From Polytrichum commune (taxonomy: Eukaryota > Streptophyta > Polytrichopsida > Polytrichales > Polytrichaceae), in contig OX485803.1 in assembly GCA_950295325.1 (NCBI GenBank), positions 27,466,001-27,530,000 of the forward strand: 64,000 nucleotides of DNA, in the 5' to 3' direction. Positions 1 to 64,000 of the stretch are shown one piece after another. The notes below the pieces were generated by a model. The model saw nothing but the letters and a program-made list of their open reading frames with translations, ran no database searches and was not told where the DNA came from. Every line of letters starts with the position of its first letter. The first letter of the stretch is position 1. The position numbers and the translations under genes are program-made.

Positions 1-130
1 ACTTCACACTCCACTTGAAACCCGTGACCACACTGCAGAATTTTGGAAGTGTCTTGGGACGGCCTTTGGACACTTCTTTTGGGCTCTCACAATTTCATGG
101 TCATGGCTCGTGTGTGAAGTGGCCCTGGGT
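1..130. repeat. Dispersed repeat, copy 1
   Basis: About 130 bases closely match 2361-2500 in the same orientation (shared blocks TTTTGGGCTCTCACAATTTC and GTGTGAAGTGGCCCT). Each copy opens with ACTTCACAC and closes with GTGTGAAGT, so it has short inverted ends. A partial third copy of the closing block lies near 13910-13935. No coding potential is seen. It looks like a small dispersed element of unknown class; the left boundary may lie outside the window. Confidence 0.6.
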
Positions 131-828
131 CATCAGCACGCACTGATCCACTTGCACATGAGTGACAATAATTTCCATACCTACTCATGAGAATATGCCA
201 TCAATTCCTTGTGTACCTACAGGGGGGTTTTGGCAATTGCCAACTCCAAGTGGCATAATTAATGTTTGTCTTTTGGTGCGATCTAATGACGTGATACTAT
301 AGGCCCCCAAAAACAGATAATGTAGACTGTTGACTTTTGTCTCCCTCCACCAACAGGTTGTGTTTAAAGTGAGCTTGAGAACAGTATCATTAATATAATT
401 CAAGTTGAGTTTGTAGCTACCTGAATTGGGAGGCCAAGATTCGTGTGAGTAAAATGAAATGAAATGAAATGAATTTTAGAGCCTCGGAACTCAAAAGGCT
501 TATGAGTTTAAAGTACATTAGGATGGTGTCAAACCAAATAATTTTCTAGAGTGGTAGAGTGCATTAGCCTCTGCGAGATTAAAGGCTAATATCGACTTGA
601 TGGTCCAATTGAAAGAAAGACTTGAGACTCCCTAATACTATGTTTTCAAAAAGTCATTGGAACTTATCCTTAATCATGGAGTTATATAGGGGACCCTCTA
701 GCACAAAGTGTGCCTCAGTTTCAAATACAATATAAGAGAAAAAGTGGCATAATCTATTATCTCTAGAGAATATTGGACTAAGAAGAGTCAACCACTGTTC
801 AGTTCCAACGGCAAGTGTATGATTCATG
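131..828. other. Non-coding spacer
   Basis: AT-rich spacer with only short, low-quality open frames. A small (AAATG)n run occurs near 452-471. The last eight bases (821-828, GATTCATG) are the left target-site duplication of the transposon that follows. No gene is supported. Confidence 0.6.
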
Positions 829-1521
829 CCCGGGTACGCAACTCCCGTATTATATGATCCTGATTATAAACACTTATAATGCGTTTTAGTCCAATATTGA
901 GTGATACTGTAATTTGTTTTAATGTAGGAAACCCTTGTAGCCCTTCTAACAAGGAATCCAAAAGTGTAATTATATATAGGAAATGAATATATTTTGAAGC
1001 ATATAATTGCATTAAAAACCTAATTATATGATTTTTTTAATACATGTACCATAGGTCAAACTACCCAATTTTTTGGACTTTTTAATAAAAATTTAATATT
1101 GTGAATGACTTATAATTTTAATGGGAGGCAACTATTCGTGGCTTATAATTCTAATTGGAGGCAAATATTCGTGTGGATTTTTTTAAATTATGTATAGGTA
1201 ACTTACTGGTCTAATTGTTGGGATAGAAAACTAATGATTTGTGTTAGGATACAGTTGAGGTATGTATTTTTAAGACCATATACATCATATGGTGCCCCAA
1301 CTACTCAAGGGTATCATGGGGTATTTCAAAATATCATGGGTTCCCAGTTTAGGGTTAGGGCTTAGGGTTTGAGGCTTCTATATATTCGCTTTGAAGCTTT
1401 TGTGTTCGGTTTTGGAGCCTTTGTGTCATTGCTTTGGAGTGTGCTTGTGCTCATTTGGGAGGGTCATCCTTGGCTTAAACAAACACATGGATTGTGAGAT
1501 GAAGCGTAGAGGCTCATGTAG

Positions 1522-1686
1522 TGGAGGCCAGGTAGAGATAGGGAGAAGGAATATGTTACATGTGTAATTGCCACAACTCCTTCCAAAAGAGGGAGACCTC
1601 GAAAGGACCCTCTATCATTTGTGAATACTAATCCGACATCTACATTGAATACCCCTCTTAGACGCTCTACAAGGTTAAAAAACTAG
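1522..1686 (+). pseudogene. Tail of a transposon-encoded protein with AT-hook
   Basis: The frame that starts after a stop at 1519-1521 encodes about 54 residues and ends at TAG 1684-1686. It contains an AT-hook core KRGRPRKDP and closes with RRSTRLKN, a basic tail common at the C-termini of plant DNA-binding and transposon proteins. There is no start codon and no upstream partner, so it is read as the last exon of a protein once carried by the 829-1978 element. The 6788-7293 sister lacks this segment, which fits internal deletion. Function cannot be assigned beyond probable minor-groove DNA binding. Confidence 0.45.
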
Positions 1687-1736
1687 GTGTTTCAATTGTT
1701 TATATACGTTGGAGTTTTTTTTTAATAAATATGCAA

Positions 1737-1864
1737 CCCAACTTTTTTTTCATCTCATTTATTTAATTTGGTCTTCACCCAACTTTTTTTTCATCTCATT
1801 TTATTTAATTTGGTCTTTACCCAACTTTTTTTTCATCTCATTTTATTTAATTTGGTCTTCACCC
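1737..1864. repeat. 42-bp tandem repeat inside the transposon
   Basis: Three consecutive units begin at CCCAAC 1737, 1778 and 1820, with a fourth start at 1862, each made of CCCAACTTTTTTTTCATCTC followed by an ATTTAATTTGGTCTT block. The sister element at 6788-7293 has a single unit, so the array expanded (or contracted) after the copies diverged. Confidence 0.8.
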
Positions 1865-2360
1865 AACTTTTGATCATTTTAATTTGATATAATTTGACAT
1901 AATTTTTACAAAAGCCGTCCTCTAAGCCGCTTTTAATACGATGCCCCTTGCGTATAATATGGGAGTTGCGCACCCGGGGATTCATGGTGCGGTAAGCATC
2001 AATGATCTTGCGTTGTGGTGGTGATAATGATTGCTTCAAGTACATTTCACATTCATATTTAAGAAAATCCTTGAGGTGGAGGTAAATTAGTTTCTTCCCC
2101 AAGAGATGGAAAGAGTTGCACTCCTTAGTAAGAAAAAGCCTACTTGTGATCATATAATGTGATTTTTGATGGTGTGAGTTTATCCTAGATTTTCCAATGA
2201 GATAGAGCCCATGATGCCTTCCACATGGTTGTCGATTTGTGCTAGGTGTCAAGGGTATCAACGCTCCCAACCGTTGATTTATCCTATTTTATCAAGTGTG
2301 AGGACCCCCATAAATAGGAATTCATTGAAATAGCATGTGGCTGAGGGCCCGGTCACATAT

Positions 2361-2500
2361 GACTTCACACTACACTTGAGGATCCGTGACCACACTACAT
2401 GATTTTGGAGGTGTGTTGGGAACTTGGGACGGCCTTTCGACACTTTCTTTTGGGCTCTCACAATTTCATGGTCACAGCTCTTGCCTCGTGTGTGAAGTGG
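2361..2500. repeat. Dispersed repeat, copy 2
   Basis: Second copy of the repeat at 1-130, same orientation, with scattered substitutions and small indels. It again begins ACTTCACAC and ends GTGTGAAGTGGCCCT. Confidence 0.6.
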
Positions 2501-3540
2501 CCCTTAGGTGTCCACAGCAGCGTCCGGCAAGAGCCTAAGGCTAATACAAATGCAGCCTACAAAATTTGTGACTTAGCCTATAAAATTTTGAAAGTGTAGG
2601 ACAAAGAGCCTATGGACAATTTAAAAAATAGGATATCAACCTATGTGATAAAAAACATGTAGGAAATTGCCTACAAATTTTTTAAAAGAGAGGATTTTAG
2701 CCATTCATCCTTCTTCAAATTGGGAAATTACTTGGCCTAAGTACATATCTTTAGGCTATATCTTGCAGGAAGAGTAGAGGTTGAATGAGAAGATGGTGAG
2801 GACTTTCACCCTTAAACTCATTTGAATTTTAGCAACCTTTCATAACTTATAATCAACTCTTTAAAAAAGAGTTGGTTAATCCTTGGCCTTCAAACGTGGT
2901 GAAGGGCTTAGCCAGGTTCAATTCCTACCAAGGATACCACTTAGTACTCAAATTTTGAATTTAAAGCCTACAACATTAAAAGATATGAAGGATTTTAACC
3001 TACTAAAAATTAGTTTTGAAGGCAATTGACGGGTAACTTAAAACTCAAAAGGTTTTCAACTTACAAAAATTTGATATTGTAGGATGCAACCTATGCCATG
3101 AGGGAAATAGCCTATGCCCTTTTAAAGAGGTAGGCAATTAACCTTAATAACTTCAAAAACTTTTCGGACGTTGGTCCACAGTCGGATTCAGATAAATAAC
3201 CGAATAAGGCCTGCATACCTTATGTACCCTTCCGTGCACTTGCTGCCGTAGGTACAGCCGGAAACAAGTGTCAGCTCTTGGTTTTTAAGCTTTTTGGCGT
3301 TGGCTGTGTTGGGCTTCTGTCTCAAAACAAACAAACAAACAAACCAAAAACAAGTGTCAGGCTGCATGATGTGGATTTTGATAAGGCTAATGTAAGTAAA
3401 ACGTGACCGTGTCGCCGCCTTGCAAGTTCCTACTCATCAAGTTCTAGAAATGTGGGACTTTTCTTCAGAGAATAGCTAGGGTACCCATTTTCTTTCTTCC
3501 AGACTTCCAGTGGATGATGAGCTGGACCATTTCAGCCAGA
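2501..3540. other. Non-coding spacer, low-complexity
   Basis: AT-rich sequence in which short phrases related to AGCCTACAAAATTT recur many times (about 2545-3140), giving a degenerate satellite-like texture. A (CAAA)n microsatellite lies near 3326-3345. No coding frame is convincing. Confidence 0.5.
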
Positions 3541-3558
3541 GCACACACACACACTTTG

Positions 3559-3583
3559 TTGACCTTAGTAAAGTCAACGTCAA
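3559..3583. promoter_or_regulatory. Cluster of three W-box cores upstream of the lectin
   Basis: TTGACC at 559-564 of this kilobase (3559-3564, + strand) is followed by two inverted TTGAC cores at 3573-3577 and 3579-3583. W-boxes are the known binding sites of WRKY factors, which control many defence genes, and the site lies about 610 bases before the lectin ATG. Regulation is inferred; the core is short enough to recur by chance. Confidence 0.35.
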
Positions 3584-3948
3584 AGGCTGATACTTAAGGT
3601 TTGCGGGATGCAGGGTGTTTCATCATCCTTCAAACTTGGGAGGTTTTATGTGACCAGGCACAAAGCGATAAGAGTAAAAGGTTTGCAGCGAAGGTGCAAT
3701 CTCGGGAAGCTGCTTCTGTGAGAGTACGGCAGTGGGTACTTCCCTGTCCTGCTGTGTTGGAATATTCAGACATTGCCCGTAAGTAGTGCTACCAACGATT
3801 CTATCATTTGTTTAATTGGCATCTGGCGTGACAGAAGATCTGTTTTCCTTCATCGCTGACGTGTGTCCAATCTGGATGGCTGAATTGTTGTGGATATTCG
3901 GTTCTCTGCGTCGAGCTTCTGAATGCGATGGAAAGCCGTTTGCTTCCA

Positions 3949-4020
3949 AAAGAATGAAACCGTTGTGAATATCTGCCCTTTACTCGCAAAAGAATGAAAC
4001 CGTTCTGTCCTTTACTCGCA
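3949..4020. repeat. Tandem duplication in the lectin upstream region
   Basis: AAAAGAATGAAACCGTT followed by CCTTTACTCGC occurs twice (about 3949-3988 and 3989-4020), the second copy 8 bases shorter in the middle. It lies about 180-245 bases before the lectin start codon, in promoter or 5' leader sequence. Confidence 0.75.
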
Positions 4021-4154
4021 AGACACACGTCCCAAGAAATTGTGGAAGTAGCAGTGTTGATGTTGTTAAATCTTTCAACAGTACACCCGAATTCTCACCG
4101 GAAGGAGCTCAGTGACTGGAGAGTGATGGGGAAATGATGCGGCACTAAAGTTCA

Positions 4155-4155
4155 G

Positions 4156-4187
<32 letters not shown>

Positions 4188-4188
4188 G
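4155..4188. repeat. (GTT)11 microsatellite next to the lectin start
   Basis: Thirty-four bases of perfect GTT triplets end six bases before the lectin ATG. The run is followed by CAG, so it could also serve as the pyrimidine-poor end of a leader intron, but no donor was identified. Confidence 0.9.
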
Positions 4189-4194
4189 CAGGGA

Positions 4195-5292
4195 ATGGCG
4201 AGGTCACGAGGCGGGATGGTGATGTTGCTGCTCTTTGTGGCAATGCTAGCGGCGACTCATCAGAGCGCCAGTGCTACGGGGGAAGCTGCGCCCAAGGGAG
4301 TGACACTCTCATTCCCCCCTTTCAACTCCAAATTCACATGCAGCATCGACCCCGCCATCGGCGTCGACCCCAAGTACATCTGCACTCCCACCACCGACCC
4401 CACCTCACTCGCATTGTCCTACGACGACGACGTCGTGTCCGCCCGCTACCAGTACAAGAGCCCTGTGCAGCTGTGGAAGAAGAATTCCAAGTACGTCGCC
4501 TCCTTCTCCTCCTCCTTCGTTGTCAACTTCGACCGCTCCTCCGAGTACACCATCAAGCACTTGTTCGGTGGCGGTGGGCTGGCGTTCGCCATCACCCCCT
4601 CGTTGTCCGTCATCGGATCCAACAGCGAGAGCCTTGGGCTGTTCGAGATCGACCAGAAGACCGGGAACCCCGTGGCGGGTGTGAGCAGCGCCAAGACGGT
4701 GGCGGTGGAGATCGACGTCTCCCGCAACGGTGAGAGCTGGGACCCCGCCATTCCCCACATCGGCCTCGACGTCAACAGCGTGAAATCCGTCAAGACCAAG
4801 TACTTGGGCGACCCCAACAACTTCGACGACCACAAGGTGAGCAGATTGAACCACCAGAAATTTAATTTTCACTTATAGCATTCCAGAATTCAGATATCGA
4901 CCATTCAAGTAACATTTATAGTCGCAGAAATCCCTGTAACATGTTCAAGCAGCCCCAAAACAGTGCTTCTCAAAAATGTTTAGCAGCTGGGCCAAACCCT
5001 GTTCTAATATAAATGTAATGGGATTATTGTGCAGATTGGGGTGTGGATCGACTACAATGCGCTGACTGGAACCATCCAGGTGCGCACTCACCAAGTGAAG
5101 CAAACTGAGACACCAGACAAGAAGAAATCCCAAATGGCCATCTCCTATAAGGGCCTCGACCTCGCCTCCACCGTCAACGACTTCTCCTACGTCGGATTCT
5201 CTTCCAGGGTGCCCAAGACCCCGAATGGCATTTACAGGATCTACAACTGGACGTTCACCACCTCCTGGGTGCTTGGTACCAAGATGCACTAG
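4195..5292 (+). CDS. Secreted legume-type lectin, two exons
   Basis: Exons 4195-4836 and 5035-5292 (phase 0, donor AAG|GTGAGC, acceptor GTGCAG|ATT) give 299 residues. Residues 1-27 are a signal peptide with a hydrophobic core VMLLLFVAMLAA and a likely cut after SASA, so the product should be extracellular or vacuolar. The rest is one legume-lectin beta-sandwich: VAVEIDVSRNGESWDP...HIGLDVNSV carries the Asp, Asn, Asp and His that bind Ca and Mn in the family, and VWIDYNALTGTIQV is the usual back-sheet strand. The sugar-loop Asp of the canonical DGLAF motif is Gly here (GGGGLAF), so normal monosaccharide binding is doubtful. There is no transmembrane helix or kinase, so it is a free lectin. The ATG at 4195 is chosen because it directly precedes the signal peptide; upstream TTG codons only extend a Leu run. 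Many angiosperm lectin genes lack introns; this one has a 198-base intron. Confidence 0.9.
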
Positions 5293-5608
5293 ATCAGTTA
5301 ACTACTCCGTGCATGAGGAATGCACATGGATATTTGTAGATTTTGTAGAGTCTTCAATATCCTCTGGTCAGAATTCATGTCGAAAAACGGGTAAACCTCT
5401 TGAAGATTCATTAAAAAAAATGCTCCTCTGTACTGTATTGTGCGTGCATTATATTACATGCCTTGAAATCTCTCTATTCAGTCTACTTGTGCATTCCCCT
5501 TCATCGTATGGATTCCTTCGACAAGACGCATCTTCTTTCACTGGATGGATAATGGATTTCTTCCTTCACACAAAATTGCGAAGTGAGGACTACTTTCTTT
5601 CTTTCTTA

Positions 5609-5900
5609 GTGTTTGGTACTAAGATGCACTAGAGTTATTACCCGAATATGTTCACGAGATTATCATTACATGGATATTTGTGAAGTAGAATAGGATTTGA
5701 TTTCTGGTCACACTGCAACTATATAAGAAACAAGTATTGATATATACAACAAAGCCTATTCTACTTTGAATATAAATATCAAGAATCCTCATCAAAGAAA
5801 GCTAGTTTACTTTATTATATTGTGGGTGCATAGCACGTGGCAGCATGTCTTGTAATCTCTATATCGTTCACTGTACTTGTGAGTTGCACTTATTTGTATA
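5609..5900 (+). pseudogene. Duplicated 3' end of the lectin gene
   Basis: Sequence from about 5609 repeats the end of the lectin gene starting at about 5270: TTGGTACTAAGATGCACTAG (last codons and stop) and the following untranslated sequence, including CATGGATATTTGTAG-like and TACTTGTG-like blocks that recur in the same order, about 340 bases apart. Only the last few codons are included, so the copy is not a gene. It records a local tandem duplication or a deletion between two lectin copies. Confidence 0.7.
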
Positions 5901-6779
5901 AGGTAGACGTGCATAATTTGGTTACTTATCTTAATTGGATTAGGTGTGCCTTCAGGAACGGGAACCAGAAAGAGATGTGTTTGATAGGCATTGAACAATG
6001 CACTCAGAATATGATGAGCATTCAAAGCTCAATAAGTTAGTAAGCATACATGAGGGGGCCTGTATGACCATTAATGAGCATGAAAATCTTTACTTTGATA
6101 ATGAATGAGATACTCATATCAACTTAGTTTGAAAAATTTAAGGAAAGTGGGGACGGCCTCTATTTGGATTTGCAAACTTATTAATCGTGTGTTTCATATC
6201 CTTGGCGAAGTGGGCTAGGTAGAGGAAGTAATCAATTTAAGACCCATCGACCTTAGATCCCTTGGAAAAGGCCGATCTAAAACAAAAAGGATGGATGCAT
6301 CTGCTTCTACTGCCATCAATCATGACATGTAAAGTGAGGAATAGTACTAAGTTTAATGTTTATGAATCCTTGGGAACAAGTGCCTGCATTAATATAAATC
6401 TTGTGGCGGGTTGTTTACTCTTGTTTGGATGCACCGGTCTCATCCAAATTTCCAATATCCAGGCATGGAACATTTTGAACATGTCCACTATATGCTCCAA
6501 CTTGAAAACTTCAACTAACTAATTGTTGGATCTTCATAGCTTTTGATGAAAATAAGATGAAATTTTCGTCTCACATCTTCACTTTGGGGGTTGGCTTCCT
6601 CACACTACGAGTGGTCAATTACAATAAATGAGGGAGAAAATAAAGAAATGTCACTATTTCCTACCTTTGCATTTTAAAAAATCTCTCGTAATATCATTGT
6701 TTTCTTGGACATTTCCGTAGTTCAGTTTTTCAATTACAAAAAAAATATGACTCACAATCATAACATTACTCAAAGGTGG
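5901..6779. other. Non-coding spacer downstream of the lectin
   Basis: AT-rich sequence with no credible open frame. It contains nothing I can identify before the target duplication at 6780-6787. Confidence 0.5.
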
Positions 6780-6787
6780 GGTCTTCA

Positions 6788-7293
6788 CCCGGGTACGCAA
6801 CTCCTGTATTATACGGTCCTGATTATAATCACTTATAATGCGTTTTAGTCCAATATTGAGTGATACAATTTGTTTTAATGTAGGAAACCCTTGTAGCCCT
6901 TCTAACAAGGAATCCAAAAATGTAATTATATATAGGAAATGAATATATTTTGAAGCATATAATTGCATTAAAAACCTAATTATATGATTTTTTTAATACA
7001 TGTACCATAGGTCAAACTACCCAACTTTTTGGACTTTTTAATAAAATTTTAACATTGTGAATGAATTATAATTTTAATGGGAGGCAACTATTCGTGGCTT
7101 ATAATTTTAATGGGAGGCTTAATAAATATGCAACCCAACTTTTTTTTCATCTCATTTTATTTAATTTGGTCTTCACCCAAATTTTTGATCATTTTAATTT
7201 GATATAATTTGATATAATTTTTACAAAAACCGTCCTCTAAGCCGTTTTAAGTACGATGCCCCCTGCGTATAATATGGGAGTTGCGTACCCGGG
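6788..7293. mobile_element. Internally deleted TIR transposon, 506 bp
   Basis: Ends are CCCGGGTACGCAACTCC and, inverted, the same 17 bases, flanked by a perfect 8-bp duplication GGTCTTCA at 6780-6787 and 7294-7301. Its left about 300 bases and right about 170 bases match the ends of the 829-1978 element at high identity, but the central segment with the coding relic is missing and only one 42-bp unit is kept. This is the usual relation between a longer element and a MITE-like deletion derivative. Confidence 0.9.
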
Positions 7294-7301
7294 GGTCTTC
7301 A

Positions 7302-9199
7302 CCCCTATTCTAATACTAGGTACAATCTCCGATGTACTACAGCGCTTGAGTTATATCCATTTCGCTGTTTCAATTGAGCCACGTTTGTGCTTCAAGAGCA
7401 GACATTCATAACTCGGGTTCAAACTTACAACTTTACCATGTCAACGATTTGAGCATTTTAATCCCGAATCTCTCGCTCTCTGCCCATGTTGGACCCATAG
7501 AATAGGCTCAGCTTGTTGTATAATGCTATGGCAAGTACTGTATTGCAATGGATGTCGACTTTACATTAGACTTGTGGGCCACACCCACATGGAAATTATG
7601 GTAGCTCCAAAACTAGTGGGGGCCACTTTACCCAATTGAAATAACTGGTGTACTAATTCACAAATTTCTCTATTTAAGGAATAGAACTTTGGGATAGGCC
7701 ATCCCATCAGGACCAATGAAGCGGTCTGGAAAGCAGATTGATGGCCACGTCACCCGGCCACGTGTCAAGGAACCCACATCGATCTCCTGTCCAGACTCCG
7801 AGAGCATATTTCGCTTGTTAAATCTATTGCCACATGTATCCGATGCGTGACTCTTGCAGTTTCAGAAGAAGAATATGATCCACGCTGAGTGAAGAAGCGG
7901 GGCATGAATGGCAACACAGATTATGGGGGTGGTCCGCAATTCTGACAACTCCGAATGCAGGTTCGTAAGAAGTAGCTAGTCAACACTTGCAAAAACAATT
8001 GAGCTGGTAATATCATACTTTGCTGCATTTTGAGAGACTCTTCAGAGATCAGACTTTGAGTCTTGCATACTGCAGCTTGGTGAAGATCAGATTTCAAGGC
8101 TTGAATATTAATTGCAGTTTCATGGAGATCAGATTTTGCGGCTTGAGAAATGCAGTCTTGTAGAGATCAGTGCTTGAGGCTGGAGATTTGTTGTTGGGAC
8201 CGAAGCAGCTCTGTTAACTTTGCATCTGTGTCGACCATTTGGGTGAAGAAATTTGAGTGATATAGGTAGCGATTCGCAACTCCAATGGCGGCAAGGGCAC
8301 ACATTAGGCAGCTTCGTGCCGCGAGACATCAGATCGGTGTTGCAGTGTTCCGAACTTCGCCTGGGATTGCTGATGGAAGCTTAAGCCAGCCTTCGTCGAT
8401 TCCAAATCCAGTCTGAACAGCAAGCGATTGCCGTGATAATAAGTTACCAGGTACAAAATTCCTCTCTTCATTTGGGTGCCGGTGAACTTGTTGGGCGATG
8501 AATAACATTGTTTCAATAGGAGACTTTCTCTTAATATCCTCTAACTCAACATGAATTTTGGTTAGGAATTATTTATTTCGCATACAACTACTTCCATGCT
8601 CAGTAAGTTTTCGGTACATGCTTGGAGGTAGTGTGGAAGTTTGAATGAAGAACATTTTATATTGGTTCATTCAAGGGTCGAACTCAATTTGACATGTCAA
8701 GAGGTGTTAAGATTGAGGGATCTATCATCGATAAAATAAGAGAGTTTGCATCTATTTAGAAGGAGTAATAGTGGGGAATTATTTTTCTTGCAAAGAGACA
8801 CAAATTCTAAGGAGAATGCAAAAAAATAAAAAATACAAATCATGAATATGAAAATTGCCACAAATATGAAGCGGTAAAGTTAGGGTAACACATAGTCGGT
8901 CTTTAGGTTAGCCCATAACCGCTCATCTAAATGCTAATGCTTGGCTACGACAATTGTCAAGACTCTTATAAGGGCAATCAATCATAAGCCACCACCACAT
9001 AGACCTATGTTAAAATTAGGTCTATGTAGAAACACATAGGTCTAAAGTTAGGTCTATGTAGATCTATGTGACCACATAGACCAATGTTAACTTCATTCGC
9101 CTAAAAAATATAGATCTCATCCATGTCGGCATTACATGCATTTAGTGAGCAGTTAAATGGACTTGGTTGACTATGAATGCCTCGAGGTTGAGGTCGATG
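7302..9199. other. Non-coding spacer with small repeats
   Basis: No gene is supported. Between about 8046 and 8185 the phrase GAGATCAGATTT plus GGCTTGAG-like text recurs four times at irregular 40-55 base steps. Between about 8997 and 9080 ACATAGACCTA and its inverse recur, giving several overlapping short hairpins. Confidence 0.5.
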
Positions 9200-10165
9200 T
9201 ATTTTTGGGGGAGCTAAGCCTCGACCTCAACCTCAAGTTGGGTCTCAGTCGCATGTGCATGTAGAGTAAACTTAGTTGAGTGTTGTTCTAAAATATAGGG
9301 GGTTGAAGTATACCTAGGAGGATTTTAAGGTGTGTGGCCTCTATTGTGGTCACTTCCAAACATTTTGGCCTTCGGATTGGACTAGGAATCACCTCATCTC
9401 AACAACTAGCAACTATGAATCATGTCGATTGTCATTTCAAGTTTAGAATTGGAGTTGAAATGCAAAAGTTAGAAGAGGTCAAAATGAGGATTTTCGTTAA
9501 ACAATATGAACATAGATCTTCCCATTTGTGTTAACAATTGAACTTACAAGGATTGAGATGTTTTGAGCACATGTTGAAGGACTCGAGTTGAAGGACCTCG
9601 ATCTCCATTTGACAATCAAAAGGAAACCTCAATCCCAAGTTGGGTCTCAGTTGCATGTGCCTTAAGAGTAGACCTAATTGAGTACAGTTCCAAATTTTAC
9701 GGGGCTGAAGTACCTACACTAATATGTGCAATTAGGTTGCCTTCACAAATGTATTGCCTCTTCATCCATGCAAATTAGGTCCTTTGGATCAAAACCCAAT
9801 CACAAAAGCTTATAACTTTGTTTATTCATTCAAACAACAACCATGGAAAAAATACACTTATTATGTACTTTGATATTGTGGTAATTAATATTAAAAATAG
9901 TGTGGAAGGTTGATAAACTAACATGGGGCAACCTAAACCCTAAACGGTCTCAAGGTTGAGCTCGGTGTGTTGTTGGGGGAGCTCACCATCAAGGAACTCG
10001 TGTAGAAGGATCTCTTAGCCTCCATTTGAAAATCGAAATGAAACCTCAACCTCAACCTCAAGCTGGATCTCAGTCGCCCACTCCCCAAGAGTAGACCTAA
10101 TTCAAAGTTGTTCCAAAATATAGGGGGTTGAAGTACCTACACTAATATGTGCAATTAAGTTACCT
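9200..10165. repeat. Degenerate tandem repeat, about 400-bp period
   Basis: Three diverged units share CAACCTCAAGTTGGGTCTCA, AAGAGTAGACCTAATTGAG and TAGGGGGTTGAAGTA in the same order, centred near 9240-9310, 9630-9735 and 10040-10160. The phrase GTGTGGCCTCTATTGTGGTC also occurs at 9330 and 10411, so the duplicated unit is larger than the conserved core. No open frame is shared between units. Confidence 0.7.
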
Positions 10166-10496
10166 TAACTTTACCCATGTATCTTAAACTTGAGTCAAAT
10201 CCAAAGTATTTTCTTTAAAAAAAATTTAAAAAAAAACTAAAACTAAAAACTAAAAACCAAAAACTTTACTTATTCTTTGGTATAGCAACCACAGTAAAAG
10301 ATACAATGTATTTTGTTACTGAGGTAATAAATATTCAAGATAGTGTGGAATGTTGATAATTCGACATGGGGAAATCTACATGCACATATAAGTGTAGTAG
10401 GGTTTTAAGGTATGTGGCCTCTATTGTGGTCACTCCCAATTCTACATACAAAGTTGGGTGTTGGATCGGACTAGGAATCACTTCATCCAGTAACTA

Positions 10497-10885
10497 CACT
10501 AGAAATATTGTATTTAGTGTCACCAATTCTATTTTTGTAGCTCAATAGTAATTGTAAACCGCATGTGCAGTGTCACCAACACGAAATGTATACCTACCAT
10601 TATGTGTCAATCCTTGTAAAAAAATTGGGCATTATAGATATACAATGTTGCAATTACTGCCACTTACTAAATGATTTTTCATCCAAATTCAATCATTCAT
10701 GACAATATTTCATCACTGAATTGTTAGGATGCAGAATATATCATACTTTGTTTCATTTATTGGCATGGGTTCCATCCAAACTTCAATCATCTATGACAAT
10801 ACTTATTTATAAGAAGTGTCATTAGCAAAGTTACCATAGTGACATTAAACACCATATGACACTAACAGTTACATTTAGTGTAGCA
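10497..10885. mobile_element. CACTA-like dispersed repeat, copy 1
   Basis: The left end CACTAGAAATATTGTATTTAG and the right end ACATTTAGTGTAG are roughly inverted. The sequence matches 39213-39680 over most of its length (shared TTTAGTGTCACCAATTCTA, GTGTCACCAACAC, ATGATTTTTCA-type blocks in order). Termini beginning CACTA suggest an En/Spm-type MITE, but no 3-bp target duplication is evident, so the class is tentative. Confidence 0.55.
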
Positions 10886-13790
10886 ATTACAAATTCTGCG
10901 AATTGTCATTTCAAGTTTCCAAGTCAAAATTGTGATGTAGAAGTTAAAAGAGGTCAAAGTGGAGCTTTTCTTTCTCTTATGACCATATCAACATAGGCCC
11001 CTCCTAGATGATTGTGTTAACAATTGAATCTAGAAGGGTTGAGATGTTTTGAGCACATAGTCCAATCTCATCGTAACACGTGTGAGTCTTTTTTTAACAA
11101 TTTGTTGTTGACTGCAAGTCTTTTCTTATAGTGTGTCCAAATTTAACGAGTATCACATAAGGGCCCACACACCTCATGGGTGAGTTCCCAGTTGCCCTTT
11201 CACTTATAAGCAACTCCCAAGGGAGCGAGATTAAGTAGGGAATTCTTCCATGTGGAATGCACTACTACTAGTGATTTCCATGCAATAGAATGCACCATCG
11301 CACTTCAATGAAGTAACCCAAGTGCGCACTATGGGTCGCTAGAGAAAGTATGTACTAAATAGTTGTTCTAAACTTGTTATATGCCTAGGGGGTGCACTCC
11401 ACATTTCCGTTTATAACCACGTGGATGCACAAAAGGGGTATTATTTGGACAATGCACCACATGGAGGGACATTTTGTCAAGTAAGGTTTGTCTGTATATG
11501 AGGGCTAGTAAGTAACGCCTAGAAAATTGAAACTTAAACTAAGGGCTATTGTTTGATGGTTATGTGAAAGAAAAATAGTATTTATCTTCTGTATGAATAC
11601 CTTAGTCCTATTTGTGCACCCTATTTCTATTGTAAAAATATGCAAGGCTATATCATATATGAAAACAATGCGGACATGTATACATATTGAGGCTATGTGT
11701 GATCTCTACAATGTTTGTAACTAGTTTTTGTTTCAAAAACGGTTGTTTATAGGGTTATTATATTCGGACTCTCACATACACGTTATTGTTTATCTCAATA
11801 AAGGGTGCAGCCCCCAAAATTTTGAATGATGGTGAAGCTACGTTCATAGGAAGCTCAATTGACCATAACTTGTTTCTATACAATCAAAGCTACTCCAAAT
11901 ATAACTAAACTTGCACTTTCAAGTCACTATACTAAACATCAAGTTTAGTGTGACCCACACTAATTTTCTTGCAATCACTTGGTGGTAACTACCACTAGAA
12001 GAAAACTTGTTGGCCGCAACAACCCCCGCAACCCTATGTAGAGGGTGTCCTATGATACTTGGTGCTACATGACAAGTTACCAATACCATTTTAATTAACA
12101 TAGCACACCAATGTTAATGCCACATCAAATTGAATTTTTAGTGTGATCAAGTTACCATATTAAATTTTGGTGTATTTGGTAAGTACCCGTGGTTAGGTAT
12201 ACATGGGAGAAAGGGAATCATTGCATAGAACGTGCCTCTCATCCATCCACCATATAAACTTGAACCCCTATAGGTTTGTTCCCGATTCATCTTAAATGAC
12301 TTGGAATAAACTAACTCAAGGTCACTAAAGCTATTTCCGGTGTCAAATAAATTTAAAAGTACACTGTGGATACATTATATTTTAGGGTTTATAAGTAGGA
12401 TGTATGAGGGGTTATGCCTGTATGCAATAATACCCCCTCTTTGTACACATGCCGTGACAATGGTGAATCATTCAACTTTAGATGAAAATATAATTGGAGA
12501 CAAGGTCATTGGTTGGTCAACTCACTATGTTTCTTGAATTTTTTGTTACGCAAGAAATGATGACTTTCCACATTGCTAATATTGATGTGGAAATAGATGT
12601 GAACATCTCAATATAATTTCCAACAGACCTAACAAATTACATCCACATTGAAACTTGTGGCATACTTTGTGATAGAATGGATTTCAAGGAATAAAATAGT
12701 GGCTCCAATTTTGGCATGGCATCATGCAAAGTCCTCTACAAAAATATGTAGAACAAAGCTTGTTGACTCCCTTAAATAGAGAATTTTAGTGTTTAAGCCC
12801 ATTTCTTAATTGTTTACTTGATCAAACACATTCTTGAAGGATTCAAAAGTGCCTCCGAGATTCCACTAATACGTTCGTGAACTCATATCTTAGCAACATA
12901 TGTACACAACCTTCTCTCCAACCAATTTTGGCTCCACAGGCATAGAAACAAAAACACCTGAGGGTTTCTGCCTTCACTGCTCCATTCTCGATCAAAATGC
13001 ACACAATCTCTTTCACACCACTTCCATGTTTCTTTCTTTCTTTCTCTCCACCACATCCATCTGCCCCTTTTCCTCCCTCACTCCCATGTGAACCAAACCG
13101 CCCGGAAACAAAACTTAACTACACTAAACTAACTAAACTCACCGCGCAAAGAGTAGCAAAAACAGTCCCCCAGATCGTAACCACTGCGGACCTCTTCCCA
13201 CTCAAACTCTCCCACTCTAATTCCAGGCTTGGAAACCTTCTCAAACCCTAGTGACGACAAAACGAATCCTTCCAGCTTCGATCAAAATCCAAATCCGGCA
13301 AAGATTTTCAAAAAAAAAAACTCTTTGCAAAAGCCCAAACTTAGGACACGGAGGAAGGGAGTCATCTATGCATGCTTGCTCCAATGAGTTTGCAGGTTGG
13401 TGAGGTTGCAAAGTTGCAGAACAGTGCGACATGATGACCTTGCTCCTACTGTACTAACTGGCTCACTGACTTACTATGGATGATATGAACCTGTCATTCC
13501 TCAGGATGAGACTCTCGCGGATTTATTCATCCAGCAAGGTACCAGTGTACGGGTTGTTTCACCCCAGCCCTTGTAGATTATGATTGTCATCAACTTTTTA
13601 AGGTGACGGAAGGATGCTTCACACATGAGATTGAAGGCCTCTAACCATTGCATTCTAAGATTGGTCGAAAAGGCCGAGACCATCCAAGTTCACTTCACAT
13701 TAGAAGGTGAAGGCCTAAGGGCTTGAAGTGGATGAAAAATCGACATGGGTTCTTACATAGCGAACTATAAATAATGTTTCAAGGTCTGCC
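10886..13790. other. Non-coding spacer
   Basis: AT-rich spacer without a convincing gene. TTTAGTGTGAC and TTTTTAGTGTGATCAAG near 11945 and 12140 resemble the internal words of the CACTA-like repeat. From 12900 to 13260 the sequence becomes C-rich with many CACCAC and CTTTC words; it could be a leader of an unseen transcript, but nothing supports a coding start there. Confidence 0.4.
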
Positions 13791-13791
13791 A

Positions 13792-13834
13792 AAATTTGCG
13801 TTAGGTTACCTCTTGGAGGTGGGCTTAACGCAAA
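13792..13834. repeat. Short hairpin
   Basis: TTTGCGTTAGG is followed 16 bases later by its near inverse CTTAACGCAAA, giving a 9-11 bp stem. No element boundaries were found around it. Confidence 0.5.
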
Positions 13835-15890
13835 TTCCAACAAATCATGTCAGTGATATGGCAATTTGATGATAATCCAAGGCCCTCATAGTTACATGGT
13901 CAGAGGCCTTGACTTGTGTGTGAAGTGGCCCTGAGTGCAAGCTTTATTAACCCTTACATGCTCAAGCAACTTGAAATGGGTCATCACCTAATATTCTACT
14001 AGGTTTACGACCCACTAGATGGCAATCTATGTGGATGGAAAGGTATTTACTGGTGTAGGGTGGTGTCCACTACCATGTGGCCCAAAATAACATATAAAAA
14101 CCTCATACTCCAAGCATGTAAGATTTTTTGTTAGATTGGCATTGCTTGTTTTAGGAGGCAATTCCATGTGTTGCTCAAATGTAAGAGCCAAATTTAGGAG
14201 CCAATGACTTTCGCATATGATGCCCAATTTGGGTTGGAATTTTTTCTCCAGGACAAGGTGATGGCTTTGCACAACTTAACTAGGTGGATTTGAAAAAAAA
14301 TCTTAGTGCACATATTGCTTGCACCATGAATGAGGGCAAATCTCCCAAAATGACATCATGTGGCACCTCCAACTTGGAGGGTGATGGACTTCATCTAAAT
14401 CTACTCAAAAAAACTCAAATATTTGGAAGTAGCTCATTTGTCATGGACATAACATAATATGGCAAAGATGCCAACTTTCAAAAATTTGTGGCATGACTGA
14501 AATGGTCACGAGATGAAAAATTTCAGAGTTTTCTCTAAATGCCCCCTGGATGAAGGTCATGTTCATAGGTTAATTGGACCTAGCAAATGTGGTCCGATTA
14601 ACTTCAAATTTCTGCAGCAAGAATATATGGTGGTCTAGTTCACATCTGTACGATTGGATGTAAATAAAAAACATATTCTATTTGGCTATGTAACAGAAAT
14701 TTTCAGCACTGGTGCTGGAGGTGCCCGAAAATGGAATGTGAAGGCTTGAGCATTGAGGGGTTAAGAACACTCTAAACCTAAGGTTCCACTCTACTTAATC
14801 AAAGAGGCCCACCATTCTATTATGGTCAATAGCTCAACACCAAAATCAGCTATCAAGTCCACCTTCGAATTCACTACATATGTGGCCCTATGGCACTTCC
14901 AACTCCATACAATTTGACCACTAGAACATATATCAAGAATTGTCTCATCCAGTTAGCAATTGCAAGTCACTAAAATTGCTATATCAGAATTCCAGAAGCA
15001 AAGCTTAGGTGCAAAAGTCATAAGCCCTCAAAGACAGACTCTCTTCTCTCTCTGAATACAGAGGCCTTCCCAACTGTGGTAACTGTTAAACTTATTGAAA
15101 TGGTTAGCAGAATGCAAGGACATACTTAGAATGTCATCATAACATGTGTCTCTTTGGTGTCTCTTCTGGGAAAGTCCTGAGAAGGTAATCAAAGTTCCTG
15201 TAAATTTGAAGAAAAAGGGCATGTCCAACTATTGAATTGCATATACTTAAAGGTGTGCTCATTGATGGAGTCATGACAATGTACAACACATACAAAAGGC
15301 AAGAGAACAGCAGAAAACACAGCTAGAAAAGACCTGTAGAGATGAGAAGATAAAAGTGGAAAGTAAAAGTAAGACATGACAGAAAGATTAGATTGTTTTG
15401 AAATTGACGAGCTAAGGCGAACACCAGAAAGTGTCCAGCAATTGTATACACTGGGAACGATGCATGCATATGCTAAAAGAGCCATAACCTGGGTCAAGTC
15501 ACAGACATGCTAGAGCCTCGTGATAGGTTATCTATGGCATGCAAAACATCGTTTCCATTGATGGGTAATTAAACAAACGTTACACCTACAAAAGCGTGCA
15601 TGTGCACATTAAGCTGCACAACATGGGTTTATATATTACTCACAACTGACGTTAGCACTACTTCTGTTCTTTAAAGGGCCCTCTATGTTGGGGAAGCTCT
15701 ACTAAAACCCAGTGGCTGGTGAAAGGAGTATCCCAAAACAGCCCAAAGGAAAACCGTCTACAGATTCCTTACAAACTAAAGCAATCATCAAATGTACTTG
15801 CCTCACTTTGCACAACTTGATTAGCACAGCTTGAGGGGACTGGTGACTGCATCCAGTCAGAAAACTCACTATGGAACAAGGAAAACTTGG
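13835..15890. other. Spacer and probable 3' flank of the CID-like gene
   Basis: No gene is seen. The part next to 15890 is expected to hold the 3' untranslated region of the minus-strand gene ending at 15891. A partial match to the repeat at 1-130 occurs near 13910-13935. Confidence 0.4.
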
Positions 15891-18800
15891 TCATCTTATG
15901 ATGATGCGGAGCATGCCTGGTTGAGGTTCCGTGAATTGTAGATGTTCCTCCTCTATCAAGTATCTCTGTACAGCAGTTGGTAACCTTGATGGTGTTCGTG
16001 AGCCCTTGGTATGGTGTCCTGTGCCCACACAAATATACACTTGTTCCCGCTGCCGGGTGCGGCTTACATTAAATCTCAACTGTGCAATCTCTCGTTTCAA
16101 TACTGGTATTGCCTCACCTACGTGTAGACCGTGCAGATCTAGCAGCCGTGGTTGCCCTGGTGTACTGTTGCTAGTTACAAATGCATTGGAGTTTCTGCAC
16201 AGCTTGAACAACAACAAAATCATAACCTGCAGCTGCTCACATGCAATAGAAAAACTTGAGGCGAAAGACAAGCGACCAAGCACTTGAAGTATAAATCAAA
16301 TTTATCAGAAACCCCCCCACCCCAAACAATACAATGCCTGCAATTTACAGCTGGCAACAAATACCAGATCACTTGTTGCTAACTGTCATGTTGTAAGAAA
16401 ATCCTCGACAGTTTCAATGTCACTAGATAATCATTTGTGACAAAAAAAAACTGTATATGAAAATCATAACTGACTTTAAGTGTGGGTTACCATAAAAGCA
16501 AGACCTTGCAAATACCTTGAAAATCTGTCCCAAACCCAGGAAGAGCTGACAGACAAAATTGCATCTCAGATTAAACTAACAAGGGTCGAAGAGTCCATGA
16601 AACAAACACCGGCACACAGATTGGAAGAGAAACCGACATGGATCGTGCTCCCAAACACACTACCTTTGCCAAAAGATAGCTTCTCCAGCCTTGCTATGAG
16701 CAGCTTTCATTTGTTCATTATGCCACTGTCCTTTAGCACTTAACTCTTTAGCAAGAGCTTTGTTCCCTGCAAGATATGCCTGCCTAGCCTGTGCCAGAAT
16801 TACAGAACACCTGGTGTCAGTATTCAAGCAATCATAATTAATGGGACAATTTGTTGGCATTAGGGACCTGAAGCTCCAACATCCATCAACATTTTGACAA
16901 ATAAACACCACTACATGGTGATAATTCAGCCCATACTAGGACTATACAGAGCACCACAATCTGGAACATTTTGAAATTCTGACAACCTAACTACTTGGTT
17001 TCAAAACCTAATACATAATTCCAGGAAACAGTGCTAGCAAAACCAGCATCAAAAAAAAATGTTTGATTGCACTTGCATTGCAGAGTACAATGAATAAGGA
17101 AGAAAGCAAAGCTTTCAGAACCCTTCAATACAGCTTCAGAAGCAAACGATTATCTTCCTGCTTTACTCACTGTTTGAGTAATCAAAGCACTCACCTGATC
17201 AAAATATGCATTCCTAACTCGTGCATGATCACGAGCTTCTTCCCGCATATCCGAGTACATATTTGCTGCATCCAATCATATGAAAACTTAGAACAAATTT
17301 CGGAACAGGTTAACAATACATAATAGATGTGAACAGAGGACACTCGCACAAAGACTTTACCTAGAAACTATTGTTTGTGTGGCTCCTCAGTTTCATCCAA
17401 ATTCAAAACAAGCACAGTAACAAACATTTGGAAAGGAAAGGAAATAGACTACTTACAAACAGAATCTCCTGTCTCAAGCCAAGTTGGAAGAGGCTGATGA
17501 ATGTCATGTCCATGGAGTTGGAACGGATCCAGCCGCTCAGTGTGGGTCACCCGAGCATCCCGAGGGAACCCACCAACACCTGGACCATGAGTTAAGCCCC
17601 GTACAGCTCCAAGTGAGACATTCAATCCCCCATTCCTCTCAAATTGGAGCTGAGCAGCTTGCTGGGCTGCCTGCTTCCTCACAACTGCAGCAAAATCTGG
17701 AACTGCTCTAGAGTCTCCAGCAACTATTGTTCTCCCCGGAAGAGCTGAGCCATTCATGGTGTCAAGTCCAGATAACGCAGGGAAATCTCGTGGTGAAGGA
17801 GGTGCAGGTGTAGGAGGTGAATGGAACGGCTTTGTTGGAGCCTCGTTCTGAAGCTGTAAGATGTACCATCCAATAGAATGACCAAATTGAGAAACACTTA
17901 CTCATTTAGAAAAGCAACAAATATACAAATGCCCTTCCACTTTTCCAAATTCAGAGGCACAATCAAGACCAGTCAAGCATTCATGTGTGACTAAGATCGT
18001 GCCATTGGCTAAATATCACCATATTCCTCAAGATCCAATTCAATAAAAATCGTCTTTGATGATCATCTGAATTGATCATGACAAATGAAGATGGATAACT
18101 TTGATGCACAATTTTCTGCATGTTTAGCATTCTGCATCATAATCAAGTTAGATAGACATACCTCAAGCTCACTAAGCATGTCCATAGTAAGGGTCAGATC
18201 ACCGCCATTGGCAAAGTAGATTTCTGCCAAACTGTCAGTAGCAAAACCAGGAAACTCTGTAGCAAGAATACTGACAGGGTCAATCGCCTGGTCAATCACC
18301 TCACCCAAGTCGTCTGGAAATGCAAGTTCTGCAGCTCCCCAATCAGTGAAGGAAGTTACACTTTCATTGCTATCATTCCAAGGGGGCTGCCTCTCATGGT
18401 TTGGTTGTTGTGCAGGGGGGCGCATCTCTGGCATATACGGCCGTACAAAAGTAGGCCCCGTAGACGAGGTTGATCCCTCTAAATTAGTAAAGCGTGTACC
18501 ATTCGCTCCAGGAGGGCTGTATGATGTTGCTCGAGATGGATTCTGGTTGACTCCATCGTCATAGATAAAACTATCTCTAGGAAGAGCATTTCTGACACCG
18601 GCACCCGTCCAATTGGTGGCCAATGAACTCTGGCTCGACACATCTAGAGATGCAGACTCTTCATACTCTGAACTGTCCACAAAATCTCCAAAATCAAAAT
18701 CTGGCATGAGATCGTCTGGGAGCTGCGCACGACAGAATCGTCGATATTCATCATCTGAGGTGTTTGAGTTGCTAGAGTCTGTTCTATCAAGTCTTGAACC

Positions 18801-19184
18801 TACATTCTCTTTCTCCACAGTGCCTGAAAGGTCCGAAGACTTATTTTCGCAGACAATTCCACTGGCAGCTGTAGTGGCAGGTCTGAAAGCCTTTGGTACA
18901 AATTCCTCAGCATTGGGATTCAGATTCGTACGTACTGAATTGAAAGAAGAACTAGAAGTCGAGCTAGCAAGATTTGATTTCTTTTGAGGAGAGGAGACAA
19001 TAGAAGATTGGGTATTCATATACCCAGGTTCATCAGTGGCTCCCAGGCTACCCTGATCGCCTGTTGAAACAGACAAGTTTGAGAAAGTAGCTGCAAGACC
19101 CTCAGTTCCTGCAAAAGAACCTAGACCATTGCTAGTTGCTCCAATTCTAAAAGGCTCCAGAAACTCCCTTCGGTTGTATCCCAT
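15891..19184 (-). CDS. PAM2-CUE-DUF1771-Smr protein (CID5/6/7-like)
   Basis: Five coding exons on the minus strand: 19184-18162, 17853-17457, 17265-17195, 16788-16664 and 16194-15891. All junctions are GT-AG, phases join exactly, and the product is 639 residues. Residues about 87-100 (NLNPNAEEFVPKAF) form a PAM2 motif, which binds the MLLE domain of poly(A)-binding protein. Residues about 300-341 (DPVSILATEFPGFATDSLAE) are a CUE-type ubiquitin-binding helix set. Residues about 475-537 are DUF1771, and about 555-639 are an Smr domain with LLDLHGLHVGEA and CVGTGHHTKGS, the signatures of this nuclease-like fold. This order is that of plant CTC-interacting-domain proteins CID5/6/7, and the last exon aligns well with CID7. 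The role is probably mRNA metabolism through poly(A)-binding protein; catalytic activity of the Smr part is not shown. The ATG at 19184 is the first in frame and starts the conserved N-terminus. Confidence 0.93.
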
Positions 19185-21839
19185 GGCAAAGAGCTTTACA
19201 GCTCCTTCCCAGTGTGTTCACCCTAACCTGCACACAGAAAATACAGTTTTGAAACTTGAAGTTCTTGGCTTATAATCTCCAATAGAGCGCTGGCAAAGCT
19301 AAATATGTCCTGTAGGAGTCTTTAACCTGCAAAAACGCAAGAAAAGGAATGTCGGCATACTCTTGGTGAAAGGAGAAAGCAAACAAATTTGCAGTCTGTA
19401 AAAACAACAAGGTCCACCACCAAAGTCAACTGTGCTTCACATTCACAATCTGCTGTTTACATATACTGCTGCTTGCAAAAGAAAAATTCAGAGTTTACTT
19501 ATTGTTGTCACATTTTTGGGACATACCCTCCAAAGGAACACGAAGTTCACAGACGTTTGACATTTGACAAGAATCTTATGAGATCTGCAATTCTATGTAT
19601 CAAGCCTAGCCCGGTAGTAACAAATCAGCACATCGTACATCACCTACATAAACTACATCCAACACTATACAAATGCATACTGAAGAGCATATGACAACAA
19701 CCTCAGTCCCTTCAGTTACCATTCATATGTTCCAGATGCTAATGTGTCCATCCAAGAAAGTCTTGTGATATTCTGTGATCTTCAATTGATTTAGTATATG
19801 GTCTCTTTGTTAACAACCCTTGTCCTGCACCTTGCTGATACCTAGCAAGTAAAATCTACCACTTGAACGGGTCACAAATCTGAATGTGTACTCTGCATCA
19901 TTTTAGGTATATCTGAACAGCAGAATCCCCTGGAAAAAGCTGAGAGAACTAAGGGAGACAATGTGACCTCCTTGTTGTTTAGATACCTCTTGTCCACTCT
20001 CAAAGTTTTTCTCTAAACTTTCCTCCACAACGCACCCTGACACAAGCTCAAACGCTAGCAACATAACCCTAACCCTACTAACCAAACCCCAAATACTTGC
20101 AACCTAGGACCTTCATAAAAACTCTGCAATCTCGAGACACTGTACTGTTTAGAATACTTCAACCCTTTTGTTGAGCATGTTTGTTGCTGGACTTCAAATA
20201 ACAGAAGCTTCAAGGGGCAAACTAACAACCTGGACAAACTTGGCCTAAATAATCCCTCCTGCTTAACGAGTACCAGCGTTCCTTTGGAATTTCCGACATG
20301 TTGACATCCCAAACCTCTAACGACATCAATATTCCAGTCCAGAAGCCACTCTTATTTTCCACTGTAAGTTCCAAAAGTCAACAATGCGGTTCCTGTTTAT
20401 ATCTATTTACAATGAAATTGCTTACTAATGGACCATTCACTAACAACACGTTCCATCCCTCTCCTTAGAGTTAGTAAAGAGTTACTCTGTCTTCTTACCT
20501 CATGTGCACCTACGAAAGGAAAAGCAGGAGTTAGGTGAATAGCATGATCCTGCTAGTGATCTAATTTTCATATAAAGTACGACAACAAAGCTATGAAAAA
20601 CCAAAACAAAATCAATGCAATCGCTGCAGCGAATAGAAGAAGCACGCTGCAATTGTCCAGGAGAAACTTAAAATTGGAGAAGTGAGAGATGCAATTTAAT
20701 ACTGTCACAACAAATCGGACGAACAAATTTCGTTTGTCGTGTAGGCAACAAAAAGGTGTCATCACGCCTTTGGTAGCGTTTGAAACATGTGCAGCACATG
20801 GTTCTTGAAAGGCAGCACATGTTTCGTTAAGAAAATGCTCACAATTGCTTACTAACACACCTACGTAACAAATTGAAAGTGCTAAGATTCCATTCAAATG
20901 CATCTGATTGAACAGCGATGTAGACAATAGTTATATATCAATTGGCAACACACGCAGAAAACGTCGATTCTATTTGTACCGTTCCCCAGACATGCACGTT
21001 TGCTTAAGAAGTCAAAAAATCTCCATCCCATCCTTTATCACGCTTACTGAACAAAGCAAGATTCCATTTCTCTTCCTCCATCCAAGGTCTCAAGAGATCG
21101 GAGTAAAAAAATTCGAAGACCTGGCAATGTACTTGCCCTACTTACCTCGTGCGGACTGACCTGGTACAAAGCACACCTAACGGCAGCTTACAGACTTTGC
21201 CAGTCGCTAAGACAACAGTTTAGAGAGGAGAAAGAAAGAAACACAACCATGAGCTTTCCACTGAGTTTTTTATCCGGTGTGCGCATCTGATAAATTGTCG
21301 CCCTAGGGACGACTTGACACGTTTGAGGTCACACATTCACACCGATGGCACAGGATAGACAAATTCATAAAGAGCGCACCTATATGAAGTGAACTGTCAG
21401 CATAACGAGCATCCAACGGAAGTCCTAAAGCACCAAAACTTCGCAGACTGAACCAAATCCAGTTCTGTTAATGCAACATTGACGGGACAAAGTACACAAG
21501 GCTCCTCATACCTACCGTAACCAGAACTTCCGGCACAGTGCCTTAACCCGCCTTGCTCAGAGCATCAAAAAACTCCCATACTTATTACAAACAGACCGTC
21601 AAGCTTTCCAGTCTTTAACATCATTGCCTCTGATACCAAAATCTACTCGGGCCAAATTCTTTGCAAATACATACCTTACCCTGAGCAGAGCATAGCGGCT
21701 CTATCTCAGTGACCCCCAGACACATTAGGCTTCTGGAATGCGAAAAATCCACCAAACCAAACGATTCAACCGCAACTTCGCACAAATCGGGTATAAGAAG
21801 AGAGCGCAGAAGGATAGGAAATCGACTAAATACCTTCCG
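19185..21839 (-). other. Probable 5' leader and leader introns of the CID-like gene
   Basis: No coding frame is convincing on either strand. On the minus strand an acceptor-like TTGTGTGCAG|GTTAGG lies about 40 bases before the ATG (near 19228), and the GC-rich segment at 21840-22170 would suit a first exon, so a long untranslated leader with one or more introns is likely. Transcript data would be needed to place exons. Confidence 0.4.
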
Positions 21840-22170
21840 AGGCGTGATTTCTAATCCGGAGGTCGCAATTCCTGGATGAAGGCGCAGAGCAATCCCTCCC
21901 ACACAGGGCTCTCGGTGTGAGGGCTGTCAGGGCTCTCGTCCCTGCCCTCCGAGCGAACGACAGGACCGGCCCTGCCCGGGTGCCAATGTCCGAGAGGACC
22001 GGCTCCCTGACGGGGCGCCGGGTGCCGGCGAGCGATAGGACCGGACCCTGCCCATGTGCCTTCCGTTGCCACTGCCCCGAGCACAGATACCCGCCACGTG
22101 TTCTCCTTGGCACAATGGCCGGAGCCCGGGCGCCGAATGGCACACCCGGGCACGGCGATCAACACACACT
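21840..22170. promoter_or_regulatory. GC/CpG island, candidate promoter region
   Basis: About 330 bases are strikingly GC- and CpG-rich against an AT-rich background, which opens long frames on all strands without making any of them a gene. Inside, related words such as GACCGGCCCTGCCCGGGTGCC-type and AGGACCGG recur (about 21960-22060). It sits 2.7 kb upstream of the minus-strand CID-like ATG, so it may be its promoter or untranslated first exon; this is inference. Confidence 0.4.
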
Positions 22171-22189
22171 ACTTACAATCAACACCATC

Positions 22190-23660
22190 CTATCCTATTC
22201 TACAAAGTGGCCATGCTTTTGTACGCAAGCATTGTACCCGAGAGGCGATCATAATGTAGATGGATCTTAAAATGGTTACTTTTTCCGACTAGCCCACTTC
22301 TCCTAGGATATGAAACTCACCATTAGCATAAGATAACTAGCAAAGCCAAATCAAGGTCATAGACACTTTCTCCATAAATTTTGGAGCTTGTATATATGAA
22401 TATCTCCTTTATTGGCTATGTCTGTAGGACAGAGACTATGCATCAACTTCTTCGTTTCAAGAGCAAATTTCCTAATCACTTTGTGTTCACACTTGGACGT
22501 TACTTGTTCTTGTTATTTTTGGTCCACTTTATTTAATGTGGATGTTAACTATAGTTTATATATAAGTGCTCCCTAAAATGCATTGAAAGAAATCTAGTTA
22601 ACTATAGTTATTTCGGTAGTTCTTGATTATTTATTTTAAAAATTTCAGGTGATAAATGAGTAGCTTCAATCCTTGACCCGTATTTGAGAAGAAGGTGCAC
22701 AAAATCCAAGAAAGGTTTGGTATAGTGAATAGCCATGAATTGGCATGAGCAAAGTGGACAACTACAATTGTAGTCTTTCATAATAAAGAACAGAGCCTCA
22801 CGGTTCTACCGTTTTCTTGTTATCAAAGTGACAATTCTCGTACTCGTTAAATGGTCGTATAGGGTCCCCCCATCATATTGACTATTGAACCTAGAATGGT
22901 TTGTCACATTTGGAGCATGCAATCCAATCTCTTTTTGAAACACATATCTTTTTGGTATCCATTCTTAGAGCCACACCTAATTACATACCACTTGATATAG
23001 ATGTATGATTAAGAGAAGTAACCAAATTAAGATTGGAATTTGTGGTGTCCATGTCATGGATCTTGTATATAAAAACTTGTCCATACATGTTTGTGGTTAA
23101 TTTCATCTCATCTCCAATTTACTATATTAATTTCATGACTTGGATGCTAATTTTGGGGACAAGTGAGATGACAACATTTCAATTTACAAGCACCCGTGTT
23201 TTTGTATGCAATGATCGTACTTGAGGGGAGATCGTAGGCTTGTGATTGTGGCGGCTATGTTAAAAGTTCATGTAAAAGTTTGTCCCTAGTTATTTGTTGT
23301 TGATTTTGACTCGCCTTGATCATACTATACTAATTTGAGGGCCTTGATGTTAACTATGGCGACATATGAGGTAACATCATCGTAGTTTACAAGTGCCCAT
23401 GCTTTTTGTATGAAAGCATGTGTACTTGAGGGATGAATATCATAGGCTCTTGATTCATGGTGGCTATGCTAGAGGTCCCGAAAAACTTGTCCCTAGACAT
23501 TTGTGGTTGATGTCATTCCATAACGATTTTGGTGTACTAATTTGGGGACTTTGACAACGTGTCATGTAACAACATCCTAGTTTATGAACATATGTGCTGT
23601 TGTATGCAAGTATCATACACAAGGGGCAATCATGTTAGGTTGAGTTGTGGTGGCTACGCT
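22190..23660. repeat. Degenerate tandem repeat, about 210-bp period
   Basis: Units beginning near 23063, 23279 and 23486 share AACTTGTCC, ATTTGTGGTTGAT, an ACAAGTG-plus-GTATGCAA block and GTGGCGGCTATG-like ends in order. A fragment of the unit is also seen at 22205-22260. Divergence is high (many indels) and no frame is conserved, so it is non-coding satellite-like DNA. Confidence 0.65.
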
Positions 23661-26269
23661 AGTGGAATTTGGTAAAAACACACCCCCTTTAAGTGCGTAG
23701 TTGATTCCGCCCCAACTTAATCTCACTAGACTACCGTACTTCAAGGCATGTCCGGCACCAGTAACCTAGATAATCAATATTAAGTGTGGGCCAATGAGGT
23801 CCGGCATGTACGTGGCAATGTTTTACTTTTCTAGTACCCATACATAAAATTGTTTATAAATAAATAAAGCAATCATCCCATCTTATGATGTTCTACCTAC
23901 ATATTTCTAGATTTGAAATTGGAACTCTTAAGTAGGTGGCAAATGACATGCATGCCAAACCCAATTTAAACACGTAAGATGTCCAATTCAAGGTCAATCA
24001 CTAACACATGCAAATCAAGCATTCCTTAAGACCGGGAGTCTCTAGTAAAAATCATCAAAATCAAGGCCATGACACAACATGGGCAATGGAAGGCTAGCTC
24101 ACAACACGGCTGCCTCGATTTACTTGGTGCCAAACATCTTTAGGAAGACTTAAGCCTTCTTTTTTAAGTGTATCCACTCACAAGACGAGGGTTGCTTCAA
24201 TAGGCCACCTACACCAAAGTTTAGCTACTTTTTGAGGATTGTTTGGGTGGAAGAGAATACAAATTGGGCACTAAAAAGAGCATGTTCGCTTAAATTTGGG
24301 ATGCATCAATGTCTTCAAGATTTAGGAGATTTGGTTTCTGATTGTTTGAAAAATTAGGAAGTGGCCAAAATATATCCTTTTTGCCATACCTACCCTTGAT
24401 GTCATGATCTTTTATGTAAATTTGGTTTCAATTTGGGTAACAACAACAACATTACTTTTAGGAGATAAACAAATAAGGGACTCCTTAAAAATGGCTTGCA
24501 ACTTACATGGACACCATGCATGTGTGTCTGGCAATCATATGTGGCCTATATATGTAGCACATGACCCTTGAGTTGAATTGTGTTTAGAACTTCGAAGAAG
24601 GCATCAACATAGATGCCTACTTCTTAGAAACTCGAATCTTATAAAACCCAATTGAATGCATTTGGCAAATGCCATAACATTATTTAGCAACATGTGTCCC
24701 CTTTTCATTTCTAATTGAAGCAGCCATGGAAAGCGCAAGTAAACACGGGAAAAAAAAGACATAGTCTACATGATCATTTATGAAGGAAAACAAAATCTTC
24801 ACTTTGAAAAATTATTAAGGAATTCATACGAGTTCCAATAATAATAAGGAAAATTAACACAACTTCAATTTTTGAAGTCACTCATCATCTCATGCTAATT
24901 AAGTGCATGTTTAAGACTAGAGACGTCACCAAGCCTAGTCCCGGGTAGGCCGGGCCTACCTTGAGCTCAAAGGGCCCACCTAAAAACCTAGATCATATAT
25001 AGAAAATGACATTTATTTTGGGAAAAAACATATATTGGATAAAATTTGATTTCCCGAACGGACCTACCCTAAAAATCAAGGCTTGCAACGTCCATGTTTA
25101 AGACCCTACAAAAAAAATGGGAATAATTCCAAATATGTAAATAAATGTTCATTTTAGGCTCACTTTCCTTAGGGACCCGCAAACCCATTGCATGATAGAT
25201 TCTTGCAGCAATGTAGTTGTCTTGGTATTTATCCAACAAAGACTTTGGCTAAAGATGAGATTGAATTATTGTACCAGTTGTGAATCCCAACACCCCACAT
25301 ATTATAAACCTCGACCTTGAAGATCTTGTGTAGTCAAATGACAAAAAAAGAAAAAAAACCTTAGTTGGGTTCAAAGTACGGGGATAACCAACTGCTAGTT
25401 ATAGATGAACCGGTTGAGATTGAGAAATAACCAGTCAAAGGTTCAAGACTTCAGGAAAACTACCGATCATTTAAGAGGAATCTCTAGAATATACTTCAAA
25501 TTCATAAAAAGAAACCAAAAGATCATCACATGTAATTGGTTGGGCTTCAAAACTCCAAGATTTTGAGCGATTATGCCCATAAATATTTTTTGGACACTAC
25601 ACTAGAAAAGATTTTTAGTGTTTGATACACTAAATACGTACGCATACACTAAATGTCAATAACCCTATGAATGTAAGTAGTAGTAAATGTAAACTCAACA
25701 CACTAAATATCAATTATGATAATATGTGGAAGTTACATGTTTGAATTGAGTAGGCATCCATTTAAGATCATTAACCAAATTAGTTTCACTTACCTTCATG
25801 GAAAAATTGTGATTAACGTAAGTGGGCCTAATTCAAACTATCATCTTAAACAAACACCAATGTTGAGTGGTGTATGGTTAGATATCTATGAATGGAACCA
25901 AAATGACATGCATTTAAAGAGATTGGACTATGTGTTCAAAACTTGTTCACCATTTCTAAGATCAATTTGGGGGGGGGGGTGATTGGTTGTTTTATGGCTC
26001 CAATGCTATTGACTTCAAAAAATTATAGCAGCAATATGAAAAATCACTAACCATTATAAATCATGGTTAAAATCTCATAACAGATTCGCAAATCCAAGAG
26101 AAATCTTAATTCTAAGCTCCAAGTTGAGAATGATGGGAAACAACAAAACTAACCATTTAAGACACGTTTACCTTAGTCACGATTAAGTTGAAGCCTAATT
26201 TGGGACGAGAGTAGATAAGGTCCTCCAGGTCCTGATCAAGATCTCGACACAGGTCCTGTCCGAATCGGG
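23661..26269. other. Non-coding spacer
   Basis: AT-rich spacer with no gene. Around 25595-25710 the words CACTAGAAAAG, TTTTTAGTGT and CACTAAAT recur, like the ends of the CACTA-like repeat seen at 10497 and 39213, and an ORF at 25716-25982 has no recognisable domain. A run of 10 G occurs near 25969-25978. Confidence 0.45.
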
Positions 26270-26549
26270 TCGACTTGAGGTCCCAAGCGAGGTGCTCAAT
26301 ACTCGTCCTCTCTACCCCCATTTCGCTCTCCTTCCTGGCCCCGTATTCCTTCTTCGATTGTGCTTCCCCTGCCGCTGGAGTAGAGCACGAATCCCCTGGC
26401 GAAGAAAGATTTTCATTCCTTCCTTTCAAGTCACACGGATTCATCGAGTTCTACGCCATCCAGGGAGCCGCTCAGTGACTATATTCGCGAGAATCTGGAG
26501 GAGCAGAGTGGAGTTTTCATGCTCTTACAACATTTGACGCCTTCAACAG
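26270..26549 (+). other. Probable untranslated first exon of the bifunctional enzyme
   Basis: The CT-rich, GC-elevated stretch resembles a plant 5' untranslated exon and ends in a strong donor CAACAG|GTGAGC at 26549/26550. The coding start is 2 kb downstream, with weak acceptor choices just before it (for example AAGGGCAG at 28449). A leader intron of about 1.9 kb is the simplest reading. Confidence 0.45.
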
Positions 26550-27110
26550 GTGAGCAAGGCATGTGAATGGCACGAAGGGCATAGCATTTCTCCTTTCTTG
26601 ATGAATTTTATCCTTCTTGATTCTCTTGGTGAATTTAAGTTATCTCGGAGCTTTTTTGGTGCATTTCCGGCGTTCGATCCTGCAAAATTGGAGAACCGGC
26701 AGGGAGTTATTTCATTCTCAAACGGTTGTCGTACTATAGTTAACAGATTCAACATGTAAGCACGTATGTAGAGGACGAAGTGCGTACAGTTTTCTTGTTT
26801 CCTTAAATATACAATGCGTCCTTCTCCTGGTGACAAATTTGAGTTCTCTCGGAGCTTTTCAGTGCATTTTCACAGTTTGAGACATGCGAGGACCGTTTCC
26901 GTGAACAATCTTGCGAAAAATTGGAAAAACGAAGACTAATTTCTATCCTTAAGTGATTGTCGTACATTAGATGCTAGCTCGGACATGTGAGCGGATATTC
27001 AAGGCACGAAGTGTGTGGCATTGCTCCGTTTGTGGAATTTTGTAATTCATTCTTCTGTTGGTGACGATTTTGAGATTTTCGGAGACTTTTGGTGCAAAAT
27101 CGAGGTTTCT
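26550..27110 (+). repeat. Tandem repeat carrying repeated splice-donor sites
   Basis: Three diverged units share GGCACGAAG-plus-GTG, CTCCTTTC/CTTCTGTTGGTGA and TCTCGGAGCTTTT blocks in order. Each unit starts with a donor-like site: CAACAG|GTGAGC (GT at 26550), CAACAT|GTAAGC (26756) and GGACAT|GTGAGC (26987), 206 and 231 bases apart. The array lies in the presumed leader intron. Confidence 0.65.
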
Positions 27111-28519
27111 TTTCTCACTATGTGAAGCTGTACGTCGGATTGAGCAACTATGCAATGAGAGGCTTCCAATAGTTGTGGAATAGGAGCCTTGGTGTCTTTG
27201 ACATAGGTGTCTTGTGGAATGGGGCTCCCCTGTACATTTAGCAAGTCTTCGCCGAGTTTGAGGCTCGTTACTACCTGGAGCTGAAAACTTTTGGTTAAAT
27301 TTCTGCGATTCGCAATTGCTCGGTAGCTGTGCGTATCTTTAAAAAAACGCTACTGATTTTTGCAGAGAGATGACACTGGGAGGCATGTCCTATTATACTT
27401 GACCAAGTAAACTATGAGTCGACGAACACCGAAGTGTATTTGTCCACTTTGCATTCGTGGGACAATTTGGTATCATTATTGATGAGGAATTGGCTTTGAT
27501 TCGGGGATTTCATATCTATATCGAGTCGCGCCTCTTTATACTGCAGGATGAGGGATGTTAAGACGATATGTGATCTAGAACATACAATTCTGGAATCCTG
27601 TTATCAAGGAGCTTCAAATTTCAAGCATGTCGTGGTAAATTAGTTAATCTCCTCAGCAGCATTTTCAGCTGGGCTATAAAGCCTCTGGCGCCATTTTACA
27701 TGAATTTGTTGAGGTACCGAGGACTTGGTCTCGAGCTAGCATTGATTGGAGTTTAGATTATTGTTATTCTTTGTGTTTATGGATATTCTATTAGTGGAAC
27801 TTTGAGGCCGACCTTTTGTTTCAAGTACGTCCAGGGTTGTCAATCATTGCATTTGAGCTGGATACATCCAAGTTAATAAGTTGTATTGGATTCTACGGTG
27901 CTGATTATTTACCTTGAGAGTAATGATCATACTTCTGGCAATGTTTTGCAATTCTGTATATATCAATTATAGTTCAAAGGAGCATTGCCAAGTGGAATCG
28001 GCTGTAAGGTCTTGACAGGTAGTATCTAGGAGCATTCCTATTTCTCGGATATTGATTTTGATGTCGTGGTAACTCTTTGCCTCACCACCCCACTAGGAGC
28101 TTGTGTTCGCAGATTCCGTGGTTTTTGCACTTTAGTTGAACCTCCAGAGCTGTATTGCATTTGCATACAAGTGCCTGACCTGCTTTTGATTGCAATTTAG
28201 GAAATGAATGAGCTCCTGAGTAAGTAGTATGACCACACTGGGATCTTTTATGGGTACGTGGAACAGGAGGAGACAAGAAGTGAAGCTCATCCCTACTGCA
28301 AAATCGTGAAGCTGCTGAGTTGATCACCGTGATGAAATCCCTTTCAAGCATCCTTAAGGTTTTTTGACCAAGTAAAACAACTCAAGTCACTGGTTGAAAG
28401 ATCAAATTCTCCTGCTATATCTATATTACCACTAATTCTATAAGGGCAGCTAAAGACCTCAAGACGGCCATCAAGAGGTCCATGAGAATCAACAGAATTT
28501 AAATTGGGAGAAAGTGACA

Positions 28520-37043
<8,524 letters not shown>

Positions 37044-39212
37044 AATATGTCATGGGCCTGATAATTGAGGGCTCTTTGGGTGAGGCGAGGCCAGTTAAAA
37101 CCACACAGATGTATTTGCACACCACCTGCTGTGTGATTTAGGATTAGGCACATTGCCATCTTCCAAAGTAACCAAATTCACATGGCACATACAATGCAGT
37201 GGTGTTCAAGTCAACCACGAATAAGTAGTCTTACACAACCCTTTTCATGTACACTGGAGTTTGAGATAACCACAACTTCTAAGCGATCTTCTATGATGTC
37301 TACACTAAGTTAGTGGACACTAAATTCTATGTGACATCTTGGACCTTGGGTAGCCTCTGGTTTGACTTGCCTTCGTTGTTTGTACCCCAGGCACAATGTA
37401 TGGTGAATTTCCTTGAGCTTCATCGCTTCAGGAGCAGAGTCATCTGAATGTTGATGAAGAAATTTGAAGGGAAAAGGGCAACCCAAGAGGACAGTAACAT
37501 CACCTCGTTCTCCAATCAATTTCATGAATATTTGTATTCTTGCTCTAGTCATTCAGTATTATGAATGCACACATAAGTTCATCCCTGTTGACACCCCTCT
37601 AGTCAACTCTTGATCGTGCCCACATAGTCAACTTTAGTTGTCCAACAAACTGGATCCTTCTTCATCTTTGGATTAGTTTTAATATTATTAATCTTGTGAC
37701 AACTTGCACCACAGATTGGTCCCTGAGTCTCTAGTGTGTGCGTCGCTCCAGGCAAGTCATTTGTGGATTTTTTCTTGTCATTTCTTCAACATTTTCTTGG
37801 AAGTGTCATATAATACATTTAGGGTCGTAGTTTGTGTAATTATCTCTGGTGAGCCAACCGAGAAATATCTTGTCTGTACAGAATGTGGCTGTAAAATGTT
37901 CTTTAAAGGTCCAATAATGTTCATGGTGACGAGGAAGAGAAAGTCAAGCAATATTCTTTGTTGTCTGGCTCTTGACAAATCTATAAGGAGGGGACGTTAA
38001 GTATTGACAAGGAGGGATTTTAAGCTAAGTGATGAGGAAGGGGGTCAGCACTGGTAGGAAGAGAAGAGCCAACAGCAACTTCTAGTATGGAGTTATACGT
38101 AAGATAGGATGGTTGAATTGCTGGCAGTAGTAGTGGTGAGGGTAATTGGTCATATACTATAACTAGTAGCTCAGTAGCCCATTGGGGTGGAAGAAGAGGA
38201 GCCGGTAGAAGTAAGAGAAAAATGGGTGGTATAGGCCACGTTACCGTTACTATAGTCGAACAGGTAGGTGATAAAAGGACAATCATACAGAAGGAAGTCG
38301 GTCCTACCCATACAATACATTCACTTACCCATACAAATCCTTCCTTTGTTACACATACTTCAAAAAAATTCAACACATTCAGGTTAAATGGTAACCTATT
38401 CAAAATCTTCATACAAAATTGGGTCACTCCCAACATTGTTCACTCTCCTCTTAAGTACTTTCTTCCACCCTATCTCAACTTCCTTGCTTCAAGTCCTAAC
38501 CACACCTTCAACAATGTTTCTTCTTCCTTAGAACCTTTTTTCTTATCCTCACCTAATCCTCCCTTTCAACTAATCCTTATCCCTTTCTATATACTTCTAC
38601 TTCTAAGGCTATTTTAGTAAAGGTAACCTCTTAACTATTGTTACCAAAGATCCATGGCCTCGTCCTTTAGCTCAAGAGAATAAGTATCTTCAATTGTGTC
38701 CACTAACAAAAAAAATAAAATCAAAACATGTAGCCACTATTTGTCTTGTGGTTGCACAAATTTAGACACACGAATTCACAAACTGATGATACAAAGAGGG
38801 AGATTTGAAAATTATATTGCAATATCCAAAGGCCATTAATTTCTTCTAGACACACAAGCATAGGCTAAGTTACAAAATGAGATTTGAGATTGCACAAAAT
38901 TGTCAATTTACATAACTTGTTGTTGAAACTAATGCTTAACCCTCACTTTGATGACACCACACTCTAATTTTATCGATGTGTTTAACTCAAGGGCTGAGAG
39001 GATATACAAAGATGGTGATAGTTTTTGACTCATTGATGCTCATTGCCCAAGACTTGGCATGTCAAATAAAGGTGATGCATGCAGTTGCGAAGTAGTGGAA
39101 TACACATGCAAGTCTTGTATTAGGGTATATTTTACATGGTGTTTGCATTCTTTTGTGGTTGTTGCAACTAGGACAACGTTCTAGTTTATTGGGTCCCCTA
39201 ATTGTTAGCACT
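37044..39212. other. 3' flank and spacer
   Basis: No further gene is supported. The first few hundred bases should contain the 3' untranslated region of the bifunctional enzyme. Around 38330-38620 the sequence is pyrimidine-rich on the + strand and opens a frame of 131 codons (38222-38617) with no recognisable domain and skewed composition. Confidence 0.45.
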
Positions 39213-39680
39213 ACACTAAATATTGTATTTAGTGTCACCAATTCTAGTTGTTTGCTCAATACTAATTGTAAACCCCGGTGTAGTGTCACCAACACCAAAT
39301 GTTAACCTGGCATTATTTGTCATTCCTCTTAATAAAATTTTGGAATTAAAAATTTACAGTGTTGCAAATATTGTCACTTAGTAAGTGATTTTTCACCCCA
39401 ATTTCCATCACAATATTTGTCATGAATTTATGAGGATGCAAATTATACCAAACGTTTTCTTTTTCTTTTTCTTTTCAATAATTGGCATGGATTTCATGCA
39501 TTATGCACAACCCATAGAAGAATAGCCGACAAGAGAAGGTAGGGTTTTGACCGATGAATGAACTCATCCATCATCCATGACAATATTGGTTCACTTATTC
39601 ATAAGAACAATGTCATCAAAGAAGTTACCACATTCACATAAAATACCATTTGACAAAAAATACAATATTTGGTTTAGTAC
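39213..39680. mobile_element. CACTA-like dispersed repeat, copy 2
   Basis: It begins CACTAAATATTGTATTTAG and follows the copy at 10497-10885 in order (TTTAGTGTCACCAATTCTA, GTGTCACCAACACCAAATG, TGATTTTTCA, CATGACAATATT), with an insertion near 39500-39565. The right end (TTTGGTTTAGTACC, about 39668-39682) is degraded. No target duplication is visible. Confidence 0.55.
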
Positions 39681-41198
39681 CACTCTCCATGACAAAGACA
39701 TTTTAAATAAGGATCTAAAAACAAGCAATCTGTGCCATGACAAAAGTGAAGTATTCTTTGGACACATGGCTCAAGTGTAAATTTGTGATTGCATAGTGCA
39801 AAGGAGAAGTTCTCTTGAAGGAGATTGCTCTTTTATATGTGTGCACAAAACCACCTTCCATTCTCAAGCATCCAAGTGTTGCGGTGACTAACCTACTTGG
39901 GAGTCTTCTGGGCAACTAACTACAAGTGGCATTTTCTCTTCTTGTTCTTGCATGGACACCGAATTTGAAAACAACCCAACCATACATAAACCTAACCAAT
40001 CCTCCTATTCAATTTAACTCTAAGTTAGTCCATAGAAATGTGGGTGTATAGAACAACTAAAATTCGAAATGTAAATCTATAGAATATCTAACATTTGACA
40101 TGTACGTGTATAGAACATGCCCAAAAATGATGGTTGAAACTTTAATGGTTGGGCACTTCGGAGTTCATTACAAAGGCCAAAAACCATCTCCAACTTTAGG
40201 TCATCAATGGAATTAAACTATTAAATTTTTCTCCAATTGATAAGATATTGAATGCAAACCAAGCCCTAATTGAATGAAACTTCACACACACACACAACTA
40301 TAAAAGTATATTTATTTATCTATCATCATTATTATATTATATAGAATATACACTCATAACCTGTGTCTTAAATTAGTTCCACTTCTTCTTCAAACTCTTA
40401 AAAATAATTGTATCGACCATAAAAAAATCATGTTCAACTCTCATCTTTGGTAAATCATAATCCTACATGTGCTCAAAAGACATAAAAAGTTTCAACCAAA
40501 AGCTGTATTGTCTTGTCCTATGAAGAATTAAATTTTAACTTCAATTTCTAGAATGCTCACATGGAATTCACCAATTCTTTTGAAGACACTATGAATTGTT
40601 GTGGACAAATTTGATCTTTAAATTGATATGAACAATTTTGCTTGAACAAAAAAGTTTACGAGTATGGCCTTGCAACCTTCACTTCATAGCAAATGAACAG
40701 TGTGGGTTAGTAGGGCTAATCGCAAATTCAAGAAAGCCACCAATGGCCACAAGTTAGTGAAAGTAGACAATACAATGCAACTTTGGCAATGGAGAGGTGG
40801 CCAAGGATTTGTGGTGTTTGCAGAACTCTATCATTAAGAAGGTAAAAATACATCAAACTATTCTATAGCCATTTACTGATTAGTTTTAGATGATGCGACT
40901 CCGAAAATGACATCAAAGAACTCAAATTAGTTTTACATTGTTTATGGCATTTAGTGTCACATACATTATCAACAAACTATTTAAACTAATTGTGTGGAGA
41001 TTTAGTAGTGTCACATCCATTAAATGTCAACATAAGTGATTTTTGGAGGTGCATAACTATTTATGGTTCAATATTCAACATAACACATTGGAGTGCTTGA
41101 GGTGATGATTTTATGTTTTAATATGCAAGAGGAAGATAATACTGATCAATGCCAAGTGTTGTGTCTTTACAATTTAGTATGCAAGAGAAAGATAACAT
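39681..41198. other. Non-coding spacer
   Basis: AT-rich with no credible gene. Words such as TTTAGTGTCACA near 40948 and 41005 recall the CACTA-like family, and a short CA microsatellite is at 40283-40297. Confidence 0.45.
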
Positions 41199-41206
41199 CA
41201 GGCATA

Positions 41207-41492
41207 CTCGGGGGGTTCACTCCCTCTTATATTTTGCATACATGTGCGTTCGGGACCTATTTATTGGGGGGCTATTTACCTTGCATAAAAGATTATAAGG
41301 TATGGTATTTTTCAAAATAAAGGTGTGATGGTATTTTACATGTGATGGTATTTTACATGTAATCCTTTTTCACTATTTTAAAACCCCCTATATTATATGT
41401 AAGTTTTTTACAAAATTTATCTACAATGAATATATTAGACTCTATTTTTTATCGCACGTTGTTCTACGATTTTTGCCAGTGAACCCCCCGAG
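41207..41492. mobile_element. MITE, 286 bp, with near-perfect 8-bp duplication
   Basis: Inverted ends CTCGGGGGGTTCACT (41207-41221) and AGTGAACCCCCCGAG (41478-41492) match perfectly over 15 bases. Flanks are CAGGCATA (41199-41206) and CATGCATA (41493-41500), seven of eight identical, which fits an old hAT-type 8-bp target duplication. The interior is AT-rich without coding capacity. The termini differ from the CCCGGG elements, so it is a separate family. Confidence 0.75.
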
Positions 41493-41611
41493 CATGCATA
41501 CTAATGGAAAATTTCATGTCATTACAATTATGGTCAACTTGTTGACCATTGTGTAACCTAGGGATGGACCTCATACTATTATTGAGCATACTAATGCCGA
41601 GATATGACTAA

Positions 41612-42011
41612 GGGCGAGTTTCCATGTAGGCCGCTCGCCCACTAGATTCTAGAAAATAGTGGGTTGGGGGTGTTTGCATGTACTTCAGTGCAAGCCGCCA
41701 CCCAACCACATATTGGTGGTCCACTAGAATGTGGAGGGCTATGGACATGGGCCGTTAGACTTTCATGCATCCACTGAAGAATCCTCAACCTATAAGTGAT
41801 GGTCACCAAAGGTTTTGAAGACCGATTTGAAAAGGAGGAGGCGGTATTAACCTTGAGGAGGTTAGTAGGTGGGCCCAAATTTGAGAAGATGGGAGTAGCT
41901 AGTTGCCACATACGAACCCTATCCCAATAAGATATTCCCTCTACATTTGTGGGGGTTTATCCTTATTCACACTAGAATATGGTGGGCGACAACCTACATG
42001 GAAACTCACCC
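41612..42011. mobile_element. Tourist-like MITE, 400 bp, TAA duplication
   Basis: Left end GGGCGAGTTTCCATGTAGG and right end, inverted, GGGTGAGTTTCCATGTAGG are 19-bp terminal repeats with one mismatch, and similarity resumes further in (CGCCCAC, TTCTAG). Both sides carry TAA (41609-41611 and 42012-42014), the hallmark target duplication of PIF/Harbinger (Tourist) elements. There is no transposase; an open frame on the minus strand inside it (41642-41911) has no recognised domain. Confidence 0.8.
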
Positions 42012-42014
42012 TAA

Positions 42015-42760
42015 GCTAAATATTAATAAGTGGGGGAGGTGTATCTTGTGAGTGGTGAGCAATGAGCATTGAGTGATGAGCAATAGCTTGTGGAAATATT
42101 AGGAGAAGACATATTCGGGATTACACTCATTGGTGTCCTAATACTGTGACAATTTTAGTCACCAAAACAATTTTCTGGACATTATCATGAGACACAACAA
42201 ATGCAAGTATGACAATATTATCCCACAACAAATATTCATGTTTCAACACACCTTCTAAAATTATTGAAGACACTATGCATACAAGTCCACCAAATCTATG
42301 TTGGCAAATGAATTTGGAAAGAAAGCATTAAATAAAAGAATGGAAATACAATGCATTGTCACACAAATTCAAGTCATTTGCACAAATCTTGGTAATTTTG
42401 ATAAAATGTATCATAAACTACTACTAGGAGTCCCTCATATCTCTCTCCTTCCCCTCATCATCTATGATAGGGTTGCACATATGCCGTTTAGACCTACGAA
42501 GAAGTGAGTGGTGTTGGGCAAGAGATATGTTGATCCTTGGAATTTCTTGCAATTGCATATTATGGTTGCAACTCTCCATCAATGTATAGTCTTTCTAACT
42601 TCAATCAATTGCATGAAGTATCTCATCAAGTCAATGAGATTTGTGAGGTGAGTATGATGGTGGTTTTTAATTTATTTTTAATTTCTAATTTTGTCATACG
42701 AAGACTCAAACTTCTTTTTTTACTAATCGTATAAATGTCATCCCTTGATGGTGCCTCACA
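42015..42760. other. Non-coding spacer
   Basis: AT-rich sequence with short unrelated open frames; nothing identifiable. Confidence 0.45.
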
Positions 42761-43097
42761 ACTTTTTATGATATTTGGGAATATTATCTAGCGATTTTAT
42801 CCATGGAAAAACCATGAAAAATTCATAGAAATTATATTTCTATATGTTGAAGTACAATTTAGGGATAGATTGCCATACTTAAAAAAATTGCTTGAGGGGT
42901 AAATCACTTTCAAGAGTTATGTTGTGGTAACTATCAAAAAGCTCTTGAAAGTGATTTACCCCTCAAGCAATTTTTTTAAAATATGGCGATCTACCCCCAA
43001 ATTGTACTCCAACATATAGAAATATCATTTTTGTGAAATTTTCATGGTTTTTCCATGGATAAAATCGCTAAATAATATTCCCAAATATCATAAAAAC
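42761..43097. repeat. Long inverted repeat: 156-bp arms, 25-base loop
   Basis: Arms 42761-42916 and about 42942-43097 are inverted copies with only about a dozen mismatches; the innermost part (AAATCACTTTCAAGAG) is perfect. The spacer is 25 bases. The transcript of either strand would form an almost perfect long hairpin. It may be a foldback or MITE-type element, or a small-RNA-generating hairpin; no terminal target duplication is obvious and no frame spans it. Confidence 0.85.
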
Positions 43098-44628
43098 TAG
43101 ATGAGCCTTGGGCTTAGTTCTATCCAGACATGAAATAAAATTGCCATATTTGAGAGGAATGTGTACAAAATTGGATGTATTTTATTACCATCGTCCATAT
43201 GTGGTGTCATCACTCTGATGAATGTAGCCAACATGATTGTTCTCTTGAGAATTTGAAAAAAATAGCCATTGCCCCTTAAGTCGTTTTAGGCATGCTCAAG
43301 GGTTGTACTCATTGTTAGAACCAAAACCACATTCGTGCATGCTCATAAAATTTATATCTTAGTATATATTATTTTTTCTTTCATAAAAAAGATATACATA
43401 CAAATATATAGCTAGAAAATCTCCTTAGTGTTCAATATCCAACTTCATGTGCTCAAGACGAAAAGAATACAATCCCTAAATCTAACCCAAACACTCTAAA
43501 CTATACAATTTGCCAGGAACATTGCCATAACCTTTGTCCAAAATCCTACCCAAAAACAATTCAACAAGTACCTCGAGGCTTGTACTCCTTCATTTCCTCG
43601 AACAAACCAATTTTGTAGTTCACCTCCACATTATAGTAAGAATCACACAGGGCCTTCCGAAGAACCTTCAACTCAATGACACTCAACTAAGCTTATGGCT
43701 TCAACACTATCTCACATTTGAGTCGCTTTGATAAGTGGTGGCTTTTCTTTAAGCAACTCATGTTTTACACATATTGGTTGTTCACGTATTCACTTGTTGT
43801 CATCCACAATGCCCCTTGACTATCTGCCAGCTCCCCAACATGACATGGCTTCCTTCAATTCAGGATCCGCAACTAGAGCAAATGGTTTTTTTTCATTGTC
43901 ACTAATTATGTTCACTGCACTTAGTATATGAATGTCTTCAACCACTAGTGTTTGATGGTGAATTGCGGTCAAGGCAATAGAGTACCCTTTAGTGGTTGGT
44001 GATTGGGGATGATCACTAAACTAAACCTTTTTTTTTCGGCACCAATTTTGAATATGTACGTTAGACATTAGGTGATATTTTTCTAAACTTTCAAATGAAT
44101 GTTATTTCATTACCATCCTATTCATGTGCGTCCTATTACAACTTGAGTCATGAAATATAAATCATTTTAAGTTTTTTAAATGTCATGGTCTCTTAGTTTT
44201 GGGTTAGGCCCAGTTATTTGATGTAGGCTTGATGCAAAATCTTGTCAACCATTATTGTTTATTCCGAAACATGGCCAAATTATCCACTTCTCACACAATT
44301 ATGTGCATGCTTTGTCAGCCACAAACCCCCACCCTTGTGCGTCGTAATCCGGGTGAAGGCCGATGGCTCACATGTACTTGTATGACCTTCCCTAGCCCTT
44401 GGGATCAAGCTCCCAATGCTCCATTTCAATAAATATAAAACACACAACTTTTATTCAAAGGACATAAGGTTACAAGTATTTAGAAATACGAGCGCTAACC
44501 ATTCGCATTCCGCCATGCTAATGATTAGCTCCTCTTACCCCGGACCATATAGTTCATAGGAGGGGAACCAACCCTCCTACTTTGCTTTCGGGACTCACCC
44601 CTTAATCGGTAACCCATTTCTTCAATGT
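43098..44628. other. Non-coding spacer
   Basis: AT-rich, with frames of 65-67 codons near 43534-43931 that show no domain. Composition shifts to C-rich beyond about 44300, marking the edge of the next block. Confidence 0.4.
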
Positions 44629-45222
44629 GGACTTCCATCCATGGAAGTCCAATCCTATGTTGGTCATCGCGTTGCCGGAGCAACACTCCAACAACCCGAA
44701 CCATACTAGGCAACTATGGCCTCACAATGGGCCAAAGCCCATGGAGGCCGTGCCGTTCGGCCTCGGGTGGGTGAGGCCACACCACCTCACCCATATAAGC
44801 CTCTAGGACTTTACGCAAGGCCCCTACCCCACCGTCAACCAACCTCTTGTCTCTCCACCAAGAGTTGGGGCCAAGTAGACATTTTCCCTTAGCCGCTGGG
44901 CCTAGAAGCCCCCAGCAGCTTCAGACCATCATAACTTCCTTGTATGATGTCTGATTCCAACAACCAACCACTTCATCCTCATCTACGCTTCACGTAGATG
45001 CCGATGGACTCCTCACTTGCCCCATTCGGGCAAGTCTTGGGGAAGTTATGCCTGTTTGAACCTTGGCAGTCCCGGGAATCACCCCCAGGCACTGCTGTAC
45101 CAGGGCGCTGTCCCGGGACAGCGCCCCACTCAAATGGCCATAACTCCTAGCTCACACCTCCGCTTGAGGTGATCTTGAGCATTCTAGAATCACCACGCCA
45201 TGAGCTACGCATAGCTCATGGC
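44629..45222. repeat. Cluster of five short palindromes or hairpins
   Basis: Within 600 bases are: GGACTTCCATCC/ATGGAAGTCC at 44629-44650; CATCTACG...CGTAGATG at 44980-45000; ACTTGCCC...GGGCAAGT at 45015-45035; a perfect 24-bp palindrome GGGCGCTGTCCC plus its inverse at 45103-45126; and GCCATGAGCTA...TAGCTCATGGC with a CGCA loop at 45197-45222. The block is C-rich and non-coding and may be the leader or LTR of a retroelement; no partner LTR was found. Confidence 0.7.
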
Positions 45223-46324
45223 CTTACCCTTGTGCCTCCTAGTCCCCGTGGGTGGGAGGCGTTCCCAACGCCCGGGGCCCTCACCCACACTAGGATCACT
45301 TGGGCCCTCTTACCAACGGCGCCACAAGTCCCGGGTGTCACTCCGGGGTCCCCCTTGTGCCCATGGTGATTCGGGCACTCCTCATGGAGAGGTGCGCGAC
45401 ACTTCCCCTGGCCTGCCCTACACCCTTCAACTGGAGGTGATATCCCAGAGAAGGCGCTGCCAAGCTGCTTGAGCCCAGCTCCTAGATTCATACCTCTCAA
45501 TTCCAGGCCTTGAATTCACTCTCATCGCCCGTCAGTCTGTCCGGATTCATACCTTCTTTCAGCAAATTTATGCAGTCGGAAGTCACCGCACATAGGTGAT
45601 CTTCCTGTCCTCTCCTCCACCGAGGATTTCAGTCACCCTGCCGAGTCCTCGCCCTCATCTCCTCATGCAACAACTTCCAGCCACCCCCAGAGTGAACTCT
45701 GGATTGCACAGCAACTGCATTGCCCTGCTTACCTTGCCCACGACCCCGATTTTGGAGATGAATGTGGGTGCAGGTCATTGAATTTCTGATCACTTCTCCC
45801 TTACTAGCAGCTCCCTCACACCCCCTCATTTCTGAGCCCCTGTCTCAGAGCCGAGCTTTTCCTTGGTTGCTTGGCTCCGCTTCCGAACCTCAATTTCGGA
45901 AGCCCCTCTAGCTTCTGGGCGCTGGAGCGATCCACATTGCCCATTTTCCACTCGAACCAGGCACATCCCTCATGATCTGATTCACACCCCCGATTCACCT
46001 GACTACCTCGTCGCCTTAATAGGCCATCTCTGCTTCCAAAAACCAAACACCACAGCGATCCCCTGGCAGCTCACTCCTCCCACTCATCCAAAAACAGGAG
46101 GTTCCTTACGGCCATCAGGTTCCCCTCCGACTGTCGCCCTTGAGCCGCTGCATACCTCCTTCCAACCGCCTCCCATGTGTGTATCCCCGAGAGCACCCCC
46201 CCCCCCGTCTTCCTCGTCCTGACCTCAGCCCAAAACGTAATCTGCTAGTGGGAGGACCCCCACTCCTAAAATGGACAGCACCCTAAGCCTATCACATCCA
46301 CCCCCCTCTCAACCTACAACTAAA
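45223..46324. other. C-rich non-coding block
   Basis: Continuation of the C/T-rich sequence. Long frames on several strands (for example 45216-45500 and 45863-46222) are products of low stop-codon frequency and carry no domain. Probably the rest of the same unidentified repeat, ending before CACTACAAGG at 46325. Confidence 0.4.
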
Positions 46325-49136
46325 CACTACAAGGAAAACACGAAAAAATGACTACGGCCATATGACCGGATATGACTATCGGTTTTAGGATAGTCATGTT
46401 GAACCAAAGTGATGACTAGAAGTGACTTTAGTCATCATATGACTAGAAGTGACTTTAGTCATCATATGACTAGGTTTTTAGTCGTATCGGACATGACCTA
46501 GATGGGAACTGTGTAGAGAACGTGTGGGGGAACATGTTCTCTCAATAATTTTTATTTTCATGATAGTCATAATGAACCATATGACTAAAATTAGTACTTA
46601 GCTGACTACGATTTCCAGGTCCTCATAGTGAATGGTTTTTATATTGCATTTGGACTTTCTTCATACTTATTCATGTTGTGAGTCCCCAGTCTTTGATCAT
46701 TTCAGCAAATGTTTTATGGCAATGGCATTTTTGCTGGTTGTATATTGAATATTTAGAATACAACCATTTTTTACTTATTTGCAATGCTTTTGAGTTCGAT
46801 TAATTTTATGCAACATCATAGTTTATTTCTTGGCTTTGTAATATGCAATAACATAGTCCATACAATCCCAAAAAAATGATATGTGCATATAGCTACTATC
46901 TTTGACATGCAACCTCCCTTCCTAATGTCAAACAACATCATCTTCCAAATCTGGATCTTCTTCCACAATGTCCAACCCCCGGTTCAACGTCTTCCATAGT
47001 TAGAGCCCTGCATCCCCTCAATACATGGGTACCAGATGCCATGTCAATGGAAGTGGATATGGGCCTTGGGCCATGATGTTCTTCGTCCTTGCCTTACTAT
47101 AGACTATGCATTTCAGGTCTTCTGTCTATCTTTGATGATACTTTTGAGCTTCGTGGCTCTCTTCGTAAAATAATCTTCCACCCATCTTTTCTCTTGTCAT
47201 TTAAGAAAAAATAATTGTTGCACATGAAGGGGAAACACAAATGAGTCTACTGAATAAGGGATTAATTGATCAAATTTGAAGAGTGTGAATCATTTACACA
47301 TGTATTTGATACTCCAAAAATTGTGAAGCAATTTAAGAGGAGAAACATTGTAATTAAACGCGTTATTCAAGAACCTTGGTATAGTGGATTAATTTATTCC
47401 TCTGGGACCTTTGTGAGCTCTACCTCCTTGAACTCCTCTTCTTCCATTGTAGTGACATCTTTGTCATCCTCGAGTCCATCATTAATTATGGTAGGATTGT
47501 TGTTATAGCACATATTTTATAAATCATGGGTTTGCTTTGCACATACTTTTGAACTCCATTTTCAAAAGCAATTGCCTTACAAATGACAATAATTCATTCA
47601 TGGCCTTTGTTGCTTACTATGCAAATACACCCCATCCCATGTATGGATGTGCTGACACTCTAACCTCCCACTTCCTATTCCAATATGTAAAATGAGTGAG
47701 CTTCATAATTGCTCATAAGCCCCGTCGCCCATGGAAAGTATCTGTCCCAAAATTACACGCCAGCTTTTGTTGGTCGCTAAATGAAGTAGGCTCTCTCTTC
47801 CTTTGAAGTAGTAAAGTAGTTGAAATTATAGACTTTAAAACAACAATTGTTGCGGCCTGCACATAAGGTCTCCGCATTTCCTACAGGTTTGAATGCAACA
47901 TAGTAAACTATACACCATTCCACCTAGATATTGCTTAGAAGAAGAAAAAAAAATCAACAACATCTAGCAAACATATCATGATTAATTTCTTGAATTCAAG
48001 ATCTCGCTTGTACTCTCGAAGATGTTTGCGAATGGTTTTCTTTGATAACATTTTGCACCCATGCATTTTTTTATATAGGCATGCGTAACTTGTGAGTTGT
48101 TGTCTATATGCTTCCTTCTCCTCTATGTTCCACAATTACAACTGCAGAAGATCCTCTCGTGTTCTCGGATCCATTTCCAAATGTTTCTATGTAATTAAAG
48201 GGGATCCAATTCATTTCTTGTACATGATAGTCATACGAAGGACATATACAAGTCCATGATAGACGGTTGGATTATTTAGAATTTCACTATGATTGAAGTC
48301 GATCACGTCTATGCCTAGTCAACTTATGACTAGTTGTAGTGTTCAATAAAACAAATGAATGACTACCAATAGTCATCAATGTAGTAAGCAATGAAGAAAG
48401 ACCTAAACCTAACAGAGGATCTATGACTAAGACTAGTCATACATTTAGGACAACCATGACTAAATGTAGTCATTCTCTTTGTAAACCAATGACTACATGT
48501 AGTCATCAAGAATTTAAAAAAAAAAAATCTAAAACCTACATGCAACGTAAATGACATGTCTACCCTATCCCCGTGGGTTACCTATCCTATTGCCGCGTGA
48601 TTTCCTTGTAATTCCATGGCCGAGTACCTATTTCCGTGGCCACTTTTCTTTTTACCCCAGTGTGTTGTTCTTCGACCTTCATTTGTTCTTTAGCGTTCTT
48701 TCTTTTGGTCCAGCGTGTTTTGTCCTCTCCTTCCTCTCTTTACTTGAAGTCTTATTGTTACATTGAGGTGTGAGGCTTGCTTCTAGGTGTCTCTAACCTT
48801 TGAAACAATTGTTGTCTCAATATTGGTCTTCCACTCCAAGGAAAATGGCTCAAATACCTCCACTCTTGGCGTCTTCCTTTGTACATGTGATATTGAGGTC
48901 CATAGCCAATTTATTGGGTGAGCATGTGGAAGTACTCCAAGGAATTACTAGAATACCACAGATATCGAGTGTTGTTTTGGATTGAATGTCAAGGTTGTTG
49001 TCTAACATGTTTTAAGTACTCCTATTCTAGGCAAGAGAAGGTCAACTCCTCATAGTGGCTGTTCCGAATCAGGGTGTGGACCTTCTTCTAATCGATGTTC
49101 CATGTTTGATCCAGTGTTAGACTAAGAAAGGAGGAC

Positions 49137-49232
49137 ATGCGCACTAGAGGCAGTGTGGGTGACGACAACAACGAGATGACAAAGTGGGGCGAAGAGCGCA
49201 CACCGCTGTTGAGTCAACAACCCGCAGCAAAG
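49137..49232 (+). pseudogene. First-exon-like fragment of the CACTA protein
   Basis: ATG at 49137 opens 32 codons (MRTRGSVGDDNNEMTKWGEE...) ending at a good donor AAG|GTACGT with phase 0. The peptide is hydrophilic and coding-like, but has no domain of its own. Downstream pieces (next entry) do not join it in frame. Confidence 0.4.
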
Positions 49233-49496
49233 GTACGTAACCCTAAACCCAAAATCCTTAGAGAATATGACTAAGACTAGTTATTAGAATAAACAATATG
49301 ACTAAGACTAAGTATTACTTTACAAAATGATTAAGACTAGTCATTTCTATAGAAAATGTGACTAAGACTAGTCATCTAAGTCATAGGTATGATTAATTAT
49401 ATCATTATTCTAGAAAACATTACTACGGCTAGTTGTGTAGTTAGTCATCACTAGTGATTGTGTATTCACTTGTGAATAACCCGTGTGTATAGGAAA

Positions 49497-50384
49497 AATG
49501 CCAAATATTATAGCCTCAAATTTGGGAGGTAAGAAGATAACCCTAGACAATGCCGGCAATCCCTTTGGGATTTAGGGTCCCTAAGCCTTATTTCCAAACA
49601 TTGATCACAAAACAATCATACAAGCAAATCAAAATGTTGAAGGAGTCCTGATACGATGATGAATCCAACCATGACTACTTGAAATAAGGATGTCAACATA
49701 GATGACCTAGTAATTCCGTCTTCGAATATTGACGACCTTGGAGGCGAAACCCCCTAGACGTGCAAATAACAAATGTAGAGTTGGACCTCTTAACTGCAAA
49801 ACGAGCCCATTTGCGTAAACAAAACGGATGGAAAGGCCAATTGTCTCTAAGTGCAATTGCGTAGAAGGATGTGTTGTTGTGGAACCATGCATCTGAACAA
49901 CGAAGTCGAAGATGAAAGGTGTCTAAGCAACAACATTCATGGGTGGCAAAAAAAAAGCAATGCGACAAGAAAATTTGTATTGTCGTGGTGAGGAGGAGAT
50001 CGTAACAAACATGATGAGTTCCAAACTCTTCAATTTTGTGAATAGTTGCAGGCCATATTTTATTATTATCCAGCAAGTATTAATCCAACGAAATGGAAGA
50101 TTATATCAATGTAGGCAATTGAGTTGGATAAGGCTCCATCACGTGAAGAGATTGAGATGAAGTCGCAGAGACGAAGGGGGGATGCAATACAAAAGGCTAG
50201 GACGAGCCACATGTCTATTGTTTTCCGTAGAAGAAAAAAATTTGACTGCAACTCTTTGTCCAACTGCTTGACAAATATGGGCCGAGACCTACACATATAT
50301 ATAAAAGAATTAGAGAATAATATGAAGTTGATGTTGGATGCTCTTAACATTGTAAGGGTAGTAAGCACGGGTACTGGAAAATAA
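49497..50384 (+). pseudogene. Fragmented transposase-associated region
   Basis: Read across several frames: MPNIIASNLGGKKITLDNAG then NPFG at about 49498-49570, AHLRKQNGW at about 49806, and APSREEIEMKSQRRRGDAI at about 50132-50190. The order GKK-type strand, basic segment, then xPSRxE...RRxG is that of the C-terminal conserved region of plant CACTA Transposase_24 proteins as I know it. Multiple stops and frame changes separate the pieces, so it is dead. Identification is by motif resemblance only. Confidence 0.4.
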
Positions 50385-50700
50385 AATATTGAAACACATG
50401 CTACAAGCAGTTTGGCAAAAAACCCAAAAAAAAAAATTTCCCCTTGAGTTTGAAAATGAGAGCATGGAATGAATTGAAGAAAAACTAGAAGTTTGAATAA
50501 ACTATGAGAAATGTAGGATTATTTACAATTATGCTTGCAATGTAATGCGTAGTCAAGTTTGTGTAATATATGATTAGTAATAGCAATGTTTGTGAAGTGC
50601 AGAACTAGTAGTAGTCATATTTGTGAAATGTATGACTAGCAATAGTCATTATTTATTGAAATAGTACTAGACGTAGTTATTAATTTAATATTTTTACAAC

Positions 50701-51179
50701 AATTGATGAGGTTGCCCATTTTAAATTATAACTACCACTACACAATCATTGTAAAAGAAAAACCTAAAAAAAGAAATGAGCAAGAAGCGAACACATGCAA
50801 CGAGGAGGAAAAAAATGTTTATTTAACATTATAGCATGAGGCCCGTCCAAAAGTTTGGAAAAAAACAAAATGAGTCACGGAGGTGGAGAAACTCCAAATC
50901 AATATGAATTATCACAGAAATCCAATGATAAACATGGAAACCGCATGAGAGCAGAGGAGCCTAAAGACAAAAATTACAAAACATAAAGGATAAAGTACAA
51001 ACAATGTAACGAATAAAACATTATATTCGTTAAATTGAGACTTTTTGGGCATTTTGAGACATTCACAGAAATAAGAACAAGGATAAATGGAACACATATT
51101 GGTGAAAGTTGTAAGATGCAAACACTTTGAAGCGGGTGTTTAGACCAAGAACCCCATTAATAATTCATATTTGTGATGG
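50701..51179. other. Non-coding spacer
   Basis: AT-rich with nothing identifiable. Confidence 0.45.
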
Positions 51180-51425
51180 TTTAGGGTGGGCAATCCAAAC
51201 CTTAGACCAAATTGAAGGGGAAATCTTAAAACATTCATATTAATGCACACAAAATATGAGAGCTTGTATGAATATGGTTTAGGTAGGGCAATCCAAACCA
51301 TAGATCTTATTGAAGGGAAAATCTTAAAACATTCATATTAATGCACACAAAATATGAGAGCTTGTATGAATATGGTTTAGGTAGGGCACTCCAAACCTTA
51401 GACCATATTGAAGGGAAAATCATGT
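51180..51425. repeat. 98-bp tandem repeat, about 2.5 units
   Basis: Units start at TTTAGG 51180, 51278 and 51376, exactly 98 bases apart. The first two are nearly identical over TCTTAAAACATTCATATTAA and AATATGAGAGCTTGTATGAA; the third stops after about 48 bases. Confidence 0.9.
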
Positions 51426-52126
51426 GACACTTATATTATTGCAAAAAAAACATACAAAGTATGGCATGTAAAATAATGCATAGCATGCTAACACCACACA
51501 TCCATTGGATAGTGCGACCCAAAATCATATTGCCTATGGCCCAAAACCCTACACCTACTATAGCCTATCTAGCCTCGGAGACTGCCTCTTTTTCTTTTGC
51601 TCGCATTGCTTCAACATTCCTGAAAATCTCCGCCCCGCGACTATAGCCATTCTTGGGGTGTGTGGGAACACGCGAACACCAACATATCCGGATTGGCGTT
51701 TTTAAGTGCCTAATCCGGTTTTGTCCGGATGACCCTAGTATCGTCTAGGGATTCTGTGAAGTGTAGGAGGTCTAGAACTCTCCGTACCTGCTTATCTCCT
51801 CTTCCTTCGCCAAATTTCCGGAAACCCTAATTTCCGGACTTTTGGTTTTTAGGACACTCTTCATCTTCTTCCGGAGTGTGCCTTTCCGGATTGTACCTCT
51901 AGGTCCTAATTATAATGCTAACTCACCCCTCTACGTCTACCCTCTAGAATAGGTGGTTCCTTCCGGTGAAGACGTCCTTTATAAGATTGGAATCTGGAAA
52001 CTCCCTCACAATCAATCCGGATTGATCAGATCCGTCCTGGCACGTCACGCAGAGAGATCCGGATTATTTCTTAGGACCACAGTAACCACAAGAGTCCGGA
52101 TTCCAACCGGAGATCTGACTCGACGG

Positions 52127-52640
52127 GATAAGTGGGTGACCCGTACCACTTTCCGGATTGTCCCGTCCACCGGCGATGAGACCTCTTCGGAAGATCAGAT
52201 TGGCGCAAGTCCGGATCCCTCCCGGACCTTTGCCCAATCTTCCCCACGGCTATCTCACCTGGACGTTACCCATACATCCGGAACAATGAGGATCTCTTCC
52301 CACTACACTCCGGAGGTGGTCTCCAACCCGGAACCCTTACTGATCCGGTCCTTCCCTTCTCCTTCTGACAGATCTGTCCGGCTACCTCTACCTTGGATTC
52401 CACTCAATCTGAGCTAACTGGGCGATCCGTACCACCTTCCGGTTTGGTCCGTCTAAGGGCGGTGGAACCTCTTCAGAAGATCAGATTGGCATAATTCCGG
52501 GTCCCTTCCGGATCTCTCCCAATCCTCCCAGCGACTATCCCACCTAGACGTTACTCAACCATCCGGATTAGTGAGGTTTCCCTCCCACTACACACAGAGA
52601 GGATCTACAAGGCAATAACCAGATCAGATCCGGGTCTCCT
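52127..52640. repeat. 286-bp direct repeat, two units
   Basis: CCGTACCACTTTCCGG at 52141 and CCGTACCACCTTCCGG at 52427 start two units that continue with GAAGATCAGATTGGC, CCCAATC and CACCTGGACGTTAC/CACCTAGACGTTAC in order. The units are clearly homologous but diverged. An open frame at 51953-52417 crosses the first unit and is not thought to be coding. Confidence 0.75.
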
Positions 52641-53034
52641 CTCCCATGTCCTATCTGGAACTCCTATCCCTCATGCTCTCTCTCCTCCGCTAACGATCTC
52701 CGGATCATTCATGCAAACATCAATCAAGGAAAGTCAAGGAATGAGAAACCAAGGAATTTATTAGAGTAGGAGCAATCAAAATACAACAATGGAGAAGGAA
52801 CACTTCCCCATCTCCTTATTCAGCCTTAAGTAGAGGCTCAAAATCCCTAATTTGAGGGCGGCGGCCCAGGCGGCCGCCCCTAAGGAAAACCCTAACTACA
52901 CCCGTTCTCCCGGATTAAGATCCGGATTTTCCGCTGACACACCCAAGGGAGAATTTTATTCCTCATTTTCAAAAACTCCTAAGTCCTACCTGCCTACCTC
53001 TATTCTGCCTAACTAATCTAGTTACTCTCCTAAG

Positions 53035-55085
53035 CTAAGAAGAGCGGTGCTTCTTCTGAGCCGATCCGTCTTTCGAGTGACTACCGAGTCCACTGACGGC
53101 GGATGAGCCCCCTCCCGGCGATGCCTTCTGTAGCCGCGTGAACATCCTCCTCATGTTCGGAGACGGGGCAATCTCGTCCTCCGAATCCACTGCTCCCTCG
53201 GTCCGCGGTGTTCCGGTCCCTGGTGTTCCGGAAACTGTCCCCTTCCGGATGCTCCGAACTGGAGAAGGATCGCTTCCGGTGCCCTGTTCCGGATTCTGCC
53301 CGCCTGAGATCGAGGCAGTCCGCGGATCCTTGTTGGAGGCCGCCCTTGAGGGTGGCGGAGGAAAGGGACTAACCATTTGGCAGTCCGGAGGAGACGACGG
53401 CGAGGCGTGGGTCATAGGGGCCTTGCCCCTACTCGGAGTTGCCTCTCGATCTGAAGTCTGATGCCGGATCGGTGTCCTAGCCCTGTCCGGAGTCCGGGAC
53501 CGATCCGAGGTCCGCGGAACAGGGGACTGGCCTCTTCCGGATCTGACAGACCCGGTACTCTTCCTCCTCACCTGGGGAGAACGGACCCTTTCCGGAGCTC
53601 TCCCGGAACTAGCAGGCCGAGAGCCGCCTCCCTGCTGACTGGGTCCTGCGGACGTTGGCGGAATCTGAACCAAAGCGACCTCGCCAACTACCTCGTAGAG
53701 GGTTCCGGTTGGTGACCCAGGCGGACCCGGATAGAGTACCCGCCGGGGTGTTCCACTTGGCGGAACCACCTTCTGGATTTCCGCCAGGAGATCCTTCATC
53801 GTCCGTGAGTACTTCACGAGGATGGTAAGGGTCTGTCTGGCGGAAGCGGGCTCTCCGGACTCCATCATCCGGTCGTAGAGATGCGCCTTGTTGACGATCT
53901 CTGCCGGATGCCCCACCAGCTCCCGGATCCGGCTGAAGACCACTGCCTGCTCCGCGTGGTACTTCCGGATCTCCTCGCTCTTTTGACTCAGCTCCTGAGT
54001 CATGGCCGCTACCTGCGCGGTGAGATGGGCGTTCTCTGTCTTGGCCTGCTCAAGCTCCTTCCTGTCCGCCCTCTTTGCCAATTCCCGGAGAATATTTCCG
54101 GGTCCGCAGTCGTCCAGGGCATGGTTCGCCCCTCGGACGATGTGTTCCAGCCGGTAGTACTAGTTCTGCAGGTCCTCCATCCCCCCTCCTGGATCCGCTT
54201 GAAGGGATTCTCCGGAAAGTCCCAAGCGGATAGATCCACATTCCGCCACGTGGTCTCCCGGCTGGGTCCGGCTTCCGGATGATGGTGAGGAGGGGGAAGA
54301 GAGAGTGGCCTCGAGATGGTTGGCGGCGGGCTTCCGGGTGACGAGGGAGGTGCTTCCGGAATGATTGGGTCGCTGGAAGTTTCCGTCTCGAGGTCTCCGG
54401 TTTCCGGGAGGAGCTTGTAGGTGACCTCGTCCGCCGCTATCGTTAGCAGGTCCTCCTCCTCTGCCAAGATGCAGTCGAAATGCTGGTAGAGATGCAGAAT
54501 GAAGGGGGAGAAGGAGGGTTTCCGGCCAATATGGGGGAGGGCCCGCCCTACTATTTCTTGGATAATCAGCCCCCAGTTCACGGGCCGGACTCCGGACATG
54601 GCACCGAACAGGGTGTTAGCCATGGTGAGGCTAATCCGCTTCGGCTTGTCCGGATTGAGGATAGGCAGGAGGAACTCTAGTACCCTCCGCTCTCGCAGGT
54701 TCTGACAGTTCCCGGGATGGAAGCCGTCCTTCGGATCCGCGTCCCCTCTGAATTTTCCGGCGAACAGGCCGTCGCGGCGGCCGGCCCACCCCTCTGCAAT
54801 CCCCCTAGGAAACCCGTAGACCCTATTCCAAGTATCCGGAGTCCAATTTTCCGGATCCCTTCTCTTTGTTCCTAGCCACTGATTTCCTCTCTCGAATTTG
54901 AATTCTCGGAGGGTATCTTCTGCTCGGAGGTTCCAGGGTTTGGAGAGCAACCCCGCGCAGCCCATAACCCGGAGATCTTATGCGAGCTCCTGCAGCTCCC
55001 TATCCTCCCTCGGAATTGCAAGGGTGAGGGCTTTGAGCGGAATCGGGATGGGTTCCCTCTGATCCTCTTCCCGTGCTTCCGGCAT
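53035..55085 (-). pseudogene. Broken repeat-borne gene, gag-like in texture
   Basis: On the minus strand the ATG at 55085 starts MPEAREEDQREPIPIPLKAL and runs to a TAA about 115 bases later; the same frame continues through MGCAGLLSKPWN (54965) for about 255 residues. A one-base frameshift in a run of six G (about 54181-54186), then a TAG near 54162, lead into the last frame, MAKRADRKELEQAKTE..., ending at 53035. The parts in order are an N-terminal globular region (WTPDTWNRVYGFPRG, NTLFGAMSGVRPVNWGLIIQ), a Pro/Ser linker, a coiled coil (ELEQAKTENAHLTAQVAAMT) and a long Pro/Ser/Arg-rich basic tail. No zinc knuckle, protease or polymerase is seen. It resembles structural proteins of plant transposable elements in layout, but I do not recognise the family. 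Confidence 0.6.
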
Positions 55086-55650
55086 TTTTCTCTCCTTTCT
55101 CAATTTCCGGCTCGACTACGGAAAATCTCTTTCTCTCTCCCTCTCTCTTCCGGATTCCCTCTCTTCCGTCTAATTGCTACAGAGTCCCGGCAAGCCAACT
55201 GCCGGTGACTGAAAAGTGCGGAGTCCCAGCAATCCAACTGCGGGCGGCTCGAAATGAAGACAAACTCACCACTCGTTCTCTCAGCAATTTGCCTTTTGTG
55301 AATCAGAAAAAAAAGTGGGAAGGAGAAGGAAGGGACCCTTAAATATCCCTCCTCCCTGTTCCTTCCCCTGTTACCGTTTGGTTTAACGGAAAACGGTTAC
55401 AACCGTCTTCCGACGGTTTTCCCTCAACCGTCATAAACCCGTTGTAACCGCCACTTCCGGACCGTTGGGTAATCTTGGCGCGACCGTTACTCGGTCCGGA
55501 CTAGCGGTTCGGACCATGATTAAACGGTCCGCCAATCCAATTTGACGGACCGGTCATAATACTCATTTTTATTCGTTTTATCGCACAACGCGGATTTAGA
55601 ATGCCCTATTTCCTAGTACAAGTAATTTATCCTAAGAGACCCTATTATCC

Positions 55651-56376
55651 TCATACAAGCAAGGTAAAATACGGAAATTGAATCCGTATTTCCGTATTTC
55701 TGTATTTCCGTCGAATTTGGACTCCCACAGGGTGACCGCCATCCATAACACATTTTGGATTCCGTCGGCCGCCCGAAGTATACGACGAAGAATTCGAATA
55801 CGATGAAGTGGACTGTCTTGCATTTTTGGTCTTGGAGTAGAAACGCTCCAACTCGATGGACGCACTAGACCGCATAGGTTTACGGGTGGGAGCAACCTGC
55901 AACACGTCAATGCAAAGACACATGTGTTAGTTTAGGGGGGAAGACCCAAACGTGTCACACGTTCCTTTGTTTAGTGAAAAATGATTGAAATGCGCGGTAA
56001 ACCATGTGGGGGGGGGGTTCACCTTGTCACCGGGGGCGTTCGCGTCCGAGTTGGCGAGGAGAGGCAAGGCGTCCCGCAAAGGGATAGGAAGGGTGCCACT
56101 CTTCGTAGGCCGAGCGTCCATCCGAAGCCGCCGTTGAGGTGTAATGCTGCCGCCGGGCTGAGAGGGGGACGTCCAAACGCATTTGCGATCTATGCCCTTG
56201 AGCGGCGACGGGGACGGAGATCGCCGGAAGATTTGCTTGGGTGGGGGGCTATCGACGATGCCGGCGTCAAGAGGCTCCTTGGAGTAGTCAATGGTTGACG
56301 CGGCGTCGTAAATGGTCTCGTAGAAGAAGCTCCCCAAGTCTGACTCGCTGACGATCTCAATCGAGGGCTCCAAACG
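55651..56376 (-). CDS. Two spliced exons downstream of the FCP1-like exon
   Basis: Exons 56376-56023 and 55896-55651 join in phase 0 (acceptor TTTTTGCGCCAG, donor AAG|GTGAAC, acceptor GTGTTGCAG). They encode about 199 residues rich in Ser, Pro and Arg (LEPSIEIVSESDLGSFFYET, RRSPSPSPLKG, SSYSNSSSYTSGGRR) without a known domain. They follow the FCP1-like exon on the same strand, but that exon ends in TGA at 56530 and I found no in-frame splice between them. They may be an alternative 3' part, a separate unit, or a portion cut off by the stop. Confidence 0.4.
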
Positions 56377-56479
56377 CTGGCGCAAAAAGGAAACGAAACA
56401 AAACCCAAGGCAAGAGGGTTTGCTAGAGAGCGTGAAATCAAGATACATGTGAAGCATATATTACACAAAGTGGACGGGC

Positions 56480-56522
56480 GCGCGCACACACACACACATA
56501 CACACATACATACAAACACACG
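56480..56522. repeat. CG/CA-type microsatellite
   Basis: A CGCGCG tract passes into (CA)n and CATACACA-type repeats within the gap between the FCP1-like exon and the downstream exons. Confidence 0.85.
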
Positions 56523-56529
56523 TACTGTC

Positions 56530-57342
56530 TCAAATGAGCTTGTTAAATTTCGCGTGAGATAACAACTCTCTGTACAAATGGTCTCGTGGATCCAAGTATC
56601 TCTCGCCTATGGGATTATTCCTAACAAAATTGTTTACGGGTAGTCCGCTACCCCAGAGCGCCTGGAGGTATTTACTAAGGTCTAACAAAAATCGGTCCCG
56701 GACCTTCTCGACCGTCCACGTAGGGCAAACTATGAAGTTGGCCGTCGGGTTCAACATGTTTTTGGCAGCGCTGTCGTCCACCATGAGCGTGTTCTCGCGG
56801 GTGGGGCGGACGTCGTAGGGGACGCCTATCAAGGACGGACGCTGGTCCCAAAAAATGGGCTTCAAGACCTTGAGATATTGGGGGGAAGCGGGGTTGTTTG
56901 GTTTTTTGACGACTTTGCCGTCCCGTGTGTACAATATTCTACATGCTTCCTGTGCTAGGACCATGCACGGGGGCTCGATGCCCTTGAAGATGAACTCCAC
57001 GACCGCATTGGTGTTCTCGGCCTTCATGGAGCTCCACACGACCACCCACCATCGTTGTTGGGCGATCTGCAGGAAGGTCTGAAGCCACGGGCGGAGGTGA
57101 ACTAGCTTGCTCTTTATGAACGTGGGCGGCCCGTCGTAATTAGCGTCCTCGGGCTTGCAAAAGGGCACCGTGGGAGCCCTAGGGCAATGAACGCACTGCA
57201 CGAGGACACCGTTCAGGTCTAACACCATGAATCGTTTCTTCGGCAGCGGGGGCGGGGCGGGTAAAACCGGGGGGGCTGCCGCGCTGCCCTCTCTGCTCCT
57301 TGGAGAAGAGCGTCGGGGAGCCGCTACGCTATGCTCCGAGCC
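56530..57342 (-). CDS. FCP1-like (HAD-type) phosphatase domain exon
   Basis: The exon runs from a good acceptor (ATCCGCAG| at 57343) to TGA at 56530: 38 Pro/Ala/Arg-rich residues, then about 232 residues of FCP1-homology (NIF) domain. HAD motif I reads VLDLNGVLV, motif II VVVWSS, and motif III VDDSAAKNMLNP, with the fold otherwise complete (HLRPWLQTFLQIAQ, HLYRELLSHAKF near the end). The second Asp of the catalytic DxDx(T/V) is Asn, which should impair classical phosphatase chemistry; Asn at this site is, from memory, common in plant uncharacterised members. It joins the exon ending at 57855 in phase 0. Substrate and role are unknown; FCP1 relatives act on the RNA polymerase II tail, but that cannot be assumed here. 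Confidence 0.75.
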   Translation of the reverse strand, partial: GSEHSVAAPRRSSPRSREGSAAAPPVLPAPPPLPKKRFMVLDLNGVLVQCVHCPRAPTVPFCKPEDANYDGPPTFIKSKLVHLRPWLQTFLQIAQQRWWVVVWSSMKAENTNAVVEFIFKGIEPPCMVLAQEACRILYTRDGKVVKKPNNPASPQYLKVLKPIFWDQRPSLIGVPYDVRPTRENTLMVDDSAAKNMLNPTANFIVCPTWTVEKVRDRFLLDLSKYLQALWGSGLPVNNFVRNNPIGERYLDPRDHLYRELLSHAKFNKLI

Positions 57343-57854
57343 CTGCGGATACGAGCGAGAGAAAACGGGGGCGACTTATGTCATGCTATGTCCAAACGAA
57401 GCATTAAGGAAATGAGTGTTCTCGGTGCAAACACAAAACCATTTGATTCATTTTGGAGGGGGTGCAACAAGGGATACAAGAGAGGCAAGAGCATACAACA
57501 TACATTCAAACACAAGATACAAGTATATAGGAGTAACAAATGGTGATTATATTGTATACAATGCTCTATGTACATCTTGATTGGGGGGAGCCGCGTTGAA
57601 CGATGCGTTCAAACTAGCCTAGTTCTACATCTAGCAAAATTTGAAGAGACGGGCCGCCGTGATGAAGACTTCGTCGCAAGCCGGGGGTATGTGGACGATC
57701 GGATGGTCGGGGGGATGTGGCGAAGGGCGCGAGTGCCGGGGGGGGCGACGTGTGCGTGAGTTTAGGGTAGCTAGGGGACACGACCAAGGCAAGAAGACAA
57801 AGACCCAGGGAGTTTGGGTCGACCGACCCAAACTGAGTGGGGTCAGTGCATTAC

Positions 57855-58500
57855 CTCGCCTTGGTCGTGCCTTGACGCCGTGGATGCCGTCACCGCGTGC
57901 GCTGCCCCACCGCCTCCGACGACGAAGTCAGCCGCAACTTGCTCCTGCAAAGGCTGATTGTCAGGCCTTTGTCCCAACCCAACCTCCGCATGCGCATCAT
58001 GCATTGGTTCATCGACTGGGTTAGGAGTATAGGTATCACTAGGCCCTTGCGGGCCTTCAACATCTAGCATGGGCTCGTCCACCGGGGTTTGATCAGGGAC
58101 GGGGTTTGGGTCGGCCGACCCAAACCCAGTTGCTTGGCGAGGGTCGCTCTGGGACGCTGCAACGTCGGCACTGTTTGGGTCGGAGGACCCAAACATGTGG
58201 GGGTCGTCCCACTGGTGGTGTGGGGGCAAGAGGATGGCATGCCGAAGCGGCGGGGGTGCCAACGAGCTGGAAGATCCGGGGACGCGCCAAAGGTTGGGGT
58301 CGTCCACCTGCTGGACGGGCGCGTAAGGGCGGGCGTGCGGCTGCAGCATATGCCCGAAGCTGAAGGATTGCTGCGGCGCGGGCCGTGGGCCGATGTCCTG
58401 GGGGGGGGAAGCCTGCGGGCAAGTGAGGAAATGAACTTGGCGGAGCCATCACCAAACCCTGCGCCAACATGCCCTGGATCACTTGCATGATCAAGTCCGC
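57855..58500 (-). pseudogene. Low-complexity middle exon of the FCP1 locus, broken upstream
   Basis: The open frame is in phase from about 58415 to the donor GAG|GTAATG at 57855 and joins the FCP1-like exon exactly. It encodes a Pro/Asp/Gln-rich linker (PNLWRVPGSSSSLAPPPLRH, DQTPVDEPMLDVEGPQ). Upstream the neighbouring frame (ADLIMQVIQGMLAQGL then APPSSFPHLPAG) continues from the exon at 58501 but only after a TAA, and shifts by one base at a run of nine C (58390-58398). Either an intron with acceptor TTGCCCGCAG lies here or the locus is damaged. Two copies of the 24-bp palindrome are inside and are translated as FGSSDPN and GFGSADPNP. Confidence 0.5.
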
Positions 58501-59304
58501 TTAGGACGGAGGTTGGGCCATCGCCCTTTGCCGCTCCTGCTCCAACAGGAGAGCCCTCAACTCCGCGACTTCGTTGCAGACCGAGGGTTCCTCGGCGGCA
58601 GCCCTCTGCAATCGGACACGTTGCTCCTCGTCCCTTTGCATTTTGGCATTTGCCTCCTCCACGGTGAGGACCTCGGGTTTCACCCTCACATTCTCGGCGA
58701 ACGCTCTGGGGGAGGCAGGATCCGACCTCAGCCTCTTGGCGAGTTCCATGCCGTCCTCGTCCTCGGAGCTTATGGCGATCGTCTCCTCCACCGCATAGTC
58801 CCCGTACAGCTTCTTGCCCTTCAGCATTCGCCGCTCCCTGAAGGTGGCCGTCGCGTCCCTCGAATCCATGTCGGCCACCGTGAGGACGGGCACTAGCTTG
58901 CTCTGCGGCGTCGCAGCCCGCATGGCCTTCTTCCGCTGAGGGGCTTCGGATTCTTGAATGAATCCTGTTGCCCCTTCCTCCACCTCCCCCTCCACTTTTT
59001 CTGCTTCCTCCTCCTCCTCCTCTTCCCCCTCATCCGCAACCTCGCCACCTGCTCCCATTGACGGATTGCCCGGATGCAACCCGATGAGCGGTTCTGGCAA
59101 TTGAACGGGGGCCCGCATGGCGAATTCACCCGGGTTGATTTGCCTGGCCATATCCAACGGGTTCTCGCCCCCCTCGACGATCTCTTCGACGTAGGATCCG
59201 GGTATCCAGTCAAGGATGTCCATTCTCTTCGCCAGAGCCTTCTGGGTCCTGTAGAATTGAACATCGGCATCATCCACATAGGAGTAGATGTTCAACCCAG
59301 ACAT
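58501..59304 (-). CDS. Acidic/coiled-coil exon of the FCP1 locus
   Basis: From the acceptor ATTGTGCAG| at 59305 the frame reads MSGLNIYSYVDDADVQFYRT, then WIPGSYVEEIVEGGENPLDM, a Glu-rich stretch (GEEEEEEEAEKVEGEVEEG), a basic patch (RKKAMRAATPQSK) and a coiled coil (VEEANAKMQRDEEQRVRLQR) to TAA at 58501. About 267 residues. The upstream exon joins at phase 0. No known domain; the layout of globular head, acidic linker and coiled coil is seen. The TAA may be a secondary break because coding character continues beyond it. Confidence 0.55.
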   Translation of the reverse strand: MSGLNIYSYVDDADVQFYRTQKALAKRMDILDWIPGSYVEEIVEGGENPLDMARQINPGEFAMRAPVQLPEPLIGLHPGNPSMGAGGEVADEGEEEEEEEAEKVEGEVEEGATGFIQESEAPQRKKAMRAATPQSKLVPVLTVADMDSRDATATFRERRMLKGKKLYGDYAVEETIAISSEDEDGMELAKRLRSDPASPRAFAENVRVKPEVLTVEEANAKMQRDEEQRVRLQRAAAEEPSVCNEVAELRALLLEQERQRAMAQPPS

Positions 59305-59477
59305 CTGCACAATCCAAATCAATAATATTAGTATCACCAATGAAGAATAAGGAAAAATGACACCCAAAACAAAACAATAATAGTTAGTTTGGGTCGCTCG
59401 ACCCAAACCATGCATGCCCCTAGTTTGGGTCACTCGACCCAAACTGTCCATATAGTTCCTTCAGGTTATTTGCTTAC

Positions 59478-59880
59478 CATGGCTGCAAAAACCGGTTTGG
59501 AGCCCCCGAAGACGTTGAAGATGCAGTCCCCTCTCTTCGTGAGGGAGCTCATCATCCGCAGGTAGAACTCCATGCGCAGCTCATCTGCGGGGTAGTTGGC
59601 GTACTTCGCCTCGTCGTACAAGCTTCTGTTGGAGCCCAACCCTTCTTGGACTTGGAAGAGCTTCTCCATCCTGGCTATGGGATGGTTTGGCACGTTAAGC
59701 AGCTCAGCTTTGTACACGAAGTACAAGCACAACACGTTGACGATTTTCGTCTTCTTGTCTTTCAGCGTGCTGTACGCCCCCTCCGCCGGTGCAGCAACGT
59801 AGTGAGATTTTGAGACGGCGTTGTCGTGTAATAAATGGTTTAATAAGTAAATATAGTGTGAAATGTTTTGAGAGTAGGAT
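59478..59880 (-). CDS. Upstream exon of the FCP1 locus, start not located
   Basis: The frame is open from about 59880 to the donor ATG|GTAAGC at 59478 and encodes HYVAAPAEGAYSTLKDKK, ELLNVPNHPIARMEKLFQ and NYPADELRMEFYLRMMSSL. It looks globular and coding down to the donor and joins the next exon in phase 0 across an intron of 173 bases. The 5' limit is uncertain: internal ATG codons exist only deep in the frame, and an upstream exon or truncation is possible. Not recognised. Confidence 0.5.
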
Positions 59881-59989
59881 TTAAAACAAATAAAAATAAA
59901 ACAAAGAAAAATAAAGGTATAGACAAAAGAGAGGGGGGAAGATCAGAGGAATGAGGGGAGAAGAGAAAGAACCGTGGTTATAACCACGA

Positions 59990-60172
59990 AACTTAGAATC
60001 ACATGCTCAGGGGGTAGGTGGCGCCAACTGATAGTTACCTGCCTAGTTTCCACCAGCAGTGCCAAGCCACGTGGCCATTTGCCTGCTCATACGGGTCCAG
60101 AGGGTTTCGAACCCGGACCAGTGCTATGGCACTTGAAGCACTTTACCAGTTGGGCTTCCGCGGCTTGGCGTT
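59990..60172 (-). mobile_element. tRNA-derived SINE
   Basis: On the minus strand AGCCCAACTGGTAAAG (60156-60141) fits a pol III box A, and GGTTCGAAACC (60113-60103) fits box B, about 40 bases apart as in tRNA genes. The part upstream of box A and the sequence beyond it do not fold as a real tRNA acceptor stem, so this is a SINE head with an unrelated body rather than a tRNA gene. Ends are approximate; a CATGCT word on both sides (near 60003 and 60181) is too short to call a target duplication. Confidence 0.7.
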
Positions 60173-60397
60173 TATCAGAGCATGCTGAAGGGATTTATAT
60201 TCCTATCCAGTGTTTATAAGTTTTTTTATTTTATATTTATTTGAGTGGATTTTGAGTGGAAGAAATAATCATATCTTTTGGGGAAGCTTCAGAATGACGT
60301 CTTCCTACTAGAAAGTATTTAGGTTACAAGAAGAAGGACCATTTCAGAGCTTCACCAGTTTGATATGGTTATTTTGATCTTTTTCTTTTTCTTGAAC

Positions 60398-60856
60398 ATG
60401 TCGAATTGGAGAGTTTTGCCTGAGTTTCAAGATGAAGAACCTCAACCAGAGCTTGAGCTGGACTTTTCTTTATTTCAACTGCCGACTTGTACTCTTCTGC
60501 CACTTAGTCCTTCACCACTGCATGAGCGTCCATAAGAAGAAGCTGGGCCTTCTCGGCCGTTGAAGCAACCTCATGTGGAGAAGTGGTGGCACGGAAACCT
60601 TCAACAAGATGCTCGTGCATTGGTGATTTTGTTGCAGGCTGGGTGTGTTGAACATGGCACTCGGGATATCACATTTGGAGGAATTTTTGAAGACTTAAAT
60701 GATGATCAATATTTTTGTTGTCCTAAGCCTGCGAAGGGAAGTTGCGGCCATCAACGTTGGCTACAAGGTCCAGTTAATCCATTGACTAAGGTTGAACGTG
60801 TAGACTACGTTGCACTTATTTTTCGACGCATCCTCAAGTTCTTGCAGTTGGAATAA
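60398..60856 (+). pseudogene. Poly(A)-tailed retrocopy-like pseudogene
   Basis: ATG at 60398 starts an intronless frame of 153 codons (MSNWRVLPEFQDEEPQPELE...) interrupted by one TAA at 60533-60535, after which the same frame continues through WWHGNLQQDARALVILLQAG, DITFGGIFEDLNDDQYF and ends at TAA 60854-60856. About 100 bases further on, an 11-base A run at 60959-60969 ends the unit. An unbroken single-exon frame with a poly(A) tract suggests reverse transcription of a cellular or SINE/LINE-mobilised mRNA. The protein is not recognised. Confidence 0.5.
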
Positions 60857-61002
60857 AATTCCTCTTGGAATTCTTTTCAACCTCTTTTAGACATACATTG
60901 ATGTTATACGTTTAGTTTTAATATTTACAAACTTCATCTTGTGTGTTTGAAGTTTGGTAAAAAAAAAAACTAGAGATAGGTTACTATTTTGGTTGAAATT
61001 TA

Positions 61003-61104
61003 GATGACTAAGCTAAGGGATAGATAAGGATGACTAAGCTAAGATAAGGGTTAGATGACTAAACTAAGGGATAGATAAGGATGAGTAAGCTAATGGGGAT
61101 TAGC
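61003..61104. repeat. 26-bp tandem repeat, four units
   Basis: GATGACTAAGCTAAGGGA-type units start at 61003, 61029, 61054 and 61080 with small differences between units. Confidence 0.8.
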
Positions 61105-62569
61105 CAATGACTAGTTGAAGTCCATGTGACATAGGCATAGGCTAGTGTTGACTTTCTGTGGTACTTTTGGGGCACCCCCTTTCGAGGGAGCCTAAAAGTA
61201 TCACACAAGTCCTTCGGTGAAGGTGGCCTGCATTTGCAAGTGCCCAAGCCGAACCCGGATGATAGGTGTATAACGTGAGTAGTTAGATTTTTAAGGGAGA
61301 TTAAATATGCGTCGTAGTACCTCCGGAGGTTGGGCCTTAGTTTTTTACTAGTGTGGCTTTAAACTCCACTAACCAATTTCATATCTAGTTCTAACCGTAA
61401 CCTACAACCTATTCTACGCGCAGACGCACCAACCTTGAAACCAAGGCAATCCTAATTTGTGAATTGGGATGGTTCTAATACACCCAACCGGGTGTGACTC
61501 ATACCACCCTAACTCAACGAACGGAATAATGACAATTTGATGGACCATTCAATTCTTCCTATTTTTTTATTTAGTTCTATTTAGTTTTCTAAGCGGGGGA
61601 ACTTGGCCTAAGTCCCACCCTTCACACAAATTCCTTTTTAATTACTTACTTTTGTTTGCACGTCCTAACTCACTACATTAACATATTAGGCATCACCCCT
61701 TACCTGGTTGGTGCACCCCTTACCTCGGAACCTTCTAAGGCCTCGTGCAGGTCCTTTGAAGGTCGAGTAACATCTCAAACCCTTCGGACATCAATGGGTC
61801 GAAGGGTGGTGTCACTCTACCGAGTTAAGTTTCCGATTCGGGTCTCTTGCCAACAAGGGTTTACGAGTTATTTTGTATGTTTTGATTGTTAAATGTGTTT
61901 ACACTGGATAGACCACGAAATGCAACTCAATGGGACCAGGGTGACGGGCAACCTGAAGGTTCAACCTGTTGCGCAATCTTCATAAATTGGGGCCATTACT
62001 CCCAATCTATGGGGCCAACAACATAATAGTGGATTCGCGGGTCATTAACCCCACCTTTCCACCAATAACATTCAGAGTGGTCGTGTCGGTGATTAATCCG
62101 ACTTACCACACACGAAACTTGCTAATAAATGAAGCTACTACCACAAAACATACCAAGGGCCCCGAAAACAATGGAGTTGGGTATTCCCTTGGCGGTCAAG
62201 TGGTCAAGCCACTTGACCTTACGAGATAGGTGAGTGGGTTTAGAGATGCGTACCTTAGCCGCGCTCCCTCCAACCCTAAATGGAAGGCTAATGTTAGTAA
62301 ATTTACCTCAATTCTCCTCGGTTAATTTGGGCTCGATGGAGGCCGAGCCGCTACCTCCTTCCTTGCTCCATTTCCCGAGCGTTGACCTTGCCTCCTTCTT
62401 TGTAACTAGTTTGGTAGTAAGCGTACCTTAGTTAACAATTCAAATATAAAGTATTTATTCTGCACTATAATTTAATCCTAAGCATAATATTTATACTTAG
62501 TGCACCTAATTATCTTTCCAATGATCTAAAAATCACTTTAATCGGATAAGATTTGCAAAAGTTATGAGG
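61105..62569. other. Non-coding spacer, possible repeat
   Basis: No gene. Several short hairpins occur, for example GGTCAAGTGG...CCACTTGACC at 62194-62218 with a 5-base loop. The even, non-AT-rich texture suggests a transposable-element untranslated region, but no termini were found. Confidence 0.4.
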
Positions 62570-63290
62570 GTTGGAAGTGTGAGGTCGATTCAACCGACCC
62601 TTCCAACCCACCTATCTACCTTCTAACTTTAAAAATTCATAGCACATTCCTTACTACTTGGATCTAGGCTTTCCTTATACCATTGGAAATCTATGAACAA
62701 GCTCTAACTAGGAAAATTATGACATCAGCAGGTTAAGCTAATAAAAATTCAGCAGACTCCTTGTAACACAGCAATCAAGAAGACTTAAACTATGTATCTC
62801 ACCTTCAACAATTCATATCTAATTCAAATCTTATTCAAATCAAACGTTCTATATGACCCTGGAGAGATATTAAAAAGATGTATTTGATAAAAATATGTGA
62901 TTAGAAAGGTAAGCCGAAGTGAACCCAGCAGGTCCTCTGTAATGCAGCAGTCAACCAAAAGTTCTCAAACTATGTGTCCCATCTTGCACAATTCATATCT
63001 AATTCAAATCATTCTCAAATCAAATGTTCTAAGCCATTTTGGAAAGCTACACAAAAGTTCTACTTGGGAAAAATATAACTTTTTGGAATTAAAATTCCTA
63101 TTGGGCTCGCAGGTCTGATCCAGCAGCCGCTACCCACAAGACCACCCAGTTTTTTCTACTCCATCTTTGAAAATTCATAACTAATTGTCATCTTAACCAA
63201 ATCACAAATGGGAAATGGCTATGGATAGCTATAGGAAATCTCTCTAAGAGAAAAATGATAAGTATCTTGTTCTAGCTTCTGAACTAAGCC
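62570..63290. repeat. Degenerate tandem repeat, about 180-bp period
   Basis: Units begin near 62750, 62926 and 63120 with CAGCAG and continue with an AACTATGT...ATTCATATCTAATTCAAATC block (ATTCATAACTAATTGTCATC in the last); an older unit precedes them from about 62585. Not coding. Confidence 0.65.
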
Positions 63291-63850
63291 TTCAGGGCAT
63301 TGGCAGATGAGGTCTACAATGCCTCCACTCAAAACTCTACCATCCAACCTACCTCTACAAAAGAAGGAATCATTTTGTTGGTGTGTTAATAAACACACAT
63401 TCTAACTAGGAGAGAGAGTAGAGGAGGTTCTCAAGCCTTTTTTTTAGGCCATTGAGAATGCATGCTAAAGGATTTTTTCCTAACTACCTTGAAGCAGGGC
63501 TTCGCCCAAGCATTAGAAGAAGAGAGAGAGCTACAAGGTGGAAGGAGGGGTTTTTAAACCCTCTCACAAAAGGGTTGGACACCTCCTCCACCGGATCCAT
63601 TTGTCAAACCCTTTCCCGAAATTTTGGCTCGGGGGTTTTCCCGGTTGAGGTTGCCACCCTCTCGCCGAGGTGGCTCCGACGGGGAACTTAGAAATCTTTC
63701 TAATTTTTCGCCATCGAGTTGGCAAGGGGGCAAGTGGGCAAGTAACCCCCTTGCTCTCTTTCTTTTTTGTCTTCAAAAGTCTTCAAGCCGATTTTATCTT
63801 CTTACGTAAAACACCTCCAATAGTCTTGTGTGCCTCACACTAACTAATAA
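63291..63850. other. Non-coding spacer
   Basis: Nothing identifiable; a frame at 63452-63691 has no domain. Confidence 0.4.
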
Positions 63851-63855
63851 ACTAA

Positions 63856-64000
63856 CACTTGCTTAGCTAGCATTTACTAACATTTGCTTAATAGCTAGCA
63901 TCTACTAATATTTGCTTAGCTAGCATCTACTAACATTTGCTTAATAGCTAGCATCTACTAATATTTGCTTAGCTAGCATCTACTAACATTTGCTTAATAG
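63856..64000. repeat. 53-bp higher-order tandem repeat, cut by the window end
   Basis: AGCTAGCATCTACTAACATTTGCTTAAT-type and AGCTAGCATCTACTAATATT-type half units (28 and 25 bases) alternate at least two and a half times up to the last base, so the array continues beyond the window. AGCTAGCAT recurs at every half unit. Confidence 0.85.

Follow-up and report, generated by a model that had tools for sequence, protein, structure and literature searches.

A palindrome repeated through large DNA transposons of Polytrichum commune is a candidate site of transposon self-recognition

Introduction

What does one palindrome do when it occurs five times in and around what appears to be a single gene? The question was raised by a first-pass annotation of a 64,000-nucleotide stretch of Polytrichum commune DNA (contig OX485803.1, positions 27,466,001 to 27,530,000), which we call the window and whose coordinates we use throughout. 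The annotation placed the copies at one FCP1-domain gene and offered two readings, a mobile palindromic unit or binding sites for a factor that controls the locus.

Results

Palindromes in the window

All five palindromes reported for this locus are present, with 0-2 mismatches to AGTTTGGGTC-N4-GACCCAAACT, and the 22-bp core GTTTGGGTCN4GACCCAAAC is exact at 5/5 sites. Splice donors and acceptors conserved in other copies of the surrounding element place three of them in introns and two in coding sequence, as the annotation had proposed. The sites of this palindrome, hereafter T, were located by pattern search:

57811..57834, no strand assigned: T palindrome in intron 3, which separates exon A3 from the FCP1 exon; orthologous in copies L006, L007 and L008
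58103..58126, no strand assigned: T palindrome within exon A3; followed in other copies
58172..58195, no strand assigned: T palindrome within exon A3, centre GGAG; followed in other copies
59386..59409, no strand assigned: T palindrome in intron 2; orthologous in L007
59422..59445, no strand assigned: T palindrome in intron 2; orthologous in L007

In 100 dinucleotide-preserving shuffles, AGTTTGGGTC-N4-GACCCAAACT was matched 0 times. Genome-wide (407.8 Mb in 64 contigs), the 22-bp core has 9,577 exact copies and its reversed-pattern control has 0. The arrangement is indeed beyond chance, and the background frequency named in advance as a refutation is not what the genome holds. Elsewhere in the window, an open frame at 4138-4875 carries a legume-lectin domain (PF00139, 1.9e-25), and a tRNA scan of the 64 kb returned no tRNA.

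Anatomy of the palindrome

When the spacer was allowed to vary from 0 to 14 bp, the number of copies rose to 9,790, of which 97.8% have exactly N4. Core statistics were taken from 297 instances with at most three mismatches, equal to 241 distinct 46-mers. Position 10 is G in 226/241 and position 13 is C in 233/241 of these, which makes each half-site one base longer than first described and gives GTTTGGGTCG-NN-CGACCCAAAC. The consensus base is held at 93-100% per core position, high values that the three-mismatch limit favours.

The bases flanking the core at ±1 are complementary at a frequency of 0.718, compared with 0.361 in shuffled pairs (sd 0.029), which is above the expectation for independent half-sites, and they covary as A.T, T.A and G.C. 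This pairing persists when each flank context contributes a single copy (0.62-0.70 vs 0.33-0.35), where clustering at thresholds of 0.55-0.8 gave 12 to 64 clusters. Further out the excess is unsteady: it is present at position 8 (0.344; shuffles 0.251) and reversed at position 6 (0.207; shuffles 0.287). Because the steady excess stops at ±1, we take the unit to be 24 bp. The centre dinucleotides are restricted, with GT, AC, AT, AG, TT, AA, CT and GC making up 168/173 exact distinct copies from the fetched loci and TA, CG, CA and TG absent from them. One extended palindrome, GTTTGGGTCGAGC-AAAAT-GCTCGACCCAAAC (G000, C1:1020527-1020557), falls outside the main spacer class. Scanned viral contigs gave no match to the palindrome, and literature searches on such palindromes, including TTTGGGTCG as letters, returned nothing on the topic among the matches listed.

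The host element

The palindromes of the window lie in a copy of a transposon that we call A. Two A elements, R1 (18,084 bp) and R2 (16,952 bp), were read with both flanks; their ends are perfect 28-bp inverted repeats, bordered by 4-bp target duplications (AAGT in R1, TTAT in R2). With terminal inverted repeats and target-site duplications, A elements are inverted-repeat DNA transposons. Gene D, on one strand, matches DUF7869 (2e-41 in R2, 7e-38 in R1), with one extra sub-threshold match, and is a putative transposase; a literature search on DUF7869 found no paper. On the opposite strand, gene A consists of exons A1, A2 and A3 and an exon with a NIF/FCP1 domain. The "FCP1-domain gene" of the window corresponds to the 3' half of a DNA transposon, 17-18 kb when complete, that is truncated here: only the right half is left, from 59846 down to 51017, and its frames are disrupted. 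The first-pass annotation was wrong on scope, in that the sites belong to no single host locus and are repeated inside a transposon of high copy number. The parts of the window copy are as follows:

59478..59846, minus strand: 3' part of exon A2; the upstream part of the element is missing, and homology to R1 ends at 59846
57855..59304, minus strand: exon A3 (MSGLNIYSY..., acidic and coiled-coil by eye), in two frames in the window copy; open frames and shared splice sites
56533..57342, minus strand: NIF/FCP1 phosphatase-like exon with the motif DLNGV (PF03031, E=1.2e-14); acceptor shared with other copies
55930..56460, minus strand: open frame and downstream exon A5, conserved in R1 and R2
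51656..55730, no strand assigned: insertion of ~4.1 kb into the element copy, with ends TGTGGGA...TCCCACA and an apparent duplication of 5 bp, CACCC
51017..51660, minus strand: right terminus of the element, including an inverted terminal repeat with one mismatch, by comparison with R1 and R2

The ~4.1 kb insertion contains two long open frames with no Pfam match at E 0.01, and long terminal repeats sought in it were not found.

The A family looks large, young and recently active. A first look with exon A1 gave 1,107 candidates in the genome, and of the 95 that were scored, nine (the query copy included) are 100% identical to the query and 62 of about 95 have no stop, as read by eye. The T palindrome occurs in 11/11 A loci, three of which were found via the palindrome and eight via the protein; the latter (8/8) form an unbiased set because the palindrome played no part in finding them.

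In the two full regions, 36/36 (R1) and 27/27 (R2) palindrome copies lie inside the element borders, those of R1 being separated from its ends by 5.3 kb and 2.7 kb. Many form minisatellites between genes D and A in R1 (units of 78, 35 and 158 bp) and between the two genes in R2 (39/44 and 64/121 bp), others form intron arrays in R1/R2 (57, 36 and 46 bp), and palindromes are also found at two exon positions. Most copies elsewhere are likewise arrayed in tandem, and the repeat units of these arrays measure 32 to 158 bp. The first 100 listed core copies fall into seven clusters (C1:438279 to 2159727), the other 9,477 places being unlisted; three of these clusters are A elements, and the remaining four are in or next to stretches of a second transposon, B/C, all seven having been read at least partly. 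The identical 24-mer is found in unrelated introns, exons and spacers as well as in a second transposon class.

Conservation between subfamilies

We compared the window copy with L007, a copy of another subfamily, over 2,041 aligned bases. Overall identity is 75.6%, and all five palindromes are orthologous. At these five sites 88/90 core bases are the same, compared with 41-80% identity in the flanks, and the centres differ at 5/5 (binomial P=5e-9 for core identity against overall identity); the test rests on the L007 bases, because the window cores had been chosen for exactness. Three of the window sites could be traced in L006 and L008 as well. Neither at these three positions nor at the five of L007 did we see an empty site. 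The annotation had also allowed for coding or splice features inherited in every paralogue: the sites are inherited in paralogues, but splice features they are not.

Other palindromes of the same design

One gene of the B/C transposon, its putative transposase, matches SWIM marginally (E=0.076, below the cut-off). Adjoining it is gene C, a member of a large protein family in which the E proteins are relatives of gene C at 37-41% identity. Three further palindromes are associated with these genes: Cp, GTGCGTTAACGCAC, i.e. CCCTGTGCG-TTAA-CGCACAGGG, with 724 genome copies; G1, GTGTCTCGGNNCCGAGACAC, with 997; and G2, GGGTTCGGNNCCGAACCC, with 124. The reversed control gave 0 for each. They share a design in which a 2-4 bp centre separates two mirror-image CpGs, and are often arrayed at the C or E gene.

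Loci found by protein carry matching sites. G1 is present in 6/6 E1 loci and G2-type sites in 2/2 E2 loci (three exact G2 in one; imperfect copies plus AGGTTTCGGGACCGAAACCT only in the other), and exact T is present in none of either group. Cp or a close variant occurs in 10/12 C loci, or 9/11 when L009, which had been found by its T palindromes, is left out. T itself occurs in 7/12 C loci and is missing in the five C copies that are more divergent (L047-L051). Around the Cp core of L047 there is a perfect palindrome of 56 bp, whose outer arms vary among copies yet stay complementary.

Clustering was evaluated on the first 50 listed places per palindrome against the listed C/E matches, which are part of the lists, with a limit of 5 kb. 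A listed C/E exon lies within this distance of 7/8 Cp clusters (all of them 5' of the gene and no more than 1.1 kb away), 4/6 G1 clusters and 8/11 G2 clusters, and the chance of such a match is ~0.4% per cluster. The 6/25 clusters without a matching listed exon within 5 kb are one of Cp (C1:461579), two of G1 (C1:468608, C1:10990945) and three of G2 (C1:53310388, 14.6 kb away; C2:63185324; C3:10351861). From the side of the proteins, a G1 cluster is found at 4/9 listed E matches on C1 below 19.9 Mb and none at 5/9 (identity 64-81%).

In 10/10 further E-subfamily loci, T, Cp, G1 and G2 are all absent within ~2 kb, so the palindrome design is not universal in the C/E protein family. A further palindrome, AGAGGCCTCGGATCCGAGGCCTCT, lies near E-type genes in L151 (two copies, 2554 and 2818) and L034. 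Among the other further E loci, eight have at most one inverted repeat of the counted kind and L153 has four unlike ones.

Proteins of genes A and C

Gene A combines a region with a DGQHS motif, a methyltransferase-like motif (NVFGGSKPIFAAM in exon A2 of the related copy R1), a coiled coil and the NIF/FCP1 domain, all but the last recognised by eye or weakly. The downstream exons of gene C match PF01555 at E=7.1e-4 (20.0 bits, cut-off 26.7). We aligned both proteins by hhalign to 80 ParB-methyltransferase proteins, 79 from IMG/VR contigs plus L030. Gene C aligns at motif I (P=2.2e-4, probability 45%; reversed decoy 0.59), and gene A aligns there without significance (probability 1.3%). Gene C thus weakly resembles an N6/N4 DNA methyltransferase in sequence; gene A had no Pfam match to this class. 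Catalytic motif IV of N6/N4 methyltransferases is (D/N/S)PP(Y/F/W). Its presumed place reads LQFPDG in gene C and RNIPG in gene A and looks degenerate by eye in both, which would point to a binding rather than a catalytic role. Homology between the A and C proteins is not significant (hhalign probability 0.4%).

A ParB identity, which we retain as a lead from reading the DGQHS/DGNHR region by eye, failed the PF02195 and profile tests. PF02195 was matched neither in gene C exons (E<10) nor in gene A, nor by any A or C/E copy, and the ParB part of A and C aligned without significance to the 80 reference proteins. A PDB profile search for ParB gave four matches at E<=10, none of them ParB (the best, E 0.046, is a ribosomal protein), and PDB searches with the A protein and a gene C exon gave nothing useful. 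A phage relative of the A protein was sought by tblastn, and the 26 records (best E ~1) were taken as chance. Genome-wide, PF02195 has only four matches at E<=1, all on the small contigs C10, C12 and C23, which are probably contaminants; they carry bacterial or phage-type ParB proteins (L032, L030 and L031, respectively), in L030 together with a full N6/N4 methyltransferase. No relatives of L030 were found in the genome contigs collection.

Phosphatases of the FCP1 kind carry DxDxT. The FCP1-like domain at 56533-57342 has DLNGV in its place, and may possibly be catalytically dead, judging by this motif. DUF1985 and DUF287 gave no Pfam match in exons A1-A3 or in the scanned gene C exons.

Discussion

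On balance, we favour the reading that the palindrome is a self-recognition site of a large DNA transposon family, meant for a transposon-encoded binding protein that counters silencing. Factor binding, one of the two original proposals, is still the best reading of these sites; its scope, control of a host locus, is not. Related transposons with different palindromes of the same design suggest that the family marks itself with sites for its own protein. The system would probably be an anti-silencing one that works like VANC/VANDAL, yet is not a member of that group. The sites are conserved over the element, differ between related families, are arrayed at the accessory gene and occur in two transposon classes, and it is this match with VANC that leads us to propose a self-opening binder. 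The accessory protein, or its dimer, would bind palindromes along its own element and thereby prevent or reverse host silencing, as VANC does for VANDAL, where the loss of DNA methylation is sequence-specific; demethylation of the element may be part of this. Tandem duplication would supply more sites, and some B/C elements may have taken over the palindrome of A and may make use of its protein. Since protein and palindrome travel in one element, their co-occurrence is expected even without recognition, and pure dimer recognition does not explain the ±1 complementarity beyond independent half-sites. Further points against the reading are that the A and C proteins are not significantly homologous, that ten further E loci go without all four palindromes and 5/9 listed E matches on C1 without a G1 cluster, and that 6/25 clusters have no matching exon nearby. 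A broader proposal, which we put forward only tentatively, is that several transposon families address themselves by parS-like palindromes containing a mirrored pair of CpGs, and that unrelated transposons steal each other's address.

The excess pairing brings in structure. An RNA hairpin or DNA cruciform, with a role in processes such as splicing, replication or the production of small RNAs, would agree with the covariation at ±1, which survives with one representative per flank context, and with the extension of C-family palindromes into perfect arms of differing sequence, up to 56 bp. We consider it unlikely: a structural role would tolerate compensatory changes in the arms, whereas the core is nearly fixed, within the three-mismatch limit, and the spacer is 4 in almost all copies. 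Template-switch correction of imperfect palindromes is a known mutational mechanism, and outer pairing could arise through it without function.

Binding sites for the transposase itself, like the subterminal repeats of En/Spm, would account for the many sites per element and for the arrays adjoining gene D. This is quite unlikely, because the sites of R1 are too far from the ends to be subterminal and because the palindrome recurs in B/C, whose putative transposase, with its marginal SWIM match, is an unrelated gene. It is improbable, too, that the palindromes have no function and arose as a side effect of quasi-palindrome correction and tandem duplication in transposons that evolve fast; tandem arrays, outer pairing of a kind that fits a mutational origin and the many E loci without palindromes would suit such a history, but the core was kept at five orthologous sites with diverged flanks, the spacer is fixed, and the core is common to unrelated contexts and a second transposon class. 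An independently mobile 24-bp unit inserting in frame, the other original proposal, could explain why A and B/C array units share the palindrome without evident flank similarity, but we regard it as very improbable, given five window sites orthologous in L007, no empty site, tandem arrays elsewhere and A or B/C sequence in all seven of the first listed clusters.

The self-recognition reading draws on a precedent from Arabidopsis, where VANC/VANDAL is described as an anti-silencing system (PMC5735166, PMC10398659). According to PMC5735166, related VANC proteins have different motifs, repeated in tandem in non-coding parts, the VANC6 motif is also present in the unrelated AT9TSD1, and the VANC domains are DUF1985 and DUF287 (Fig. 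5 legend). The likeness to our elements lies in an accessory gene beside the transposase, in a short motif tandemly repeated in non-coding parts (here with predicted recognition), in related proteins with differing motifs (C/Cp, E1/G1 and E2/G2, with ten further E loci lacking them) and in one motif shared with an unrelated transposon. In contrast to VANDAL, the motif here is a palindrome of 20-24 bp with a 2-4 bp centre that is also found in introns and exons, element A ends in inverted repeats and is bordered by duplications of 4 bp, and the scanned proteins carry methyltransferase-like and NIF/FCP1 parts without DUF1985 or DUF287.

Other systems resemble this one in part. Like parS sites of ParB, the palindromes are clustered near a gene, here one with a DGxH motif seen by eye, and gene C has its methyltransferase-like motif I downstream, in the order of phage ParB/N6-N4 methyltransferase fusions; the A and C/E copies differ in lacking PF02195 and in their motif IV, degenerate by eye. 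En/Spm (CACTA) elements have TNPA subterminal repeats, CACTA ends and a 3-bp duplication. Element A shares with them repeated sites in one element for a proposed element-encoded DNA-binding protein, but its sites are internal, its ends read AACACTATATTCG... and its duplication is 4 bp, and it is accordingly not an En/Spm element. The Sola superfamily has 4-bp target-site duplications and inverted ends, as does element A, and the comparison is by these features alone; gene D of element A matches DUF7869. VirB is a relative of ParB. A bacterial precedent is described in PMC10653881, where VirB offsets silencing by H-NS.

If our reading is true, these transposons would hold a second, unrelated anti-silencing system, with long exact palindromes and several site types in one genome, one of them in 9,577 copies. 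To our knowledge, sequence-specific anti-silencing by transposons is known only from VANDAL elements. The arms race between transposons and silencing would then be testable by simple binding assays, and the family may be a source of addressable DNA-binding modules. The presence of one palindrome in two classes of transposon would give direct evidence that one element exploits the protein of another.
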